A model generated the notes under the pieces. The model saw only the letters and a program-made list of their open reading frames with translations, was not told where the DNA came from and did no database searches. Both the position numbers and the translations under genes were made by a program. This document shows positions 1 to 64,000 of a DNA stretch of 64,000 nt, in pieces (within the stretch, counting starts at the first letter, position 1; each line of letters begins with the position of its first letter). The stretch covers positions 124,001 through 188,000 of the forward strand of contig NZ_JONP01000009.1 in assembly GCF_000711725.1 (NCBI RefSeq). Direction: 5' to 3'. This DNA is from Roseomonas aerilata DSM 19363 (lineage in GTDB: Bacteria > Pseudomonadota > Alphaproteobacteria > Acetobacterales > Acetobacteraceae).

Positions 1-825
1 GGGGCGATCGGCGATGCGGCGGAGCGCGCGCGCGGCGCGGCCTCCCGCGCGGTGGATGCGATCACCGGTGTTGCCTCCAGCGCGGCGGAGGCGATCTCGG
101 ACACCGCATCGAGCGCGGCCAGTGCGACCTCGCGCCTTGCGGGGGGCGTCGCCGATGCGACCTCCGGTGCGGCTTCGGGCGCCGCCGGAACGGCGGACCA
201 CCTGCTCCACCAGGCGCGCGAGGGTGTCGGGCGGGCCGCCGATGCGGGCTCCGCCCGCGCAGGGTCGCTCGCCTCCTCCGCCGCGAGCGGCTGGAGCCGG
301 ATTGCCGAGGAGCAGCCGCTGCTGCTGGGCGCGCTGGGCCTCGCCCTCGGCGCCGCGCTCGGCGCCATCCTCCCGCGCACGCGGACCGAGGACGAGCTGA
401 TGGGCCGTACCAGCGACGAGCTGACCGAACGCGCGGGTGCCGCAGCCCAGAGCGGGATGGAGCGCGCGGCGGAGATGGCCGGGCAGCAGCTCAACCGGGC
501 CCAGTCAGTGGTGGCGGATACCTATGCCATCTCGAAGGACAAGCTGAACAAGGATGGTCTCACGGCCGATACGGTCGGCGACGTGGTCGGCACCGCTACG
601 TCCCGCCTCGCCGATGCGGCGAAGGAAACCGTGCGCGGCGTGACCGAGGAAGCCCGAAGGGGGTTGGGCAGCGAAGAGGCAGCGGAGCATCAGGCTTCGC
701 CGACGCAGGGAACGGGGCAGGCCAAGCCCGTTGCCCCGGCGAGCGGGGCGACTGATCCGACCGCCTTTCCCGCGGCCACGCCCAACTCCGGCGCTGGCTC
801 GACGACGCGCAGCGGGCCGCTCTGA
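1..825 (+). CDS. Ala-rich membrane-anchored protein, N-terminus cut by window edge
   Basis: The reading frame is open from base 1, so the true start probably lies upstream; a GTG at 52 is the only start seen inside the window. About 274 residues are visible. Ala/Ser/Thr-rich amphipathic stretches occupy the first ~95 residues. A motif beginning EEQPLLLGA then leads into a Gly/Ala hydrophobic helix (about visible residues 106-125) and a short basic patch, as in the C-terminal anchors of YqjD/ElaB and DUF3618-type proteins. A charged helical part and a Pro/Gly/Ser-rich tail follow. By analogy it may be an inner-membrane-anchored stress or ribosome-associated protein, but that is inference. Its 3' end faces the CinA-C gene across a triple-hairpin region. 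Confidence 0.7.
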   Translation, partial: GAIGDAAERARGAASRAVDAITGVASSAAEAISDTASSAASATSRLAGGVADATSGAASGAAGTADHLLHQAREGVGRAADAGSARAGSLASSAASGWSRIAEEQPLLLGALGLALGAALGAILPRTRTEDELMGRTSDELTERAGAAAQSGMERAAEMAGQQLNRAQSVVADTYAISKDKLNKDGLTADTVGDVVGTATSRLADAAKETVRGVTEEARRGLGSEEAAEHQASPTQGTGQAKPVAPASGATDPTAFPAATPNSGAGSTTRSGPL

Positions 826-848
826 GGCGGTCGGTTCGCTGCGGCCGT

Positions 849-869
849 GGAGAGGGCTCTGCCCTCTCC
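849..869. terminator. perfect 9-bp hairpin, first of three
   Basis: GGAGAGGGC, a TCT loop, then GCCCTCTCC: a perfect 9-bp stem about 25 bases after the stop of the first gene. There is no T-tract. The position between two converging genes suggests a terminator or mRNA 3'-end stabiliser. Confidence 0.55.
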
Positions 870-874
870 GCATC

Positions 875-893
875 TCCGAGGCAGTGCCTCGGA
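875..893. terminator. perfect inverted repeat, second of three
   Basis: TCCGAGGCA, G, TGCCTCGGA: a perfect 9-bp inverted repeat (8 bp with a 3-base loop) starting six bases after the first hairpin. No T-run follows. It is read here as part of a compound terminator. Confidence 0.5.
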
Positions 894-958
894 TCCATCA
901 AGGGTTTGAGGCCGCTGGATTCCCGTCTGGCTTTCGCGGGGCCTTCCTGAACATGCCG

Positions 959-985
959 GCGCCTCGGGTCATGGACCCGAGGCGC
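959..985. terminator. perfect 11-bp hairpin, third of three
   Basis: GCGCCTCGGGT, loop CATGG, ACCCGAGGCGC: a perfect 11-bp stem about 95 bases before the 3' end of the minus-strand CinA-C gene. It could stop transcription from either side. The rest of the 826-1078 gap holds no convincing gene. Confidence 0.55.
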
Positions 986-1078
986 ACTGGCGGCTTAGTG
1001 ATTCCAAACAGATCGAAAAAGATGATGGTGAGGGTTCGGGGAGCGGGCGTATTCTTTTCCTCTCCTGCCATCAGACGT

Positions 1079-1576
1079 TCAGGAAGAGGCTGACCCCGCC
1101 TCGAGTGCCTCCGCCATCAAATCGAGCAGAGCGCTGGCGAAGTCGCGCATGTTCCTTGCCCGGACGGCCGATCCTGTCTCGATCGTCCGCACAAGCTCGA
1201 TCGGCCCCGAGATGGCGAGGCAGCTGTGGCCTGCAGCGTCACCGTAGCGGTTGCCGGAGGGCCCAGCGGCGCCGGTTTCCGCGATGCCCCAACTTGTTCC
1301 GAAGCGTTCCCGCAGGGTGCGGGCGAGGAGTTGGGCATAGGGCTCGGAGGAGGAGCGCATGCCCGCCATCCGCTCCGGCGTGATGCCAAGGAGCGCAGCC
1401 CGGGCCTCGGCCGTGTAAACCACCGCGCCGCCCAGGAAGTATGCGCTGGCGCCGGGCACGGCGAGCAACGCGGCGGAGACGAGCCCGCCGCTGGAGGATT
1501 CTGCGACGGCGACCGTCTCCCGGCGGGCCTTCAGCATGGCCCCGATGGCGGCCGCACGGGGCAGGATGACGTCCAT
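1079..1576 (-). CDS. CinA C-terminal domain amidohydrolase (PncC-like)
   Basis: 165 residues, the size of stand-alone CinA-C/PncC proteins. These deamidate nicotinamide mononucleotide to nicotinate mononucleotide in the cytoplasm, as part of NAD salvage. The family's ESCTGG signature is present as ESSSGG near residue 28, followed by a VPGASAYFLGG segment and an ETGAAGPSG segment matching the usual GIAGPGG-type loop. The ATG at 1576 is preferred over a longer in-frame form because GAGGTG sits five bases upstream. The Cys-to-Ser and loop changes make the exact substrate less certain; a diverged CinA-C with another amide substrate is possible. Confidence 0.8.
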   Translation of the reverse strand: MDVILPRAAAIGAMLKARRETVAVAESSSGGLVSAALLAVPGASAYFLGGAVVYTAEARAALLGITPERMAGMRSSSEPYAQLLARTLRERFGTSWGIAETGAAGPSGNRYGDAAGHSCLAISGPIELVRTIETGSAVRARNMRDFASALLDLMAEALEAGSASS

Positions 1577-1655
1577 GGCTTCACCTCGGGCCGTTTCGTC
1601 CCCATTCCTGTCGCAGCGGCCGGGCGCGGGCAAGCCGCGACCCGGCCGCTGGCCT

Positions 1656-3212
1656 TTAGCCCGGCGAGGCCGGGGCGGGCTGCGGGGCCGGATCCGCAGG
1701 CGCAGGCTCAGGTGCCGGCGCGGCGCGCAACCGCGCGGCGTTCTCCTCGAGGGTGGAGATTTCCTGCCGACGCTGGGTCGCCTGCTCGATCAGCGCCGCC
1801 ACCTCGGCCCGCAGGCGCTCCAGGCCGGAGCCGGAGGTGGTGATATCCGCCTGAAGCGCCGTCGAGCGGCCCTCCAGCGCGCGCAGGCGTGCCGTGGCTT
1901 CCTCGATGTTGCGGGCCAGTTCGGCGTTGCGGGCGGTGCTCTCCTCCACCTCCTTGCGGCGGGCGGCGAGGTCGTTTTCGCTGGCCGTCGCGGCCTGCCG
2001 GAGCTCGCCGAGGCGGCGGTCGGCCTCGGCCAGGGCCTGCTGGCGGCCAGCCAGCGCGGCTTCTGCCTCGCTGACCTGGGTGCGGAGCGCGGTCGCGCGC
2101 TCCTCCATGGCGGCGGCCTGCTGCTGGGAGGCGGCGGCCGCCTGCTGGGCTGCGGCAGCGGCCTGCTGCGCATTGGCGAGGTTGCCGTTCAGCTCCGCCA
2201 GCCGCGCCTCGGCGGGCGCGATCGCCTCCGCGGCTTGGCGCAGCTCGCCCAGGCGGCCTTCGGCGGCGGTCGCGGCGGCGGTTGCCTCGGCCACGCGGGC
2301 CTGGGCCACGCGGAGCGCCTCGGCGGCGGCCTGGGTGTTGCGGTTCAGCTCGGCCAGCCGCGTCTCGGCGCCGGCCAGTTCGCCCTGGCGGGCGGCGAGG
2401 GCAGCTTCGGCGGCGGTGATCGCCTCGCGCAGCTGCTGGGCGCGCCCGTCGGCACCGGCAATGGCGGACTGGCGGGTGGTCAGTGCCTCCTGCGCCTGCC
2501 CGGTTTCGGCGACGAGAGCGGCGACGCGGGCCTGGGCGGCCTCGGCGGCGGCGCTCAGCTCGGCGGTCCGCGCCTGGGCCTCACGCAACGCCCCTGCTGC
2601 GGCCTGCTGCTGGCTGCTGAGGGAGGCGAGTTCCGACCGGCGCTGAGCCAGGGCGGTCTCGGCCTCGGTCACCTGGGCGCGCGCCTGATCAAGCGCGGCG
2701 GCCGCGGCCTGGGCCTGCTGGCGGAGGTCGTTCACCTGGCTCTCGGTCGCGCGGGAAGCGGCGGTCAGCTCGTTCACCCGCGCCTCCGCGGCGCTGCCCT
2801 GCTGGGACAGCTCGGCGAGGCGGGCCTGGGCGGCCTGCGTGCCGGTGGCGAGTTCACGGCCGCGGGCCTCGGCCTGGGCGGTCGCGGCACGGACGGCTTC
2901 GGCGCGCTGGTTGAGCGAGGCGAGGTCGCCATTCGCCTGCCGCTCGCGTGCCAGGGTGCCGTCGAGGTCCGCGAGGCGGGCGGCCTGGCCGCGCCGTGCT
3001 GCCTCCGCGCTCTCCAGCCGGTTCCCGCGCGAGATCGCCATGGACCAGCCGATGACGAGCAGGAGGAGCAGCACGCCGAGCGTGCCGATGACGGTCCAGG
3101 AGAGGCCGAGGATGCCCGGCCTGGGGGCGGAACCGGCGGCCGGCTTCGCCGCCGTCGCGGGAGCCGGGCCTCCCCGGCCCGGGGGGGCGCCGTTGCGCTG
3201 GTTGTTTGCCAT
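1656..3212 (-). CDS. single-span membrane protein with long coiled coil
   Basis: 518 residues. A Pro/Gly/Ala-rich cytoplasmic N-terminus of about 32 residues leads to one transmembrane helix (about 34-60, ending WSMAI). More than 400 residues of almost unbroken Ala/Glu/Gln/Arg-rich heptads follow, with recurring units of the form AEARLAELxxxxQAA and ALAxRQxxLxxAE. The tail is a Pro/Ala-rich segment of about 25 residues. The ATG at 3212 is used; a longer form would add only low-complexity residues. No catalytic domain is visible. It resembles generic periplasmic coiled-coil (Smc- or TolA-like) spacers; a structural or septal/envelope role is only a guess. A similar but lipid-anchored coiled-coil protein is encoded at 58233-59807. 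Confidence 0.7.
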   Translation of the reverse strand: MANNQRNGAPPGRGGPAPATAAKPAAGSAPRPGILGLSWTVIGTLGVLLLLLVIGWSMAISRGNRLESAEAARRGQAARLADLDGTLARERQANGDLASLNQRAEAVRAATAQAEARGRELATGTQAAQARLAELSQQGSAAEARVNELTAASRATESQVNDLRQQAQAAAAALDQARAQVTEAETALAQRRSELASLSSQQQAAAGALREAQARTAELSAAAEAAQARVAALVAETGQAQEALTTRQSAIAGADGRAQQLREAITAAEAALAARQGELAGAETRLAELNRNTQAAAEALRVAQARVAEATAAATAAEGRLGELRQAAEAIAPAEARLAELNGNLANAQQAAAAAQQAAAASQQQAAAMEERATALRTQVSEAEAALAGRQQALAEADRRLGELRQAATASENDLAARRKEVEESTARNAELARNIEEATARLRALEGRSTALQADITTSGSGLERLRAEVAALIEQATQRRQEISTLEENAARLRAAPAPEPAPADPAPQPAPASPG

Positions 3213-3547
3213 GGTGTCGCGCCTCAGAGGGGGGTGGCGGTGCGCCGGGCCTGGGGGTGGCCCGGAGTCGCGTGGCACTTAGCCGGGCGGCGCGCGGGGC
3301 GCGAGACAAGGGAAAGGCACCCCGCCAGAATGTGAGGGGCCGCCGGGCGCGGGTGGTCTGCTTGCCTCGCCTGCCGCTGCGGCCTAGCCTCGCTAAAGAA
3401 CTGAACGGAAAAGAGCCCGCGCCGCTGAGCGTTGGGACGGGGAGGGGCGAGGATGCGCGACGCGCCTCGGTGCCTCCCTGCCGTTCGCACGGCCGGCGGG
3501 GAGGGCGCTTCCGACCCTCGCCCGGCGGCATCGCTGGAGAGCCTCAC
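3213..3547. other. divergent intergenic region, 335 bases
   Basis: The stretch separates two divergent genes and must hold their promoters. It is GC-rich. The least GC-rich part is around 3390-3415, with AAAGAACTGAACGGAAAAG. I see no recognisable operator, riboswitch or small gene. The plus-strand frame stays open through it, but its residues look random (Arg/Gly/Pro-rich), so I do not extend the downstream gene into it. Confidence 0.6.
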
Positions 3548-4441
3548 TTGACCGAACAGACCGCTTCCGTCCTCCGCGCGGGCGATGCCTTCCGCTGGCC
3601 AGGGGGCGCGCGGGTCGGGATCGTCTTCAACATCGCCTATGAGGGCTGGTCCGAGGGGCAGGTGCCTGGCATCGGCCCGATGGGCAATCCGCTGAAGCCC
3701 GGCTTCTTTGACGCAAACGCCGCGAGCTGGGGCCTCTATGGCGCGACGCGCGGCATCTGGCGCGCGCTGGAAGTGGCCGCGCGGAACGGCGTGAAGACGA
3801 GCGTGATGACGAACGGCGTGCTGGCGGAGAAATGGCCCGACACGGTGCGCGCCATCCATCGCGGCGGGCATGAGGTGGTGGCGCATTCCTACGGGATGGA
3901 CGTCATCCCCGTTTACCTCGACGAGGCCGGGCAGCGGGAGAACATCCGCCGAACCACCGGGCTGATCGCGGACATCACGGGCGAAGCGCCGCGCGGCTGG
4001 ATCAGCCCGCGCGGCACGGGCAGCCCGATCCATGTCGGCCTGCTGGCCGAGGCCGGCTACCTGCACCACGGCGACTGCAACGACGACGACCTGCCCTACC
4101 TCGCGCGGGAGGGCGGCGCGGAGATCGTCGCCATCCCGCTCATCATGGACGTGAACGACCTGCCGAGTGCCATCCGCTACGGCAACAACGCGCGCGCCAT
4201 GCTGGAGCAGTTCCAGGACGCCTTCGCCGCGATGCGCGAGCGCGAGACGCGGCCGGTGATGCTCGACGTGACGATCCACACGCATGTCTACGGCCGCCCG
4301 GCCGGGGCCTGGGTCTTCGACGAGATCATGCGGCAGGTAAAGGCCGCGAGCGATGTCTGGACGGGCACGCGGCTGGAGGCGGCGGAGCACCTGATGGCGA
4401 ACCGCGGCGCGCTGACGGCCACGCCTCATGTCGCGGGCTAG
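3548..4441 (+). CDS. polysaccharide deacetylase family protein (PuuE-like fold)
   Basis: 297 residues from a TTG start at 3548, chosen because GGAGAG lies six bases upstream and similarity to the family begins just after it. NodB/PuuE-type features visible are a first strand with FNIAYEGW, GHEVVAHSYGMD, a substrate loop GWISPRGTGSP, a DLPYL segment and IHTHVYGRP near the C-terminus. Members with this layout hydrolyse amide bonds in small ureides or N-acyl sugars in the cytoplasm; no secretion signal is present here. The stop codon overlaps the start of the Bug gene that follows (14 bases), so the two are probably co-translated and the enzyme may act on a compound bound by that protein. The exact substrate cannot be told. 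Confidence 0.75.
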   Translation: MTEQTASVLRAGDAFRWPGGARVGIVFNIAYEGWSEGQVPGIGPMGNPLKPGFFDANAASWGLYGATRGIWRALEVAARNGVKTSVMTNGVLAEKWPDTVRAIHRGGHEVVAHSYGMDVIPVYLDEAGQRENIRRTTGLIADITGEAPRGWISPRGTGSPIHVGLLAEAGYLHHGDCNDDDLPYLAREGGAEIVAIPLIMDVNDLPSAIRYGNNARAMLEQFQDAFAAMRERETRPVMLDVTIHTHVYGRPAGAWVFDEIMRQVKAASDVWTGTRLEAAEHLMANRGALTATPHVAG

Positions 4442-5411
4442 CGGCGTGCTCGGCCGGCGCGGGTTGCTCGGCGGGGCGGCGCTCTTCCCGCTCGCGGCCT
4501 CGGCCCAGGCCCCGGCGGGTGCCTGGCCGGACCGGCCGGTGCGGATGGCCGTCGCCTTCGCGCCCGCGGGGCCTGCGGATCTCGTCGGGCGCATCGTGGG
4601 CGACCGGCTGACCCAGATCTGGGGACAGGCAGCCGTGATCGAGAACCGCGCGGGGGCGGGTGGCAATATCGGCGCGCAACTCGTCGCCCGGGCACGGCCG
4701 GACGGCTACACCGCGCTCGTCACCACCAGCGCCTTCGCGGTGAACCCGAGCCTTTCCCGCAGCACCGGCTATCGGCCGGAGGAGCTGGTACCGGCGGCGC
4801 TCATGGCCTCCACGCCGAACCTACTGGCGGTGCGGCCGGACTTCCCGGCGAAGGATATCGGGGAGCTGATCGCCTACGCGCGCCGGCAGCCGCTGAACTT
4901 CGGCAGCGCGGGCGTCGGCACCACCCCGCATCTTTCGGCGGAGCGGCTATTCCGGCTGCTGGCGAAGGTGGACGCGCAGCACATCCCCTTCACCGGCGCC
5001 GGCCCGGCACTGACGGCCGTGCTCGGCGGGCAGTTGGAGCTGGCCAGCGTGGCGCTGCCGGCGGCGATGGAGATGGTGCGGCAGGGGAGCGTGCGCGGGC
5101 TGGCCGTGACCGGCGCGCACCGCTCCGCCGCGCTTCCCGAGGTGCCGACGCTGGAGGAGCAGGGCTTCACCGGCGTGGACGACGTGACCTGGACCGCCCT
5201 GTTCTTCCCCGCCGCCACGCCCGCCGCCATCGTCGCCAAGGCGAATGCCGACGTGGCGCAGGCGCTGGTCGACCCCGGGACGCGGAGCCGGCTGGAGGCG
5301 GTGGGCTTCGACGCGATGGGCGGGAGCCTGGAGGAGGCCTCCACCTACGTGGCGAACGAGATCCGCCGCTGGGGCGAGGTTGTGCGGGCGGTGGGCATCA
5401 CCACGGATTAG
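4428..5411 (+). CDS. Bug/TctC-family tripartite tricarboxylate transporter solute-binding protein
   Basis: 327 residues, the usual Bug length. It begins with a Tat-like signal (GRRGLLGGAALFPLAASAQA, residues about 9-28), then the family pattern WPDRPVRMAVAFAPAG, NRAGAGGNIGAQ and FGSAGVGTTPHLSAE, a central GQLELA segment, and EVPTLEEQGF. The protein binds a carboxylated solute in the periplasm. No TctA/TctB membrane subunits are in the window, the normal situation for orphan Bug proteins, which may use distant permeases or serve as sensors. It starts inside the end of the deacetylase gene, so the ligand is probably related to that enzyme's substrate. Confidence 0.9.
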   Translation: MSRASGVLGRRGLLGGAALFPLAASAQAPAGAWPDRPVRMAVAFAPAGPADLVGRIVGDRLTQIWGQAAVIENRAGAGGNIGAQLVARARPDGYTALVTTSAFAVNPSLSRSTGYRPEELVPAALMASTPNLLAVRPDFPAKDIGELIAYARRQPLNFGSAGVGTTPHLSAERLFRLLAKVDAQHIPFTGAGPALTAVLGGQLELASVALPAAMEMVRQGSVRGLAVTGAHRSAALPEVPTLEEQGFTGVDDVTWTALFFPAATPAAIVAKANADVAQALVDPGTRSRLEAVGFDAMGGSLEEASTYVANEIRRWGEVVRAVGITTD

Positions 5412-5440
5412 GCCGCCCCGCGGTTCATAGAGAGCTCCAT

Positions 5441-7516
5441 ATGACCAGCCCCGTCGATCCCCGCCCCACTCTCGCCACGCCGGACGACGATCCGTGGCTC
5501 TGGCTGGAGGAAGTTGAGGGGGAGCGGGCGCTCGCCTGGGTGGACGGACAGAACGCGACGACGCTCGCACGGCTGGCGGATGCTCGCTTCGAGGCGGAAC
5601 GGGAGGCGGTGCGGCGCGTGCTCGACCGGCCGGACAAGCTGCCCTTCGTCACGCGGCGCGGCGAATGGCTCTACAACTTCTGGCAGGACGCTGGGCATCC
5701 GCGCGGACTTTGGCGGCGGGCGTCGCTCGAATCCTACCGCGACCCTGAGCCCGACTGGGACGTGCTGCTCGACCTCGACGCCCTCGCGCGGGAGGAGGGG
5801 GAGGACTGGGTCTGGAGCGGCGCCGCCACCCTGCCGGGGAGCCATGACCTCGCCATCCTCCGCCTCTCGCGCGGCGGCGGGGATGCGGTGGTGCTGCGCG
5901 AGTTCAGCCTCGCGGATCGCCGCTTCGTCGAGGATGGTTTCGTGCTGCCGGAGGCCAAGAGCAGCGCCGACTGGATCGACCGGGACACGCTGCTCGTCTC
6001 ATCCGCGCTGGGGGAGGGGATGGCGACGCGCTCGGGCTACGCGCGCACGGTGCGGCTCTGGCTGCGAGGCACCGATCCGCTGGCGGCGCCGGTGCTTTTC
6101 GAGTGCGATCCCGATCATATGGGTGCCTGGGGCGGCGTGGACCGGGAGGTGCCGGGACGGCTGGTCTTCATCGACCAGATCGGCTTCTACGACACCACCG
6201 TTCATCTCGGCGACCGAAGCGGCGCGGGGCCCGCGATCGACCTGCCGGCGGACGCCGACTTCCGTTGGCAGCGCGGCTGGCTGGCGGTGCGGCCGCGCAG
6301 CGCCTGGACGGTGGGCGGCACGACCCACGCGCCCGACACGCTGCTCGGCATCCGGTTCGATGCGTTCATGGCGGGCGCGCGTGACTTCCGCGTGCTCTTC
6401 ACCCCCGGCGAGCGGCGGGCTTTGCAGGGTTTCTTCTGGTGCGACGGGCGCCTCGTCGCCTCGGTGCTGGACGAGCTGCGGCCGGTCTTCATCGTCTTCA
6501 CGCCCGGTGAGGAATGGCGGAGCGCCGGGCTGCCGGGCCTGCCGGAAGCCGGCGTCGCGCATCTCTGGCCGCTCGACAGCGAGGCCGAGGAATCGGACGG
6601 CAGCCTGCTCGCGCAGTTCGAGGATCCGGTGACCCCCCCGAGCCTGCTGCTGACGGACACCGCGCTCTCGGCGCCGCTGCTGCTCCGCCGCTCCTCCGCG
6701 ACCTATGACGCGACTGGCTGCGTGGTGACGCGGCACGAGGCGATTTCCGTGGATGGGGAGCGCATCCCCTATGTGCAGACGGGGCCGGTGGGAGAGACGG
6801 GCGAGGCGCCGGTGCATCTCTCCGGCTATGGCGGCTTCCGCATTTCCCGCCTGCCGAACTACCAGGGGATGCAGGGCAAGCTCTGGCTGGAGCGGGGCGG
6901 CACCACGGTGGTCGCGAATATCCGCGGCGGCGGGGAGTTCGGCACGCGCTGGCACGAGGCCGGGCGCCGAGAAGGCAAGCGGCTGTCGCATGACGACTTC
7001 GCCGCCGTGGCCGCCGATCTCGTGCGACGCGGCGTGACACGGCCCGGGCGGATCGCGGCGGAGGGCGGCTCCAACGGCGGGCTGCTGATCGCCAACATGC
7101 TGACCCGCTATCCCGAGCGCTTCGGTGCGCTGTTCTGCACGATCCCGCTCATCGACATGCGCCGCTACAGCAAGCTGCTGGCCGGCGCGAGCTGGATTGC
7201 GGAGTACGGCGACCCCGACAAGCCCGAGGACTGGGCGTTCCTCCAGCACATGTCCGCCTATCACGTGGCGGAGCCCGAGCGGCCCTATCCGCCGATCCTG
7301 CTGGCCACCACGCGGCGCGACGACCGCGTGCATCCCGGCCACGCCCGCAAGATGGCGGCGAAGTTGCAGGCCATGGGCTATCCGGCACTGTTCCACGAGC
7401 CGGCGGCGGGCGGGCACGGCTACGGCAAGGACAATGCGGAGGTGGCGGGCTTCGCGGCCCTCGGCGCCGCTTTCCTGCGGCGCGCGATCGGCTGGGAGGC
7501 GGATCAGCCGGGATAG
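5441..7516 (+). CDS. S9A prolyl oligopeptidase-family serine peptidase
   Basis: 691 residues, close to oligopeptidase B/prolyl oligopeptidase length. The N-terminus has the family opening DDPWLWLEEVEGERALAWV and enters a seven-bladed propeller that occupies about residues 60-400. The C-terminal alpha/beta-hydrolase domain carries the catalytic triad: Ser544 in GGSNGG, Asp627 or 628 in RRDDRVHPGHA, and His659 in GGHGYGKDN. No signal peptide is visible, so it should act in the cytoplasm on short peptides. GAGAG lies before the ATG. Its 3' end overlaps the 3' end of greB on the other strand by 13 bases. Confidence 0.92.
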   Translation: MTSPVDPRPTLATPDDDPWLWLEEVEGERALAWVDGQNATTLARLADARFEAEREAVRRVLDRPDKLPFVTRRGEWLYNFWQDAGHPRGLWRRASLESYRDPEPDWDVLLDLDALAREEGEDWVWSGAATLPGSHDLAILRLSRGGGDAVVLREFSLADRRFVEDGFVLPEAKSSADWIDRDTLLVSSALGEGMATRSGYARTVRLWLRGTDPLAAPVLFECDPDHMGAWGGVDREVPGRLVFIDQIGFYDTTVHLGDRSGAGPAIDLPADADFRWQRGWLAVRPRSAWTVGGTTHAPDTLLGIRFDAFMAGARDFRVLFTPGERRALQGFFWCDGRLVASVLDELRPVFIVFTPGEEWRSAGLPGLPEAGVAHLWPLDSEAEESDGSLLAQFEDPVTPPSLLLTDTALSAPLLLRRSSATYDATGCVVTRHEAISVDGERIPYVQTGPVGETGEAPVHLSGYGGFRISRLPNYQGMQGKLWLERGGTTVVANIRGGGEFGTRWHEAGRREGKRLSHDDFAAVAADLVRRGVTRPGRIAAEGGSNGGLLIANMLTRYPERFGALFCTIPLIDMRRYSKLLAGASWIAEYGDPDKPEDWAFLQHMSAYHVAEPERPYPPILLATTRRDDRVHPGHARKMAAKLQAMGYPALFHEPAAGGHGYGKDNAEVAGFAALGAAFLRRAIGWEADQPG

Positions 7517-8019
7517 GCGATGGCGGTGATCTCGACGGAGGAGGGACCGGCGGGCGTGCGGACCGTCACCTCGTCGCCCACGCGCGCGCTCAGCAGGGCG
7601 AGCGCCATCGGGGAGGCGATGCTGATCTTGCCGGCGGCCATGTTCGCCTCGTCCTCGCCGACGATGGTGACGCGGCCTTCCTCGTCCCGCTCGTTCAGGT
7701 AGGTGACGGTCGCGCCGAAGAAGACGCGGTCGCGCTGCTTCTGGGCGGCGGGATCGACGATCTCGGCGGACTGGAGGCGATGGCCGAGGTAGCGCAGGCG
7801 CCGGTCGATTTCGCGCAAGCGGCGCTTGCCCTCCTTATAATCGGCGTTCTCGCTGCGGTCGCCGTTGCCGGCGGCCCAGGAGACGATCTCCACGACGCGG
7901 TGCCGCTCGGCCTTGCAGGCCTCGTACTCGGCACGCAACGCGGTTTCTCCGGCGGGCGTCATGTAGAACTTGCCGCGGGGCAAGCCCGGCGGCGGGGCGG
8001 CCTCGTCTTCGTCGTCCAC
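7504..8019 (-). CDS. greB: transcription elongation factor GreB
   Basis: 171 residues. An N-terminal coiled-coil finger contains WAAGNGDRSENADYKEGKRR followed by LREIDRRLRYL, the conserved GreA/GreB tip (acidic DxxENADY) that enters the RNA polymerase secondary channel and stimulates cleavage of backtracked RNA. The C-terminal FKBP-like domain holds VFFGATVTYL, ISIASPMALALL and GDEVTVRTPAG. The spacing and the VFFGA motif point to GreB rather than GreA. The GTG at 8019 gives the family's usual length; a longer in-frame form adds unrelated Arg/Pro-rich sequence. The acidic leader (DDEDEA) is an extension relative to E. coli GreB. Confidence 0.92.
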   Translation of the reverse strand: MDDEDEAAPPPGLPRGKFYMTPAGETALRAEYEACKAERHRVVEIVSWAAGNGDRSENADYKEGKRRLREIDRRLRYLGHRLQSAEIVDPAAQKQRDRVFFGATVTYLNERDEEGRVTIVGEDEANMAAGKISIASPMALALLSARVGDEVTVRTPAGPSSVEITAIAYPG

Positions 8020-8074
8020 TGATCCGTCTTTCAGGCCGTTGGGACCGCGGCGCCCCGCGGTCCCCTGGTTGGGC

Positions 8075-9913
8075 TCAGCCGAGGCTGGCCGCGAAGGCAT
8101 CTGCGACGCGCCGTGCGAAAGCGCCGGGGTCGCGCGGTGCGTCGCCGTCCTGCACGCGGGCAAGGTCCAGCAGCAGGCCCGCCGCATCCGCCAGGGAGGC
8201 CTCGCCTGTGGCTTTGGCCGCGAGGGCACGGACCAGGCTGTGGCGCGGGTTGATCTCGAGCACCGGCAGGCCAGCGCCCAAGCCGCGACCGGCGCGGTTG
8301 AGCAGGCGCTGCATCTGCAGGTCCGGCCCGCCCTCCGCGGCCGCGAGGACGACGGGGCTGCCAACCAGGCGCTCGGTCGCACGTACCTCGGAGACCTGGT
8401 CCTTCAGCGCGTCCTTCAGCAGTGGGAGGAGGCGGGAGACATCGGCGGCCTCCTCAAGCGCGCCCTCCGGCGCCGCGACCTTCGAGAGGTCCACCGCGCC
8501 CTGGGTGACGCTACGGATCGGCTTCTCTTCGAAGCGGTCCAGACGCTCCGGCCAGAAGGCGTCGATCTGGTCTGACAGCAGCAGCACTTCGACGCCGCGG
8601 GCGCGGAAGCCCTCGAGTTGCGGGGAATTGGCCAGAGCCTCTGGTGCGTCGCCGGCGAGGACGTAGATCGCCTCCTGCCCCTCCTTCATGCGGGACACGT
8701 AATCGGCGAGCGATGTCCAGCCCTCCACGGCGGAGGAACGGAAGCGCAGGAGCTGGGCGATATCCTTGCTGTGCTCGGGGCTGTCGAAGAGGCCTTCCTT
8801 CAGCACGGGGCCGAAGTTCTCCCAGAACTTCGCGTAGTCCTCCGCCTCCTTCGCGCGCGCCTTCAACTCGGAGATGACGCGGTTGGTCACGGCGCGGCGG
8901 ATGCGGGCGAGGATGGGGGTGGCCTGCAGCATCTCGCGAGAGACGTTCAGCGGCAGGTCCTCGGTATCAACCACGCCGTGGACGAAGCGCAGCCAATTCG
9001 GCAGCAGCCCGGCCTCGTCGGTGATGAACATGCGGCGGACATGCAGGCGCACGCGGCTCTCGCGCTCGCCCTCCACGGCCTCGAAAGGCTTCATGCCGGG
9101 GATGAAGAGGAGGGCGGTGAAGTCCACCGTGCCCTCGGCCGTCCAGTGCAGCGTCGCCCAGGGCTCGTCAAAGACGTGGCCGAGGTGGCGGTAGAACTCG
9201 GTATAGCTCTCGGCCGTGATCTCGGACTTCGGCTTGCGCCAGAGGGCGGTGCCCTCATTGGCGGGCTCGTCCTTCCCCTCCCGCGCCACGGTGATGGGGA
9301 TGGTGATGTGGTCGGCCCACTTGCGGATCACCGCCTTCAGCCGGAAGGGCTCGAGGTAGTCGGCCGCGTCCTCCTTCAGGTGCAGGACGATGTCGGTGCC
9401 CGGCTCCGCGCGCGTGGCGGGGGAGAGGGTGAAGTCGCCGCGGCCCTCGGAGGCCCAGGTCCAGGCCTCCTCGGCCCCGGCCTTGCGGGAGGTGACCTCG
9501 ACCCGGTCCGCCACCATGAATGCCGAGTAGAAGCCGACGCCGAACTGGCCAATGAGGCTCGGCCGATCGCCGGCCGGAGCTTCCGCCAGGGACTGGGTGA
9601 AGGCGCGAGTGCCGGAGCGGGCGATGGTACCGAGATTGGTCGCCAGCTCGGCCTTGGTCATGCCGACACCGGGGTCGGAGATGGTGAGGGTGCGCCCCTC
9701 CTTGTCCGGCACCACGCGCACGGCGCCGCCCTCGGGCACGGCGGGCACGCCGCCCGTCAAGGCCTCGAAGCGGCGGCGGTCCACGGCGTCGGCCGCGTTG
9801 GCCACCAGCTCGCGCAGGAAGATCTCGCGGTCGGAGTAGAGGGCATGGACCACCAGGTCCAGCAGGCGCCCGACCTCGGCGCCGAATTCGTGGCGCTCCA
9901 CCGTCTCGCTCAC
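8075..9913 (-). CDS. htpG: HSP90-family chaperone HtpG
   Basis: 612 residues, the expected length. The N-terminal GHKL ATPase domain shows [15 protein letters not shown] (the Asn-bearing helix), DPGVGM and [13 protein letters not shown]. The middle domain carries [11 protein letters not shown], the conserved client/ATP-contact segment. The C-terminal dimerisation domain ends about ten residues after a DAFAASLG tail. The GTG at 9913 is preferred: GGAGG lies six bases upstream and the protein then begins [13 protein letters not shown] as in relatives; an in-frame TTG six bases earlier is less likely. Cytosolic stress chaperone; no heat-shock promoter was identified. Confidence 0.96.
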
Positions 9914-9990
9914 AAGCAACCTCCAGGAAGGGGAAGGGAACTGGCGGCGATATGAAACGGAGGGCGGCCGGCTTCAAGCCCGCGCGAGCG

Positions 9991-10185
9991 CTAGTCCTTG
10001 GAAGGCGGCGGGCCGTTGCCGGGGCTGCCGTCGCCGGGCTCGCCACTCCACTCGTCGGTGATCATGCCCTGCTCCTCGCTGATCTTGTCCAGGGCCTCAC
10101 GGGACGGGGGCCGGGGGATATGACCCCCGGTGGCGGTCTTGCTGTCGAAATCGGCCTTCGGACCTTCGGGCGGTCGTGCGGTCAT
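9991..10185 (-). CDS. small hydrophilic protein of unknown function
   Basis: 64 residues, rich in Pro, Gly, Asp and Glu, with no membrane segment and no cysteine. The evidence that it is real is a full AGGAGG five bases before the ATG, a clean frame, and its position between two minus-strand genes. A central REALDKISEEQGMITDEW stretch is likely helical and the ends look disordered. I do not recognise the family. It lies directly upstream of htpG on the same strand. Confidence 0.6.
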   Translation of the reverse strand: MTARPPEGPKADFDSKTATGGHIPRPPSREALDKISEEQGMITDEWSGEPGDGSPGNGPPPSKD

Positions 10186-10280
10186 GCTGGCCTCCTGCTT
10201 GCCGAGCCCTATTCAACGCGCCGGGGCGGCCGGAGTTCGCGCTGGCGCCTTGATCGGGAGCCGGCACCTCCCTCGCTTGG

Positions 10281-12542
10281 CTAGAGCAGGTCCTCGATGC
10301 GGATCGGCAGTTCGCGGATGCGCCGGCCCGTCGCGTGCCACACCGCGTTGCACACCGCCGCGTTCATGCCGACGATGCCGATCTCGCCCAAGCCCTTGAT
10401 GCCCAGCGGGTTCACGCGGTCGTCCCTCTCCGGCACGAGGATAGCCTCCACCTGCGGCACATCCGCGTTCACGGGGATGAGGTATTCGGAGAGATTGTCG
10501 TTGACGTAGCGGGCCGCGTTCGGGTCGATCTCCGTTGCCTCGTGCAGCGCGGCGCCGATACCCCAGATCATGCCGCCGATGCACTGGCTGTGTGCGGTGA
10601 GCGGGTTGACGATCGTACCCGCCGCGAAGGCGCCGACGGCGCGCGGCACGCGCACCTCGCCCGTGCGGGAATGCACGCGTACCTCCACGAACTGGGCGCC
10701 GAAGGTGTAGGTGGTGGCGTCCTGGCGGCTATGGCCGCGGGACATGGACATCTGGCCGGCATAGGCCTTGCCGATGGACTCCCTCGGCAGGCCCTGGGGG
10801 ATGTTCTCCGCATAGACCTCCAGCACGCCGCCGGTGACGCGCGAGAGGGCCGCCCGCAGGTCCTCCTTCGCGCCGGCAGGGCTCCGCAGTGCGCCTTCCC
10901 GCAGCACGAGTGCCGAGGCATCCTGGCCGCTGAGAGCGCCGTCATTCGTGACGACGGCGGCGAGGGCCAGCTTCTGGCGGATCTCCTCGCACGCCTTGGC
11001 GACGGCGTTGCAGATGCCGGCCGTGTGGCTCGATCCCGCCGCCAGCCCCGCGGCCGGCAGTTCGGAGCCGCCGAGTTCGACCGTGACGTGCTCGATCGGC
11101 AGGCCAAGTCGCTCCGCCGCGGTAATTGCGAGGACGGTGTAGGCGCCGGTGCCGATGTCGTGCGCCGCGATCTGCACGCGCGCACGGCCTTCTGGTGTCA
11201 GCGTCACGCGCACGGCGGCGGGGCCGATATTGGCGGGGTAGGCGGCGCTCGCGCAGCCCCAGCCGACCAGCCAGTCGCCGTCGCGCATGCTGCGCGGCGC
11301 GGGGTCGCGCGACTTCCAACCGAAGCGGGCGCCCGCCTGATCGTAGCACTCCATGAGGGAGCGGGAGCTGTACTCGAGACCCGTGGCCGGGTCCCTCATC
11401 GTGTCGTTGACGCGGCGCAGCTCCACGGGGTCCATCCCGAGTGCCACCGCCAGTTCGTCCATCGCGACTTCCAGCGGGAACATGTAGGGCGTCTCGGGCG
11501 GGGCGCGCATGAAGCCCGGCGTGTTCCGGTCGGCGTGGACGATGTTCACCTTCGTCAGGATGTTCGGGCAGGCATAGACCCGCGCCGTCGTCTCCGTGCC
11601 AGAAACATTGTACTGCGAGGGGCGGGAGGTGACCTCCCACCCCTCGTGGCGCAGGGCCGTCAGCCGGCCGTCGGACGTGGCGCCGAGCTGGATGTGGTGT
11701 CGCGTCTCGGCGCGGTAGGTGACGATGGTGAAGCCTTGGTCACGCGTGGGCACCAGCCGCACGGGCCGGCCGAGGCGCCGCGCGGCGATTGCGATCCAGG
11801 CCGTGCGCGCCGTGATGCCGCCGCGGGAGCCGAATGCGCCGCCGACATAGCGCGAGATGACGTGGATATCGCCCGGCTCGATGTGGAGCTGCTGCGCAAG
11901 GTTGCCGCGCAGGCCGTAGACGAACTGGCTGGGCTCATAGACCGTCAGTTTCGACCCGTTCCAGACGCAAGTGGTGGTGAAGAGCTCGATCGGGTTGTGG
12001 TGCTGTGTCGGCGTGCCGTAGCGGGCATCGACCTTGAACGGCGCGGCGGCGAAGGCGGCCTCGGCGTCGCCGACGTGGTAGTCCTTGTGCTCGCCGGCCT
12101 TGCGGACCTCCTCCTCGGCCCCAGGGCTGCCGAAGGTGGCGGAGGGGCGCTCGGCCTCGTAGTCGACGCGCACCTTGTGAGCGGCCTCGCGAGCTGCCTC
12201 GAAGCTGTCGGCGACCACCACGGCGATGATCTGGCCGTCGTGCCAGACACGGTCGGATTCGAGCGTGGAGGTGGTGTCGCCGCCCGCCATGGGCTTCGGC
12301 TTCTCGGCCTCGCCGCCGACGTTCTCGTGGGTAAGGATGTCCAGCACGCCGGGCACGGCGCGGGCCTGATCCAGATGAAAGCCGCGGATGCGGCCTCGGG
12401 CAATGGAGCTGGTGACAAGGAAGGCGTGGGCTGGATTGGGCACGACTTCGTCGGAAGCGTAGCGGGCGCGTCCCGTAAGCTTCGCGCGGCCGTCGATGCG
12501 GAGGGCGGGCTGGCCGATCATCGTCTGGGTGCCGTCGGGCAT
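10281..12542 (-). CDS. paoC: molybdopterin-binding subunit of a PaoABC-like aldehyde oxidoreductase
   Basis: 753 residues, the usual size of xanthine-oxidase-family large subunits. It shows the N-terminal TGRARYASDEV strand, the cofactor-binding segments GGAFGSRGG and RAPPETPYMFPLE, and near the C-terminus the GLGEIGIVG motif with the catalytic Glu that activates the molybdenum-hydroxyl attack. It would oxidise aldehydes to acids with the two upstream subunits. The ATG at 12542 overlaps nothing and lies two bases after the preceding gene's stop. No signal peptide is present, so it is probably cytoplasmic, unlike the exported E. coli complex. An XdhC/PaoD maturation factor is not in the window. 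Confidence 0.9.
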   Translation of the reverse strand: MPDGTQTMIGQPALRIDGRAKLTGRARYASDEVVPNPAHAFLVTSSIARGRIRGFHLDQARAVPGVLDILTHENVGGEAEKPKPMAGGDTTSTLESDRVWHDGQIIAVVVADSFEAAREAAHKVRVDYEAERPSATFGSPGAEEEVRKAGEHKDYHVGDAEAAFAAAPFKVDARYGTPTQHHNPIELFTTTCVWNGSKLTVYEPSQFVYGLRGNLAQQLHIEPGDIHVISRYVGGAFGSRGGITARTAWIAIAARRLGRPVRLVPTRDQGFTIVTYRAETRHHIQLGATSDGRLTALRHEGWEVTSRPSQYNVSGTETTARVYACPNILTKVNIVHADRNTPGFMRAPPETPYMFPLEVAMDELAVALGMDPVELRRVNDTMRDPATGLEYSSRSLMECYDQAGARFGWKSRDPAPRSMRDGDWLVGWGCASAAYPANIGPAAVRVTLTPEGRARVQIAAHDIGTGAYTVLAITAAERLGLPIEHVTVELGGSELPAAGLAAGSSHTAGICNAVAKACEEIRQKLALAAVVTNDGALSGQDASALVLREGALRSPAGAKEDLRAALSRVTGGVLEVYAENIPQGLPRESIGKAYAGQMSMSRGHSRQDATTYTFGAQFVEVRVHSRTGEVRVPRAVGAFAAGTIVNPLTAHSQCIGGMIWGIGAALHEATEIDPNAARYVNDNLSEYLIPVNADVPQVEAILVPERDDRVNPLGIKGLGEIGIVGMNAAVCNAVWHATGRRIRELPIRIEDLL

Positions 12543-12544
12543 GG

Positions 12545-13558
12545 TCAGACCTCCATCTCGGCGGCTTCGAGCAGGGCGCGCACGAGGGTTCGGCGGCCGA
12601 GCTCCGGCTTGAAGTCGTTCTCCCCGTGGGTGACGGCGCCGGCGAAGGCGGCCTCGGCGGCTTCCTGCGCGGTGGACTCGTCCAGCCGCCGACCCCGCAG
12701 CGCGGCCTCGGCTTCGTGCGAGCGCCACGGCTTCGCGGCGAGGCCGCCCAGGCCGATGCGGGCCTCGCGCACCGTGCCGCCCGCGAGGTCCAGCGCCACA
12801 ACGGCGGAGGCAACGGCGAAGGCGAAGGAGGCGCGGTCACGGACCTTCAGGTAGAGGGAGCGGCCCGTCCAGGGGCCGGCAGGCACGTGGAAATCGGTGA
12901 TCAGCTCGCCCGGGCGCAGGTTCGTCTCGATCTGTGGCGTGTCGCCGGGCAGGCGGTGTAGGTCCTCGAAGGGAATGCGGCGGGAGCCACCCTCGGGCGA
13001 GGCCAGCCCGACCTCGGCGCCGAAGGCCGCGAGGACATTGGCGAAGTCGCCGGGATAGCTCGCGATGCAGGCCTCGCTGACGCCGAGCACCGCGAGCAGG
13101 CGGTTCACCCCCTCCTTGGCCGCGCAGCCGCTGCCGGGGCGGCGCTTGTTGCAGGCATCCCAGCTCGGGTCGCGGAAGTAGTTGCAGCGTGTGCGTTGAA
13201 GCACGTTGCCGGCCAGCGTCGCCATATTCCGCAGCTGCTGGTTGGCGGCCTGCTGGAGCGACTGTGCGATGGCCGGGTAGTCGCTGAGGATCGCCGGGTG
13301 CTCCGCGGCCTCCGCCATATGGGCCAGGGCGCCGAGGCGAAGTCCGGAGGCGTCGGCTTCGATCCCGCCATGGGCGCCCCGCAGCGCTCCGATGTTGATG
13401 AGCGCGGGCGGGTGCATGACACCGATCTTCATCAGGTCGAGCAGGTTCGTGCCGCCGGCCAGGTATTGCGGCGGTGGCGCATCGGGTGCCGCGTGGCGCG
13501 CGCTGGCGGCCAGCGCCGCCTCGGTGCCGCCTGCAGGCTCGTAGTCGAACGGGCGCAT
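12545..13558 (-). CDS. paoB: FAD-binding subunit with [4Fe-4S] insertion, PaoB-like
   Basis: 337 residues. The CoxM/XdhB FAD domain shows YLAGGTNLLDLMKIG and NMATLAGNVLQRTRC. Four cysteines follow in the pattern C-x10-C-NKRRPGSG-C, then a final Cys in SEACIA. That pattern is diagnostic for PaoB/YagS-type subunits, which bind an extra [4Fe-4S] cluster between the FAD and the [2Fe-2S] subunit. The C-terminal CO-dehydrogenase flavoprotein domain has RDRASFAFAVASA. It is encoded between the small and large subunits with only a base or two between stops and starts, so it is clearly one transcription unit. Confidence 0.92.
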   Translation of the reverse strand: MRPFDYEPAGGTEAALAASARHAAPDAPPPQYLAGGTNLLDLMKIGVMHPPALINIGALRGAHGGIEADASGLRLGALAHMAEAAEHPAILSDYPAIAQSLQQAANQQLRNMATLAGNVLQRTRCNYFRDPSWDACNKRRPGSGCAAKEGVNRLLAVLGVSEACIASYPGDFANVLAAFGAEVGLASPEGGSRRIPFEDLHRLPGDTPQIETNLRPGELITDFHVPAGPWTGRSLYLKVRDRASFAFAVASAVVALDLAGGTVREARIGLGGLAAKPWRSHEAEAALRGRRLDESTAQEAAEAAFAGAVTHGENDFKPELGRRTLVRALLEAAEMEV

Positions 13559-13559
13559 C

Positions 13560-14030
13560 TCAGCGGTTCTCCAGCAGCGGCCGGGCTTGGCGGATGGCGG
13601 CGACGATCTTCGGATAGGCGGCGCAGCGGCAGAGATTGCCGCTCATGTATTCCCGGATCTGCTCGTCGGTTTCCGCGTAGCCCTCCTGCACGCAGGCGAT
13701 GGCCGACATGATCTGGCCGGGCGTGCAGTAGCCGCACTGGTAGGCGTCATTCTCGAGGAAGGCCTGCTGCATCGGGTGCAGAGGCTCGTCGTCGCCTGCC
13801 AGCCCCTCGATGGTCGTGATCGCCGCGCCCTCGGCCGCCACGGCGAGGGTGAAGCAGGCGAGGACGCGGCGGCCGTCCATCAGCACCGTGCAGGCGCCGC
13901 ACTGCCCGAGGTCGCAGCCCTTCTTCGTGCCGGTCAGCTCCAGCCTCTCCCGCAGCGCGTCGAGAAGCGTAGTTCGGACGTCCACAGAGAGCGCGTGCTC
14001 CGTGCCGTTCACCGTCAGGCGGATGTCCAT
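13560..14030 (-). CDS. paoA: [2Fe-2S] subunit of the PaoABC-like oxidoreductase
   Basis: 156 residues. The plant-type ferredoxin domain carries KKGCDLGQCGACTVLMDG and a later Cys (about residues 35-75). The helical second domain carries CGYCTPGQIMSA and NLCRCAAYPKI, giving eight cysteines for two [2Fe-2S] clusters. It passes electrons from the molybdenum centre to the flavin subunit. E. coli PaoA has a long Tat signal; this protein starts directly with MDIRLTVNGTEH and so is predicted to be cytoplasmic. It is the first gene of the minus-strand three-gene operon. Confidence 0.93.
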   Translation of the reverse strand: MDIRLTVNGTEHALSVDVRTTLLDALRERLELTGTKKGCDLGQCGACTVLMDGRRVLACFTLAVAAEGAAITTIEGLAGDDEPLHPMQQAFLENDAYQCGYCTPGQIMSAIACVQEGYAETDEQIREYMSGNLCRCAAYPKIVAAIRQARPLLENR

Positions 14031-14155
14031 GGGCGCTCCTGGGGCTGGTCTGCCGGCGGCGCGACGGCCAGGCTGCCGGGCGGCGCGCCTACCGAACCAC
14101 CGGAGGGGTGCGGCAGTTGCGGGCCGTTCCGTTCAGGCGAACAACGGGCGTCGCG

Positions 14156-14842
14156 CTACAGTGCCGCCAGGGCCGCCGCAGCCTCGGCGAGGGAGGACGC
14201 CGTGATGTCGGGCGTCCGCATGGTCGGGGGAAAGGGCCGCTCGCCCGAGACATAGGCAGCGGTCAGCCCGGCGGCCTTGGCGCCCTGGATGTCCCAGGGA
14301 TGCACGGCCACCAGGGCCAGCCGGCCGGGATCCAGCCCGGCGCGCTCGGCGGCGCGGGCATACACCTCGCGTCGGGGCTTGAAGAGCTTTACCTCCTCGA
14401 CGGAGACGATCTCCTCGACGAGGTCCGCGAGCCCCGCGCCCTCCAGCAGGGCCCGGGTAGAGGCGGCCGCCCCGTTGCTGAGGGCGATGATGCGCATCCC
14501 GGCCCGGGAGACGGTGCCGAAGGCCTCCCGCGCGTCGTAGCGCGCGGGCAGGCTCTTCATGCGCTCCATCAGCAGGGCCTTGGTCTCGGGGGCAGGGGAG
14601 AGGCCCTGTTCGCCCAGCACCTCCTCCAGGGCGCCCGACAGCACCTCCGTGAAGGGGCGAAAATCTCCGGTGGCGGAGAGGGCGAAAGCGTCGCGCAGGG
14701 CGGCAGCGAACCAGCCCTCCAGCCCGGCGGACGGAAGGCCCAACTCCTCGATGGTCGGCCGCAGCGGGTGCAGCGGGAAGACGGTTCCGATGATGTCGAA
14801 GGCCACCGCCTCCGGCCGCGCTGCCTTGCCGAAGCCCAGCAT
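14156..14842 (-). CDS. HAD-superfamily hydrolase, haloacid dehalogenase type II
   Basis: 228 residues. HAD motif I is AFDIIGTVFP with the nucleophile Asp at about residue 16. Motif II is IIALSNG, the motif III lysine is in EEVKLFKPRREVY, and the late segment VAVHPWDIQGAKAAG matches the HPWDxxGA signature of L-2-haloacid dehalogenases. The reaction expected is hydrolytic removal of halide from a 2-haloacid, though some members are general phosphatases. The second motif I Asp typical of phosphatases is replaced by Gly, which favours dehalogenase-type chemistry. It lies 125 bases upstream of the aldehyde oxidoreductase operon on the same strand. Confidence 0.8.
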   Translation of the reverse strand: MLGFGKAARPEAVAFDIIGTVFPLHPLRPTIEELGLPSAGLEGWFAAALRDAFALSATGDFRPFTEVLSGALEEVLGEQGLSPAPETKALLMERMKSLPARYDAREAFGTVSRAGMRIIALSNGAAASTRALLEGAGLADLVEEIVSVEEVKLFKPRREVYARAAERAGLDPGRLALVAVHPWDIQGAKAAGLTAAYVSGERPFPPTMRTPDITASSLAEAAAALAAL

Positions 14843-14903
14843 CCCGGCTCTCCCAGTTGGTTCCGGCTGGGAGAACGGGTGGGCGGGGCCGGCGTTGGCG
14901 GGG

Positions 14904-15323
14904 TTAGTCCAGGGCGCGCACCACCAGCACCGTTCCGTCCACGCCCTCCACGCGCACGAGGGCGCCCGCGGTGGGATGCGTGCCGGCAGCGGGCCGTGCC
15001 GCCCAGTCGCTGTCCCCGATCCGCACGCGCAGGCCAGCCGGGTCGGCGGAGAGCACGCGGCCCTCCCGCCCGGCCAGCCCGGCCTCAGGAGTGTTCAGGC
15101 CTGTCCGCCCGCGGGGACGGTGTCGCAGGCCGAGCGCGACGCCGGCCGCCATCAGGATAAGGAAGATGACAACCGAGGCCGGGAAGCCGGGATCCGCCAC
15201 CAGTCCAACCAGCCCCGTGCCGATTGCCGCCAGCCCCGCCCAGAGAAGGAAGATGCCGGGCAGCACCAGCTCCGCCCCCAGCAGGACGAGGCCGGAGAGG
15301 AGCCAGATCAGCCAGCTGTCCAA
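14904..15323 (-). CDS. NfeD-like membrane protein
   Basis: 139 residues. Two to three hydrophobic segments (about 4-25, 27-46 and 50-67) are followed by a small beta-barrel OB-fold domain with GREGRVLSADPAGLRVRIGD and GALVRVEGVDGTVLVVRAL. This is the short NfeD class (YbbK/YqiJ type) that pairs with SPFH proteins to organise membrane microdomains. Its start overlaps the end of the SPFH gene by 16 bases, so the two are probably translationally coupled. Confidence 0.88.
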   Translation of the reverse strand: MDSWLIWLLSGLVLLGAELVLPGIFLLWAGLAAIGTGLVGLVADPGFPASVVIFLILMAAGVALGLRHRPRGRTGLNTPEAGLAGREGRVLSADPAGLRVRIGDSDWAARPAAGTHPTAGALVRVEGVDGTVLVVRALD

Positions 15324-16327
15324 GGGCTCGCTCCCGTCGGCGGCACAGTGCGCGAGGTGCTTCCGCCTGCGGGCGGCGGGGGCGCGAAGCCCGGTGGCCT
15401 GGGCGGGGCGGGGCCAGGGCGCGCCGGGCCGGGGGACATGCCGCCGCCGGAGCCGTCCCGCAGCAATTCCAGCGCCGCCGCAACCCCGCCCGCAAGGCCG
15501 GAAGCCTCCATCGGCACGATGACGAGGCGAGAGGAGGGACTGGCCGCGATGGCCTGGAAGGCGGCGACATAACCCTGCGCGACGAAGTAGCGCAGCGCAT
15601 CCCCGCCGGCGCCGCTGGCGGCCTCGGCCACCATGCGGGTCGCGGCCGCCTCGGCCTGGGCGGAGCGCTCGCGGGCCTCGGCGTCGCGGAAGGCAGCCTC
15701 GCGCCGGCCCTCGGCCTGCAGGACGAGCGCGGCCTTGGCGCCCTCCGCCTGCACGACCGTCGCGCGCCGCTCCCGCTCGGCGGTCATCTGCAGGTTCATG
15801 GCGCGGATGAGGTTCTCCGGCGGCTCGATCTTGCGGATCTCCACGCGGTTCACCTTCACGCCCCAGGGCTCCGTCGCGCCGTCGAGGGTGACGAGGAGGG
15901 CGGAGTTGATCCGCTCTCGGGAGGAGAGCGTCTGGTCCAGGTCCATCTCGCCGATCACGGAGCGGATATTGGTCATGGAGAGGGCGGTGAGCGCCTGTTG
16001 CAGGTCCTGCACCTGATAGGCCGCTTTCGCCGCGTCCATCACGCGGTAGTAGACGATGCCATCAACGGCGACGGAGGCGTTGTCGCGCGTGATCACCACC
16101 TGCTCGGGGATGTCGAGCACCACCTCCTGCACGTTCATCCGCCGGCCGACGGCGTCCACGTAGGGGATGATGAAGTTCAGCCCGGGTTGGAGAAGGTGCG
16201 TGAAGCGGCCGAAGCGCTCGACCGTCCAGACCTCCCCCTGCGGCACGGTGCGGATCCCCTTCGCCGCGGTGACCACAGCGAGGACGAGGATGACGGCAAA
16301 GACGACAACGGTGCCGGAGACGGGCAT
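15308..16327 (-). CDS. SPFH/band 7 (stomatin-like, QmcA-type) protein
   Basis: 339 residues. One N-terminal membrane anchor (about 5-24) is followed by the band-7 domain: GEVWTVERFGRFTHLLQPG, NFIIPYVDAVGRRMNVQE, VDGIVYYRVMDAAKAAY and NRVEIRKIEPPENL. An Ala/Glu-rich coiled coil with QAEGAKAALVLQAEG repeats follows (about 185-245), then a Pro/Gly-rich tail of about 55 residues. GGGGGAG lies six bases before the ATG. With NfeD it should form an oligomeric scaffold at the inner membrane, implicated in protease control and membrane-domain organisation in relatives. Confidence 0.93.
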   Translation of the reverse strand: MPVSGTVVVFAVILVLAVVTAAKGIRTVPQGEVWTVERFGRFTHLLQPGLNFIIPYVDAVGRRMNVQEVVLDIPEQVVITRDNASVAVDGIVYYRVMDAAKAAYQVQDLQQALTALSMTNIRSVIGEMDLDQTLSSRERINSALLVTLDGATEPWGVKVNRVEIRKIEPPENLIRAMNLQMTAERERRATVVQAEGAKAALVLQAEGRREAAFRDAEARERSAQAEAAATRMVAEAASGAGGDALRYFVAQGYVAAFQAIAASPSSRLVIVPMEASGLAGGVAAALELLRDGSGGGMSPGPARPGPAPPRPPGFAPPPPAGGSTSRTVPPTGASPWTAG

Positions 16328-16486
16328 GGGCGACTCCCCCTGTGATGGGCCAAAGGCTAGACCGTTTCGCGCCCTGCGGGGGACAAACCCGCGCGGGGTA
16401 CGGCCGGACCGCCAGGGGCAGGGGGACGGCCGGGCAAAGCGGGTGTATCACGGCCCCCCGCGGCACCCGAGCGAGGACGGCATGAC

Positions 16487-17143
16487 GTGTTCGACCTGAC
16501 CCTGAGCTTCGACAACGGCCCTGAGCCCGAGGTGACGCCGCTGGTGCTGGATACGCTGCGGGCGCGCGGGTTGCTGGCAACGTTCTTCGTCCTCGGTCGC
16601 AAGGTGGCCGAGCCTGGCGGCATGGAGCTGGCGCGCCGGGCGCACGCGGAAGGGCACCACATCGGCAACCACACCTGGAACCACGCCACCCCACTCGGCG
16701 AGATTACAGAGCCCGGCGCCGCGGCGGCGGAGATCCGGCGAACGCAGGAGTTGATCGAGCCGCTGGCCCACCCCGACCGGCTGTTCCGGCCCTTCGGCGG
16801 CGGCGGCAACCTCGACCGCCGGTTGCTCAACCCGGAGGCCCTCGAAACGCTGCTGGACGACGGCTTCACCTGCGTGCTGTGGAACGCCGTGCCGCGGGAC
16901 TGGGCGGAGCCGGAGGAATGGTGCGAGAGGGCGCTTGAGCAGTGCGCGAGCCAGCCCTGGACGCTGCTCGTCCTGCACGACCTACCGACCGGGGCCATGG
17001 CGCATCTCGGCCGCTTCCTCGACCTTGCGGCGGACCGGGGCGCGCGGTTCCGGCAGGACTTCCCGCCGGATTGCGTGCCGCTGCGGCGGGGTCATCTCGC
17101 GCACGACATGACCGGCTACGTGACGGCAGGCGCCACCGGCTGA
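16487..17143 (+). CDS. small NodB-type polysaccharide deacetylase
   Basis: 218 residues from a GTG at 16487 preceded by GAGGACGG; the nearby ATG at 16482 is out of frame. The NodB motifs are SFDNGPEP (Asp9-Asn10 in place of the usual Asp-Asp) and HIGNHTWNH with metal ligands His62 and His66, then RPFGGGGN and LLVLHDLPTG. The fold should be a metal-dependent N-deacetylase. The second Asp to Asn change is at the metal-binding residue rather than at the catalytic-base Asp, so activity is possible but not assured. There is no signal peptide, which is unusual for a cell-wall deacetylase and points to a cytoplasmic substrate. Confidence 0.82.
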   Translation: MFDLTLSFDNGPEPEVTPLVLDTLRARGLLATFFVLGRKVAEPGGMELARRAHAEGHHIGNHTWNHATPLGEITEPGAAAAEIRRTQELIEPLAHPDRLFRPFGGGGNLDRRLLNPEALETLLDDGFTCVLWNAVPRDWAEPEEWCERALEQCASQPWTLLVLHDLPTGAMAHLGRFLDLAADRGARFRQDFPPDCVPLRRGHLAHDMTGYVTAGATG

Positions 17144-17233
17144 AGCGCGGCCGGGGAGGGGACGGACGGTGCCGCGCGGCCTATGCTGGCGGTTGCGCGG
17201 CGTCCCCCGGGGATGCCGGGAGGAGGGATCGCC

Positions 17234-18289
17234 ATGGAAACAGGTGCCACGATCGAGCGCCCGGCTGCGCCCAGCCCGGCCTTGTCCAGCCCGGCCGCCA
17301 CGCTTCGCGAGCGCCTGAGGGGGCGGCTCTCGCTCCCCGTCATCGCCGCGCCGCTCTTCATCATCTCGGTGCCGGACCTCGTGGTCGCGCAGTGCACGGC
17401 CGGGATCGTCGGCTCCATGCCCTCGCTGAACGCCCGCCCGGCCTCCCAGCTCGACGAATGGCTTTCCGAAATCGAGGAACGACTGGCGGCGCATGACCAG
17501 GCCTATCCGGAGCGCCCCTCAGCGCCCTTCGCCATCAACCTCATCGTCCACCGCTCCAACGACCGGCTGGAGCACGACCTCGCGGTGGTGGAGCGGCACC
17601 GGGTGCCGATCGTCATCACCTCCCTCGGCGCGCGGCCGGAGGTGAACGCTGCGGTCCACGCCTATGGCGGCCATGTCATGCACGACGTCATCAACCAGAC
17701 CTTCGCGCGCAAGGCGGTGGAGAAAGGGGCGGACGGGCTCGTGCTTGTGGCGGCCGGGGCAGGCGGGCATGCGGGCAGCCTTTCGCCCTTCGCGCTCGTC
17801 TCCGAGACACGAACCTGGTTCGACGGGCCGGTGGCGCTTTCCGGCGCCATCGCGCATGGCCGCTCCGTCCTGGCGGCGGAGGCGATGGGGGCGGACTTCG
17901 CCTATGTCGGCAGCGCCTTCATCGCGACGGCCGAGGCGCGGGCCGAGGAGGGGCACAAGCGGATGATCGTGGACCACGGCGCCTCGGACATCGTCTACAC
18001 GGACCTCATCACCGGGGTTCACGGCAATTATCTCCGCCCCTCCCTCCGGCGCGCGGGGCTCGATCCGGACAACCTCTCCGCCCATGACCCGGCGAGGATG
18101 GATTTCGGCGGCGAGCGCACGAAGCGGTGGAAGGACATCTGGGGCTCGGGGCAGGGGATCGGCGCCGTGCGCTCGGTGCAGCCCGCGGCCGAGCTGGTGG
18201 CGCGGCTGCGTGCGGAATACGCGGAGGCGCGGCGGCACCTTGCCGCGCCGGGGCCGCTGGTGAACCCCGCCTGGGACGCGGCGGCATGA
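17234..18289 (+). CDS. nitronate monooxygenase family flavoprotein
   Basis: 351 residues. The ATG at 17234 has AGGAGGGATC upstream. Signatures of the FMN TIM-barrel NMO/2-nitropropane dioxygenase family are SLPVIAAPLFIISVPDLV at the start, GIVGSMPSLNARP, NLIVHRSNDR, GAGGHAG with the catalytic His at about 179, and the FMN-phosphate loop ALSGAIAHGRS followed by GADFAYVGSAFIAT. It oxidises alkyl nitronates with O2, protecting against propionate 3-nitronate-like toxins. The stop overlaps the start of the next gene (ATGA), suggesting a shared function or at least coupled translation. Confidence 0.92.
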   Translation: METGATIERPAAPSPALSSPAATLRERLRGRLSLPVIAAPLFIISVPDLVVAQCTAGIVGSMPSLNARPASQLDEWLSEIEERLAAHDQAYPERPSAPFAINLIVHRSNDRLEHDLAVVERHRVPIVITSLGARPEVNAAVHAYGGHVMHDVINQTFARKAVEKGADGLVLVAAGAGGHAGSLSPFALVSETRTWFDGPVALSGAIAHGRSVLAAEAMGADFAYVGSAFIATAEARAEEGHKRMIVDHGASDIVYTDLITGVHGNYLRPSLRRAGLDPDNLSAHDPARMDFGGERTKRWKDIWGSGQGIGAVRSVQPAAELVARLRAEYAEARRHLAAPGPLVNPAWDAAA

Positions 18290-19680
18290 GCGGGCGCCCC
18301 GAGGCCGCCGCCCTCGACGCGGGGCAGCGCGAGGCGGTGGCGCGTGCCGAAGCGCTGGCGCGCGACCTCGCTCCCTCGCTTTCCTCCGTGCTGCTCACGC
18401 ATTTCCCGGATGTGGAGACGCTCGACACCTTACGCCCGGGTGAGAGCGACCTCGCGCTCGCCGCTGCGGTGAACCGTGCCGTGGCCGTGGCGCTGACAGA
18501 GGCTGGGGTGGAGGTCTTCGTGCAGCCGGCGGACCGCGCCCTGTTCCGGCGCTGGATGGACGAGCGGCCCGACACGCCGGCGAACCGGCTTGCCTGGCGC
18601 AACCGTGGGAACCTGCTCCGCGGGGCGGCGGCGCTCGAATTGCTCGGCCTTGACGCCCGGAATTTGAGGCCGGCGGCCCCGGCGAAGTCATCGCTCTCCC
18701 CGGCCGACCGGCTGGTGCGCGCCTTCGCCGGGGAGGACGACCGGGCCTTCCGGCGCGTGGCCGAGACGCTGATCCTGGAGGGGCGCGGGGGCGTGCTCGG
18801 CCTCGCCGCCCGCAAGCTGGCCGAGCGCTACGGCGAGGAAGCCGCGGAGGACCTGGAGCTGGAGCTGCTGCAGGTGGCAGAGGCCGCCGATATCGGCCCC
18901 TCCGGCTGGGCAACTCTGGTGGCGCTGCCGGTCGCGCTGCCGCCGGATGATCTGCCGGATGCCGGGGCGCTGGCCGGGAGCCTGCTCGCCTCTGGCGTGC
19001 TGGGGGAGGCGCTGGAGCTGCGCTTTCTGCCGGAATGGCGCTCGGCCACCCTCTTCGAGGCGCTCGAGCCCGTCATGCTGCGTGAGGGGCTAGCCGAGAT
19101 GGTCGCGGGTGGCGAGCCGGCCGCGCTGCCGCCGGCCGATCCCGCGGAGCTGACGCAACGGGGCTTCGGCGTGCTGCTAGGCGTGCAGTTCGACTGGGGC
19201 CTGCCGACCTGGGAGGATCTGGCCGAGAACGGCCTTCCGACGGCTGCCCAGCCGGCCAACGAGGACGCGGCGGACGAGCCCGTGGAGGAGACGCCTGAGG
19301 AGGCGGAGTTCCGCGTCGGCTTCGACCGCTGGCGCATGGCCGTGTCGGAGGCGGTGGAGGGCTGCGTGCCGCTCGCCCTTATCGCGCCGTCCGACGTGGT
19401 GGAGGAGATCGATGATTTCCTCGGCGAGGCCGGCTTCGACACCTCGGGCATCGAGGAGATCCGCGACTTCGTGGAGATGGCGCGCCGGGAGGCGGGGGAG
19501 GAAGTCGTCTGCCGGCCGGAGGTGATCGGCGAAGCGCTGGAACTCTCCCTGTACACGCGAGCCGGGCGGTTCCTCGACAGCCTAACCCTTCCGCCGGAGC
19601 GGCTGCCGATGCCGGCCGTGGAAATGCCGCGCGTCATCCAGGGTTTCGTGCCGCTCCTGCGCGACGTGCCCGGCGGCTGA
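18286..19680 (+). CDS. acidic protein of unknown function coupled to nitronate monooxygenase
   Basis: 464 residues, strongly acidic, starting at an ATG that overlaps the nitronate monooxygenase stop by four bases. I do not recognise a domain. Visible features are an Ala/Arg/Leu-rich helical N-terminal half, with a WMDERPDTPANRLAWRNRGN segment that looks conserved, a repeated Leu/Glu-rich middle, an acidic linker with PVEETPEEAEF (about residues 330-340) and a C-terminal part with GFDTSGIEEIRDFVE. There are no membrane spans, no signal peptide and a single Cys pair. Codon use is like its neighbours, so it is a genuine resident gene. It may partner or regulate the upstream enzyme, but only the gene arrangement supports that. 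Confidence 0.75.
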   Translation: MSGRPEAAALDAGQREAVARAEALARDLAPSLSSVLLTHFPDVETLDTLRPGESDLALAAAVNRAVAVALTEAGVEVFVQPADRALFRRWMDERPDTPANRLAWRNRGNLLRGAAALELLGLDARNLRPAAPAKSSLSPADRLVRAFAGEDDRAFRRVAETLILEGRGGVLGLAARKLAERYGEEAAEDLELELLQVAEAADIGPSGWATLVALPVALPPDDLPDAGALAGSLLASGVLGEALELRFLPEWRSATLFEALEPVMLREGLAEMVAGGEPAALPPADPAELTQRGFGVLLGVQFDWGLPTWEDLAENGLPTAAQPANEDAADEPVEETPEEAEFRVGFDRWRMAVSEAVEGCVPLALIAPSDVVEEIDDFLGEAGFDTSGIEEIRDFVEMARREAGEEVVCRPEVIGEALELSLYTRAGRFLDSLTLPPERLPMPAVEMPRVIQGFVPLLRDVPGG

Positions 19681-19709
19681 GGCGGCAGGAAAGCAGGAGC
19701 ACCATCGGC

Positions 19710-20876
19710 ATGGATTTCGCCCTCTCGCCGGAGCAGGAGGCCATCCCAGAGGGGGTGGCGCGCGTCTGCGCCCGCTTTGACGCCGACTACTGGCTGCGCC
19801 GGGACCGGAGCGGCGAGTTCCCCCTCGATTTCCACGCGGCCATTGCCGAGGCGGGCTGGCTCGGCATCTGCATCCCCACGGAATACGGCGGCGCCGGCCT
19901 GGGCATCGCGGAGGCTGCGCTGATGGTGCAGGCAATCAGTGAGTCCGGTGCGGGGATGAGCGGCGTCTCGGCCATCCACATGAACATCTTCGGGCTGAAC
20001 CCCGTGGTCGTCTTCGGCACGGAGGAACAGAAGCGCCGCATCCTGCCGCCGCTGGTCGCCGGGCGGGAGAAGGCCTGCTTCGGGGTGACGGAGCCGAATA
20101 CCGGGCTGGACACCACGAAGCTGAAGACCTTCGCCCGGAAGGAGGGCGACCGCTACGTCGTCAATGGCCGCAAGGTCTGGATTTCGACCGCGCAGGTGAC
20201 GGAGAAGATCCTTCTCCTCGCCCGCACGACGCCGCTGGAACAGGTGAAGCGGCCGACGGATGGATTAAGCCTGTTTTATACCGACCTTGACCGCCGCTAC
20301 GTCGAGGTGCGCGAGATCGAGAAGATGGGCCGCAAGGCCGTCGATTCGAACGAGCTGTTCATCGACGACCTGCCGGTGCCGGCGGACGACCTCATCGGGG
20401 AGGAAGGGCAGGGCTTCCGCCAGATCCTGCATGGGATGAACCCGGAGCGCGTGCTTATCGCGGCCGCCGCCGTGGGCCTGGGGCACGCCGCCATCCGCCG
20501 CGCATCGGCCTACGCGAAGGAGCGGATCGTCTTCGACCGGCCGATCGGCCAGAATCAGGGCGTGCAGCATCCCCTGGCCAAGTGCTGGATGGAGCTAGAG
20601 GCGGCGCGGCTGATGGTGATGCAGGCGGCCTGGCGCTACGACAGCGGCCTCTCCTGCGGGGCGGAGGCGAATGCCGCGAAGTATCTCGCGGGAGAGGCTG
20701 GCTTTCGCGCCTGCGAGACCGCGGTGCTCAGCCATGGCGGCTTCGGCTACGCCAAGGAGTACCACGTGGAGCGCTACATGCGGGAGGCGATGCTGATGCG
20801 GATCGCCCCGGTCAGCACGCAGCTCATCATGTGCTTCATCGCAGAGAAGGTGCTCGGCCTGCCCCGCTCCTACTGA
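19710..20876 (+). CDS. acyl-CoA dehydrogenase
   Basis: 388 residues. The helical N-terminal domain contains WLGICIPTEYGGAGLG, the middle beta domain contains ACFGVTEPNTGLDTTKLKT and YVVNGRKVWIS, and the C-terminal helices contain FDRPIGQNQGVQHPLA and HGGFGYAKEYHVERYMRE. It oxidises an acyl-CoA to the 2-enoyl-CoA with FAD. The usual catalytic Glu of medium- and short-chain enzymes (in YEGTSQ) is replaced by Pro in IAPVSTQ. A Glu at residue 246 in NPERVLIA lies where isovaleryl- and long-chain-type enzymes carry their base. The substrate is unknown; branched-chain acyl-CoA is a reasonable guess. Confidence 0.92.
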   Translation: MDFALSPEQEAIPEGVARVCARFDADYWLRRDRSGEFPLDFHAAIAEAGWLGICIPTEYGGAGLGIAEAALMVQAISESGAGMSGVSAIHMNIFGLNPVVVFGTEEQKRRILPPLVAGREKACFGVTEPNTGLDTTKLKTFARKEGDRYVVNGRKVWISTAQVTEKILLLARTTPLEQVKRPTDGLSLFYTDLDRRYVEVREIEKMGRKAVDSNELFIDDLPVPADDLIGEEGQGFRQILHGMNPERVLIAAAAVGLGHAAIRRASAYAKERIVFDRPIGQNQGVQHPLAKCWMELEAARLMVMQAAWRYDSGLSCGAEANAAKYLAGEAGFRACETAVLSHGGFGYAKEYHVERYMREAMLMRIAPVSTQLIMCFIAEKVLGLPRSY

Positions 20877-20888
20877 GAGGCGTGACGC

Positions 20889-21950
20889 CTAGTCCAGGAT
20901 CTGCAGGAAGGCGCGCAGCTCCTCGCTCCAGAACCGCGCGTTGCCCGTGGTGCCGTGGCCCGCGGTTTCCTCGCTCGCGGGAATGAGGAGTAGGCGCGCA
21001 TTCGGGATGCGGGCCATGGCGGCCTGCATGACGCCGGTCTCGGGCGGGTTCCGCTCGTCGTCGGCCGCGTTGATGGCAAGGACACGGGCGCGGATGCGGC
21101 CGAGCAGCGGCGCCGGGTTGTAGTCGCGCGAGGAATCCCACTGGTAGACGAAGTCGTTCGCGTCCTTCGGGGCAGGGGCCGCGAGCCGTGCCTCGACCAG
21201 CTTGTCCGCGGCCTCACGCGTGGGAACGGTCGCCTGGTAGTTCAGCGTGCCGCCGTTCGTCGCCGTGGAGTAGAAGACGTTCACGCTGCGCAGCGACGGC
21301 GGCTGCTCCGCGTAGTCGCCGCCCCTGTAGGCGGGATCCCGGCGGATCGTCTCGACCATCAGGCGACGCAGCATCCAGTTGCGGCTGGACATCTCCGTCG
21401 GCTGGGAGGCCATGGGGACGATGGCATCCATGAAGTCCGGGTAGGTGACGCCCCAGAGCCAGGCATGCATGCCGCCCATGGAGTTGCCGAGCACGAGGCG
21501 GAGATGGCCGATCCCCAGCCCCTCCGTCACCAGCCGGTACTGTGCCTGGACCATGTCGGCGTAGTTGTAGCGGGGGAAGGCGGCGCGCAGCCCGTCCGAA
21601 GGCTTGGCCGATTCGCCGGCGCCGAGCGCGTCCGGCAGGATGATGAAGTAGCGGGAGGCGTCGAGCGGCTGGCCGGGGCCGAAGAGCACGCCGGCGAAGC
21701 CCGGCGTCAGCAGGCTGCGCGCGGAGCCCGCGGTGCCGTGCAGCACCAGCACCGGCGTGCCCGACGGATTGCCGATGGTGGTGTAGTGGAGCCGCAGCTC
21801 GGGCATCGTCTCGCCAGTGTGGAAGCGGAAGTCCCGGGCGGTCCAGACCGCCGGGCGCGGCGCGGGGTAGTCGGCGGCGAGGGCCGGCAGGGCGGCAAGG
21901 CCGAGAAGGAGCCCGAGCGCGCCGCGGCGCGTTCCCGTGAAGGGTGTCAT
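20889..21950 (-). CDS. secreted alpha/beta-fold hydrolase (homoserine acetyltransferase-like)
   Basis: 353 residues with an N-terminal signal peptide (RRGALGLLLGLAALPALAA, cleavage near residue 26), so it acts in the periplasm. The alpha/beta-hydrolase core resembles MetX: ELRLHYTTIGNPSG, VLHGTAGSARSLL, the oxyanion/nucleophile elbow VLGNSMGGMHAW with the predicted Ser, an acid in NAADDERNPPE, and a late His in ETAGHGTTGNA. Secreted MetX-like proteins in proteobacteria are generally annotated as hydrolases of unknown ester substrate; the export signal argues against methionine biosynthesis. It is convergent with the acyl-CoA dehydrogenase, with only 12 bases between the stops. Confidence 0.87.
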   Translation of the reverse strand: MTPFTGTRRGALGLLLGLAALPALAADYPAPRPAVWTARDFRFHTGETMPELRLHYTTIGNPSGTPVLVLHGTAGSARSLLTPGFAGVLFGPGQPLDASRYFIILPDALGAGESAKPSDGLRAAFPRYNYADMVQAQYRLVTEGLGIGHLRLVLGNSMGGMHAWLWGVTYPDFMDAIVPMASQPTEMSSRNWMLRRLMVETIRRDPAYRGGDYAEQPPSLRSVNVFYSTATNGGTLNYQATVPTREAADKLVEARLAAPAPKDANDFVYQWDSSRDYNPAPLLGRIRARVLAINAADDERNPPETGVMQAAMARIPNARLLLIPASEETAGHGTTGNARFWSEELRAFLQILD

Positions 21951-22035
21951 GACGTTCTCTTCCGCGTCCGGTTCGACGGCGCGAGCCTATCGAGCCGGAC
22001 TGCCGGTGCCAAAATAAACCTTACGGGGCCGCTCC

Positions 22036-22671
22036 CTAGCCGAGCGCCGGCTGCGTGGAACGGTAGCTCGGCAGAGCCTCCACGCGGCTCCACCAATCCG
22101 CAAGCCCCTCGGCCCCGAAGATCGCGTCGCGGTCCGGCGTCAGCGAGACGTAGAACAGGATAGGTGCGAGGTAGAGGTCGGCGAGGCTCAGCTCCCCCGC
22201 GATGAAAGGCGAATCGCCGCGTGTCGTCATGGCGAAGTCCATGAGCTTGCGCCCGTTCTCCAGCCCGGATGCGCGCATCGCCTCATTCCTGCCGCCGACG
22301 AAGTCGGGGAAGAGGTGGTAGGCCGCCACGCCGGCGATGAGCGCGCCGTATCCGTAGGAATCGACCAGACCGACGATCATGTCCATCCGTGCCCGGTCCT
22401 TCGGCGTGGCGGGCACGAGCGAAGGGCCCGGAAGCACGTCGTTCAGGTAGCGCGTGATCGCCGAGGTCTCGAGGATGCGCATCCCGTCGTGGTCGAGGAC
22501 GGGGACCTTGCCGAAGGGGTGGCGGGCCAGGTGCTCGGGCTGCCTCGGCTCCCCGCTCAGCACGTTCACCGGTTCCTGGCGGTAGCCGGTCGCGCCCTTC
22601 TCGGCGAGAACCATTTTCACCGTGCGCACGTAGGTGGAGCCGTCGAAGCCCCACAGCGTGAAGTCGGACAT
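22036..22671 (-). CDS. glutathione S-transferase family protein
   Basis: 211 residues. The N-terminal thioredoxin-like domain has FTLWGFDGSTYVRTVKM (active-site Ser/Tyr near residues 12-14), the cis-Pro segment HPFGKVPVLDHDG and the glutathione-binding ETSAITRYL. The C-terminal helical domain has FIAGELSLADLYLAP. The ATG at 22671 follows GGAGGAAC; the upstream open frame is not protein-like. Cytoplasmic detoxification or dehalogenation-type conjugation is expected. The substrate is not predictable. Confidence 0.92.
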   Translation of the reverse strand: MSDFTLWGFDGSTYVRTVKMVLAEKGATGYRQEPVNVLSGEPRQPEHLARHPFGKVPVLDHDGMRILETSAITRYLNDVLPGPSLVPATPKDRARMDMIVGLVDSYGYGALIAGVAAYHLFPDFVGGRNEAMRASGLENGRKLMDFAMTTRGDSPFIAGELSLADLYLAPILFYVSLTPDRDAIFGAEGLADWWSRVEALPSYRSTQPALG

Positions 22672-22853
22672 GGATCTTGTTCCTCCAGGCGGTGCTCGCG
22701 GGGGCGAGCCTCCTGCGCAAGAGAGCGCTACAGGCTTGCAGGCCGCTCTGTCCATCGCGGTGGCGGCGGCTGTAAAAATCCGGGGCCGGGCGTTACCTGG
22801 GCAGGCGCAGGCCGGCCGCCTCGCGCGGGTGCCGCCAGAAGAGGAGCCGCATC

Positions 22854-23225
22854 GTGAAGATTCCAGGTCCCGATCATCCAATCAGCATCGAGCCCAACCA
22901 GAACCGCGTGCGTGTGACGATGGGAGGGACGGTGCTGGCCGATAGCACGCGCGCGCTGACCCTGCGGGAGGCCTCACTGCCGCCGGTGCATTACCTGCCG
23001 CGGCAGGATGCCGAGATGTCGCTGTTCGAGCGCACGCCGCGGGTGACGCACTGCCCCTACAAGGGCGGCGCCTCCTACTACACGCTCCGCGCCGGGGAGC
23101 GGCGGGCGGAGAACGCCGTCTGGAGCTACGAGGCGCCCTTTCCCGCGGTAGCGGCCATTGCTGGGCACCTCGCCTTCTATCCAGACCGCGTGGAGATCAC
23201 CGAGATCCCGCCCGCGCAGGGGTGA
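22854..23225 (+). CDS. DUF427 domain protein
   Basis: 123 residues from a GTG preceded by GAGGAG. It matches the DUF427 pattern throughout: NRVRVTMGGTVLADSTRAL, the YLPRQDAEMSLFERT segment, THCPYKGGASYY and ENAVWSYEAPFPAVAAIAGHLAFYPDRVEI. The fold is a small beta-tent of unknown biochemical role, frequently found singly in proteobacteria and actinobacteria. It is divergent from the GST gene. It has one conserved Cys in the THCPYKG motif. Confidence 0.88.
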   Translation: MKIPGPDHPISIEPNQNRVRVTMGGTVLADSTRALTLREASLPPVHYLPRQDAEMSLFERTPRVTHCPYKGGASYYTLRAGERRAENAVWSYEAPFPAVAAIAGHLAFYPDRVEITEIPPAQG

Positions 23226-23301
23226 CGTAGACGGCCCGGACGATCGGCCGCCATCTCCTGGCGGCGGCCGCGCCGGACGGACCGGCGACGGCCGCGGCCC
23301 T

Positions 23302-24420
23302 TCAGCGCGCGTCGCGCCGCGAGGCCGACTGGGCGCGCGCCTCGGCGCGCACCCTGGCGGCGCGGCGCGCGCGCAAGGCCTCGCGGCGCTGCTCCGCCGC
23401 GGAAGGCTGGCGCGGCTGCGAGAAGGAGACGGAGCGGGGCGCCGGCCGGGCGCCGGCCGCGACCATCGGCGCTGCCAGGGCAGCCGCGGCCGGGGTCAGC
23501 TCGGCCAGCCCCACCTGGTCGGCGATCCCGACCTCGTTGGGGGCGACGCTCGCCGCTTGCACCACGGGCGGTGCGGCGGGCGCGGGCTCGGGTGCCGCGA
23601 CGGCTGCGGTGACCGGCGGTGCCGCAGGCACAGGTGTGGGCGCCGGGCTCGGAAGCGCCAGGAGGGCGACCAGCGCGAGGGCGGAGGAGCCGGCTGCGGC
23701 CCAGCGGACGCGGGGCGGAAACGCGGCGACGAGCCCCCAGGCCGCGACGGCACCCTGCGCGAGCCGCACCGCCGCCTCTCTCGCACCGCTGCGGAGAAGG
23801 GGCAGCACGGTGGTCTGCAGCGCGCGCCGGGCTTCCGCCGTCAGATCGCGCGCGACCTGCAAGACGGTGGCGGACCAGTGCGGCGTCGTCTCGGTGGCTG
23901 CGGACACGATGGCGGCCTCGGGCGGGCGGGGCATGGCCAGCGCCTCGTCGCGCCAGCCGCGCGGCGCGCCGTCGAGGTTGTCGGTCCACACGCGGTCGCC
24001 CGGCACGATGCTGCGCTCGAGCGTCTTCACCCAGGCCTTGCCGGCGCCGATCGTGAGCGGCGGAAGCTCGGCGAAGGCCGCGCCGACGAGCTCGACCGCA
24101 ACAGGCAACTCGGACGGCAGCAGCGTGCCGTGGATCACGGGGAGGTAGCCGGTGAAGATCCGGTGGAACCCGGTCTCCTCGAGGCGCTGGCGCAGCACGC
24201 CTTCGGCGTTGTGCCCCGGCTCCCTCAGGTCGATCAGCGCGACGCCGTGGCGCGGATGCATGAGCACATAGTCGACGGTGACCGGGACTTCCATGGTGCC
24301 GCCGATGTCGCAGTTCCGGCCGCAGACCCACCCCTCCGGCAGCCGCGCGAGGTCGTGCGTTTCCCCGGCGCGCCACGTGGACCGAAGGCGGTCCGGCGCG
24401 CAGTCCAGCTGTGTATCCAC
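23302..24420 (-). CDS. membrane protein with possible degenerate NERD-like N-terminal domain
   Basis: 372 residues from a GTG (24418-24420) with GGGGG nine bases upstream. The first ~110 residues include DYVLMHPRHGVALIDLRE, reminiscent of the NERD/restriction-endonuclease-like core (a strand ending in an acidic-hydrophobic-basic pattern), but the usual second catalytic acid and Lys are not obvious. A linker with several Ala/Leu helices follows, then one hydrophobic segment (about 245-258, SSALALVALLAL) and an Ala/Pro-rich then Arg-rich C-terminal tail of about 100 residues. The function is unknown. It is divergent from the GMC oxidoreductase and shares the regulatory region between them. Confidence 0.65.
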   Translation of the reverse strand: MDTQLDCAPDRLRSTWRAGETHDLARLPEGWVCGRNCDIGGTMEVPVTVDYVLMHPRHGVALIDLREPGHNAEGVLRQRLEETGFHRIFTGYLPVIHGTLLPSELPVAVELVGAAFAELPPLTIGAGKAWVKTLERSIVPGDRVWTDNLDGAPRGWRDEALAMPRPPEAAIVSAATETTPHWSATVLQVARDLTAEARRALQTTVLPLLRSGAREAAVRLAQGAVAAWGLVAAFPPRVRWAAAGSSALALVALLALPSPAPTPVPAAPPVTAAVAAPEPAPAAPPVVQAASVAPNEVGIADQVGLAELTPAAAALAAPMVAAGARPAPRSVSFSQPRQPSAAEQRREALRARRAARVRAEARAQSASRRDAR

Positions 24421-24437
24421 TTCAAGTACCCCCTAAT

Positions 24438-24462
24438 CCCCTTTGTTATGAAGGGGTTTTTT
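24438..24462 (+). other. hairpin followed by six Ts
   Basis: CCCCTT, loop TGTTATG, AAGGGG, then TTTTTT. It has the form of an intrinsic terminator on the plus strand, but no plus-strand gene ends within 1.2 kb before it. It lies 18-42 bases upstream of the minus-strand gene starting at 24420, so it may instead shape that gene's 5' leader. Confidence 0.4.
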
Positions 24463-24490
24463 GGCCAAGAATGCCACCGGGAATTCGATA

Positions 24491-24508
24491 GCTCACGAAA
24501 TCGTGAGC
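24491..24508. promoter_or_regulatory. perfect dyad GCTCACGAAATCGTGAGC
   Basis: An 8-bp perfect inverted repeat with a two-base centre, in the middle of the divergent region between the 23302-24420 gene and the GMC oxidoreductase gene. This is the form expected for a dimeric helix-turn-helix repressor or activator. The regulator is unknown. The surroundings are AT-richer than the genome average. Confidence 0.5.
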
Positions 24509-24519
24509 AGTCTAGGGGT

Positions 24520-24549
24520 GTTTTGACCGTTTCGAAAGCCGTTTTGACC
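24520..24549 (+). promoter_or_regulatory. two direct GTTTTGACC repeats 21 bp apart
   Basis: GTTTTGACC at 24520-24528 and again at 24541-24549, exactly two helical turns apart, about 110 bases upstream of the GMC oxidoreductase start. Each contains TTGACC, a plausible -35 element. They could be tandem activator sites, such as for a response regulator, or alternative promoters. Confidence 0.45.
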
Positions 24550-24656
24550 ATGTGGGCGGTTTCCCGGCGGCGCAGGCCAGCACTTCGCCTGGCCGGCGGC
24601 TCGCCAGAACCAGGTTCCAGGCAACCTTCCCCGCCTGGGTGTGAGAGGTTACCGGT

Positions 24657-26231
24657 ATGAGCGACGCGCGCTACGACGTCATCGTCATCGGATCAGGTGC
24701 GGGCGGGGGAAGCCTCGCGTTGCGGCTGGCGCCCAGCGGGAAGCGGATCCTCATCATCGAGCGCGGCGAGTACCTCCGGCGCGAACGCGACAACTGGAAT
24801 CCGGGCGCCGTCTTCGTGGACGGCAAGTATCAGGCGACGGAAACCTGGCACGGGGCGGACGGAAGCAGCTTCCATCCAGGATTGCACTACTTCGTCGGTG
24901 GGAACACGAAAGTCTATGGCGGCGCGCTCTTCCGCCTGCGCGCGGAGGATTTTGGCGAGATCGTGCATGCAGACGGCGTGTCGCCCGCCTGGCCGCTCGG
25001 CTACGACGCCTTCGAACCCTACTACACCGAGGCGGAGCGGCTGTTCCACGTGCACGGCCTGCGCGGCGCGGATCCGACGGAGCCGCCGGCGAGCGGGCCT
25101 TATCCTTACCCGCCGGTCTCGCACGAGCCGCGCATCCAGGAACTCTGCGACGCTCTCCTGCGAGAGGGGCGCAGGCCCTTCCCGCAGCCGCTCGCCATCC
25201 TTCTCGACGAGGCGGAGGGACGCGTGTTGCCGCACAGCGCATGCATCCGCTGCGACGCCTTTGACGGTTTCCCCTGTCTGACCAACGGCAAGGCCGACGC
25301 GCAGATCATTTGCATCGACCCCGCGCTGCGCCACCCGAACGTGACCCTGCTGACGGGCGCCTATGTCGATCGGCTGGAAACAGACGCGGCCGGGCGCAGC
25401 GTCACCGCCGTGCACGTGACACGCGGCGGCGAAAAGGAGGTGTACCGCGCGGACATCGTCGTCTCCGCCTGCGGTGCGCTATCCTCCGCGCTGCTCATGC
25501 TGCGCTCGGCGAGCGACGCGCACCCGCGCGGGCTCGCGAATGGTTCCGATCTCGTCGGGCGGAACTACATGCGGCACAACAATTCCGCCTTCATGGCGGT
25601 TTCGCGCCGGCCGAACGACACGGTGTTCCAGAAGACGATGGCGCTGAACGACTTCTACTTCGGCGCGGATGACTGGGACTATCCGCTCGGCGGCATCCAG
25701 ATGCTCGGCAAGTCGCACGGCGAGCAGGTGCGGGCGGAGGTGCTGCCGGAATTCCTCTCCTGGCTGCCGGACATGCCCTTCGACGAGCTGGCGCGGCACT
25801 CCGTCGATTTCTGGCTTATGTCCGAGGACCTGCCGCGGCCGGAGAATCGGATCACCCTCGGGCGCGACGGCCGCGTGACGCTCGCGGTCGAGGAGACCAA
25901 CATGGAGGCGCACCAGCGACTGAAGGCGAAGCTGGAGGGAATGCTCGATGTGATGGACGTGCATCCCCACCTCATCCCGCGCAGCCTCTATCTCGGGAGG
26001 AAGATTCCCATCGGCGGCACGGCGCACCAGGCGGGTACGATGCGGTTCGGGACGGATCCCACGACCTCGGTGCTCGACCTCGATTGCCGGGCACACGGGT
26101 TGGACAACCTCTATGTGGTGGATGCGAGCTTCTTCCCCTCGATCGGCGCGGTGAACCCCACGTTGACCATCATCGCCAACGCGTTGAGGGTCGGGGACCA
26201 CCTCCTCGGCCGGATGAGCGCGGCGCGCTGA
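24657..26231 (+). CDS. GMC-family FAD-dependent oxidoreductase
   Basis: 524 residues. The N-terminal FAD motif is VIVIGSGAGGGSLALRLA, followed by IIERGEYL. The GMC middle signature appears as FVGGNTKVYGGALFRL. A cluster CIRCDAFDGFPCLTNGKADA resembles the ferredoxin-like Cys motif seen in choline-dehydrogenase relatives of this subfamily. The C-terminal part has GGTAHQAGTMRFG, with the catalytic His, and VNPTLTIIANALR. No signal peptide is present. It oxidises an alcohol or sugar, unknown here. GAGAGG precedes the ATG. The response-regulator gene begins ten bases after its stop, so it may be co-transcribed with the two-component pair. Confidence 0.92.
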   Translation: MSDARYDVIVIGSGAGGGSLALRLAPSGKRILIIERGEYLRRERDNWNPGAVFVDGKYQATETWHGADGSSFHPGLHYFVGGNTKVYGGALFRLRAEDFGEIVHADGVSPAWPLGYDAFEPYYTEAERLFHVHGLRGADPTEPPASGPYPYPPVSHEPRIQELCDALLREGRRPFPQPLAILLDEAEGRVLPHSACIRCDAFDGFPCLTNGKADAQIICIDPALRHPNVTLLTGAYVDRLETDAAGRSVTAVHVTRGGEKEVYRADIVVSACGALSSALLMLRSASDAHPRGLANGSDLVGRNYMRHNNSAFMAVSRRPNDTVFQKTMALNDFYFGADDWDYPLGGIQMLGKSHGEQVRAEVLPEFLSWLPDMPFDELARHSVDFWLMSEDLPRPENRITLGRDGRVTLAVEETNMEAHQRLKAKLEGMLDVMDVHPHLIPRSLYLGRKIPIGGTAHQAGTMRFGTDPTTSVLDLDCRAHGLDNLYVVDASFFPSIGAVNPTLTIIANALRVGDHLLGRMSAAR

Positions 26232-26241
26232 GGGGCAGGGC

Positions 26242-26937
26242 ATGCGGATCCTTCTCATCGAGGACGACGCGGCGACCTCCGCCTATGTCTCGCGCGGACT
26301 AAGTGAGGAGGGGCACGTCGTCGATGTCGCCAGCAACGGCAAGGACGGGCTCTTTCTTGCGCTGAACGAGCCTTTCGACGTGATCGTGACGGACCGCATG
26401 CTGCCGGGGCCGGATGGGCTCTCCATCCTGCGCGCGCTGCGTGCCTCCGCTATCACGACGCCGGTTCTCGTGCTGACGGCGCTCGGCGAGGTGGACCGTC
26501 GCGTGGAGGGGCTGGAGGCGGGGGCGGACGACTACCTCGCCAAGCCCTTCGCCTTTTCGGAACTACGCGCGCGCATCCGCGCCCTCGCCCGCCGGCCGGC
26601 GCAGCAGGCGGAGATGCATGAGCTGGCGGTTGGCGACCTGCGCATGGATCTTCTTCGCCGCACCGCCTCGCGCGGCGCGCGCGCGATCGAGCTGCTGCCG
26701 ACGGAGTTCCGGCTCCTCGAATACATGATGCGCCATCCCGGGGAGGTGTTGACGCGCACGATGCTGCTGGAGAAGGTCTGGGACTTCTCCTTCGACCCGA
26801 CGACGAACGTGGTCGACGTGCATGTCAGCCGCTTGCGCCGGAAGCTGGAGGCGGGCGGCGAGGCGCCGATGATCCGCACGGTGCGGGGTGCGGGCTATGT
26901 CCTCTCGCCGGCGGAGCCCGGCCGGCCGGCCGCGTGA
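26242..26937 (+). CDS. OmpR-family response regulator
   Basis: 231 residues. The receiver domain (1-115) has acidic residues IEDD, the phosphorylated Asp51 in VTDRMLPG, LTALGEVDRRVEGLEAGADDY and the conserved Lys in LAKPF. The winged-helix DNA-binding domain (about 130-222) has LLPTEFRLLEYMMRHPGEV and VDVHVSRLRRKLE. Its partner is the histidine kinase, whose GTG overlaps this gene's TGA by four bases. A likely target is the Do-type protease gene downstream, as with CpxR and degP in enterics, but that is inference from order. Confidence 0.95.
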   Translation: MRILLIEDDAATSAYVSRGLSEEGHVVDVASNGKDGLFLALNEPFDVIVTDRMLPGPDGLSILRALRASAITTPVLVLTALGEVDRRVEGLEAGADDYLAKPFAFSELRARIRALARRPAQQAEMHELAVGDLRMDLLRRTASRGARAIELLPTEFRLLEYMMRHPGEVLTRTMLLEKVWDFSFDPTTNVVDVHVSRLRRKLEAGGEAPMIRTVRGAGYVLSPAEPGRPAA

Positions 26938-28262
26938 TCCGCCCGCGCAGCTTCGCGCCGCGCGTTGCACTCGCGGTCGCGGTGGTGGTGCTGATCACCT
27001 CCTTCCTCGGCGCTGGATGGGGGTGGCTGCGCGCGCAGGGGGCGCTGCGCCAGCAACTCGACCTCGTCCTCGCCGCCGAGGCGGAGGGGCTGCTGCGAGA
27101 TTACGAAACCTTCGGCCTGCGCGGCCTCGCGGAGGTAGCCGAGAGCACCTCCCGCCGCCGGGGGCCCCTGCTGGTGCTGCTGCAGACCGCGGACGGACGA
27201 CCGATCGCGGGTCGGCTGCCCTCTGCACCCACGGCGCTGCAGGGTTTCGCTACCTGGCGGCGCGGCGGTGGGGAGGTGCCGCTGCGGGTGCTCGGCGCTG
27301 TGCTGCCAGGCGGCGCGAACCTCATCGTCGCGGCGGACCTCTCCTCTGTGGACCGGGCAGCCTATGCCCTGGCCTGGGCGCCGCCGGTCGCGGGCGGCGT
27401 CGCGGCGCTCGTCGCGCTGCTTCTCGGCTTCCTTTTCGGGCAGGGTCTCGAGCGCCGGCTGGCCGCGATCAGCGGCGCGGCGCGCGCGGTGATGGCGGGC
27501 GACCTCACCCGCCGCTTGCCGGAGAGCGGGCGCGGCGACGAGTTCGATCGCCTGGCGGCGACGATCAACGCGATGCTGGAGCGCATCGAGACGCTGGTGG
27601 CCGAGGTGCGGCAGGTGACGGACGACGTGGCGCACGACCTCCGCTCACCGCTCTCGCGCTTGCGGCAGCGGTTGGAGGCAGCGCTGGCCCGCGCGCGCGA
27701 TCCGGCGGCGGATGCGGAGGCGCTGGAAGGGGCGGTGGAGGAACTGGACGGCATCCTCGCGACCTTCACCGCGCTTCTTCGCATCGCCCGCACCGAGGCG
27801 GGCGCGGGCCGGGAGGGCTTCGCGCGCGTCGATCTCTCGGCGCTCGTCCTTGCCGTGGCCGAGGCCTATGCGCCCTCGGCCGAGGAGGCGGGACGGGAAC
27901 TGGAGGTGGAAGTCGCGCCGCGCGTGTTCATCCAGGGCAGCGCGCCACTGCTGCGGCAGGCGCTGGCAAATCTTCTCGACAACACGCTCGCGCACGGGGC
28001 CGGACGCGTCCGTGTCTCGCTGCGGCCGGGCGCGGTGCTGGAGGTCTCGGACGAGGGACCGGGCATCCCGCCAGAGGAGCGGGATAAGGTGGTGCGGCGC
28101 TTCTACCGGCTGGACCGCAGCCGCGGCACGCCGGGCACGGGGCTGGGGCTATCGCTCGTCTCGGCCGTGGCGGGTCTGCACGGTGGCGCGCTCACCCTCG
28201 GTGAGGGGCCGGGGGGGAGGGGACTTTCTGCCGTTCTCACGTTGCCCGGCGACGAAGTCTGA
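26934..28262 (+). CDS. HAMP-containing sensor histidine kinase
   Basis: 442 residues. Two transmembrane helices (about 10-30 and 145-170) flank a short periplasmic sensor of about 110 residues. A HAMP domain follows (RLAAISGAARAVMAGDLTRRL). The HisKA box is DDVAHDLRSPLSRLR with His234. The ATPase domain shows LANLLDNTLAHG (N box), DEGPGIPPEE (G1) and GTGLGLSLV (G2). It is an inner-membrane kinase for the overlapping OmpR-type regulator. It starts with GTG inside the regulator's stop region. Confidence 0.95.
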   Translation: MIRPRSFAPRVALAVAVVVLITSFLGAGWGWLRAQGALRQQLDLVLAAEAEGLLRDYETFGLRGLAEVAESTSRRRGPLLVLLQTADGRPIAGRLPSAPTALQGFATWRRGGGEVPLRVLGAVLPGGANLIVAADLSSVDRAAYALAWAPPVAGGVAALVALLLGFLFGQGLERRLAAISGAARAVMAGDLTRRLPESGRGDEFDRLAATINAMLERIETLVAEVRQVTDDVAHDLRSPLSRLRQRLEAALARARDPAADAEALEGAVEELDGILATFTALLRIARTEAGAGREGFARVDLSALVLAVAEAYAPSAEEAGRELEVEVAPRVFIQGSAPLLRQALANLLDNTLAHGAGRVRVSLRPGAVLEVSDEGPGIPPEERDKVVRRFYRLDRSRGTPGTGLGLSLVSAVAGLHGGALTLGEGPGGRGLSAVLTLPGDEV

Positions 28263-28279
28263 AACCTTCTTCATGATCC

Positions 28280-28318
28280 TGTCGGCGATCCTCCACGCCG
28301 GCGCACCGACATTGTCGG
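28280..28318. promoter_or_regulatory. palindrome CCGACATTGTCGG plus upstream TGTCGG half-site
   Basis: CCGACA-T-TGTCGG at 28306-28318 with another TGTCGG at 28280-28285, 33 bp (three turns) upstream, in the 99-base gap before the protease gene. It could be the binding site of the neighbouring response regulator. The support is only symmetry and position. Confidence 0.35.
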
Positions 28319-28361
28319 GAGCAGGGCGGACCACCCCGCCGCCCTCCAGGAGATGATCGCC

Positions 28362-29942
28362 ATGTCCAATCCCTCGAACCGCCGCCGCGGCGCTGCCCTC
28401 GCGGCCATGCTGCTGGCGGGAACTGCCCTTTCCGGCGCCGCCGGCTGGCTGCCGGTGCCCGCCTTCGCCCAGACCCAGAATCAAGCCCAGTCCCAGACCA
28501 CGACCACCCAGCCCGACGCGCCCGCCGTCGCCGCGCCGCAGGTTGCGCTGCCCGGCTTCGGCGACCTCGTTGCCCGCGTGCGGCCGGCTGTCGTGACCAT
28601 TACCGCCACCGAGCGCGTCCAGGCCGACGCGACGGATTCGCCCTTTCCAAACGGTTCCCAGCAGGACCGCATGTTCCGTCGCTATTTCGGCGACCAGGAC
28701 GGCGACGCGAAGCGCGGGCCGACGCCCGGCCAGGGCGGCGCGCAGCGCGGCGGGCGCCAGGTGCAGGCGCTTGGCTCCGGCTTCATCGTGGATGCCGCCG
28801 GCGACATCGTGACGAACAACCACGTGGTGGACGGCGCGACGCAGGTGAAGGTGACGCTGGATGACGGGCGCGAGCTGCCGGCCCGCATCGTCGGGCGCGA
28901 CCCGCGCACGGACCTCGCCCTGCTGCGCGTCGATGCCGGCGCGCCGCTGCCCTTCCTCAACCTCGGCAATTCTGACACGGCGCGGCCCGGCGACTGGGTG
29001 GTCGCCGTCGGCAATCCCTACGGCCTTGGCGGCACGGTCACGGCGGGCATCGTCTCGGCGCGCGGGCGCGACATCCACAGCGGGCCATATGACGACTTCC
29101 TGCAGATCGACGCGCCGATCAACCGCGGCAACTCGGGCGGCCCGCTCTTCGCGCTCGATGGCTCGGTGATCGGCGTGAACACGGCGATCTTCAGCCCCTC
29201 CGGCGGGTCGATCGGCATCGGCTTCGCCATCCCTTCCAACCTCGTCAACAAGGTGGTGGCGCAACTGAAGGAGCACGGGCGGGTGGAGCGCGGCTTCCTC
29301 GGCGCGGCGACCCAGCCGGTGGATGCCACCATGGCGCGCGCCCTGCACCTGCCGCGGCCCGAGGGTGCGCTGGTGGCCCAGGTGGAGAATGACAGCCCGG
29401 CGGCCCGCGCCGGCCTCCGCCCCGGGGACGTGGTGACCGCGCTGGGCGAGACGCCCATCCGCAGCCCGCGCGACCTGGCCCGCGCCGTCGCCGAGACCCG
29501 CAGGGGCGCGGAGACCACCCTGACCGCGCGCCGTGAGGGGCAGGAGGTTCGGCTGCCGGTGCGCGTCGCCGAACTGCGCGACACGAACGCCGCCTCCGCC
29601 GGAGAGGGTGCGGCCACCGAGGGGGGGCCGCGGCTTGGCGTCGCCCTGGCGAGCGTGGCCGAGGCGCAGCGGGCGGGCCTCGACCTGCCGGAGGGCACGC
29701 AGGGCGCGGTGATCGCGAATGTCGTTCCCGACAGCGCGGCCGCCGAGGCCGGTCTGCGTCAGGGCGACGTGATCACGGCCGTCGGCGGCAAGACGGTGCG
29801 CGATCCGGAGGCGGCGGTCGGCGCGATCCGCGAGGCGCTGCGAAGCAACGGCGGCGCCGTCGCGCTGCAGGTGATCCGCGATGGGCAGCGGGCCTTCGTC
29901 GCCGTGCAGGCGCCCTCCGCTGGTGGCACGCGCCAGGGCTGA
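28362..29942 (+). CDS. Do-type (DegP/MucD-like) periplasmic serine protease
   Basis: 526 residues from the ATG at 28362, placed six bases after AGGAGATG; the ATG nine bases earlier sits on top of the ribosome site. The signal peptide ends near PAFAQ. The trypsin-like domain has the catalytic triad His154 (NNHVVDG), Asp184 (RTDLALLRV) and Ser258 (RGNSGGPL). Two PDZ domains follow (about 290-385 and 415-515), each with a PGDVV/QGDVI binding loop. It degrades or refolds misfolded periplasmic proteins. The upstream two-component system suggests an envelope-stress operon or regulon. Confidence 0.96.
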   Translation: MSNPSNRRRGAALAAMLLAGTALSGAAGWLPVPAFAQTQNQAQSQTTTTQPDAPAVAAPQVALPGFGDLVARVRPAVVTITATERVQADATDSPFPNGSQQDRMFRRYFGDQDGDAKRGPTPGQGGAQRGGRQVQALGSGFIVDAAGDIVTNNHVVDGATQVKVTLDDGRELPARIVGRDPRTDLALLRVDAGAPLPFLNLGNSDTARPGDWVVAVGNPYGLGGTVTAGIVSARGRDIHSGPYDDFLQIDAPINRGNSGGPLFALDGSVIGVNTAIFSPSGGSIGIGFAIPSNLVNKVVAQLKEHGRVERGFLGAATQPVDATMARALHLPRPEGALVAQVENDSPAARAGLRPGDVVTALGETPIRSPRDLARAVAETRRGAETTLTARREGQEVRLPVRVAELRDTNAASAGEGAATEGGPRLGVALASVAEAQRAGLDLPEGTQGAVIANVVPDSAAAEAGLRQGDVITAVGGKTVRDPEAAVGAIREALRSNGGAVALQVIRDGQRAFVAVQAPSAGGTRQG

Positions 29943-30353
29943 GGCGCGTTCCTGACCAGAGGGAAAGCCGTCCGGGCGAAAGCCTGGGCGGCTTTCGCCG
30001 TATCCGACGGGTGGCGCAGGGCCTTGTCAGGTGGGTCAAGCGTGGTTGGCCAGGAGCATGGACGTCGGCAGCACCTGGATCGGCCCGATCAAGGGAGCGG
30101 CGTGTTGATTCCGCGCCTGCTCCTCCTGTTCGCGGCCTCCTGAGCCAGATCGCGCTGCTCCGCTTGGAGCGCCCTGCGGCGGCGCATCCGGCCGTAAGGG
30201 AGGCCCATCGGTCTGCGCGGCGTGGCGAGGAGGATCTGGTAAGGTCTTCCACTGATACATCGTCCGGCCTGCGCTGCGGGAGAGGCGGGATCGTGCGCTT
30301 GGGGTAAGACAGCGCTCCCGTGTCAAAGCTTGCCGAAGGAGGGGAGTGCCGAG
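29943..30353. other. gene-free stretch of 411 bases
   Basis: Between the protease and the glycosyltransferase. It begins with a hairpin (listed separately). The open frames present on both strands are Arg/Pro/Ala-rich and lack ribosome sites, so I see no gene. The promoter for the glycosyltransferase probably lies in its second half. Confidence 0.6.
29975..29999 (+). terminator. perfect 10-bp hairpin after the Do-type protease gene
   Basis: GGCGAAAGCC, loop TGGGC, GGCTTTCGCC: a perfect stem starting 33 bases after the protease stop. No T-run follows, which is usual for terminators in this GC-rich sequence. Confidence 0.6.
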
Positions 30354-31301
30354 ATGCAAGCAACTTCCGTCAGCGTCGTCGTTCCCACCTTCCGCCGGCC
30401 GGTCCTGCTGCGTGGCTGCCTCGAGGCGCTGCTGCGCCAGACCTTCTGGCAGCGAGCGGGCGGCGAGATCCTCGTGGTGGACAATTGCCCCGACGGTTCC
30501 GCGCGCCAGGTGGTGACGGGCTTGCCGGAGGGACCTGTTCCGGTCCGCTACCTGGCTGAACCACGCCCAGGCATCTCCCACGCGCGTAACCGGGGGGTGG
30601 AGGAGGCAACGGGTGAGTTCATCGCCTTCGTTGATGACGACAACATCGTCGAAGAGCAGGCGCTCGCCGCCCTGCTGACCGCTCTACGGGAGACTGGCGC
30701 CTCTGCAGCCTTCGGGCGCTACCTGGCAGTGCCAGAGGCGCCTTGCGCGGAGGAGGCGCATCACTTTCTAAGCCCTTATTCAAGGGATCTCGGCAGTGGG
30801 CAGCGGGACGTGACGGCCGCGCGCGCCCATCTCGGCACCTGCCTCTCGCTCATGCCTCGCGCCATCCTCGCCGCGCGGCGGCCGCCCTTCGACCCCGCGC
30901 TCGGCCTGCTGGGAGGGGAGGATGCGGCGCTGATCCGTGAACTCGCCGAGGAGGGGCACCGATTCGTCTACGAGCCCGTGGCCGTCGGCCACGAGCACGT
31001 CTCGCTCGCCCGGCTCAACCGGGCCGCGCTGATGCAGCGGCGGTTCCGGGCGGGGCAGATCCGCGTGGCCAATGCGGGCGGGCCGCTGCGCCGGGGGATC
31101 TGGCGCGGCGTGGGAGCGGCGCAGGCGGCCCTGCACCTGCCCGCTGCCCTGGTTACTGGCCTCGCCGGCCAGCGGCGCCGCGCCGAAATGCACTGGGGGC
31201 AAGCCTGGGGCGGCCTCGGCAAGGTTTTCTGGAGGCTGCGGCGGGCGCCCGTCTATGGCGGCGGCGGTGTTCTGGCCTCGACCCTCTCGCAGCAGGACTG
31301 A
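30354..31301 (+). CDS. family 2 glycosyltransferase
   Basis: 315 residues from the ATG at 30354, with AAGGAGGGGAG upstream. The GT-A fold shows SVVVPTFRRPVLLRGCLEAL at the start, VVDNCPDGS, the acceptor-side PGISHARNRGV, the nucleotide-metal motif FVDDDN (a DxD type), and GGEDAALIRELAEEGHRF with the catalytic ED. The C-terminal part is basic and amphipathic, with no clear membrane span, suggesting peripheral binding to the inner membrane. It probably adds a sugar to a surface polysaccharide or lipid. No other glycan genes lie nearby. Confidence 0.9.
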   Translation: MQATSVSVVVPTFRRPVLLRGCLEALLRQTFWQRAGGEILVVDNCPDGSARQVVTGLPEGPVPVRYLAEPRPGISHARNRGVEEATGEFIAFVDDDNIVEEQALAALLTALRETGASAAFGRYLAVPEAPCAEEAHHFLSPYSRDLGSGQRDVTAARAHLGTCLSLMPRAILAARRPPFDPALGLLGGEDAALIRELAEEGHRFVYEPVAVGHEHVSLARLNRAALMQRRFRAGQIRVANAGGPLRRGIWRGVGAAQAALHLPAALVTGLAGQRRRAEMHWGQAWGGLGKVFWRLRRAPVYGGGGVLASTLSQQD

Positions 31302-31407
31302 CCGGGCCGCGGCTGAGGCTGCGCGGCAGGTCACCATGGCGCTTGCTCGACGTCGGGCTGCTCCGCCGCGCCTCCGGCTGCCGAAAGCGCCCGCCTCTTC
31401 ACGTTGC

Positions 31408-31436
31408 TTGACAGGGCCCCGTCAGAACGAGCAAGA
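31408..31436 (+). promoter_or_regulatory. possible promoter with consensus -35 TTGACA
   Basis: TTGACA at 31408-31413, a 17-base spacer, then GCAAGA at 31431-31436 as a poor -10 box. It sits about 75 bases before the Rieske ferredoxin start and just before the operator-like repeats. The weak -10 fits a promoter that needs an activator. Confidence 0.35.
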
Positions 31437-31438
31437 CC

Positions 31439-31473
31439 GTTCGCAAACAGCAGTTTGTGTTCGCACAACGAAC
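31439..31473. promoter_or_regulatory. IclR-type (PcaR/PcaU/PobR-like) operator cluster
   Basis: GTTCGCAAAC at 31439-31448 and the imperfect palindrome GTTCGCACAACGAAC at 31459-31473, their first bases 20 bp apart. The palindrome has the form GTTCG-N5-CGAAC. The known PcaR site GTTCGATAATCGCAC has the same left arm. PcaU-type sites consist of a palindrome plus a direct repeat 10 bp away, as here. A CAAAC-AGCA-GTTTG inverted repeat fills the space between. The IclR-type gene encoded at the end of this operon is the obvious candidate regulator. Confidence 0.6.
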
Positions 31474-31511
31474 AAAGGCTGGTCGGGCGCAAGGGTTCGG
31501 CGGGAGGAAAG

Positions 31512-31850
31512 ATGTCGCTGGAGGATGGGCTGCAAGCGTTGTGCGACGCCTCGGCCGTGGAGGAGGACACGCCCGTCCGGGCCGAGCTTGGCGGCGAGGC
31601 CTATGCCGTGTTCCTCGTGGAAGGCGCCTTCTACGTGACGCAGGATCTCTGCACCCACGGTCCCGGCTCCCTCGCGGAGGGCTTCGTGGAGGGGTGTGAG
31701 ATCGAGTGCCCCTTCCACCAGGGAAAATTCGATATCCGCACGGGCGCGCCCACTGCCGCACCCTGCACCGAGGCGCTCCGCACCTGGGAAGCGAGGGTGG
31801 TGGACGGGAAGGTCTGCATCAACCCGGTCGAGGGGCGGAAGGCGGCATGA
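31512..31850 (+). CDS. Rieske-type [2Fe-2S] ferredoxin
   Basis: 112 residues from the ATG at 31512, with GGGAGGAAAG directly upstream. The Rieske cluster motifs are CTHGPGSL and CPFHQGKFD (C-x-H and C-x2-H, 19-20 residues apart), in the compact form of soluble ferredoxins such as BphA3/CarAc. There is no oxygenase domain. It should carry electrons from the reductase encoded at 32885 to the oxygenase at 34180. It is the first gene of the operon, and its stop overlaps the start of the PdxA-like gene by four bases. Confidence 0.92.
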   Translation: MSLEDGLQALCDASAVEEDTPVRAELGGEAYAVFLVEGAFYVTQDLCTHGPGSLAEGFVEGCEIECPFHQGKFDIRTGAPTAAPCTEALRTWEARVVDGKVCINPVEGRKAA

Positions 31851-32881
31851 ACGCGATCGGTAGGCCGCCCGCCGGAGCACCGCTTCCGCGCATCGCCCTG
31901 GCGCTGGGCGACCCTGCGGGGATCGGGCCTGAGATCGCGCTGAAGGCTGCGCTCGACCCGCGCGTGCGCGCCGCCTGCCACCTGCTGCTGGTGGGCGACC
32001 GCCGGGCGCTGGACTTCCACGCCCGCGCCTGCGGCATCGCTGCGCCGGTCCAGGTCGTTCGCTCGGCAAGGGAGATGCCGGAAGCGGAAGGCGTGGTCCT
32101 GCTCGACCTCGACGGCTTTGGGGAGGAGCCGCTGGCCCCCGGCGAGGTGCGCGCCGCTCATGGGCGCGCCGCCGTCGAGGCTGCTTCCGTGGCCATCCGC
32201 GCGGCCATGGAGGGCGCGGTGGAGGCCGTTGCCGCCTGCCCGCAGACGGAATTCGCCATCAAGGCAGCGGGCATCGACTTCGATGGCTACCCGACCTTCG
32301 TCGCGCGCTGCACCGGCACGCCGGAGGAGGACGCCTTCCTCATGCTCTGCTTCGACACCAAGCGGATCGTGCACACGACATTGCATGTCGGTTTGCGGCA
32401 GGCGATCGACCTCATCACGAGGGAGCGGGTGCTGCGGGTGCTGGAGGCGACGCGCGCGGTGCTGGTCAAGCTCGGCGTCGCCGCGCCCCGCATTGCCGTG
32501 TCGGGCCTGAACCCGCATGCGAGCGAGCACGGGATGTTCGGCAACGAGGAGGCGGAGATCATCGAGCCCGCGATGGAGGAGGCCCGCGCGCGCGGCATCC
32601 TCTGTGAGGGCCCGTTCGGCGCCGATACGATGTTCCACAAGCCGGGCTACGACGCCTTCGTGGTGATGGTGCACGACCAGGGCCACCTAGCCGCCAAGCT
32701 GCTCGCGACGAACCGCACGGCGGGCATGACGATCGGCACGCCCGTGCTCTTCTCTTCCGTCGCGCATGGAAGCGCGCTGGAGATCGCCGGAAGCAACAAG
32801 GCGAGCCCCGAGGCGGTGGTGGAGGCGCTGCTGCGGCTCTCCGGTGCCGCGATGCGCGCCCGCGCGGAAACGGTGGCCTGA
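31847..32881 (+). CDS. PdxA-family dehydrogenase, probably TphB-like cis-dihydrodiol dehydrogenase
   Basis: 344 residues. PdxA-family signatures are ALALGDPAGIGPEIALKAAL at the N-terminus, a metal His in TTLHVGLRQ, SGLNPHASEHGMFGNEE and VMVHDQGHLAAKL. PdxA makes the pyridoxine precursor, but the homologue TphB oxidises and decarboxylates the terephthalate cis-dihydrodiol. Here the gene lies between a Rieske ferredoxin and its reductase, overlapping the former by four bases, so a dihydrodiol-type substrate made by the neighbouring oxygenase is far more likely than vitamin B6 synthesis. The specific substrate is inferred, not shown. Confidence 0.85.
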   Translation: MNAIGRPPAGAPLPRIALALGDPAGIGPEIALKAALDPRVRAACHLLLVGDRRALDFHARACGIAAPVQVVRSAREMPEAEGVVLLDLDGFGEEPLAPGEVRAAHGRAAVEAASVAIRAAMEGAVEAVAACPQTEFAIKAAGIDFDGYPTFVARCTGTPEEDAFLMLCFDTKRIVHTTLHVGLRQAIDLITRERVLRVLEATRAVLVKLGVAAPRIAVSGLNPHASEHGMFGNEEAEIIEPAMEEARARGILCEGPFGADTMFHKPGYDAFVVMVHDQGHLAAKLLATNRTAGMTIGTPVLFSSVAHGSALEIAGSNKASPEAVVEALLRLSGAAMRARAETVA

Positions 32882-32884
32882 GCG

Positions 32885-34138
32885 ATGGACGATCTGACGG
32901 AAAAGGGCGTTGTCGTCGTCGGTGCCGGCCAGGCTGGCGGCAGGGCCGTGGAAGCGATGCGCACGGCGGGCTTCACCGGCCCGCTGACCCTGGTGGGCGA
33001 GGAAGTCGATCCACCCTACGAGCGGCCCTCGCTCTCGAAGGAGATGCTGCTCGGCTCCGACGAGGTCGCCTGGGTGCGGCCGCGCGAGTGGTACGAGGCC
33101 GAGGGCGTCGTGCTGCGGCTGGGCGTTCGCGTTGCGGCGATCGACCGCGCCGCCCGCAGCCTGCGCCTCGAGGATGGCTCGGTGCTGCCCTACGGTGCGC
33201 TGCTGCTGGCGACCGGTGGTCGGCCGCGGCCCCTTCCCGTGCCGGGGGCGGACCATCCGCGCTGCCACCCTATCCGCGCGCTCGCCGACACACGCGCGCT
33301 GCGGCCATTCCTGCAGCCCGGCGCGCATCTCGTGGTGGTCGGCGCCGGCTTCATCGGGCTGGAGGCCGCCTCCGCCGCGTTGAAGCAGGGCGCGCGCGTC
33401 ACGGTGATCGAGGCGACGGCGGCGGTGATGGCGCGCTGCGTGCCGGCGGAGGTCGGATCCTTCTACGCCGATCTCCACGCGCGCCACGGTGCCGACATCC
33501 GCTTCCGGACCCAGGTGACGGCGATCGAGGATGCCGGCGGTCGGCCGGTGGTCGTGCTGAGCGATGGCGAGCGGCTGGACGCTGACGCGGTGGTGGTCGG
33601 TATCGGCATCATCCCGAATGTGGAGCTCGCGCGCGATGCGGGGCTCTCCGTCGAGAACGGCATCGTGGTCGACGCCTTTGGGCGCACGGAGGATCCGTTC
33701 ATCTGGGCGGCGGGCGATGTGGCCAATCGCTTCGACGCCCGCTACGGCCGCCCGGTCCGGCTGGAATCCTGGCAGAACGCCCAGAACGCCGCGATCGCCG
33801 TTGCGCGGAACATGGTCGGGAACCCTGTGCCCTATTCCGAGGTGCCCTGGTTCTGGAGCGACCAGCACGGGCTGAACATGCAGATCTGCGGGATGGTCTC
33901 AGCCGACCTGCCCTGGGTCACCCGCGGCTCCCTCCCGGCGGGCACGGCGCTGCTGGTGCAGATGGATGGGGACCGGCCGGTCTCTGGCATCGGCATCAAC
34001 GCAGCGCGCGACCTGCGCTTCGTGAAGGAGCTGATCGCACTCGACGCGGCCGTGCCGGCGGCAACGCTTGCCGATCCTGCCACCAAGTTGAACGACCTCG
34101 TCCGCAACCTGAAGCAGGAGCTTCGGCCCGTCGCCTGA
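32885..34138 (+). CDS. ferredoxin reductase, FAD/NAD(P)-dependent (BphA4-type)
   Basis: 417 residues with two Rossmann folds: VVVVGAGQAGGRAVEAM (FAD) and LVVVGAGFIGLEAAS (NAD(P)). Also visible are the family's PYERPSLSKEMLLG segment, ALLLATGGRPR, and the FAD-closing IWAAGDVAN. The C-terminal domain is of the putidaredoxin-reductase type. It transfers electrons from NAD(P)H to the Rieske ferredoxin of this operon. It begins three bases after the PdxA-like stop. Confidence 0.93.
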   Translation: MDDLTEKGVVVVGAGQAGGRAVEAMRTAGFTGPLTLVGEEVDPPYERPSLSKEMLLGSDEVAWVRPREWYEAEGVVLRLGVRVAAIDRAARSLRLEDGSVLPYGALLLATGGRPRPLPVPGADHPRCHPIRALADTRALRPFLQPGAHLVVVGAGFIGLEAASAALKQGARVTVIEATAAVMARCVPAEVGSFYADLHARHGADIRFRTQVTAIEDAGGRPVVVLSDGERLDADAVVVGIGIIPNVELARDAGLSVENGIVVDAFGRTEDPFIWAAGDVANRFDARYGRPVRLESWQNAQNAAIAVARNMVGNPVPYSEVPWFWSDQHGLNMQICGMVSADLPWVTRGSLPAGTALLVQMDGDRPVSGIGINAARDLRFVKELIALDAAVPAATLADPATKLNDLVRNLKQELRPVA

Positions 34139-34144
34139 TGGCGG

Positions 34145-34159
34145 GTTCCCTTTAAGAAC
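34145..34159. promoter_or_regulatory. second GTTC-N7-GAAC palindrome
   Basis: GTTCCCTTTAAGAAC, 15 bp, in the 41-base gap between the reductase and oxygenase genes. It has the same arms and length as GTTCGCACAACGAAC at 31459. It may be a second binding site for the operon's IclR-type regulator, giving internal control of the oxygenase. A chance palindrome is possible. Confidence 0.4.
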
Positions 34160-34179
34160 ATCCCTGGGAGCGAAATGTC

Positions 34180-35466
34180 ATGCTGAGGAAGGAACAGAAC
34201 GAGCTTCTGACCCAGACCGGGCCGGGAACGCCGATGGGCGACATGTTCCGCCGCTATTGGATCCCGGCGCTGCTGGCCGAGGAAGTTGCCGAGCCCGGCG
34301 GCGCGCCGGTGCGCATCAAGCTGCTGGGCGAGCGCCTGCTCGCCTTCCGCGACAGCGAGGGCAAGCTCGGCCTCGTCGATGAGTTCTGCGCCCATCGCGG
34401 CGTGTCGCTCTGGTTCGGGCGGAACGAGGATTGCGGGCTGCGCTGCCCCTATCACGGCTGGAAGTACGACGTGACGGGGCAGTGCACGGAGGTGCCGTCC
34501 GAGCCTGAGTCGAGCGGCTTCCGCCAGAAGATCAAGCTGACCTCCTATCCGCTGGTGGAGCGCGGGCACATCCTCTGGACCTATATGGGCCCCCCGGATC
34601 TGCAGCCGCCGCTGCCCGAATGGGAGTTCATCACCGTCCGGCCCGAGCAGACCTTCTCCTCGAAGCGGCTGCAGGAGTGCAACTGGCTGCAGGCGATGGA
34701 GGGCGGGATCGATTCCGCGCATGTCTCCTTCCTGCACCGGGGCGCGCTCAGCTCCGACCCGCTGTTCAAGGGCGCCAAGGGCAACCAGTACAACCTGAAC
34801 GACAGCGCCCCCGTCTTCGAGGTGGTGGAGCACCCGAGCGGCCTTTACATCGGCGCGCGCCGCAACGCGGAGGACGGACACTACTACTGGCGCATCACGC
34901 CCTGGGTGATGCCTTGCTTCACCATGGTGCCGCCGCGCGGCGACCACCCGATCCACGGCCACTTCTGGATCCCGATCGACGACGAGAACTGCTGGGCCTG
35001 GAGCTTCGACTACCACCCCGTGCGCGATCTGACGGAGCGCGAGGTGCAGGCGATGCGCGAGGGACACGGCATTCACGTCACCTATGTTCCCGGCACCTAC
35101 CGCCCGGCCGCGAACAAGGACAACGACTACCTCATGGACCGCGCGGCGCAGAAGGCAGGCATCACCTACAGCGGCGTTTCCGGCATCGCCATGCAGGACG
35201 CCTCTCTGCAAGAAAGCATGGGACCGGTCGTAGACCGCACGCGGGAGAACCTCACCTCCACCGACAATGGCATCATCATGGCCCGCTTTCGCCTGATGAA
35301 GGCTGCGCGTGCGCTGCGAGACAAGGGTGTGGCCCCGCCGGGCTCGCGGCCGGAGGAACAGCAGGTCCGTTCCGCCGCGGTCGTGCTGCCGCCCGACCAA
35401 GCCTTCAAGGATGCCGCGAGCGAGGCGCTGAAGGCGCGCCCCGGTGTGGCGCAGGCTTCCGTGTGA
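34180..35466 (+). CDS. phthalate-type Rieske non-heme iron oxygenase, alpha subunit
   Basis: 428 residues, opening NELLTQTGPGTPMGDMFRRY as in phthalate 4,5-dioxygenase relatives. The Rieske [2Fe-2S] ligands are Cys70, His72 (CAHRG), Cys89 and His92 (CPYHGW). The mononuclear iron site is in the segment NWLQAMEGGIDSAH: Asp178 bridges, and His181 and His186 are ligands. It hydroxylates an aromatic, probably carboxylated, ring using electrons from the ferredoxin and reductase encoded upstream. No beta subunit gene is present, as expected for this homotrimeric/hexameric class. Its TGA overlaps the ATG of the next gene by one base. Confidence 0.95.
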   Translation: MLRKEQNELLTQTGPGTPMGDMFRRYWIPALLAEEVAEPGGAPVRIKLLGERLLAFRDSEGKLGLVDEFCAHRGVSLWFGRNEDCGLRCPYHGWKYDVTGQCTEVPSEPESSGFRQKIKLTSYPLVERGHILWTYMGPPDLQPPLPEWEFITVRPEQTFSSKRLQECNWLQAMEGGIDSAHVSFLHRGALSSDPLFKGAKGNQYNLNDSAPVFEVVEHPSGLYIGARRNAEDGHYYWRITPWVMPCFTMVPPRGDHPIHGHFWIPIDDENCWAWSFDYHPVRDLTEREVQAMREGHGIHVTYVPGTYRPAANKDNDYLMDRAAQKAGITYSGVSGIAMQDASLQESMGPVVDRTRENLTSTDNGIIMARFRLMKAARALRDKGVAPPGSRPEEQQVRSAAVVLPPDQAFKDAASEALKARPGVAQASV

Positions 35467-35978
35467 TGATCAGCGAGAGCGCGCGTGCGACGACGGCGGC
35501 AGAATCGGCGTTCCGGGTTCGTGCGCCCAACGCCGCGCCGCGCGCCACCCTCGTCGTCGCGCTCGACCAAGCGAGCCTCGACGTGGTGGAGGCGCTGTCC
35601 GCGCGTTCATGGAACGGCGCTGTCTTCTTCGCGCCCTCTTTCTTCGAAAGCGAGGCGCGGATCGCCGCTGGCGACGTGCAGCGATGGTTCCGCGACGTGG
35701 TCGGCCGCGCGCAGGGCTTCGTGCAGGAGGTCGAGGCATCGAACCAGGCCGTGATGATCGCGACCTCTGGCCAGGACGCGCAACTCGCGTCGGTGGTCGG
35801 CGATGCCTGCCGTTCGACGGGCACGAAGACTTGCGGCCTGATCCTGCACGATGCTGCCGCGCGGTCGCCGGAGGCTGTTTCCACGACACTCGGGCAGTTG
35901 CGCCCCTATGTCTCCATGCTGAGCGTTGTCAGCGACGAGGGCTATGTCGAGGCCATGCTCGAGGCATTGCGGGCCTGA
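35466..35978 (+). CDS. unknown 170-residue protein coupled to the oxygenase
   Basis: 170 residues, starting on the last base of the oxygenase stop (TGATG), so translation is coupled. After a disordered Ala/Arg-rich leader of about 25 residues, alternating hydrophobic strands and helices appear (ATLVVALDQASLDVVEAL, GAVFFAPSFF, QAVMIATSG, TCGLILHD, VSMLSVVSDE), suggesting a small Rossmann-like alpha/beta fold with no metal or cofactor motif I recognise. There is one Cys pair and no signal peptide. It is not an oxygenase beta subunit, which would be cystatin-like. Its place between oxygenase and regulator suggests a role in substrate handling, protection or sensing; this is a guess. Confidence 0.8.
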   Translation: MISESARATTAAESAFRVRAPNAAPRATLVVALDQASLDVVEALSARSWNGAVFFAPSFFESEARIAAGDVQRWFRDVVGRAQGFVQEVEASNQAVMIATSGQDAQLASVVGDACRSTGTKTCGLILHDAAARSPEAVSTTLGQLRPYVSMLSVVSDEGYVEAMLEALRA

Positions 35979-35981
35979 GCC

Positions 35982-36782
35982 ATGGCAGCACCCCTGATGG
36001 ACGAGGCCGAGCCGGGTGCGACGGAAGGCCGTGATTTCGTGACCGCCCTGGCGCGCGGGCTGTCGGTCATGCGCGCCTTCACCGCGGAGGACCAGGATCT
36101 CACCCTCTCGGATCTTTCGAAGCGGGTGGGGCTTTCCCGGGCGACGGTCAGGCGCTGCCTGCTCACGCTCCAGGCCCTCGGCTACGTGCAGTCCTCGGGT
36201 CATTTCTTCCGCCTCTCGCCCCAGGTGCTAACCCTCGCGCAGGCCTATCTCTCCTCCTCGCTGCTGCCACGCGTCGCGCAGCCATTCCTAGAGCGGACGA
36301 GCGAGGAACTTGGGCAATCCTGCTCGGTCTCGGTTCTCTATGGGACTGAAGTGATCTACGTCGCCCGCTCCGCGCGTCGGCGCCTTGGCTCTCTGAACCG
36401 GGACGTGGGCACCCATCTGCCGGCCTATTGCACCTCGATGGGCCGGGTGTTGCTCGGCCACCTTCCGGAAGCGGAGCTGGACCTGTTTTTCCGCAGCGCG
36501 GAGTTGCTTCCGCTGACGCCCTTTACGATCCATGACGAGGGGGAGCTGCGGCGCGCGCTCGACGTGGTGCGGCGTGAAGGATACTGCCTGGTCGATCAGG
36601 AGATGGAAATCGACCTCCGCTCGCTCGCGGTGCCCGTCCATAACGCGGCCGGCCGGGTGGTCGCGGCGCTGCACGTCTCAACCCAGGCGAGCCGGACGAC
36701 GGTCGAGGAATTGATGGGCAACTGCAAGGCCGCGCTCCGCGACGCCGCCGCGGGGATGCGGCCGTTGCTCGTCGGCGCCTGA
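35982..36782 (+). CDS. IclR-family regulator, PcaR/PcaU/PobR subgroup
   Basis: 266 residues. The N-terminal winged helix contains DFVTALARGLSVMRAF (the opening typical of the beta-ketoadipate-pathway subgroup), LTLSDLSKRVGLSRATVRRC and LLTLQALGYV. The C-terminal effector domain has SVSVLYGTEVIYVARS, AYCTSMGRVLLGHL and VDQEMEIDLRSLAVPV. Members bind aromatic acids and activate or repress ring-degradation genes. It is the last gene of the operon, so the operon is probably autoregulated, through the GTTCG-type repeats at 31439-31473. The ATG at 35982 is used; one at 35997 is possible. Confidence 0.93.
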   Translation: MAAPLMDEAEPGATEGRDFVTALARGLSVMRAFTAEDQDLTLSDLSKRVGLSRATVRRCLLTLQALGYVQSSGHFFRLSPQVLTLAQAYLSSSLLPRVAQPFLERTSEELGQSCSVSVLYGTEVIYVARSARRRLGSLNRDVGTHLPAYCTSMGRVLLGHLPEAELDLFFRSAELLPLTPFTIHDEGELRRALDVVRREGYCLVDQEMEIDLRSLAVPVHNAAGRVVAALHVSTQASRTTVEELMGNCKAALRDAAAGMRPLLVGA

Positions 36783-36801
36783 GGAGGGATCCTCAGGCGC
36801 C
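36774..36801. terminator. perfect 12-bp hairpin across the IclR stop
   Basis: GGCGCCTGAGGA, loop GGGA, TCCTCAGGCGCC. The stem includes the last two codons and the TGA of the IclR gene and lies ahead of the converging Bug gene. A strong bidirectional terminator is likely. Confidence 0.7.
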
Positions 36802-36809
36802 GCGGGATC

Positions 36810-37781
36810 CTATCTGACCGACGCGCGGGCGAGCGGCGTCCAGCGGGCCACCTCCTCCTCGACGAAGCGCTTGAACTCGGGTGCGGTGAGGGCAGGGGAG
36901 ACGATGCCGTCCGCGTCCAGGCGGGCGCGGATCTCCGGCTTGGCAAGGATGCGCCGCACCTCCGCGTTCAGTCGCCCCACGATGGGCTCAGGCAGGTTCG
37001 CCGGACCCGCGAGACCGAACCAGGTCGTTGCCGTCAGCGTTGGGTAGCCGAGTTCCCGGAAGGTCGGCAGGTTCGGGAAGGCGGGTAGGCGTTCGGCGGA
37101 GCTCACGGCGATTCCGTGGAGGCGACGTTCGCGGAGCGGCTCGGCGGCGGAGGTGATGGCAATGAAGGCCGCCTCGACGGAGCCGCCGAGCAGGTCGGTC
37201 ATGCTGTTGCCGCCGCCGCGGTAGGGAATGGGCTCCATGTTCGCGCCCGTCAGCCGCGTGAACATGTCGCCGATCAGCGCGCCATGCGTGCCGGCGCCGG
37301 GCGTGGCATAGGAGACGGTCGAGTTGCCCTTTGCCGCGGCGAGGACATCCGCAAGGCTGCGGTTCGTGGCCTGCGGGCCGACGACGAAGGCAACGGGCGG
37401 ACCACCGAGATAGGCAATGTGCGTGAAGTCGCGCAGCCCGTCGAACTCCGCACCGCCGGTGTTCGTGGCGGGCGCGATCACGTGGGAAGCGATGCCGGAG
37501 ATGACGAGCGTGTAGCCGTCGGCCGGCGCCCTCGCGACCTGCGCCGCGCCGATCAGTCCCCCTGCGCCGGGACGATTGTCGACGACGAAGGGCTGGCCCA
37601 GCGCGTCCGTCAGGTCGCGAGCGATGATGCGGCCGAGCGTATCGGCGCTACCGCCGGGCGCGAAGGGCGCCACGATACGCACAGGACGCTGCGGCCAGTC
37701 GGTGCCGGCGGCTTCTGCGCCGCCTGTGGCCAGATGGACGCCCAGCAGGGCCACGGATAGTCTCAGCAGGGTACGTCGCAA
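36810..37781 (-). CDS. Bug/TctC-family solute-binding protein near the aromatic cluster
   Basis: 323 residues from a TTG at 37781, with AGGAGG eight bases upstream. The signal peptide is about residues 1-25 (SVALLGVHLATGGAEAA). The family pattern follows: WPQRPVRIVAPFAPGGSADT, VVDNRPGAGGLIGAAQVA, VSYATPGAGTHGALIG, GGSVEAAFI and LPTFRELGYP. It binds a carboxylated solute in the periplasm. In terephthalate and phthalate clusters of other bacteria a TctC homologue (TphC) has this role, so the ligand is probably the oxygenase substrate. It is divergent from the aldolase-family gene. Confidence 0.92.
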   Translation of the reverse strand: MRRTLLRLSVALLGVHLATGGAEAAGTDWPQRPVRIVAPFAPGGSADTLGRIIARDLTDALGQPFVVDNRPGAGGLIGAAQVARAPADGYTLVISGIASHVIAPATNTGGAEFDGLRDFTHIAYLGGPPVAFVVGPQATNRSLADVLAAAKGNSTVSYATPGAGTHGALIGDMFTRLTGANMEPIPYRGGGNSMTDLLGGSVEAAFIAITSAAEPLRERRLHGIAVSSAERLPAFPNLPTFRELGYPTLTATTWFGLAGPANLPEPIVGRLNAEVRRILAKPEIRARLDADGIVSPALTAPEFKRFVEEEVARWTPLARASVR

Positions 37782-37921
37782 GGCTGTTTCCTCCTCTTGT
37801 GTTTCTATCGGCGTGAATGGCCTGCCGGTGACGGCTAGCTTCGGGCGCTCCGCCGGATCCTAGCGTGGCATGCAGCGCACGGCACAGGTGGCAGGCGAAC
37901 AAGAACAGGAGACGCGGACGG

Positions 37922-38611
37922 ATGATTCATCAGATGGCATCAGGATTCGATGCGCTCGACAAGGCACTTCTCGTGGATGCGTTGCGCATGCTCGAAGGCG
38001 CGGAGATGATCGACCATAGTGGCCATGCGAGCGTGCGCCGCGCTGGACGCATCCTCATCAACGACGCCGTGGCGCCGAAGAGACGTCTCACCGCCGCCGA
38101 TCTGGTGGAGATCGACCCGGAGGGACAGCGGCTCGCAGGGACGGGGCGGCCGCCACTCGAGTTTCATATCCACACCGAGATCTATCGGCGGCGCCCCGAT
38201 GCGGGCGCGGTGATCCACCTGCACCCGCGCTGGTCGACGCTGCTCACCAGCGTGGGTGCGCCCTACAGGCCTGTCTTCGCCCAGGGCGCGCTGCTCGGTG
38301 ATATCCCCGTCTACGACGATCCGATGTCCATCAACACGCGGGAGGCGGGCGCGGCGCTGGCGGCAGCCCTCGGTGCCGGGCCCGCGATCCTGCTGAAGGC
38401 GCATGGCGCGACCGTCGTGGCGGAGGATCTCGTCACCTGCTTCGCCCTGGCCGCCTATCTCGAGGAGAACGCCTCGCGCCAGGTCGCGGCGTTGGGCATC
38501 GGCACGCCCTTCGTGTTCGACGACGTCCAGCGGGCCCGGATCCGCGAGCGGCTCTGGTCCATGAGCCTCTTCCGGAAGACCTGGGACCACTATCACGCCC
38601 GCCTGGGCTGA
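37922..38611 (+). CDS. class II aldolase/adducin-family protein, possible aromatic decarboxylase
   Basis: 229 residues from the ATG at 37922 (AGGAG ten bases upstream; an ATG at 37934 is also possible). It shows DHSGHASVR, FHIHTEIYRRRPDAGAVIHL, HPRWSTLL with two metal His, and ILLKAHGATVVAEDL with the third His. Family members are zinc- or manganese-dependent aldolases of sugar phosphates, but several in aromatic catabolism decarboxylate dihydroxylated aromatic acids (for example 3,4-dihydroxyphthalate decarboxylase). The position beside an oxygenase cluster favours the latter. The usual phosphate-binding sugar-aldolase residues cannot be judged by eye. Confidence 0.85.
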   Translation: MIHQMASGFDALDKALLVDALRMLEGAEMIDHSGHASVRRAGRILINDAVAPKRRLTAADLVEIDPEGQRLAGTGRPPLEFHIHTEIYRRRPDAGAVIHLHPRWSTLLTSVGAPYRPVFAQGALLGDIPVYDDPMSINTREAGAALAAALGAGPAILLKAHGATVVAEDLVTCFALAAYLEENASRQVAALGIGTPFVFDDVQRARIRERLWSMSLFRKTWDHYHARLG

Positions 38612-38710
38612 GCCCGTTTAGGCCTGATCGCCGGGTGCCCGATCGGCGGGCGCGACGTTACGCGGGCCGCTGCGTTGCTGTCCTGGAAAAGACGGAACAG
38701 GGTTGAGCCC

Positions 38711-40714
38711 ATGAGTACCACCATCTCGCCGGAGCCGCGGCCGCCGGTCCAAGTTCAGCCGCCGCCATCGCCCGAGCTCGCGCACCTCGTCAACGTGGTC
38801 GTGGGGGTCGTGATCGTCTCCGCGCTCTATCTCGCGCGGGAGGTGCTGATCCCCATTACGTTGGCAATCCTCCTCTCCTTCGTGCTGGCGCCGCTGGTGG
38901 CGCTGCTCCGGCGCGTCGGGCTTCCGCATGTCGCCGCCGCACTGCTGTCAGTGGTGCTGGCGCTCGGGGTGCTCTCGCTCGTCGGTAGCATCATCGGCGT
39001 ACAGATCGCGGGGCTCGCGAGCAATGCGCCGAGCTACCAGACTGCCATTCAGCAGAAGGTGGAATCGGTGCAGGGCGCCGCCTTTGGCCGGATCAACGAG
39101 CTTTCGCGCCGCTTGAACAACCAGTCCACCCCCGCCGGGGCGCCGGACGGCGCAGCGCCTGCGGCGCCTATGCCGCCGGTGGAACGTCCGGCGCTTCCTG
39201 GTCTCCCGGGTTCCGAAAGCAGTGGAGACCGCCGGCCGATCCCAGTGGAGATCCAGCAGGGCGGCTCCTCCACGATCGAGCTGGCGCGGAAGTTCCTTTC
39301 GCCGGTCCTCGGCCCGCTGGAGACGACGCTCATCGTCTTCATCGTGGCCGTCTTCGTCCTCATGCAGCAGGCGGACCTTCGGGACCGGCTGATACGGCTT
39401 TTCGGGTCGAGCGACCTTCACCGGACGACGGAGGCGCTGGACGACGCGGGGCGGCGGCTGAGCAAGTACTTCCTCGCGCAGCTGATGCTCAACGGCGCCT
39501 TCGGCGTGATCATCACCATCGGCCTCTACGTCATCGGCGTGCCGAGCCCGATTGTCTGGGGCATCCTTGCCGCGCTCTTCCGCTTCGTGCCCTATGTGGG
39601 CTCGATCCTCGCGGCCGCCCTGCCGCTCGTGCTCGCCGCCGGCACTGAGCCCGGCTGGGCCACCGTGCTCTGGACCGCCGCCCTTTTCGCGATCGCCGAG
39701 CCGGTGATGGGGCAGGTGGTGGAGCCGCTGGTCTACGGGCACAGCACCGGCCTCTCGCCGGTTTCGGTCATTGTCGCCGCGATCTTCTGGACCTGGCTCT
39801 GGGGCCCCATCGGACTGATCCTCGCCACCCCGCTCACGCTCTGCCTCGTCGTCCTCGGGCGGCATGTCGAGCGGCTCGCCTTCCTCGACGTCATGCTCGG
39901 CGACCGGCCAGCGCTCACACCGGTAGAGAATTTCTACCAGCGCATGCTGGCAGGAGACACGGACGAGGCGCTTTCCCAGGCGGAGACCCTGCTGAAGGAC
40001 CGTTCTCTCACCGCCTATTACGACGAGGTGGCGCTGCAGGGGCTCCGGCTCGCGGCGAACGACGTGGAGCGCGGTGTGCTGCCACCGGACCGTTTGGAGC
40101 GGCTACGTAACGCCGCCTCAGGCCTGGTCGGCGACCTTGCCTCGGTCCCCGATGAGGATCCTTCGCCGAAGGCCGCCGCCGCAGCCGCGGAGAAGGGTAC
40201 GATTGAGCCGCCGCGCGAGACCGCACCCTCGGTGCCTCTTCCGCCTCTGGCGGAGCGGCCGGGCGCCTGGGCCGGGGAGCGGCCTGTCCTCTGCCTCGCG
40301 GGGCGCGGCCCGCTGGATGAGGCGGCCTCGGCCATGCTGGCGCAGCTCCTCTCGAAGCACGGCGTTGGCGCGCGGGTCGTGCCGCACGAGGCGAGTTCCC
40401 GCGAGCAGGTCGGGCATCTCGACACCACGGGAGTGGCGATGGTCTGCATCTCCTACCTCGATATCTCCGGCAGCCCCGCGCATCTCCGCTACCTTCTGCG
40501 CCGTCTGCGACAGAGGCTGCCAGGCGTGCCGCTGCTGGTCGGCCTCTGGCCGGAAGGGGAGGCGGTGCTGACGGATAAGGCCCAGGCAAAGGCGGTCGGG
40601 GCCGACTACTTCACGGCCTCGCTGCACGATGCGGTGACGCAGTGCCTGAAGGTCGCGAGCGGCGCGGCGCCGCCGCCGCAGGCGGCCGTGCCCGCCGGCG
40701 GCCAGGCGGCCTGA
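38711..40714 (+). CDS. AI-2E/PerM-family transporter with long cytoplasmic C-terminal extension
   Basis: 667 residues. Transmembrane helices cluster at about 25-85 and 195-395, with a soluble loop of about 110 residues in between (residues 85-195, Pro/Gly-rich) as in the PerM family. Conserved features include PYVGSILAAALPLVLA, EPVMGQVVEPLVYG and GLSPVSVIVAAIFWTWLWG. The extra C-terminal ~265 residues start with a helical segment (FYQRMLAGDTDEALSQAETL) and end in an alpha/beta domain (RPVLCLAGRGPLDEAASAML, VAMVCISYLDISGSPAHLR) resembling a B12-binding or Rossmann fold. Export of small solutes is assumed for the family; substrate unknown. Confidence 0.88.
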   Translation: MSTTISPEPRPPVQVQPPPSPELAHLVNVVVGVVIVSALYLAREVLIPITLAILLSFVLAPLVALLRRVGLPHVAAALLSVVLALGVLSLVGSIIGVQIAGLASNAPSYQTAIQQKVESVQGAAFGRINELSRRLNNQSTPAGAPDGAAPAAPMPPVERPALPGLPGSESSGDRRPIPVEIQQGGSSTIELARKFLSPVLGPLETTLIVFIVAVFVLMQQADLRDRLIRLFGSSDLHRTTEALDDAGRRLSKYFLAQLMLNGAFGVIITIGLYVIGVPSPIVWGILAALFRFVPYVGSILAAALPLVLAAGTEPGWATVLWTAALFAIAEPVMGQVVEPLVYGHSTGLSPVSVIVAAIFWTWLWGPIGLILATPLTLCLVVLGRHVERLAFLDVMLGDRPALTPVENFYQRMLAGDTDEALSQAETLLKDRSLTAYYDEVALQGLRLAANDVERGVLPPDRLERLRNAASGLVGDLASVPDEDPSPKAAAAAAEKGTIEPPRETAPSVPLPPLAERPGAWAGERPVLCLAGRGPLDEAASAMLAQLLSKHGVGARVVPHEASSREQVGHLDTTGVAMVCISYLDISGSPAHLRYLLRRLRQRLPGVPLLVGLWPEGEAVLTDKAQAKAVGADYFTASLHDAVTQCLKVASGAAPPPQAAVPAGGQAA

Positions 40715-40772
40715 GTCCCGCGCGCCCGCTGCGGATGAGCGGGCACGGGCGGGACGGCCCGGCCAGGGATGT

Positions 40773-40801
40773 GGCGGGAGGGGAGCGCAGCCCCTCTCGC
40801 C
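40773..40801 (+). terminator. hairpin after the AI-2E-family transporter gene
   Basis: GGCGGGAGGGG, loop AGCGCAG, CCCCTCTCGCC: an 11-bp stem with one G-U pair, starting 59 bases after the transporter stop. The core GAGGGG/CCCCTC resembles the first hairpin at 849-869. Confidence 0.55.
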
Positions 40802-40889
40802 GCCTTTGCCTGCCATGGCCCGCCAGGGCGCGGTCGGTCCGGGGCTGGCGCAACGTCGCGCCGATGACCGCTTTCGGAGGAGGCATCCG

Positions 40890-41150
40890 ATGAAGCGGGC
40901 ATTCTTGGGAGCAGCACTTTCTGTCCCGCTGATCGCCGGCGGTGAAGCGCTTGGCAGCGCGGATGATCGAGGATCATGGCCGTGCCAATCAGGAGATGAT
41001 GCAGATCGCCCGCCAGAAGCAGGTCACGCCGCCATCGAGGGTCGGCGCGGACCATCAGCAGGTTTGTGACCGGCTCGCGGATCTGCGCGGCGCGGCCTTC
41101 GAGTAGGCCCAGGCCCAGGCCATGCTCGACGACCACCGGGAGGATGTGCG
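40890..41150 (+). pseudogene. decayed DUF4142 (periplasmic, ferritin-like helical) gene
   Basis: A strong GGAGGAGG precedes an ATG at 40890 encoding MKRAFLGAALSVPLIAGG, an intact signal peptide. About 20 codons on, similarity continues only in another frame: from 40963 the sequence reads MIEDHGRANQEMMQIARQK, then GADHQQVCDRLADLRGAAFE, a TAG at 41104-41106, and AQAQAMLDDHREDV after it. These are the middle and end of the DUF4142 family (MxxDH...N.E...A and hydrophobic DH repeats). The usual ~50 residues between signal and MIEDHG are missing. So there is an internal deletion with a frameshift, a stop, and a truncated 3' end running into the TRAP gene region. Confidence 0.75.
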
Positions 41151-41175
41151 GGCCTCGTATCCCGGTGTCGCCCGC

Positions 41176-43050
41176 TCAACGCCCGAGGAAGCCGGTGGAG
41201 ATCCAGGGCACCGCCGCCACCACGAGCAGCCCGACAAGCAGCGCGCCCATATACGGCCAGATCCTCCGCATGGCTGCGTCCGGGCTCACCCGCCCGATCG
41301 CACAGGCGGCATAGTAGCCGACGCCGAAGGGCGGCGCGAAAAGGCCGAGGCCCATCGCGAGGATGACGACGATCGCGTAATGCACCTCGTCCACACCGAG
41401 CTGCCGCGCGATGGGAAAGAGCAGCGGCCCGAAGAGGACGATGGCGGGAATCCCCTCGAGGATGCTGCCCAGCACGATGAAGGCGAAAATCGAGACCAGC
41501 AGGAAGCCCCAGCGGCCGCCGGGCATCGCCTGCATGGCCGCCGCCAGATCGCGCGAGAAGCCCGACTGCGTCAGCGCCCAGGCCATCCCGGTCGCTGTGC
41601 CGATGATGAGCAGGATCGCGCCCGAAAGCGCCGCTGTCTCGACCAGCATCGGGTAGATCCGTCGCCAGTCGAAGCTGCGGTAGAAAACCAGCCCGGCGAC
41701 GACGGCGTAGCCGATCCCGATGGTCGATACCTCGGTCGCTGTCGCCACGCCCTCCACCACCGCCGCGCGGATGAGGAAGGGCAGGACGAGTGCCGGCAGC
41801 GCGACCAGCAAGGCCTTGAGGATCACGCCCGCCGAGGGACGCTGCACGCCCGACATGTCCTCATCCCGCGAGCGCCGCCAGGCGATGACGGCCAGCGCCA
41901 GCGCGAGCACGAAGCCGGGCAACAGACCGCCGGTGAAGAGCGCGGCGATGGAAACGCCGGTGACGGAGCCGATGGTGATCAGGACGAGCGAGGGTGGGAT
42001 CGTCTCGCTCATCGCGCCCGAGGCGGAAAGCAACGAGACCATCTCGCCCTCATTCGATCCGCGCCGCCGCATCTCGGGGAAGAGCACCGGCGCCACCGCC
42101 GCCATGTCCGCGGCCTTGGCGCCGGAGATGCCGGAGACGAGATACATCGCCCCGAGCAGCACGTAGGACAGGCCACCCCGGACATGGCCGAGCAGCGAGG
42201 CGAGGAAATCCACCATCGCCTTCGCCATGCCCGTCATCTCGATCAGCACGCCGAGGAAGACGAAGAGCGGCACGGCCAGGAGGATGAGGGAGCTCATCCC
42301 CTCATCCATGCGGCTGACGATCACCGTCAGCGGCACGCTGGTGGTTGTCGAAAGATAGGCGAGGGTCGCGAGGCCGAAGGAGAAGCCGATCGGCACGCCG
42401 GAGAGAACGCCAAGCATCAGGAGGCCGACGAAGAAGACCATGAGGTTCCAGTGCCCCATGCCCTTGATGGCCGGCCCGAGCAGCCAGAACAGCCCAGCGA
42501 TCGCGCCCAGCCCCGCCGCGACGATCAGGAGGTCAACCGCGCGATGGCGCAGGAGCCGGACGGCGCAGGTCGCCAGCATGAGCGCGCAGCCGACGGGTAT
42601 GGCGCCCGCGCGGATCATGTTGGACCAGCCGAGCGCCGGGGTCTCAATGAACCACTCGTCCTCCGCGTATTCGGCGGCTTGCGGCAGGATCGCCGCGAGG
42701 AAGAGCGCGCTGGCGCCGACCGCCAACACCTCCAGCAGCACCTGCGCACGAGGCGGCAGGGCCGTGACCAGCGCGGTCAGCCGCATGTGCTGACCGCGCT
42801 GGAGCGCGATCACCGAGCCTAGCATGGCCAGCCAGAGGAAGAGGATCGAGGCCAGTTCGTCGGACCAGACGATGGGCCGGTGCAGGGCGAAGCGCGCGAC
42901 GACGCCCGCGAAGAGGATGCCGATCTCCGCGAGCACGATGAGGGCCGCCGGAACCTCGACAAGGTGGCGCAGGAGGCGCTCGGCGAGCGCTGCGACCCCG
43001 GCCTCGCGCCTCTCCGCCACTGTGCCCTCCGAGCCGACCGCCACGCTCAC
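41176..43050 (-). CDS. TRAP transporter permease, DctQ-DctM fusion
   Basis: 624 residues. Residues about 30-185 form the four-helix small subunit DctQ (RFALHRPIVWSDELASILFL, RGQHMRLTALV). About 195-624 form the large subunit DctM with 11-12 helices and signatures VPIGFSFGLATLAYL, SGISGAKAADMAAVAPVLFPEM, GAMSETIPPSLVLITIG and GLFAPPFGVGYYAACAIG. It moves a carboxylate or similar solute across the inner membrane using sodium or proton gradients, fed by the binding protein encoded upstream. The GTG at 43050 overlaps that gene's stop by four bases. Confidence 0.94.
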   Translation of the reverse strand: MSVAVGSEGTVAERREAGVAALAERLLRHLVEVPAALIVLAEIGILFAGVVARFALHRPIVWSDELASILFLWLAMLGSVIALQRGQHMRLTALVTALPPRAQVLLEVLAVGASALFLAAILPQAAEYAEDEWFIETPALGWSNMIRAGAIPVGCALMLATCAVRLLRHRAVDLLIVAAGLGAIAGLFWLLGPAIKGMGHWNLMVFFVGLLMLGVLSGVPIGFSFGLATLAYLSTTTSVPLTVIVSRMDEGMSSLILLAVPLFVFLGVLIEMTGMAKAMVDFLASLLGHVRGGLSYVLLGAMYLVSGISGAKAADMAAVAPVLFPEMRRRGSNEGEMVSLLSASGAMSETIPPSLVLITIGSVTGVSIAALFTGGLLPGFVLALALAVIAWRRSRDEDMSGVQRPSAGVILKALLVALPALVLPFLIRAAVVEGVATATEVSTIGIGYAVVAGLVFYRSFDWRRIYPMLVETAALSGAILLIIGTATGMAWALTQSGFSRDLAAAMQAMPGGRWGFLLVSIFAFIVLGSILEGIPAIVLFGPLLFPIARQLGVDEVHYAIVVILAMGLGLFAPPFGVGYYAACAIGRVSPDAAMRRIWPYMGALLVGLLVVAAVPWISTGFLGR

Positions 43051-44054
43051 GAGAGGCTCCCGACGGCGCCTTCCAGCACGGACCAGGCCTGGTCACCGAA
43101 CTTGCCGCGCCACTCCGCGTAGAAGCCGGCCTTGCGGAGCGCCTCGCGGAAGGGGGCCGGGTCGACGTCGTTGAAGGTGAGGCCACTCCCGCCCAGCTTG
43201 CCCGTGAGCGCGCTGTTCAGGGCGGCGATATCCGCGCGCTCCTCCTTCGCGGCGCGGCTCATCTCCCGCGAGATGACGGCCTGCACGTCGCGCGGCAGGC
43301 GCTCGAAGGCGCGGCGGTTCGCCAGCAGCCAGAAGCCGTCCCACATGTGGTTCGTGACGGAGCAGAACTTCTGGACCTCGTAGAGCTTGGCGGTATCGAT
43401 CACCGCCAGCGGGTTCTCCTGCCCGTCCACGATCTTCGTCTGCAACGCCGAATAGACCTCGTTGAAGTTGATCGAAGCGGGTGCGGAATCGAAGGCGCGG
43501 AACATGGAGGTCCAGAGCGGGCTGACAGGCACGCGCAGCTTCATGCCGCGCAGGTCCTCGGGCGCGCGGACCGGCTTCGTGCTCGTCGTGACCTGGCGGT
43601 AGCCGTTGTCGAAGATGTTCTCGAAGGCGATCAGGCCGCGCTTCTCGATCTCGGCGCGGATCAGCGCGCCCACCGGCCCGTCCATCGCGGCCCAGACCTG
43701 GTCGTAGTCCTTGAAGGCGAAGCCGACGCCGTTCAGCGCGGCCAGCGGCACGAGGGTCGCGAGGATCAGGCCCGAGAGGGTGAAGAACTCGAGCGCCCCC
43801 GAGCGCACCTGGCTCAGCATGTCCGTATCGGAGCCGAGCTGGCTGTTCGGGAAGAGCTGCATCTCCACGCGCCCGCCCGTGCCGGCCTTGATGCGCTCCA
43901 TGGCGTGCCCGATCCGCAGGTTCATGGGGTGCGTTGCGGGCAGGTTGGTGGCGAGCTTGAGGTTGAAGTCGGCCGCCGCCGCGGGGCGCGTCCGCAGGGC
44001 GACGAGCGGCAGGGCGGCGGAGGCCGCGAGCAGGCGGCGCCTGGTATTGGGCAT
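43047..44054 (-). CDS. TRAP transporter solute-binding protein (DctP family)
   Basis: 335 residues from the ATG at 44054, with GGGGGAAAGC upstream; a longer frame adds only junk. An Arg-rich signal (NTRRRLLAASAALPLVAL) ends near PAAAAD. The DctP fold shows ATNLPATHPMNLRIGHAME, FPNSQLGSDTDMLSQVRSG, LRGMKLRVPVSPLW with the Arg that clamps the ligand carboxylate, and the C-terminal INFNEVYSALQTKIVDGQEN. The ligand is unknown. It is the first gene of a two-gene transporter operon. Confidence 0.94.
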   Translation of the reverse strand: MPNTRRRLLAASAALPLVALRTRPAAAADFNLKLATNLPATHPMNLRIGHAMERIKAGTGGRVEMQLFPNSQLGSDTDMLSQVRSGALEFFTLSGLILATLVPLAALNGVGFAFKDYDQVWAAMDGPVGALIRAEIEKRGLIAFENIFDNGYRQVTTSTKPVRAPEDLRGMKLRVPVSPLWTSMFRAFDSAPASINFNEVYSALQTKIVDGQENPLAVIDTAKLYEVQKFCSVTNHMWDGFWLLANRRAFERLPRDVQAVISREMSRAAKEERADIAALNSALTGKLGGSGLTFNDVDPAPFREALRKAGFYAEWRGKFGDQAWSVLEGAVGSLS

Positions 44055-44180
44055 GGACGAGCTTTCCCCCGGATAGCGTGCTGTTCTTGGCGCCGCCCGC
44101 GGGTGATCCAGCCGGCTGGGCGCACGGCCGGGATTATGGACCACTTCGTTGCAGCGAAGCCAAGGGCTGCCGTGGCCGGT

Positions 44181-45104
44181 TCAGGGCCGCCCCAGCGGTG
44201 CCGCCGGCCGCGCCGCCCGGCCGAGGAAGGCAGGGCCAGCGATCTCCTCCGCTACCATCCCGCGGTTGAGATCGAGGCCGGTGAGCCGCCAATCGTGTAC
44301 CGGCAGTGGAAGCGGGCGGATCAGCCGCTCGTGGAAGCGGGTGGGCAGGCGGAGGCCGCCGGCCGTAATGAAATCAAAAAGGTCCACCTCCGCGACCGCG
44401 CCGCGGGTGCTCTCGAGCCCGTTGAGGGAGAAGCGCACCCGCCGCATCAGCCCCTCGCCTCGGTCGATGAAGAGGGCGAGGTCGTCCGCCTCTGAGAAGC
44501 CGAGGCCGGGCGAGACGCGGACGCGGAGCACGTCACAGTCGTGGCCCACCCCGTCGAGGTCCACCCGCTCGGTTCCGGCGAGGGCGAGCCCCACGGGACG
44601 GCCGGCAGCGCGGAGGTGGGCGAGGCTCATCGGGCCCAGGAGGAAAAGGCCATAGCCGTCGACCACCAGCGCCGCGGCGGCGCGGCGTTCCGTGTCCACC
44701 GCCTCCTCGCCGTTGAACCAGACGCGGACCTCACCTTGCGCGGCCGACGACTCCTTACGGATGACGTTCTTCCGGCCCATCGGACCGCGATGCTCCTGCC
44801 CCACCAATCCTGGCCGGAGCAGCACCCGCTCCTCGGAGCTTCCGCGGAATCCCTTGTCCACCAGGACGGGCTGGAGCCGATCAATCAGCCCCGGCCACTC
44901 GCCGGAATAGCTCACGCTGATGTCCGCGAGCCCCGCGAGTGCCCGGGATCCATGCGCCTCGGCGCTGCGGCCGAGCAGGGCAGCCGCCTCGGGCGCCGCT
45001 TGACCCGCGGGCATCGGCGTCAGGGGAGGGGCGCAGCCCTGCAGCGCCGGCAGGGCGAGCGAGGCCAGGAGGAGGCCGCGACGGCGGGGGAGGGGGTGTT
45101 GCAA
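44181..45104 (-). CDS. predicted lipoprotein of unknown function
   Basis: 307 residues from a TTG at 45104, the only start that keeps the signal sequence. An Arg-rich n-region (PRRRGLLLASLALP) and lipobox ALQGC place the lipidated Cys at about residue 24. The mature part alternates strands with many Val/Leu/Arg residues (ISVSYSGEWPGLIDRL, EVRVWFNGEEAVDT, VDLDGVGHDCDVLRVRVSPG, MRRVRFSLNGLEST), suggesting a LolA/LolB-like or other half-barrel fold, but I do not recognise a family. The ribosome site is weak. Confidence 0.7.
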   Translation of the reverse strand: MQHPLPRRRGLLLASLALPALQGCAPPLTPMPAGQAAPEAAALLGRSAEAHGSRALAGLADISVSYSGEWPGLIDRLQPVLVDKGFRGSSEERVLLRPGLVGQEHRGPMGRKNVIRKESSAAQGEVRVWFNGEEAVDTERRAAAALVVDGYGLFLLGPMSLAHLRAAGRPVGLALAGTERVDLDGVGHDCDVLRVRVSPGLGFSEADDLALFIDRGEGLMRRVRFSLNGLESTRGAVAEVDLFDFITAGGLRLPTRFHERLIRPLPLPVHDWRLTGLDLNRGMVAEEIAGPAFLGRAARPAAPLGRP

Positions 45105-45308
45105 GCGTCGCGGGTCCGTTCAAGCGGCGGGTTACCCGATGATGGACCCGGGCGGCGCTGCGGCAAGCGTGGGAAGCACCAGGGATGCCGCGTTCTTGAT
45201 CATCCGCGCCGCGGCGAGGCCCACGGAAGCGCGCCCACGCCTTGACCGGCCGGGACAGCACAAGCAGCCTTTCGCACCTGCAAGACGAATTTTAGAAACC
45301 AGAGGCCC

Positions 45309-46508
45309 ATGCCGCGCGACGCCATCCTGACCGAAATCCAGGGCTATGCCGACGAGCTGATCGCCATCCGCCGCGACATCCACATGCACCCCGAGACGCG
45401 CTTCGAGGAGGTGCGCACGGCGGCGCTGGTGGCTGAGAAGCTGCGGGAATGGGGACTGGAGGTCACGGAGAAGGTTGGTGTGACCGGCGTGGTCGGTACG
45501 CTCAAGGGCAGCCGGCCGGGCCAGCGCGCCATCGGCCTGCGCGCGGACATGGACGCGCTGTTCATCGAGGAGGCGAACAGCTTCGCCCATCGTTCACGGG
45601 TTCCCGGGAAGATGCACGCTTGCGGCCATGACGGGCACACGGCCATGCTGCTGGGCGCGGCAAGATACCTTTCCGATCACCGCGACTTCGCGGGCACCGT
45701 CCAGTTCATCTTCCAGCCCGCCGAGGAGGCGGCGACGGGCGCGAAGGCGATGATTGAGGACGGGCTCTTCGACCGCTTCCCCGTCGATGCTGTCTACGGG
45801 CTGCACAACTCGCCCGGCATCCCCGTGGGCGAGTTCGCCACGCGCCCCGGCCCGATCCTGGCCGGCGCGGATTTCTGGGGCGTCACCTTCCGCGGCACCG
45901 GCGGCCATGGCGGCGCGGCGCCCCACCTCGCCACGGACGTGACGGTCGCGCTCGGCCATTTCCTGCTGGCCGTGCACACCATCCTGCCGCGTAACCTGCA
46001 CCCGACGGAGCCGGCAGCGGTCAGCGTCGGCCATGTCTCGGGCGGCGCCTTCAACTCGCCCAACGTCATGCCGTCGGAGGTGGTGGTCCGCGGCACCGCC
46101 CGCTTCTTCCGACCCGACGCCCAGGCCACCATCCGCCGCCGCCTCGCCGAGCTGGCCGAGAGCCTGGCCAGCGCCCATGGTTGCACTGCCGAGGCTGTCT
46201 ACGAGCCGCTCTGCCCACCGACGGTGAACGCGGCGGAGAAGGTGCCCGTCGCCGTTGCCGCGGCCGCCGCCCTGGTAGGGCAGGGGAAGGTTGGCGACAT
46301 ACCCATGAGCACGGGCGGCGAGGACTTCGCCTTCATGCTGGCCGAGAAGCCCGGCGCCTTCATGCGGATCGGCAATGGCAGTAACCCGGACGGCAGCTTC
46401 CACAACGTCCACACGCCGCTCTACGACTTCAACGACGAGGCCCTGGCGCTCGGCTCCGCTTATTGGGCGAGCCTCGTGCAACAGGAGCTGGCCCTGGACG
46501 ACGCCTGA
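45309..46508 (+). CDS. M20-family amidohydrolase (hippurate/N-acyl-amino-acid hydrolase type)
   Basis: 399 residues. M20D signatures are IAIRRDIHMHPETRFEE, GLRADMDALFIEE, MHACGHDGHTAMLLGAA (metal Cys and His), QPAEEAATGAKAMIEDG (catalytic and metal Glu), and GTGGHGGAAPHLATD in the dimerisation domain; MSTGGEDFAFM carries the last metal ligand region. It cleaves N-acyl amino acids such as hippurate in the cytoplasm. If hippurate-like, it would release benzoate-type acids, which would fit the aromatic theme of the window, but there is no direct link. Confidence 0.93.
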   Translation: MPRDAILTEIQGYADELIAIRRDIHMHPETRFEEVRTAALVAEKLREWGLEVTEKVGVTGVVGTLKGSRPGQRAIGLRADMDALFIEEANSFAHRSRVPGKMHACGHDGHTAMLLGAARYLSDHRDFAGTVQFIFQPAEEAATGAKAMIEDGLFDRFPVDAVYGLHNSPGIPVGEFATRPGPILAGADFWGVTFRGTGGHGGAAPHLATDVTVALGHFLLAVHTILPRNLHPTEPAAVSVGHVSGGAFNSPNVMPSEVVVRGTARFFRPDAQATIRRRLAELAESLASAHGCTAEAVYEPLCPPTVNAAEKVPVAVAAAAALVGQGKVGDIPMSTGGEDFAFMLAEKPGAFMRIGNGSNPDGSFHNVHTPLYDFNDEALALGSAYWASLVQQELALDDA

Positions 46509-46514
46509 CCGCGA

Positions 46515-46543
46515 CGGAATGCCGGCAGGCCGCCGGCACTCCG
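46515..46543. terminator. 12-bp hairpin between converging genes
   Basis: CGGAATGCCGGC, loop AGGCC, GCCGGCACTCCG: a 12-bp stem with one mismatch, followed by TTT on the plus strand. It lies between the stops of the M20 and PhoD genes. Confidence 0.65.
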
Positions 46544-46557
46544 TTTCGGGCAGAGAC

Positions 46558-48138
46558 TCAGACGGGCTCCGGCACCAGACGGCGCTGCCAGAGGGTAGCG
46601 CCCGTCAGGTCCTTCAGCAGCACCGTCATCGCGCCGTCCTCACCGGCGATCTGCACCTCGCCGAAGAACTGCGTGCCCTCGCCCGGCGCGGCGTTGTTGG
46701 TGCCGGGCGCCTTCTGCCAGACCACTTCCGGCCCGAAGGTGTCGTCCAGCGCGTTCGGGCCGAAGCCGCCAGCCCAGAGCGGGCCGCTGACGAACTCGTA
46801 GAAGGGCTTGAAGTCGCGGAACTGCGCGCGGTCCGGGTGGTAGTGGTGGGCCGCCGTGTAGTGCACATCGGCGGTCAGCCAGACGACGTTGCGCACGTCA
46901 TTCGCCTTGATTGCCGAGAGAAGGCTCGCGATCTCGAGCTCCCGGCCGAGTGCGGGGCCGTGGCCGTTGGCGATCGCCTCGAACAGCGCCCGCCCTCCCG
47001 CGTCCTTGCCGTCCGGCACCTGCAGCCCGATCGGCATGTCAGCCGCGATGACCTTCCAGGTCGCGCGGGAGGAGGCCAGGCCGTCGCGCAGCCAGCGAAG
47101 CTGGGCGGCGCCGAGGAAATCCGTCTCCGGTCCCGCCACCTCCTGCCGGTTGGGGCTGTTCGGCCCGCGGTAGGAGCGCATGTCGAGCATGAAGAGGTCG
47201 AGATGCGGGCCGTAGGAGACCTTGCGGTACACGCGCTCCGGCTCGTCCGTGTTGATGCGGAGCGGCGCGTAGTCGAGGAACGCGCGCGTGGCATTCGCGC
47301 GGAGCTGCCCGATGTGCTTCTCGCGGTAGGCGGCGTTCCCCGAGAGATCCTTCGAGTCCGACCAATTGTTGGTCACCTCGTGGTCATCCCACATCCACAT
47401 CTGCGCGACCTCCGAGTGGAAGGCGCGGACGTTGCGGTCGAGGAGGTTGTAGCGATGCGCGCCGCGGAACTCCGCCAGCGTCTCCGCCACCTTGCTCTTC
47501 TCGGGCGTGGTGATCTGGTTCGACACCGTGCCATCCGGGTAACGGATCTGCGCGGGGATGACGCTGTCGGCATAGATCGTGTCGCCGCAATGGATGAAGA
47601 AGTCCGCGCCGGTCTTGCGCATGGACTCGTAGGTGACCATGCCGCCACGGCTCTCGTCGATGCCCCAGCCCTGGCCGACCGTGTCGCCGGACCAGAGGAA
47701 CTTCACGTCGCGGCGCGAGACCGGCACCGTGCGGAAGCGGCCGACCACGGGTTCGGAGGCGGCGCGGGGGTCGGAGAGGTCCTGGAAGCGGACACGGTAG
47801 AAGATCTCCTGGTCAGGCGGCAGGCCTGAAAGGTCGAGCTTGCCCGTGAAGTCCGTCGCCTCCGTCACATGCGGGCCGTTGAGCCTCTTGGCGTCGCGGA
47901 AGCCTTCGGTGGTGGCCCACTCGACCAGCATGCGCGCCGGCCGGTCCGCCCGGCTCCAGATGAGCGCGCGGTCGGCCGAGACGTCACCCGTTGCGGCGCC
48001 CCAATTCGCCTGCGGCCGGGCGGAGGTTCCGGGCATGACGGCGGGCGCGGTGCCCTGGCCGAGGGAGAGGCGCGGGGCGGCCAGCAACGTGCCGGCACCC
48101 GCAAGCGCGGCGCGGCGGCTCAGGCGAAAGGTGGCCAT
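46558..48138 (-). CDS. phoD: PhoD-type alkaline phosphatase/phosphodiesterase
   Basis: 526 residues with a Tat signal (RLSRRAALAGAGTLLAAPRL). An N-terminal fibronectin-like domain (about 45-135, ending VGRFRTVP) precedes the calcineurin-like metallophosphatase domain: WSGDTVGQGWG, FFIHCGDTIYAD, MWDDHEVTNNW and WLTADVHYTAAHHYHP supply the iron/calcium ligands. It hydrolyses phosphate mono- and diesters outside the inner membrane for phosphate scavenging. No Pho box is recognised upstream. Confidence 0.94.
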   Translation of the reverse strand: MATFRLSRRAALAGAGTLLAAPRLSLGQGTAPAVMPGTSARPQANWGAATGDVSADRALIWSRADRPARMLVEWATTEGFRDAKRLNGPHVTEATDFTGKLDLSGLPPDQEIFYRVRFQDLSDPRAASEPVVGRFRTVPVSRRDVKFLWSGDTVGQGWGIDESRGGMVTYESMRKTGADFFIHCGDTIYADSVIPAQIRYPDGTVSNQITTPEKSKVAETLAEFRGAHRYNLLDRNVRAFHSEVAQMWMWDDHEVTNNWSDSKDLSGNAAYREKHIGQLRANATRAFLDYAPLRINTDEPERVYRKVSYGPHLDLFMLDMRSYRGPNSPNRQEVAGPETDFLGAAQLRWLRDGLASSRATWKVIAADMPIGLQVPDGKDAGGRALFEAIANGHGPALGRELEIASLLSAIKANDVRNVVWLTADVHYTAAHHYHPDRAQFRDFKPFYEFVSGPLWAGGFGPNALDDTFGPEVVWQKAPGTNNAAPGEGTQFFGEVQIAGEDGAMTVLLKDLTGATLWQRRLVPEPV

Positions 48139-48412
48139 CGTGGTCTCTCCAGTAAGCTATGGCGGGCCTTTGGCGCGGGACCGTGACACTGGGCAGGGAG
48201 GTTGTGTGATGGCCGGATGACATCCGGCGCCGGCCTGACGAAGGCTGGCGGGCGTAGCGTGTGCCCGAGCGGGGACGCGCTCGGCCGGCGCCGGTGAACA
48301 GGCCCGTTTAGTCGCGCTCCGCCTTGCACCACGGATCGGCGAGGCACAGATTATATGACATGGACGCGACAACCGACCGCCGACACCGCGGCACCGGAAC
48401 GAAAGGCCGTGC

Positions 48413-48724
48413 ATGAACCAGCCAGTCCAGGGGAATCTTCCCGATCGGGTGGTCAGCTTGAGCCGCGCGCGGGACGACAAGCTCTGGGCAGTCGTAGCCG
48501 CCGTTGGACGCAAGACCAGGGTAGCGGAAATCTATCCCAGCCGTGCCGCCGCTGATGCGGACCGCAATTGGCGGGAGCAGCAGGTCCGGGCTTACGCCAC
48601 CTTCCTCCGCAGCTCCAGCATGCCACTGCCAAACTATTCCGTCTCGCCCATCCGTCGCGCGGACCTGCCGCGAAGTTGGCGGCCCCTGCCGGCGCTCGGT
48701 TTCCTGCACGGGCAAGTGATCTGA
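48413..48724 (+). CDS. small hypothetical protein
   Basis: 103 residues, basic, with no signal or membrane helix. The ATG follows GGAACGAAAGG at a plausible distance, and the region just upstream (AGATTATATGAC, 48347-48358) is AT-rich enough to be a promoter. Visible features are DKLWAVVAAVGRKTRVAEIY and RNWREQQVRAYATFLRSS. I do not recognise it. A competing frame on the other strand over the same bases looks less natural. Confidence 0.5.
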   Translation: MNQPVQGNLPDRVVSLSRARDDKLWAVVAAVGRKTRVAEIYPSRAAADADRNWREQQVRAYATFLRSSSMPLPNYSVSPIRRADLPRSWRPLPALGFLHGQVI

Positions 48725-48876
48725 CGGGCTCGTGGACGGCGGCTTGATCGCCGCGTCGCATGGCGGTCAGGCGGGAAAGAACGCGGCGCATGCGGGGCGC
48801 CGTTTCCACTCCGCGCCTCGCGGGCGCAGGGTCGCAGAAGGTGGCGGGCTTGCTACAGCCCCTTGCAGGCTGTCGA

Positions 48877-49992
48877 TCAGCGCTGTCCGTGGCGCGCGCT
48901 GTCGAACAGTTCCTTGTACTCGCGAGGCTGGGACCGCCAGTACTGCTTCGGGGCGCTGACCGTGGCGCCAAGCCGCGCCGCCGCATGCCAGGGCCAGCGG
49001 GGATCGTAGAGCATCGCGCGGGCGAGCGAGACCGCGTCGGCGTCGCCGCGCGCGATGATCTCCTCGGCCTGCTCGGGCTCGGTGATCAGCCCGACAGCCA
49101 TCGTCGGTAATCCCGCCGCCTCCTTCACCTGCCGTGCGAAGGGCACCTGGTAGCCCGGCCCCAGCGCTATCGCCTGCCGCGGCGAGACGCCGCCCGTGGT
49201 GACGTGGATCGCGGCGCATCCCCGCGCCTTCAAGGCCTGGGAAAGGGCGATGGTGCCCTCGATGTCCCAGCCGCCCGGCACCCAGTCGGTGGCGGAGATG
49301 CGCATCCAGACCGGCCGCTCCGCCGGGAAGGCGGCGCGCACGGCCTCGAAGACCTCGATCGGGAAGCGCATCCGGTTCTCGAGGCTGCCGCCGTACTCGT
49401 CCGTCCGCTCGTTCGCGAGGGGGGAGAGGAACTGGTGCAGCAGGTAGCCATGCGCCCCGTGGATCTCGATCGCCTCCAGCCCGAGCCTTGCCGCGCGCTC
49501 GGCCGCACGAACGAAATCGTCGCGCACGCGGTCCAGGCCCGCGCGATCGAGCGCGACCGGCACCTCCTCCCCCGGGGAGTGAGGCAGGGCGGAGGGCGCC
49601 TCGGTTTTCCAGCCGCCGGGCGCATCCGGTGGGATCTGGGCACCGCCTTCCCAGGGCGCGCGGCTGGAGGCCTTCCGGCCGGCATGGCTGAGCTGCACCG
49701 CGACAGGCATGGGCGAATGGGCGCGCAAGGCCCGCAGCACCCGCCCCAGCGCCTCCTCGTCCGTGTCGGAGTAGAGGCCGAGATCGGCCGGCGAGATGCG
49801 GCCCTCCGGCGAGACGGCCGTGGCCTCAAGAATCATGAGGCCGGCACCGGAGAGCGCGAGATGGCCAAGATGGATCATGTGCCAGTCGCCTGCCGCGCCG
49901 TCCTCCGCCGAGTACTGGCACATGGGCGCGATGACGATGCGGTTCGCCAGACGGAGGCCGCCGAGCTGCAGGGGTTCGAAGAGGCGGCTCAT
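48877..49992 (-). CDS. NADH:flavin oxidoreductase, Old Yellow Enzyme (YqjM-like)
   Basis: 371 residues from the ATG at 49992, with AAGGA upstream. FMN TIM-barrel signatures are FEPLQLGGLRLANRIVIAPM, followed by CQYSAEDG (the thermophilic-like/YqjM Cys), VQLSHAGRKAS, EIHGAHGYLLHQFLSP with the substrate-binding His pair, ERTDEYGGSLENRMRFP, and ADAVSLARAMLYDPRWP. It reduces activated C=C bonds with NAD(P)H. The Cys in APMCQYS and the C-terminal Arg-rich end put it in the YqjM class. Confidence 0.94.
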   Translation of the reverse strand: MSRLFEPLQLGGLRLANRIVIAPMCQYSAEDGAAGDWHMIHLGHLALSGAGLMILEATAVSPEGRISPADLGLYSDTDEEALGRVLRALRAHSPMPVAVQLSHAGRKASSRAPWEGGAQIPPDAPGGWKTEAPSALPHSPGEEVPVALDRAGLDRVRDDFVRAAERAARLGLEAIEIHGAHGYLLHQFLSPLANERTDEYGGSLENRMRFPIEVFEAVRAAFPAERPVWMRISATDWVPGGWDIEGTIALSQALKARGCAAIHVTTGGVSPRQAIALGPGYQVPFARQVKEAAGLPTMAVGLITEPEQAEEIIARGDADAVSLARAMLYDPRWPWHAAARLGATVSAPKQYWRSQPREYKELFDSARHGQR

Positions 49993-50149
49993 CGGTAGTC
50001 CTTGTCCTCGGCAGGGCATTCGCGTGGCGGGGGAGATCACCCGAGCTGGCGGCCGGCGGCAAGCACCCACCGGGCGCGGACGGCGTCTTGCGGGTCCGCG
50101 CACGGGGGCTGAGGCTGGGGAGCGTCGTTCCGTCGAAGGCGTGGAGCGA

Positions 50150-51064
50150 TCAGGCCGGCAGGAAGTCGGGCACCGAAAGGTAGCGCTCCCCCGTGTCGTA
50201 GTTGAAGCCGAGCACGCGCGCGCCCTGTGGCAGTTCCGGCAGCTTCTGCGCGATGGCCGCGAGCGTCGCGCCGGAGGAGATGCCGACCAGCAGCCCCTCC
50301 TCGCGTGCCGAGCGGCGGGCGTATTCCTTCGCGTCGTCGGCGGAGACCTGGATCACGCCGTCGAGCAGCGCGACGTGCAGGTTAGCCGGCACGAAGCCCG
50401 CGCCGATCCCCTGGATAGGGTGCGGCGCGGGCGCCCCGCCCGAGATCACCGGGGAGGCCGCGGGCTCCACCGCGAAGACCTTCAGCCCCGGCCACTCCCC
50501 CTTCAGCACCTGGGCGCAGGCGGTGATGTGCCCGCCCGTGCCGACGCTGGTGATCAGCACGTCGATGCCCTCCGGGAAGTCGGCCAGGATCTCCCGCGCG
50601 GTGGTGCGGACGTGAATGTCGATGTTCGCGGGGTTCTCGAACTGCTGCGGCATCCAGGCGCCGGGGGTTGCCGCCACCAGCTCCTCCGCGCGGGCGATGG
50701 CGCCCTTCATGCCCTTCTCGCGCGGCGTCAGGTCGAAGGTGGCGCCATAGGCCTGCATCAGCCGGCGTCGCTCGACCGACATGCTCTCGGGCATGACGAG
50801 GATGAGGGTATAGCCCTTCACCGCCGCCGCCATGGCCAGGCCCACGCCCGTGTTGCCGGAGGTCGGCTCGATGATGGTGCCGCCGGGGCGGAGGGTGCCG
50901 TTCGCCTCCGCGGCCTCGATCATCGCAATACCGATCCGGTCCTTGATCGAGCCGCCGGGATTCGCGCGCTCGGACTTGATCCAGACCTCGGCCGAGGGGA
51001 AGAGCCGGCCGAGCCGGATATGCGGCGTGCCGCCAATGGTCTCGAGAACGCTCTGCGCCTTCAT
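50150..51064 (-). CDS. cysK: cysteine synthase A (O-acetylserine sulfhydrylase)
   Basis: 304 residues. PLP-binding Lys41 is in NPGGSIKDR, the substrate loop is [13 protein letters not shown], the phosphate-binding loop is [13 protein letters not shown], and ISSGATLAA holds the pyridine-nitrogen Ser. It makes cysteine from O-acetylserine and sulfide in the cytoplasm. The segment following the active site and the short length fit CysK rather than CysM. It stands alone, with no CysE nearby. Confidence 0.93.
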
Positions 51065-51126
51065 TTCGAAAACTCCTGCTCGGGCGGATGGGGTGCACGG
51101 TCTGCCGCGGCGCGCAAGCCCGGACC

Positions 51127-52356
51127 CTAGCCGCGCACGACGCCGGCCGTCCGCAGCCGAGCTAACTCCTCGGCGCCGACCAGCGGGGCGAGGATTTCCT
51201 CGTTGTGCTCGCCCAATCGCGGCGCCGGACGGGCCAGGATGCCCGGCGTCGCCGAGAGGCGCGGCACCTCCCCGTGCATGGGCAGCCAGCCGCCGGGCAT
51301 GCTCTCGTCCGGCACCTCAACCAACGACTGGCGCTCGGCCACGAAGGCGTCGTCCAGCAGGCCGGCCGCATCCTTGATGGGCCCGATGGTGACCCCGGCC
51401 GCGTCGAAATGCGCCAGGTTCTCCGCCGTGGTCCGCTCCGCGACGAAGCCGGCGACGATGCCGTCTAGCACCTCCCAGTTGCGGAGGCGGTCGGGGTTGG
51501 TGCGGAAGCGTGGATCCTCTATCAGCTCGGGCCGCCCGATCGAGCGGAACAGCTTCTCCGTCATCCCCTGGGTGGAGGAGGAGAGGCAGACCCAGCCCCC
51601 GTCCTTCGTGCGATAGGCGTTGCGCGGCGCGGTGTTGGTGGAACGGCTGCCCGTCCGCTGCTTCAGCTTCCCGGTGACGGCGTAGTTAGCCGTCTGCGGC
51701 TCCAGCACCGCCAGCATCGGGTCGAAAAGGGAGAGGTCGATCACCTGACCCTGGCCAGTCGCCTCCGCGTGCCGGAGGGCGATCAGCGCGGCAGCGGAAC
51801 CGTAGAGGCCAGCATAGGCATCGCCCATAAACATTGGCGGCAGCACCGGCTCGCGGTCCGCGAAGCCGTTGATGGCAGCGAAGCCGGAGTAGCCCTCCAC
51901 CAGCGTCCCGAAGCCCGGCTTGTGGCGGAAGGGTCCCGTCTGCCCCCAGCCGGAGACGCGCACGATCACAAGTGACGGGTTGGCTTCCAGCAGCGCTGCC
52001 GGCTCCAGCCCCATCGCCTCCAGCACGCCCGGCCGGAAGCTCTCGACGAGCATGCTCGCGCCTTCGGCCAACCGCCGGACGAGCGCCTGCGCCTCGGTGT
52101 GACGGAGGTCGAGGCAGAGGCTCCGCTTGTTGCGGCACCAGGTCTTCCAGGAGGTCTCGATGCCCTGAACCTTCCAGGCGCGGAGCGAATCGCCCTCGGG
52201 CGGCTCCACCTTCACCACCTCCGCCCCGTGGTCGGCGAGGACCTTTGTCAGCAGGTTGCCCGCGACGAGCCGCGAGAGGTCGATCACGCGGACGCCGTCC
52301 AGCGCGCCGCGCGCGGTGGGGTCGAAGTCGCGGCGGTGCAGGGGCGTGGGGCTCAT
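51127..52356 (-). CDS. CaiB/BaiF-family (class III) CoA-transferase
   Basis: 409 residues from an ATG at 52356 overlapping the stop of the upstream lyase gene (ATGA). Family III signatures are [61 protein letters not shown] and a predicted active-site Asp in [16 protein letters not shown]. It transfers CoA between carboxylic acids. Pairing with a CitE-like lyase suggests activation and cleavage of the same C4-C6 dicarboxylate, such as citramalate or a methylated malate, but the substrates cannot be fixed from sequence. Confidence 0.92.
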
Positions 52357-53255
52357 GCTTCCGCCGTGCCCAGCCGCTCGGCCAACGCCACCAGCGCCCG
52401 CGCGCTCTCGATGAAGGGGGCGTCCACCATCTGGCCCTCCACCAGGAAGGCGCCGGTGCCGCCGGCGATCCGCTCCCGCGCAGCCTTCAGCACGCGCCGT
52501 GCCCGGGCGATCTCGGCGGCGGAGGGGGCGAAGGCGGCGTTCACGATCGGCACCTGGCTCGGGTGGATGCAGGACTTCCCGGCGAAGCCGAGACGCCGCG
52601 CGGCCTCCGCCTCGGCCTTGCAGCGCTCCGGCGCGTCCACGGCCGCGAGGGAGCCGTCGAAGCACGGGATGCCTGCCGCAGCGGCCGCGAAGCGCACCAC
52701 AAGTCGCACATGGTCGAGCGCCGCCTCGCTGTCCCGCGCAATCCGCGCGGGCTCGAAGAGGTCGCCGTAGCCGATCTGCAGACCGACAACGCGCGGATGG
52801 GCCGCCGCGATCTCCGCCGCCGCGTGCAGGCCGCGTGGCGTCTCGATATTGGCGAGCAGGCCGACCTTTCCAGTGATCCCCGCCACCGCCTCGGCGGCTT
52901 CCAACGCAGCGGCGGCGGCGTGGATGTCGGCGGCCGACTCCGCCATGGGCAGGTTCACGACATCAAGGCCGGGCCCGATAATGGCTCGAAGATCGGCCTC
53001 GAAGAGCGGCGTCGCGAGGCCGTTCACGCGCACGATCATGACCTTCGCCGGCGCTCCGACCGCGCGCGGCCGCAGGGACCGCAGGAAGGTCGCGACAGCG
53101 CCCCGCGCCTCCTCCTTCCGCCCCGGCGCCACCGCGTCCTCAAGGTCGAGGGAGAGCGCATCCGCCGCCGTGGCCACCGCCTTCCCGAACAATTCCGGCC
53201 GGCTGCCCGGCACGAAGAGCTTCGAGCGCATGAGGGCGAGGGACGGCATTGTCAT
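52353..53255 (-). CDS. CitE-like CoA-ester lyase (HpcH/HpaI aldolase family)
   Basis: 300 residues. The TIM-barrel lyase shows RSKLFVPGSRPELFGKA, ALSLDLEDAVAPGRKEEAR with metal-binding acids, IVRVNGLATPLFEADL, GLLANIETPRGL with the metal Glu, and LGFAGKSCIHPSQVPIVNAA. Members include citramalyl-CoA, malyl-CoA and (3S)-malyl-CoA lyases or thioesterases. It is the first gene of a two-gene minus-strand operon with the CoA-transferase. The start at 53255 includes a short leader (MTMPSLALM); an internal ATG is possible. Confidence 0.9.
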   Translation of the reverse strand: MTMPSLALMRSKLFVPGSRPELFGKAVATAADALSLDLEDAVAPGRKEEARGAVATFLRSLRPRAVGAPAKVMIVRVNGLATPLFEADLRAIIGPGLDVVNLPMAESAADIHAAAAALEAAEAVAGITGKVGLLANIETPRGLHAAAEIAAAHPRVVGLQIGYGDLFEPARIARDSEAALDHVRLVVRFAAAAAGIPCFDGSLAAVDAPERCKAEAEAARRLGFAGKSCIHPSQVPIVNAAFAPSAAEIARARRVLKAARERIAGGTGAFLVEGQMVDAPFIESARALVALAERLGTAEA

Positions 53256-53322
53256 CGGCCCGGTCTAGGCCGGGCGCCCGAACTTGTCGACAATCGGCCC
53301 CGACGACGGGGGAGGGTGGCGC

Positions 53323-53910
53323 ATGGCCGGATTCACGATCGAGCGGGGCGACCCGGTGCGCCGCCAGCGCGTCGCCGGCTGGCTGGACGGGCTGGACAGC
53401 GTATCGCCCGAGATGCGCGAGGCGATCATCACCGCCTGGGTCTCAGCCTGGGTCTCCAGCCCTTTCGAGATACTGGAGGAGATGCCTTACTCCCTCATCG
53501 CCCCCTCCTACCGCCTCATGGACCACGTGAACGAGGTAACGCGAGCGGGGATCGATCTCTCCCGCCGCGCCGCCCGCGACTGGGGGCGGGAGACGGACCC
53601 CGAGGTGATGATCCCGATCCTCGTCCTGCACGACATCGACAAGCCGCTGCTGATGGTGCGGGAGGAGGGGACCGTACGCGCATCCGCCCTGGCGGCCGAG
53701 CTGCCGCATGGCGTGCCCGGGGCGATGATGCTGCGCGACCTCGGCTTCCCGTCGAAGGTGGTCAACACCGTCGCGACCCACGCGACGAACGCGCCCTTCC
53801 ACGGCTCGACCACCGAGGCCTGGCTGCTGCACTACGCCGACCTCTTCGCGACCGACCACGCGCTGATGAGCACGGGGGGCAAGCCTTTCTACCAGCGCCA
53901 CTGGGCCTGA
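53323..53910 (+). CDS. HD-domain protein of unknown substrate
   Basis: 195 residues from the ATG at 53323, with GAGGGTGG upstream. The metal ligands of an HD hydrolase are visible as His in RLMDHVNEVT, the HD pair in VLHDIDKPLL, and His residues in VATHATNAPFHG, followed by an Asp-bearing YADLFATDHAL. The lid residues differ from dGTPases and from (p)ppGpp hydrolases. A cytoplasmic phosphohydrolase or a hydrolase of small organics is possible; relatives are often uncharacterised. It is divergent from the CitE-like gene. Confidence 0.8.
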   Translation: MAGFTIERGDPVRRQRVAGWLDGLDSVSPEMREAIITAWVSAWVSSPFEILEEMPYSLIAPSYRLMDHVNEVTRAGIDLSRRAARDWGRETDPEVMIPILVLHDIDKPLLMVREEGTVRASALAAELPHGVPGAMMLRDLGFPSKVVNTVATHATNAPFHGSTTEAWLLHYADLFATDHALMSTGGKPFYQRHWA

Positions 53911-53990
53911 CCTGCCGTAGAGGGCAACCACCCCTCGCCGGGCCGCGTTTCTCTCCTGCCCACGCGACTCCGGGCAGTAGGAGAGTGACG

Positions 53991-54176
53991 ATGGACAAGG
54001 ATCGGATTTCCGGCGCGGTAGACAAGGCCAAGGGCGCTATCAAGGACGCCGTCGGCTCCGCCACGGGCGACACGAAGACACAGGCCGAGGGCAAGGTCGA
54101 CAAGGCGAAAGGCACCGGCGAGAACGCGATGGGCGGTGCCAAGGACGCTCTGCGCGACGCTACCGACAAGCACTGA
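53991..54176 (+). CDS. CsbD-family stress protein
   Basis: 61 residues, highly charged, with the CsbD pattern GAVDKAKGAIKDAVGSATGD and KTQAEGKVDKAKGTGENAMG. AGGAGAGTGACG precedes the ATG. These small hydrophilic proteins are induced by general stress in many bacteria; their mechanism is not known. It stands alone with a strong terminator after it. Confidence 0.93.
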   Translation: MDKDRISGAVDKAKGAIKDAVGSATGDTKTQAEGKVDKAKGTGENAMGGAKDALRDATDKH

Positions 54177-54194
54177 CGGACTGAACCGAGCAGT

Positions 54195-54229
54195 GTGGCG
54201 GCGCGGCGGGCTTCCCGCGGCGCCGCCAC
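54195..54229. terminator. 16-bp GC-rich hairpin
   Basis: The 16-bp arms 54195-54210 and 54214-54229 are complementary except at one position, with loop CTT. It lies between the CsbD stop and the converging membrane-protein gene. It is one of the strongest hairpins in the window and a likely bidirectional terminator. Confidence 0.7.
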
Positions 54230-54241
54230 GCGTGTTGGCGT

Positions 54242-54790
54242 TTAGTTCTGCGTATCGGCCGGCGCCCCGCGCCGCCAGTTTCCCGAGGGGTGCCGCCCGC
54301 GCAGCACCAGCCGGTCGGCCACTGCTCCGGCCGCGAAGGCGTAGATCCCCTTGTGAAGCAGGTCGACGACCTGTTCCTCCACCGGCCAGGTCCAGGGCGG
54401 CGCGCCGACGCCCGTCGCGTTCTCCAGCGTCTGGTCGTTCAGCAGGCGCAGGTTGAGGAAGAGGAAGGACCCGACCGGTCCACGGAAGCCGGAGCGCGAC
54501 ATGAGCGCCCGCGCGACGCCCAGCAGGATCCCCTGGCCCCAGTGCATGGCCCAGTTCAGCCCCAGCCGTTCCCGGTCGGGCCGCCGAGGGAGACCGAGAA
54601 GACGTTCCAGCGTGTGGGCGGGCACGTAGGAGTTGGGCCGCCCCGTGACGGCCTGTTCAAGCTTCTCCGCCAGGGTCATGGCGGCGACGCCAGCCATGCC
54701 CGCGAGGAGGCCTGCCAGCACCACGCCACCCGCATGGGATGCCCCCGTCTCCTGCAGGTATGTCGCCGCGCCCTCCCGCTCTCTCCACAT
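54242..54790 (-). CDS. small membrane protein of unknown function
   Basis: 182 residues. Hydrophobic segments at about 20-41 and 85-100 (WGQGILLGVARAL), a weaker one at 105-115, and one at 148-160 (IYAFAAGAVADRLV) suggest two to four helices. The segment NSYVPAHTLERLLGLPRRPD is hydrophilic and probably conserved. I do not recognise the family, though the helix-loop pattern resembles small YagU-type inner membrane proteins. It faces the CsbD gene and has no same-strand neighbour with a shared operon. Confidence 0.72.
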   Translation of the reverse strand: MWREREGAATYLQETGASHAGGVVLAGLLAGMAGVAAMTLAEKLEQAVTGRPNSYVPAHTLERLLGLPRRPDRERLGLNWAMHWGQGILLGVARALMSRSGFRGPVGSFLFLNLRLLNDQTLENATGVGAPPWTWPVEEQVVDLLHKGIYAFAAGAVADRLVLRGRHPSGNWRRGAPADTQN

Positions 54791-54861
54791 GCCCTGTCTT
54801 CCCGGTGTGTTGTTCCGTGTGACAGAACTGTCGGAAGATGGCAGCGGTTGCAGGCCGGCGC

Positions 54862-55476
54862 CTAGGCCGGTGCCGAGGGCTCCGGCACCGCGGCGGCCGC
54901 ATTGCCCACCTGGGCGACGTTCATCGCCATCAGCCCCGCCGAAAGCCGGGCGAGCCAGCGGGCCGCGCGCAGACGCACCTCGGACTGGCCCGCCGTGCTG
55001 TCCGGCAGGGTGCAGCCAGCCAGGGTGATCGCGGTGCCGAGAATCCGTGCCTCCAGCGCCGCGACCAGCGCCTCGGCGGGGGCGTCGCGCCCGAACTCGG
55101 TGTCGATGGCCTCCCCGGCGCGGTCGATCTCGGCCTCCACCCGCGCATCCTCCGCCGCGATGGATAGGATCTCGGCCGGCGGATCCGGCTCCTCGCCCGA
55201 GAGATGCGCCATGAGCCCCATGGCCGCGACGAGGGTGTGGATCGCCCCGCCATCTCCCCCACGGGAGGCGAAGGCGCCGTAGGCCACGGCCAGCGCCGCC
55301 TCGCCCAGCACTTCCCGCGTGTCGTCGCTCAGCGCCTCGATGGCGGGGGAGGCGTCGGCGACGCCATCTGCTGCCCCCGGGCCGGCGGCATCCACCGGCG
55401 GAAAGCCGCCCTCGCCGAAGGCACGGGTGATGGTCGCAAGGGCGTCGAACAACCGCTGCTCGGATACCTTGGTCAT
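54862..55476 (-). CDS. unknown Ala-rich helical protein
   Basis: 204 residues from the ATG at 55476, with AAGGAGAGCG upstream, which outweighs the longer frame. It is acidic and mostly helical, with VLGEAALAVAYGAFASRGGDG, HTLVAAMGLMAHLSGEE and RAARWLARLSAGLMAM; there is one Cys in TLAGCTLPD. It has a slight resemblance to TerB-like all-helical domains but no metal residues I can identify. It is a standalone gene between the small membrane protein and the GH1-like gene, all on the minus strand. Confidence 0.72.
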   Translation of the reverse strand: MTKVSEQRLFDALATITRAFGEGGFPPVDAAGPGAADGVADASPAIEALSDDTREVLGEAALAVAYGAFASRGGDGGAIHTLVAAMGLMAHLSGEEPDPPAEILSIAAEDARVEAEIDRAGEAIDTEFGRDAPAEALVAALEARILGTAITLAGCTLPDSTAGQSEVRLRAARWLARLSAGLMAMNVAQVGNAAAAVPEPSAPA

Positions 55477-55648
55477 GGCGCTCTCCTTGCTGAACCGGCA
55501 GAACGTGGCGGCGCGCCCGTCGTTCACCCGGCGGGCCGCGAATCCTGCTTCGCCCTCGCGGCCGAGGTGAAGCACGGCATCAACGCCGCCATAGGCGCCA
55601 GCCCGCCGCGCCGGTCGAACCCGGCGCGGAGCAGGGGAGGATGCGCCT

Positions 55649-56920
55649 TCAGCCCTGCCCGGCGAGGATCGGATGCAGGCAGGAGCCCTGGCGCGACAGC
55701 ACCTCGGACCAGCCGCGGATGAGCTTCTGGTAGGCGCGCCCGGCGGCCCGCGGCTTGCGATCGAGGTCGTAGAGGCCGCGTGGGTTCACCTTGCCGCGCT
55801 GCTGGCGGAGCGCCACGTCCCAGTCCACCTGGTCCGTCAGCGAGTACCAGGTGAAGCCGAGGATCGGCACGCCGTCCTGCCGCAGCCGCATGACGCCGGC
55901 CCACTGCTTCCACAGCCAGCGCTCGGCCTCGTCGCCATTCGGCCCCTCGTCGCAATTTGTCTCGGTGTGCATCACCGGCAGGCGGTAGCGGTCGTGGTAG
56001 AGGCGCGTGACGGGCCCGTAGCCGAAGACCTCCCCGGCCCAGCGGCTGCTGCCCTCGCCGGTAATGAGATGCTCGTTCGTGGCGTACCAGTCGTTGCCCA
56101 TGATGCAGTGGCGGCGCAGGTCCTGCGTCATGAAGAAGCGGTACTCGTCGCGCGTCATGCCGTTGTCGAGCAGGAACTCGTACATCGCGCTGCACACGCG
56201 CTGGCCGTAGTTGAGGTCGAGCGTCAGGAAACGTTCGCCGTTGCGGAAATCAGCGTGGGCGAGGGCCGCGGGGCATTCGGGGTGGAAGTGCTCGGTCGAT
56301 TCGGACTGCACGAAGAGCGCGTCCGGCCGCACCTCCAGGATCTTGTGCATGGCGAGCACGTTGGCGCGCACGACGTTCTTGATGGCCGTAACGTAGGAGC
56401 GATCGTCCTTCGCCTGCTCGTTCCACCACCCGTACTTGGCGGAGAAGACTGCCGTGATGAACATCTCGTTCACGGGGGTGTAGAGCTGCACCCACGGAAA
56501 GCGCCGAGCGAAGGCACCGGCGTAGTCGGCGAAGAGTTCCGGGAAGTCGATATTCTGGAAATCGCCGATCCAGTCCGGCACGCCGAAATGGCAGAGATCG
56601 ACGATCGGCACCGTGCCCTGCAGGCGAAGCGCGTCAAAGGCTTCCTCGGCAAAGCTGAAATCGTAGCGGCCGGGCGCTACGAAGCAGCGGTGCAGCTGCG
56701 GGCCGTAGCGGAGATAGCCGCAGCCCGTCTCCCGGACGAGGGCGAAGTCCTCGCGCCAGCGGTCGTAGTGGCCGCACTCGGCCAGCTGGTCGCGGCGGAT
56801 GCGGCCCCCGTCGATGGTGGGAGCGCTGTTCTCGATGCCCGTCGCGAACATGAAGCCCGGCCGGGCGGCCGGCGCGACGGCGGCGAAACGCGCGGCGGCG
56901 GCTTCGTTGAAGTCCAGCAT
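55649..56920 (-). CDS. family 1-like glycosyl hydrolase
   Basis: 423 residues, slightly shorter than typical GH1. The N-terminal segment FMFATGIENSAPTIDGGR and GYLRYGPQLHR start the barrel. The acid/base Glu152 is in LYTPVNEM and the nucleophile Glu320 in VMHTETNCDE. GFTWYSLTDQVDWDVAL and GLYDLDRKPRAAGRAY match the end of GH1 enzymes. There is no signal peptide, so it would act on imported glycosides. The sugar preference is unclear. The minus-strand leader region 56930-57000 has TTCAAC and TAACGT 17 bases apart as a possible promoter. Confidence 0.88.
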   Translation of the reverse strand: MLDFNEAAAARFAAVAPAARPGFMFATGIENSAPTIDGGRIRRDQLAECGHYDRWREDFALVRETGCGYLRYGPQLHRCFVAPGRYDFSFAEEAFDALRLQGTVPIVDLCHFGVPDWIGDFQNIDFPELFADYAGAFARRFPWVQLYTPVNEMFITAVFSAKYGWWNEQAKDDRSYVTAIKNVVRANVLAMHKILEVRPDALFVQSESTEHFHPECPAALAHADFRNGERFLTLDLNYGQRVCSAMYEFLLDNGMTRDEYRFFMTQDLRRHCIMGNDWYATNEHLITGEGSSRWAGEVFGYGPVTRLYHDRYRLPVMHTETNCDEGPNGDEAERWLWKQWAGVMRLRQDGVPILGFTWYSLTDQVDWDVALRQQRGKVNPRGLYDLDRKPRAAGRAYQKLIRGWSEVLSRQGSCLHPILAGQG

Positions 56921-57057
56921 GACCTTACCCTTGTCCCGGGAGGCCCCCCGCCTCCTCTCACGGGGACGTTATCGTTAGATCACGCATTGTTGAAGTGTTT
57001 TCTTGCGTTCTGCCGGCCTCTTTCGCGGGCGTGGTCCCGCTCGCCGGCCTGACTCGA

Positions 57058-58164
57058 CTATCCCTCCATCGGCGCGGAGGGGAAGGGCGGCACCTGTAAC
57101 GCGGCGTCAAAACCCAGCCCTGTGACAAAGCGGTTCCAAGCCGCCGCCTCCAGCGCTCCGCCGGAGGCCTGGGGATGCCCGTTGCCGTACTGCACGGGGT
57201 CAGCCCCCTCCGGCCGGTGATCGGCGAAGAAGCGAATGAGATCCGTGCCCGACCCGGCGCGCGCGGCGAAATGTACCCAGCCCGGCCGGTAGCCCGTATT
57301 GGCGGCGATCACGACCTTTCCCTTCAGCCGTCCCTTCCACTGCTGGGCGATCAGCGGGTGGATCTGGCAGGCCGAGTGCAGCGGGATGATCGCCACCTGC
57401 CCCTGGATGCGCGGCGCCGCGCGCCGGCCCTCCGCCAGTGCCTCCTGCACCTCGGCCCTGGCGGCCAGCAGCGCGGCCGTCTCGGGGTGCTCGCCCGACA
57501 GCACCTCCTTGGGGCCGCCTGCCTTCATCAGCAGCGCGAGGGCAGGGCCCGCATCGCCCGCGCTCGCCCGCCGCGGCGCGTTGACGAGGGAGACGGCGTT
57601 TCTCAGGGCGGTAATCCCCCAGCGCTCCCGAGCCGCCGCCAGCTCCGCGAAGCCTGCACCCTCCTCCATGTCGCCGATGATGCCGACGCCCGCGAGCCAG
57701 AGAAGGTCGTCCGCCTCCGTGATCCCCGCCGCGCACCACCAGGCGAGAAGCGAGGTGGTCGGCGTGGGGTGCAGGCCGTGCCCGCTGATAAGCACCGCCT
57801 CCTCCGGCACGCCGGTCGGGACATGGTGGTCGATCAACACTGTCGGCACGCCGGGCCGCGGCGGTTCCACCCGGGTGCCGAGGTCGGCGATGATGAGCCC
57901 GCCCATCCCGCGCCCACGAAGCTCCGCCGCCATCTCCGGGGACCAGACATTCTCGCCCCGCCCGAGCACCCGCACCTCTGTCGCACGGCCGGTGCGAGCG
58001 AGGGCGCGTACGAGGATGGCGGTGGAGGAGAGCCCGTCCGCGTCGTGGTGGCCGAGGATGAGGATCGGCTTCGCCGCATCGAAGCCGGCCAGGGCGACAC
58101 GGAACTCCGCCTGCCGGGCCGCGACCCAGGCCGCGTCCGGTGATCCCGCTGTGTTCGTGTCCAT
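57058..58164 (-). CDS. DHH-family phosphoesterase
   Basis: 368 residues. Motif I is LILGHHDADGLSS (residues about 36-47), motif II is LIIADLGT, and motif III with the name-giving DHH is VLIDHHVPTG (residues 112-114). A GDMEEGAGF segment marks motif IV. The C-terminal DHHA1 domain includes NTGYRPGWVHFAARAGSG and a glycine-rich GNGHPQASGGAL substrate clamp. Such proteins hydrolyse short oligonucleotides or cyclic dinucleotides, or act as RecJ-like exonucleases; the size and lack of an OB domain fit the small nanoRNase/single-strand class. Metal: manganese expected. Confidence 0.88.
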   Translation of the reverse strand: MDTNTAGSPDAAWVAARQAEFRVALAGFDAAKPILILGHHDADGLSSTAILVRALARTGRATEVRVLGRGENVWSPEMAAELRGRGMGGLIIADLGTRVEPPRPGVPTVLIDHHVPTGVPEEAVLISGHGLHPTPTTSLLAWWCAAGITEADDLLWLAGVGIIGDMEEGAGFAELAAARERWGITALRNAVSLVNAPRRASAGDAGPALALLMKAGGPKEVLSGEHPETAALLAARAEVQEALAEGRRAAPRIQGQVAIIPLHSACQIHPLIAQQWKGRLKGKVVIAANTGYRPGWVHFAARAGSGTDLIRFFADHRPEGADPVQYGNGHPQASGGALEAAAWNRFVTGLGFDAALQVPPFPSAPMEG

Positions 58165-58232
58165 GAGAACCTTCCCGTTCCGCCGGGTCAGGAACCCGCG
58201 GGGCCGGGGAAGGTTGGGGCTGACGCCGCCGC

Positions 58233-59807
58233 TCAGGGGCTGGCGGACTGGCCGCCGGGGCTCGCCTCCGGGCCGGTGCCGTTCGTGGGCACCGCGCGCT
58301 GCGGTGCTGCCTGACGCTCCCGCGCGAGCTGCCCGCCCAGCTCCGACAGCTCCCGCCGCTGCTGCTCCAGCCGGGCCTGCGCCTCGGCGACCTGCCCGGT
58401 CAGTTCCTGCCGGCGCTGCTCAAGGCTCCGCACCTCGTTCCGCAGGCTCTGCGCTTGGTCGCGAAGCTGGGACTGCTCCTGGCGCGCGCCATCGGCGGTG
58501 ACGGAGATCTGCTGCACCTGCGCCTCCATGCTGCGCATGCGGCCGCCCGCCTCGTCCGCGGCGCGGTTCACGCCGGCCAGACGCCCCTCTGCCTCCCGCA
58601 GGGCCGCCTGCCGGGTGGCCAGCTCCGCCGTCACCGCGTCGGCCTGGGAACGCGCGGCCTGCAGGCGGCGCTCCTCGGCGGTCGTGCCCTCGCGTAGCTC
58701 AGCGAGGTGGCGCTCGGCCGCGGCGACCTGCGTGCGAAGCTCGGCGCTGCGCGCCTCCAAGCCACGCAGCGTGTTCGCCGCCTCGTCCCGCGCGGCAGAG
58801 ATGCGCGTCAGCTCGGCCTGCGCCTGGGTCACGGCGGACTGGCGCTCGTTCACGCTGCCCTCTGCGCTGGCCAGGGCGGTGCGAAGGTCGTTCAGGCGTC
58901 GCTCCGCAACGCCTGTGGAGTCCGTAAGCCCCGCCGAGCGCGTCTCCAGCGTGCGGACCCGGCCGGCAGCCTCGTCTGCGGCCTGGTTCGTGCGCGCGAG
59001 CCGCGTATCGGCCTCGGCGATGGAGGCGCGGCGCGCAGCGAGGTCGCGCTCTGCGGCGGAGGTGTCGTTGCGGAGTCTGGCGAGGCGCCCCTCGGTTTCG
59101 GTGCTCGCGCGCTGCCGCTCCGTGAGGGATCGCTGCGCCTCCTCGATCGAGGTCCGCAGCGCGGCGAGGCGCCCGTTCTCCGCCACGCCCTGCTGGCGCA
59201 GATCGCCCAGGCGGCGCTCCTCAGCGGCGGCGGCCTCGCGCAGTCCGGAGAGACGGCGCTCCTCCGCCGTCGTCCGCTCGTTTAGCGCGGCCAGCCGTCC
59301 GTCCTGCGCGGTGGATTGCTCGCGCAGCCCCGCGAGGCGGCGCTCGGCCGCGGAAACCTGTTCCTGCAAGCCGGCGAGGTTGCGCTCGGCTTCAGCAATG
59401 GTGCCGCGCCGCTCCTCCGTCACCTGATGGAGCTGCCCGGCGTCGTTCTGCAGCCCGGCAAGGCGGCGCTCCTCGGTTGAAAGTCGCTCCCGCAGCGCGC
59501 GGGCCTGCTGCTCGGCCGCGGCGCGCGAGCGCTGTGAGGTGGCGAGCGCGCGCTGCGCCTGCGCCAGCCTTCCTTCGAGCGCGGCCAGGTCGCCGGCGGC
59601 ACGCCGCTCGGCGGCAAGGGTCGATTCGAGTTCTCCCACCCGCTGCTGCAGTGCGGAGCCGCGCGCCTGGGAAGCCTGAAGGGAGCTCTCCATCGACGCG
59701 ATGCGCGAGTTCGGCTGGATCGAGACGCCGCATCCCGCCAGGGGGGCGATGAGCACCGGCACCATGGCCAGGACGGCCGGCCGCGACCAGAGCGGGACAT
59801 TCACCAT
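58233..59807 (-). CDS. lipoprotein with long repetitive coiled coil
   Basis: 524 residues from the ATG at 59807. The signal ends with lipobox LAGC (PVLIAPLAGC), so the lipidated Cys is at about residue 22. The rest is a nearly uninterrupted coiled coil of regular units such as AEERRLAGL and TTAEERRLSGLREAAAAE (unit length 21-28 residues), ending in a Gly/Pro/Ser tail. It should extend as a long rod from a membrane into the periplasm. It shares composition and repeat style with the single-span protein at 1656-3212, suggesting paralogous or functionally paired envelope spacers. No known domain beyond the coiled coil is seen. Confidence 0.75.
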   Translation of the reverse strand: MVNVPLWSRPAVLAMVPVLIAPLAGCGVSIQPNSRIASMESSLQASQARGSALQQRVGELESTLAAERRAAGDLAALEGRLAQAQRALATSQRSRAAAEQQARALRERLSTEERRLAGLQNDAGQLHQVTEERRGTIAEAERNLAGLQEQVSAAERRLAGLREQSTAQDGRLAALNERTTAEERRLSGLREAAAAEERRLGDLRQQGVAENGRLAALRTSIEEAQRSLTERQRASTETEGRLARLRNDTSAAERDLAARRASIAEADTRLARTNQAADEAAGRVRTLETRSAGLTDSTGVAERRLNDLRTALASAEGSVNERQSAVTQAQAELTRISAARDEAANTLRGLEARSAELRTQVAAAERHLAELREGTTAEERRLQAARSQADAVTAELATRQAALREAEGRLAGVNRAADEAGGRMRSMEAQVQQISVTADGARQEQSQLRDQAQSLRNEVRSLEQRRQELTGQVAEAQARLEQQRRELSELGGQLARERQAAPQRAVPTNGTGPEASPGGQSASP

Positions 59808-59983
59808 CGGACCAACCCCCTTGTGCCGCACCGGGCGGCGCGGGATTGCGACCTGTCCGGGCCGCCGCGTCAAGCACCCGCTGCCGGTGCCGGGCACCGG
59901 ATTCCGCCGAAAGTTTATGTCCGGGCACCGAGCCGCGGCTCAAATCCGCGTCAGTTCGCGGCCGGCGGATGAAAGGCCGAGTC

Positions 59984-60196
59984 TCAGGGTGCGGGGGACC
60001 GCCCCAACTGCCACTGGCGCTGCACTTCCGCGTGCACCGCCTCGGACGTTACCCCAGGGCGCACGATGACCTCCGCGCCGTTCAGGCGGAAGCGGTGCGC
60101 CACCCCATCGCGATTCGCCTTCTCGATGCAGCGGTGGATGACGTGGGGCAGGTAGTCGGTCTCGCTTGTCGTGTAGTCCTTTATCGCCTGTGCCAA
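59984..60196 (-). CDS. small protein of unknown function
   Basis: 70 residues from a TTG with GGGAGG five bases upstream, a convincing start. It appears alpha/beta: KDYTTSETDYLPHVIHRCIE then HRFRLNGAEVIVRPGV. There is one Cys and no membrane segment. I do not recognise it. It is downstream of the permease gene on the same strand, with 95 bases between. Confidence 0.65.
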   Translation of the reverse strand: MAQAIKDYTTSETDYLPHVIHRCIEKANRDGVAHRFRLNGAEVIVRPGVTSEAVHAEVQRQWQLGRSPAP

Positions 60197-60291
60197 GGCT
60201 GCCTCCCCTTCTTTGTGGAGCTAGCCTAGGCAGGAGCGGGCGCGAGGTCACGTGGCTTTCGCGCCCCCGTTGCATGACCTCGCCAGGGCCC

Positions 60292-61863
60292 TCAATCGGC
60301 GGGCGCGGCCGCCCTGGGGGAGGGCGCCAGGACCGGCGAGCGCCCGCAGGCATAGAGGAAGCCCGCCACCAGCAAGTAGGCGAGGGTGACGCCGGGGCTG
60401 TGCCCGATCCCCACGGCCTCGCCATGCATGAAGCCGAAGAAGGTGAGGACGGCGCCGGCTGCGGCGAAGGCGGCAGCCTTGGAATATTCCTTCTCGATCA
60501 CGCAGACGGCGATCGCGCCGAGGACCAGCCCCGCGAGGATCGCCCCGCCGCCGAGCACCGCCAGACCCGGGTAGAGCACGCCCAGCCCCGCCAACTTGTC
60601 CATGCCGACGGCCGCCGCGTTCGTGCCCGCGGCGCCCAGCGCCCCGTCCACGAGGTTCTTTGCCCAGGCCGCGAGATGCGGCGCAAGGGCGAGCACCACC
60701 GCCGGCGCGTGGCTTCGCGGCGTCTCCTGGAAGGCCTGCGCGCCGATCAGCATCGCGATGTAGAGCAGGATGGGCGAGATCGCGACGGTGGGGATGAGGT
60801 CCAGCAGCACGGATGCGATGCCGAGCCAGGTGAGCACCAGCACCGCGATGCCAGTGACGAGCGAGTACCCGACCCGCCCACCCATGGCCTTCCAGCCGGG
60901 ATGGCCGATATAGACCGCATTGATGAACGGGTTACCCATGAGGCAGCCGATGAGGCTGATGACGCCATCCGCGGTCAGCACGCGCGTGGTGGGATAGTGG
61001 TCGCCCGCCGCCTCAGCGCTCTCGACATTGTCCATGGCTTCCACGAGGTCGTAGATGCCGAAGGGGATGGCGGTGACGAGGATGACGCCGAGGAACTCGA
61101 AGCCGCCGAAGACATGGCCGAGCGCCGGCACGGGAATCGAGAAGCCGATGTTGCCGAGCGCCGCCAGCAACCGCGAACCGTCCACCCCGCCCACGGGCAT
61201 GCCGATCAGCACGCTCCCCCAAGCCACGAACACGCCGACCGCGATGGCGACCAGCCCCGCCGGGATGCCGCGCGGGTAGCGGAAGCCGCCGAAGAAGGCG
61301 ACCAGGATCACACCGAAGCAGACGAGGCCGATCACAGGCGTCATAAACACCTCCAGCGCCGGCCGCATGGCGATGAAGGTGACGGAAACACCGGCCAACG
61401 TGCCGAGCAGCGCGGCGCGCGGCGTCACGCGCCGGATGAGGGGCGCGATGAAGCCGCCGATCATCAGGATGAAGCTCTGCACGAAGACCCAGGCGAGCCC
61501 CGCCTCCCAGCCGCGCACGGGATTGCCGGTCTGGAGGGAGATCGGCAGCATGATCACCAGCACGACGATGAACATGTGCGGCACGCTGATGCCGGAGGGC
61601 AGGGCGCAGACATCCGCCCGCCCCGTGCGCCGCGCGAGCTGGTAGCCGAGCCAGGCGTAATAGGCGGTGGAGAGGAAGAGCATCAGGCCTACCGCCGGCA
61701 GGATACGCCCGAACGTGATCGCATCCGGCATTTTCAGCACGAAGCGCAGCAGCACGCTGAGCGTGAGGATGTTCACCAGGATGTTCGTGCCGAAGCCGAA
61801 CAACGCGTTCCAGTCCCCTGGCGTCCAAAGCTTCGGCCGGAACGCGCCCGTGCTCGCTGACAT
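60292..61863 (-). CDS. NCS2/AzgA-like permease of unknown substrate
   Basis: 523 residues with 12-14 hydrophobic segments. It begins WTPGDWNALFGFGTNILVNI and has the family's paired half-helix motifs (CALPSGISVPHMFIVVLVI, MGNPFINAVYIGHPGWKAMG) and a middle ETAG-like region replaced by EAMDNVESAEAAGDHY. The NCS2 superfamily imports nucleobases and related heterocycles with protons. It is the last gene of an operon with a biuret-amidohydrolase-like enzyme and an AtzE-like amidase, so a ring-nitrogen compound such as cyanuric acid, barbiturate or a pyrimidine is the likely cargo. ATG chosen at 61863. Confidence 0.85.
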   Translation of the reverse strand: MSASTGAFRPKLWTPGDWNALFGFGTNILVNILTLSVLLRFVLKMPDAITFGRILPAVGLMLFLSTAYYAWLGYQLARRTGRADVCALPSGISVPHMFIVVLVIMLPISLQTGNPVRGWEAGLAWVFVQSFILMIGGFIAPLIRRVTPRAALLGTLAGVSVTFIAMRPALEVFMTPVIGLVCFGVILVAFFGGFRYPRGIPAGLVAIAVGVFVAWGSVLIGMPVGGVDGSRLLAALGNIGFSIPVPALGHVFGGFEFLGVILVTAIPFGIYDLVEAMDNVESAEAAGDHYPTTRVLTADGVISLIGCLMGNPFINAVYIGHPGWKAMGGRVGYSLVTGIAVLVLTWLGIASVLLDLIPTVAISPILLYIAMLIGAQAFQETPRSHAPAVVLALAPHLAAWAKNLVDGALGAAGTNAAAVGMDKLAGLGVLYPGLAVLGGGAILAGLVLGAIAVCVIEKEYSKAAAFAAAGAVLTFFGFMHGEAVGIGHSPGVTLAYLLVAGFLYACGRSPVLAPSPRAAAPAD

Positions 61864-61877
61864 GACCTCGTCCCCTT

Positions 61878-62543
61878 CTACCCGAGCGCCGAGATGGCGG
61901 CCGCCGATGTCGAGACCCAGCCGAAGATCCCGCCCTGGGCCTTGATCATCGCGAGGCCTGCGGCATGGAACTCGGGGAAGTAGGAGGCGCAGCAATCGGC
62001 GAGGACGACGCAGCGGTAACCGCGGTCGTTCGCCTCCCGCACGGTGGTGTGGATGCAGACCTCCGTGGTGACGCCGGCGACAAGCAGCGTCTCCACGCCG
62101 CGATTGCGCAGCATCGTGTCGAGGTCGGTCGCGTAGAAGGCACCCTTGCCGGGCTTGTCGATCACCGGCTCGCCCGACGCTGGTGCGAGTTCCGGTACGA
62201 TGTCATGCCCCGGCTCGCCCCGGACGAGGATACGTCCCATGGGACCGGGGGCGCCGATACGCACCGAGGGGTCACCGCGGGCGATCTTGGCCGGGGGCGC
62301 GTCGGACAGGTCGGGCCTGTGCCCCTCCCGCGTGTGCAGCACGAGCAGCCCGGCGGCCCGGGCGGCATCGAGCACCGTGCGGCAGGGCCCGATGGCGGCA
62401 GCAAGGCGGGAGACATCGTTGCCAAGGCTCTCCCCGAAGCCGCCGGGTTCGAGGAAATCGCGCTGCATGTCGATGATGAGCAGGGCGGTCCGCGCAGGAT
62501 CGATGCTCAGGGGGGCTGGCTCGGCCTCGATCACCTGCGGCAT
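61878..62543 (-). CDS. isochorismatase-fold cysteine hydrolase, biuret amidohydrolase-like
   Basis: 221 residues. The catalytic triad of the cysteine-hydrolase group is Asp25 (IIDMQRDF), Lys130 ([10 protein letters not shown]) and Cys163 ([20 protein letters not shown]). The insert region and the [17 protein letters not shown] tail are characteristic of the biuret-hydrolase/N-carbamoyl type rather than nicotinamidase. It would hydrolyse biuret or a similar diamide to allophanate-like products and ammonia. It lies between an AtzE-like amidase and a permease in one minus-strand operon. Confidence 0.85.
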
Positions 62544-62607
62544 GGACGGCTCTCCATTGCTGCGGCGGGGTAAGCAATACCTGTGCCGAAGCGGCTGCCT
62601 TCTCGCC

Positions 62608-64000
62608 TCAGCCCGCCGCCACGCGGCACCCGACCGCGCCGGCCCGTTCCAGCGCGCGCGCGACGCGCAGGGCGAGGTCCTCCCGCCACGGGGCCGCGAT
62701 CACCTGCACGCCGAGCGGCAGCCCGCCGTCGAGCCAGACCGGCACGGCGCAGACGGGCAGGCCGATGAAGGAGATCGGCTGCGTGAAGACGCCGATATTC
62801 GGTCGCAGCGGCAACGTCGCGCCGTCCATCACGATCGTCGCCTGTCCGATGGCCGGTGCCCGGCAGGGCGTGGAGGGGGCAAGAAGGATGTCGACGTTGT
62901 CAAACAGCGCCAGCACCCTCTCGCGGTACCAGCGGCGGAAACGCTGCGCGCGGTGGACCCAGGCGGCCGGGATCGCGGCGCCCGCGATCAGGCGGTCGCG
63001 CGTTGCGGGATCGAAGTCCCCTGGCCGCTCCCGCAGCCGGTCGAGGTGCAGCGCCGCGCCCTCGGCCGCCGTGATAACGTAGGCGGCGGCGCGGGCCCGC
63101 GCGGCCTCGGGCAGCTCGACGGGGGCCTCTGCCCCGAGCGCGGCAGCCACATGTGCCAGCGCCGCGAAGCAATCGGGATCGCCGTTGCGCGCGAAATGCC
63201 CGCCGAGGACAGCGATGCGCAAGCCACCCGCGCCGTCCTCGATCGCGCCCGACACCGGCTCGGGCGAACGCGGCGCCTGGGCGGGATCGTCGGCGTCGGC
63301 GCCCTGCATGGCGTCGTAGGAGAGCGCGAGATCGGCGACGGAGCGGCCGAGCGGCCCGAGATGGTCGAAGGAACCGACGAAGGGAAAGCTGCCGGCGCGG
63401 CTGAGCCGCCCGTAGGTCGGCTTCAGCCCGAACAACCCGCAGAAGGCCGAGGGCACGCGAATGGAGCCGTTCGTGTCGGAGCCCAGGGCCAGCGGCACCA
63501 TCCCCGCCGCCACCGCGCCGCCCGAGCCGCCGGAGGAGCCGCCTGTCATGCGGGAGGGATCATGCGGGTTGCGCGAGGCGCCGTCATGCGCGTTCTCGCC
63601 GGTGAAGTCATAGGCGTACTCGCCCATGTTCAGCCCGCCGAGGAACACGGCTCCCGCGGCCTCCATCCGCCGCACGAGCGCCCCGTCCCGCGCGGCCGGG
63701 GCGCGCCCTCGGTTGATGAGGGAGCCGGCGCGCGTGGGCAGTCCCTCGATGTCGAAGAGGTTCTTGACCGCGAAGGGCACGCCCGCGAGCGGGCCCGATG
63801 CCTCGCCCGCCGCGCGCCGCGCGTCCACCTGCGCCGCGGTGGCCAGCGCGCGCTCCGCCAGCACGTCGGTGAAGGCGTTCAGCCGCGGGTTCAGCGCCAC
63901 GATGCGCGACAGCGCCGCCTCCGTCACCGCACGCGCCGTTACCTCACCCGCCGAGACGGCGGCCGCGATGGAAGTGGCCGTCGCGCCCGGCCCCGTCACC
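62608..64000 (-). CDS. atzE: AtzE-family amidase, N-terminus at or just beyond the window edge
   Basis: About 463 residues visible from a GTG at 63999; the true start may be upstream. The amidase-signature triad is Lys79 ([10 protein letters not shown]), cis-Ser155 ([11 protein letters not shown]) and nucleophile Ser179 ([12 protein letters not shown]). The stretches [30 protein letters not shown] and [18 protein letters not shown] are closely those of 1-carboxybiuret hydrolase AtzE. That enzyme cleaves 1-carboxybiuret in cyanuric-acid breakdown and normally needs the small partner AtzG, whose gene would lie just right of the window. It is the first visible gene of the minus-strand operon. 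Confidence 0.9.

Follow-up and report, generated by a model that had tools for sequence, protein, structure and literature searches.

The catabolic cluster and the gene behind the oxygenase

The stretch of DNA analysed here, in the following called the window, comprises 64,000 nucleotides and carries a catabolic cluster which reads, on the plus strand, ferredoxin, PdxA dehydrogenase, ferredoxin reductase, oxygenase, u and IclR regulator, where u denotes the unknown gene this study is concerned with. The Rieske-type ferredoxin (31512..31850; Pfam Rieske, E = 7.3e-18) is followed by a PdxA-family gene (31847..32881, with an internal ATG taken as start; Pfam PdxA, E = 1.2e-73), the product of which we take to be a dihydrodiol dehydrogenase, likely in view of the role such genes have in known phthalate clusters. 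The FAD/NAD ferredoxin reductase of 417 aa (32885..34138; Pfam Pyr_redox_2 and Reductase_C) is the likely electron source for the ferredoxin. Next come the Rieske oxygenase alpha subunit of 428 aa (34180..35466; Pfam Rieske and LigXa_C), the gene u, and an IclR-type regulator of the PcaR/PcaU/PobR subfamily (35982..36782; TIGR02431, 306.2 bits against a cut-off of 284.75). A TctC-type solute-binding protein (36810..37781; Pfam TctC, E = 1.7e-52) is encoded on the minus strand, and a class II aldolase/adducin family protein (37865..38611; Pfam Aldolase_II on 37922-38608) again on the plus strand. The latter is possibly a decarboxylase; it scores 62.7 bits against the model of 3,4-dihydroxyphthalate decarboxylase, below the cut-off of 200.

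The gene u (35466..35978, plus strand) starts with ATG and encodes 170 aa, annotated here as a putative single-domain FtsZ-like protein without GTP-binding motifs. The oxygenase stop codon TGA occupies 35464-35466, and one base is common to this stop and the start of u, which yields a TGATG overlap at 35464..35468. The ORF coordinates thus agree with the sequence-only reading of this locus, which had described the frame, its length of 170 residues and the overlap. No promoter-like site came up in a sigma-70 scan.

In the window genome u occurs in a single copy. Two Roseomonas genomes carry versions of 92% and 95% identity, and 57.5 of 73 and 37 of 46 nucleotide differences, respectively, are synonymous. 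In the same two comparisons dN/dS amounts to 0.064 and 0.069 for u, and to 0.047 and 0.011 for the oxygenase. Hence, u is under purifying selection and clearly constrained, yet it evolves faster than the oxygenase. Apart from the two Roseomonas, relatives share 16-41% identity; they are found in Roseomonas's family, rhizobia, Caballeronia, Rhodococcus and Arthrobacter, standing by the same oxygenase. The Roseomonas identity, the mostly synonymous differences and the homologues kept in two phyla argue that the reading frame is more than a product of chance.

None of the Pfam and NCBIfam models reaches its curated cut-off with the 28 members of the u set (best E 0.005 and 0.0065), PHROGs gives no match at E ≤ 0.1 for the four members searched, and no relatives were found among viral contig sequences. 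Weak Pfam/NCBIfam matches (ObcA_N at E = 0.03, acVLRF1 at E = 0.017, F420_oxidored, PfkB, SIS and others) are scattered, lie below the cut-offs and concern at most three of the 28 members each; they were rejected. In neither database does a beta-subunit model match the window u protein at E ≤ 10. Cysteine is absent from 4 of the 28 members, and conserved cysteines that could bind a 2Fe-2S cluster are thus lacking. Since there is no family match and no conserved cysteine, the identities of beta subunit, ferredoxin and dehydrogenase were dropped, just as had been argued from the sequence alone.

Pairing of u with one clade of oxygenases

u was matched in 13 of 299 genomes of the window's family. 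All 11 loci with E ≤ 1.6e-9 have the oxygenase directly upstream, namely the window itself and ten oxygenases of 73-79% identity. The matches in G015 and G198 (E about 0.009) are partial, lie inside frames of 1312 and 379 codons, with no oxygenase found at either locus, and are considered chance. Searching the same 299 genomes with the oxygenase returned 17 genomes and 19 places, which are counted as 18 genes because two pieces in G051 overlap at contig ends and probably represent one gene. u follows 11 of these 18 genes, is absent behind four (G051, G099, G129 and G133), and three are located at contig ends (G094, G280 and the second copy of G019), so that 4 of 15 assessable genes have no adjoining u. 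When the whole genomes of G051, G099, G129, G133, G094 and G280 were searched, u did not turn up at any other place either. In a sample of 385 genomes of the class, a strong oxygenase match occurs in nine, at 16 places; u is present at the window and in G675 and at 0 of the 14 other places, among them oxygenases of 67-69% identity. The alignment-based genome searches scored a few best first-look candidates per genome (9 of up to 124), and distant members were possibly missed. Three weak genome matches were read by eye from the sequence and rejected, two being FtsZ (L020, L021) and one a SIS-domain protein (L019).

Among plasmids, the oxygenase search gave 122 records, the best 40 of which are listed. 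The listed records include 17 whose oxygenase is 58-77% identical, and in every one of these u lies at most 4 kb away from it; the next two listed records (oxygenase 52% identical) have no u on the whole record. Plasmid searches with u returned 18 records; the only one without the oxygenase is that of Rhodococcus GA1, a plasmid which has kept u and the reductase and carries no such oxygenase. The neighbourhood survey proposed in the sequence-only reading therefore has a positive outcome: u is conserved beside the oxygenase in other genomes.

The arrangement of the pair varies. A single-base overlap is found in 4 of the 27 loci with both genes (the window, L015, L016 and L057), the remaining 15 directly adjacent loci show a gap of 4-76 nt (with the nearest ATG as start; three starts are uncertain), and in 8 of the 27 other genes lie between oxygenase and u. 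What is conserved is the pairing of the genes; the overlap is particular to a few loci. Rhizobial plasmids have the order oxygenase-u, as in the window. Caballeronia shows oxygenase-alcohol dehydrogenase-u (read from the sequence), Rhodococcus and Arthrobacter show oxygenase-alcohol dehydrogenase-u-reductase, and R. fascians has an ABC transporter inserted into this last order.

A tree was built for 50 oxygenases; u accompanies 27 of them and is missing from 20, and three are of unassigned status. The tree demands at least five changes of the u label, four of them forced by well-supported branches, versus 15 with shuffled labels. u occurs in both the actinobacterial and the proteobacterial oxygenase clade; absences inside the proteobacterial clade would most simply be explained as losses. 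Distance matrices of u and oxygenase are correlated (r = 0.86 for 27 loci, r = 0.90 for the 21 proteobacterial loci; Mantel p = 1e-4), which is also expected from any co-inherited operon pair. Median pairwise identity over the 21 proteobacterial loci is 35% for u versus 76% for the oxygenase; u has accumulated about 2.7 times as many amino-acid differences.

The closest solved relative of the window oxygenase is isophthalate dioxygenase, IPDO (9INA/9IOY; PDB search, E = 3.6e-145). Residue numbers follow the excerpts of PMC12445078 and were carried over via a relative from Comamonas endophytica. According to the same excerpts, R234 and H257 of IPDO bind the substrate carboxylates and D174 is a bridging residue. 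R234, H257, D174 and V178 are conserved in all 27 oxygenases with u, including that of the window, and this conservation suggests a meta-dicarboxylate or a close analogue as the likely substrate. These residues are not specific to oxygenases paired with u, as 20, 20 and 16 of the 20 oxygenases without u retain R234, D174 and H257, respectively. The window oxygenase differs from IPDO at three substrate positions, L198N, F249R and F333I. Asn and Ile at positions 198 and 333 are common to all 27 oxygenases with u; position 249 holds Arg in 21 of them and Phe in the six actinobacterial ones. The excerpts describe IPDO of Comamonas testosteroni KF1 (9INA, 9IOY) as a two-component system with a reductase and as an alpha3 trimer, and list the cluster iphA2CBA1 as dioxygenase, reductase, transporter and dehydrogenase (PMC12445078). 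The partner oxygenase resembles IPDO in its four shared residues but differs at F249 and L198, and no u is mentioned for the IPDO cluster in these excerpts. As far as they describe IPDO, u is not required for the function of every oxygenase related to this lineage.

Altogether, the association is bound to one clade of isophthalate-dioxygenase-like oxygenases, several related ones being without u, and even inside this clade there are members that lack it. The earlier idea of an undescribed auxiliary of phthalate-type oxygenases holds insofar as u is an undescribed oxygenase companion; its scope has to be narrowed from the phthalate type in general to this single clade.

Similarity to FtsZ

A profile of 28 u relatives, A2, was built after rows below 100 bits had been dropped and a near-identical row (L077) had been left out; ferredoxin-reductase-like rows admitted in the first round of profile iteration were removed by the 100-bit limit beforehand. 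Against 177,635 PDB sequences, no family other than FtsZ is significant. FtsZ fills the first 45 rows, starting at E = 1.2e-7, and is followed by a designed protein at E = 0.086. The actinobacterial subset (A5, eight rows) likewise yields FtsZ as the only significant family (E = 1e-8; best single stretch 1.1e-5). The proteobacterial subset, which includes the u protein of the window, places FtsZ first at E = 0.05, and an earlier profile of 13 rows, A1, did not find FtsZ among the PDB sequences. In direct comparison by hhalign, each subset alone matches the FtsZ profile (single-comparison E = 8.8e-6 and 6.9e-7, with probabilities of 83% and 92%). A2 scores 58.0 against 11 FtsZ domains. Column-shuffled FtsZ reaches at most 20.6 in 100 trials and reversed FtsZ 10.3, while ferredoxin reductase scores 22.1, alcohol dehydrogenase 20.7 and four other families 11.5-14.4. 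A2 was also run against 13 records, genomes or plasmids, in which the oxygenase lacks an adjoining u or lies at a contig end. Seven gave no match and six gave one match each at E ≤ 0.01, all six being FtsZ with the loop GGGTGTG.

The alignable region covers residues 27-163 of u (35544..35954, plus strand; 27-159 in hhalign, 28-163 in the VIA-align model), and the core aligns co-linearly with residues 13-171 of Spiroplasma FtsZ. Structure prediction and fold search, which the sequence-only reading had recommended, gave a mixed answer. The model, computed from three near-identical sequences, is of low confidence (pLDDT 52.9, pTM 0.49). With this model Foldseek returns no significant match, FtsZ at rank 22 and many alpha/beta proteins, but VIA-align places FtsZ at ranks 1, 2, 3, 5, 6 and 7 (Z 9.1-10.3 over 123-131 residues), with a best match of Z 10.3 over 123 residues at an rmsd of 3.4. 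As the unrelated PRPP synthetase attains Z 9.5, the VIA-align result is taken as support for FtsZ and not as proof.

The low-confidence model with its many alpha/beta matches, the weak Pfam matches to several Rossmann families and the E-value of the proteobacterial subset taken alone would also be compatible with a generic Rossmann-like resemblance, u belonging to another or a new alpha/beta family. We consider this very improbable, since FtsZ is the only significant PDB family with A2 as well as A5 and the sole match in each of the six matching genomes or records, and since other Rossmann proteins score far lower in hhalign. Descent of u from FtsZ is regarded as highly probable: the profile similarity that marks membership in the FtsZ/tubulin superfamily is significant and FtsZ-specific for A2, though not for the proteobacterial subset alone. 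The alternating Rossmann-like fold suggested from the sequence is thereby sharpened to a degenerate FtsZ/tubulin GTPase domain, in line with the profile matches and, for a low-confidence model, with the VIA-align ranking. A clear match to a known, unrelated enzyme family had been named as the result that would speak against an auxiliary; the match to FtsZ is such a hit in part, and it concerns a motif-less version with a single domain.

FtsZ and tubulin are regarded as filament-forming GTPases; hydrolysis and polymerisation by FtsZ depend on its C-terminal domain, helix H7 and the T7 loop. The T1 signature (GG.G.N) is present in 11 of 11 FtsZ controls and in none of the 28 u proteins, and the same counts apply to the T4 signature (GGGTG[ST]G; tubulin motif [SAG]GGTG[SAT]G). 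By the hhalign alignment, the approximate place of the T4 loop is at residues 98-106 (35757..35783, plus strand), where the GGGTG[ST]G signature is missing. The u proteins measure 152-175 aa, and the alignments at VIA-align ranks 1-3 stop at residue 171 of FtsZ; by length, therefore, neither helix H7 and the T7 loop nor the C-terminal domain is present. A separate, ordinary FtsZ is present in the window genome. Judged by these comparisons, u is homologous to the GTPase domain of FtsZ and is not FtsZ proper; it would represent a single-domain FtsZ-derived pseudo-GTPase, presumably devoid of nucleotide binding. Invariant over the 28 rows of A2 are only L33, R146 and L168, R146 being the only polar residue. 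Proteobacterial members share a conserved N-terminal extension (residues 3-26; 35472..35543, plus strand; alignments A1, A2 and A6) of the pattern S-E-S-A-R...E..F-R...P-N...P-R. Within it, R17 and R26 do not vary, and E13, F16 and N22 hardly do. The extension lies outside the FtsZ-alignable part, is mostly absent from actinobacterial members, and may be the best candidate for a contact segment.

Homology to FtsZ, together with the presence of FtsZ in the window genome, could suggest that u caps or slows Z-ring assembly and so ties division to aromatic catabolism. This is extremely unlikely: u occurs with the oxygenase in hosts that are not related to one another, it lacks the interfaces through which GTP and the T7 loop build the polymer, and no division gene was seen among the listed neighbours.

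The nearest described odd FtsZ relatives we found are FtsZl1 and FtsZl2. The excerpts of PMC2875224 present them as diverged relatives of FtsZ which are implicated in membrane remodelling, FtsZl1 being without confident T6-H7 elements and having a coiled-coil and a helical domain at its C-terminus, FtsZl2 having an extra C-terminal region of about 300 aa. On the basis of these excerpts, u has likewise diverged from FtsZ, but both proteins are larger and were recognised via a region or search that included the GTP-binding loop. Compared with FtsZ itself, u shows significant co-linear profile similarity over its core, and its low-confidence model aligns best with FtsZ, but u lacks T1, T4, H7, T7 and the C-terminal domain and is located in catabolic operons beside a Rieske oxygenase.

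A possible role beside the oxygenase

A functional link between u and the oxygenase is probable. In the proposal we put forward, u descends from the FtsZ/tubulin GTPase domain, consists of this one domain without the T1 and T4 signatures, and is co-produced with a Rieske oxygenase of the isophthalate dioxygenase type, to whose alpha subunit it would attach directly as an accessory subunit with no catalysis of its own. There it may fill the site used by a beta subunit, or by a second trimer, in other Rieske oxygenases, and may stabilise or tune the enzyme. The FtsZ relationship, the lost motifs and the pairing with the oxygenase, in two phyla and beside several kinds of redox partner, are results of the computation, whereas the binding, the stabilising or tuning effect and the lack of nucleotide binding are inferred from them. 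In alpha3-beta3 Rieske oxygenases, the gene immediately downstream of that for the alpha subunit likewise encodes a small protein, the beta subunit, whose fold would differ from that of u. We rate the chances of a degenerate FtsZ-domain accessory subunit as even, and those of a direct, subunit-like binding as even at best. Tentatively, and with more doubt than conviction, one may go further and suppose that a recruited FtsZ GTPase domain lost GTP binding, became a dedicated subunit at the beta or second-trimer position and is now common to Proteobacteria and Actinobacteria, plasmids having probably carried it across by horizontal transfer. The subunit proposal has to face that u is dispensable in some lineages, as documented by the 4 of 15 family genes without u and the 0 of 14 other class loci with it.

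In Actinobacteria u lies directly before a PDR/VanB reductase gene in 7 of 7 annotated loci, and Rhodococcus GA1 retains the u-reductase pair without the oxygenase, an arrangement also compatible with a connection between u and the reductase. Accordingly, u might serve electron transfer by docking or regulating a reductase or ferredoxin. This is improbable in view of the variety of redox partners, which change while u stays. Three reductase architectures occur among the loci examined: a Rieske ferredoxin with an FAD reductase in the window, a flavoprotein reductase with N-terminal Fer2 in L022 and L023, and a PDR/VanB-type reductase with C-terminal Fer2 in L026. Moreover, the reductase gene of the window is located upstream of the oxygenase, a regulator gene separates u and reductase in L022 and L023, and the absence of a conserved cysteine, with 4 of 28 members having none, does not suit an electron carrier.

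A pathway sensor or enzyme is a further reading, and a rather unlikely one. Here, u would hold a substrate, an intermediate or another nucleotide in a Rossmann-like pocket and would act on the oxygenase product or regulate flux, with no stable binding to the oxygenase. The Rossmann-like fold, the persistence in GA1 and the zinc-type dehydrogenase gene that adjoins u in Actinobacteria and Caballeronia (the Caballeronia case read from the sequence) are in agreement with this. Against it stand the three invariant residues in 28 sequences, only one of them polar (R146), and the fast divergence of the 21 proteobacterial loci. In addition, redox and dehydrogenase genes nearby differ, the latter being of the PdxA type in the window and of the zinc type in Actinobacteria, while u stays with the oxygenase. 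Partner variation, a single invariant polar residue and fast divergence fit a binding partner, as assumed in the accessory-subunit proposal, better than an enzyme or electron carrier.

If the proposal is true, the range of the FtsZ fold is widened by a domain that was kept, shed its nucleotide site and entered aromatic catabolism, and an unrecognised component is added to the Rieske oxygenase systems for phthalate breakdown. A cytoskeletal fold would seemingly have been taken over by an enzyme system for the degradation of pollutants, and poor activity of such oxygenases expressed without the neighbouring u could be explained. As the gene pairs are short, their carriers culturable and a relative of the oxygenase solved, the reading is open to direct test.

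Among the literature matches listed, no published account of a u-type oxygenase companion and no published link between FtsZ and Rieske oxygenases was found. The excerpts of a paper on the Arthrobacter plasmid pA58H3 list p21, p24, p26 and p27 of a u-type cluster, and no mention of p25, the expected position of u, was found in them (PMC6305408). Tubulins in conflict systems are the subject of the excerpts of PMC7159879, which do not concern oxygenases. The one listed paper that mentions ftsz and Rieske oxygenase together deals with a two-component system in Streptomyces.

Substrate position of the oxygenase

The isophthalate dioxygenase of Comamonas testosteroni KF1 (IPDO; 9INA, 9IOY) carries a phenylalanine, F249, at a substrate-specificity position. 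At the aligned position, Arg replaces Phe in 21 out of 27 oxygenases accompanied by u, the FtsZ-like gene (170 aa in the window), including the oxygenase of the window (34180-35466, + strand), and in none of the six actinobacterial ones (0/6). This exchange suggests a substrate bearing an additional acidic group for the Arg-carrying enzymes.

Loci lacking one partner

In G051 and G129, two genomes of Roseomonas's family, u does not adjoin the oxygenase. In G051 (L062 1064-1738), two Lin0512-family (PF09585) proteins are encoded in tandem 3' of the oxygenase, at the position expected for u, and the same pair was recognized by eye in the sequence of G129 (L066). The pair is possibly a replacement accessory in u's stead.

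On the Rhodococcus sp. GA1 plasmid (L073 6827-8430), u and its PDR/VanB reductase are retained, adjoining an alpha/beta dioxygenase-PdxA cluster, and no oxygenase of the u-accompanied type was found on this plasmid. Its u is 98% identical to that of R. fascians pGS01 (L071), relative to which the oxygenase has likely been deleted.

Genes downstream of the catabolic cluster

A 307-codon ORF (window 44181-45104, - strand) had no Pfam match at 1e-5. The 679-aa AI-2E-type transporter (window 38675-40714) was assigned by Pfam, with the best stretch at 193-392, and its long C-terminal part remains without assignment at 1e-5. A TRAP transporter, consisting of a DctQ-DctM fusion and DctP (window 41176-44144), lies downstream of and on the opposite strand to the cluster and may be an uptake system.
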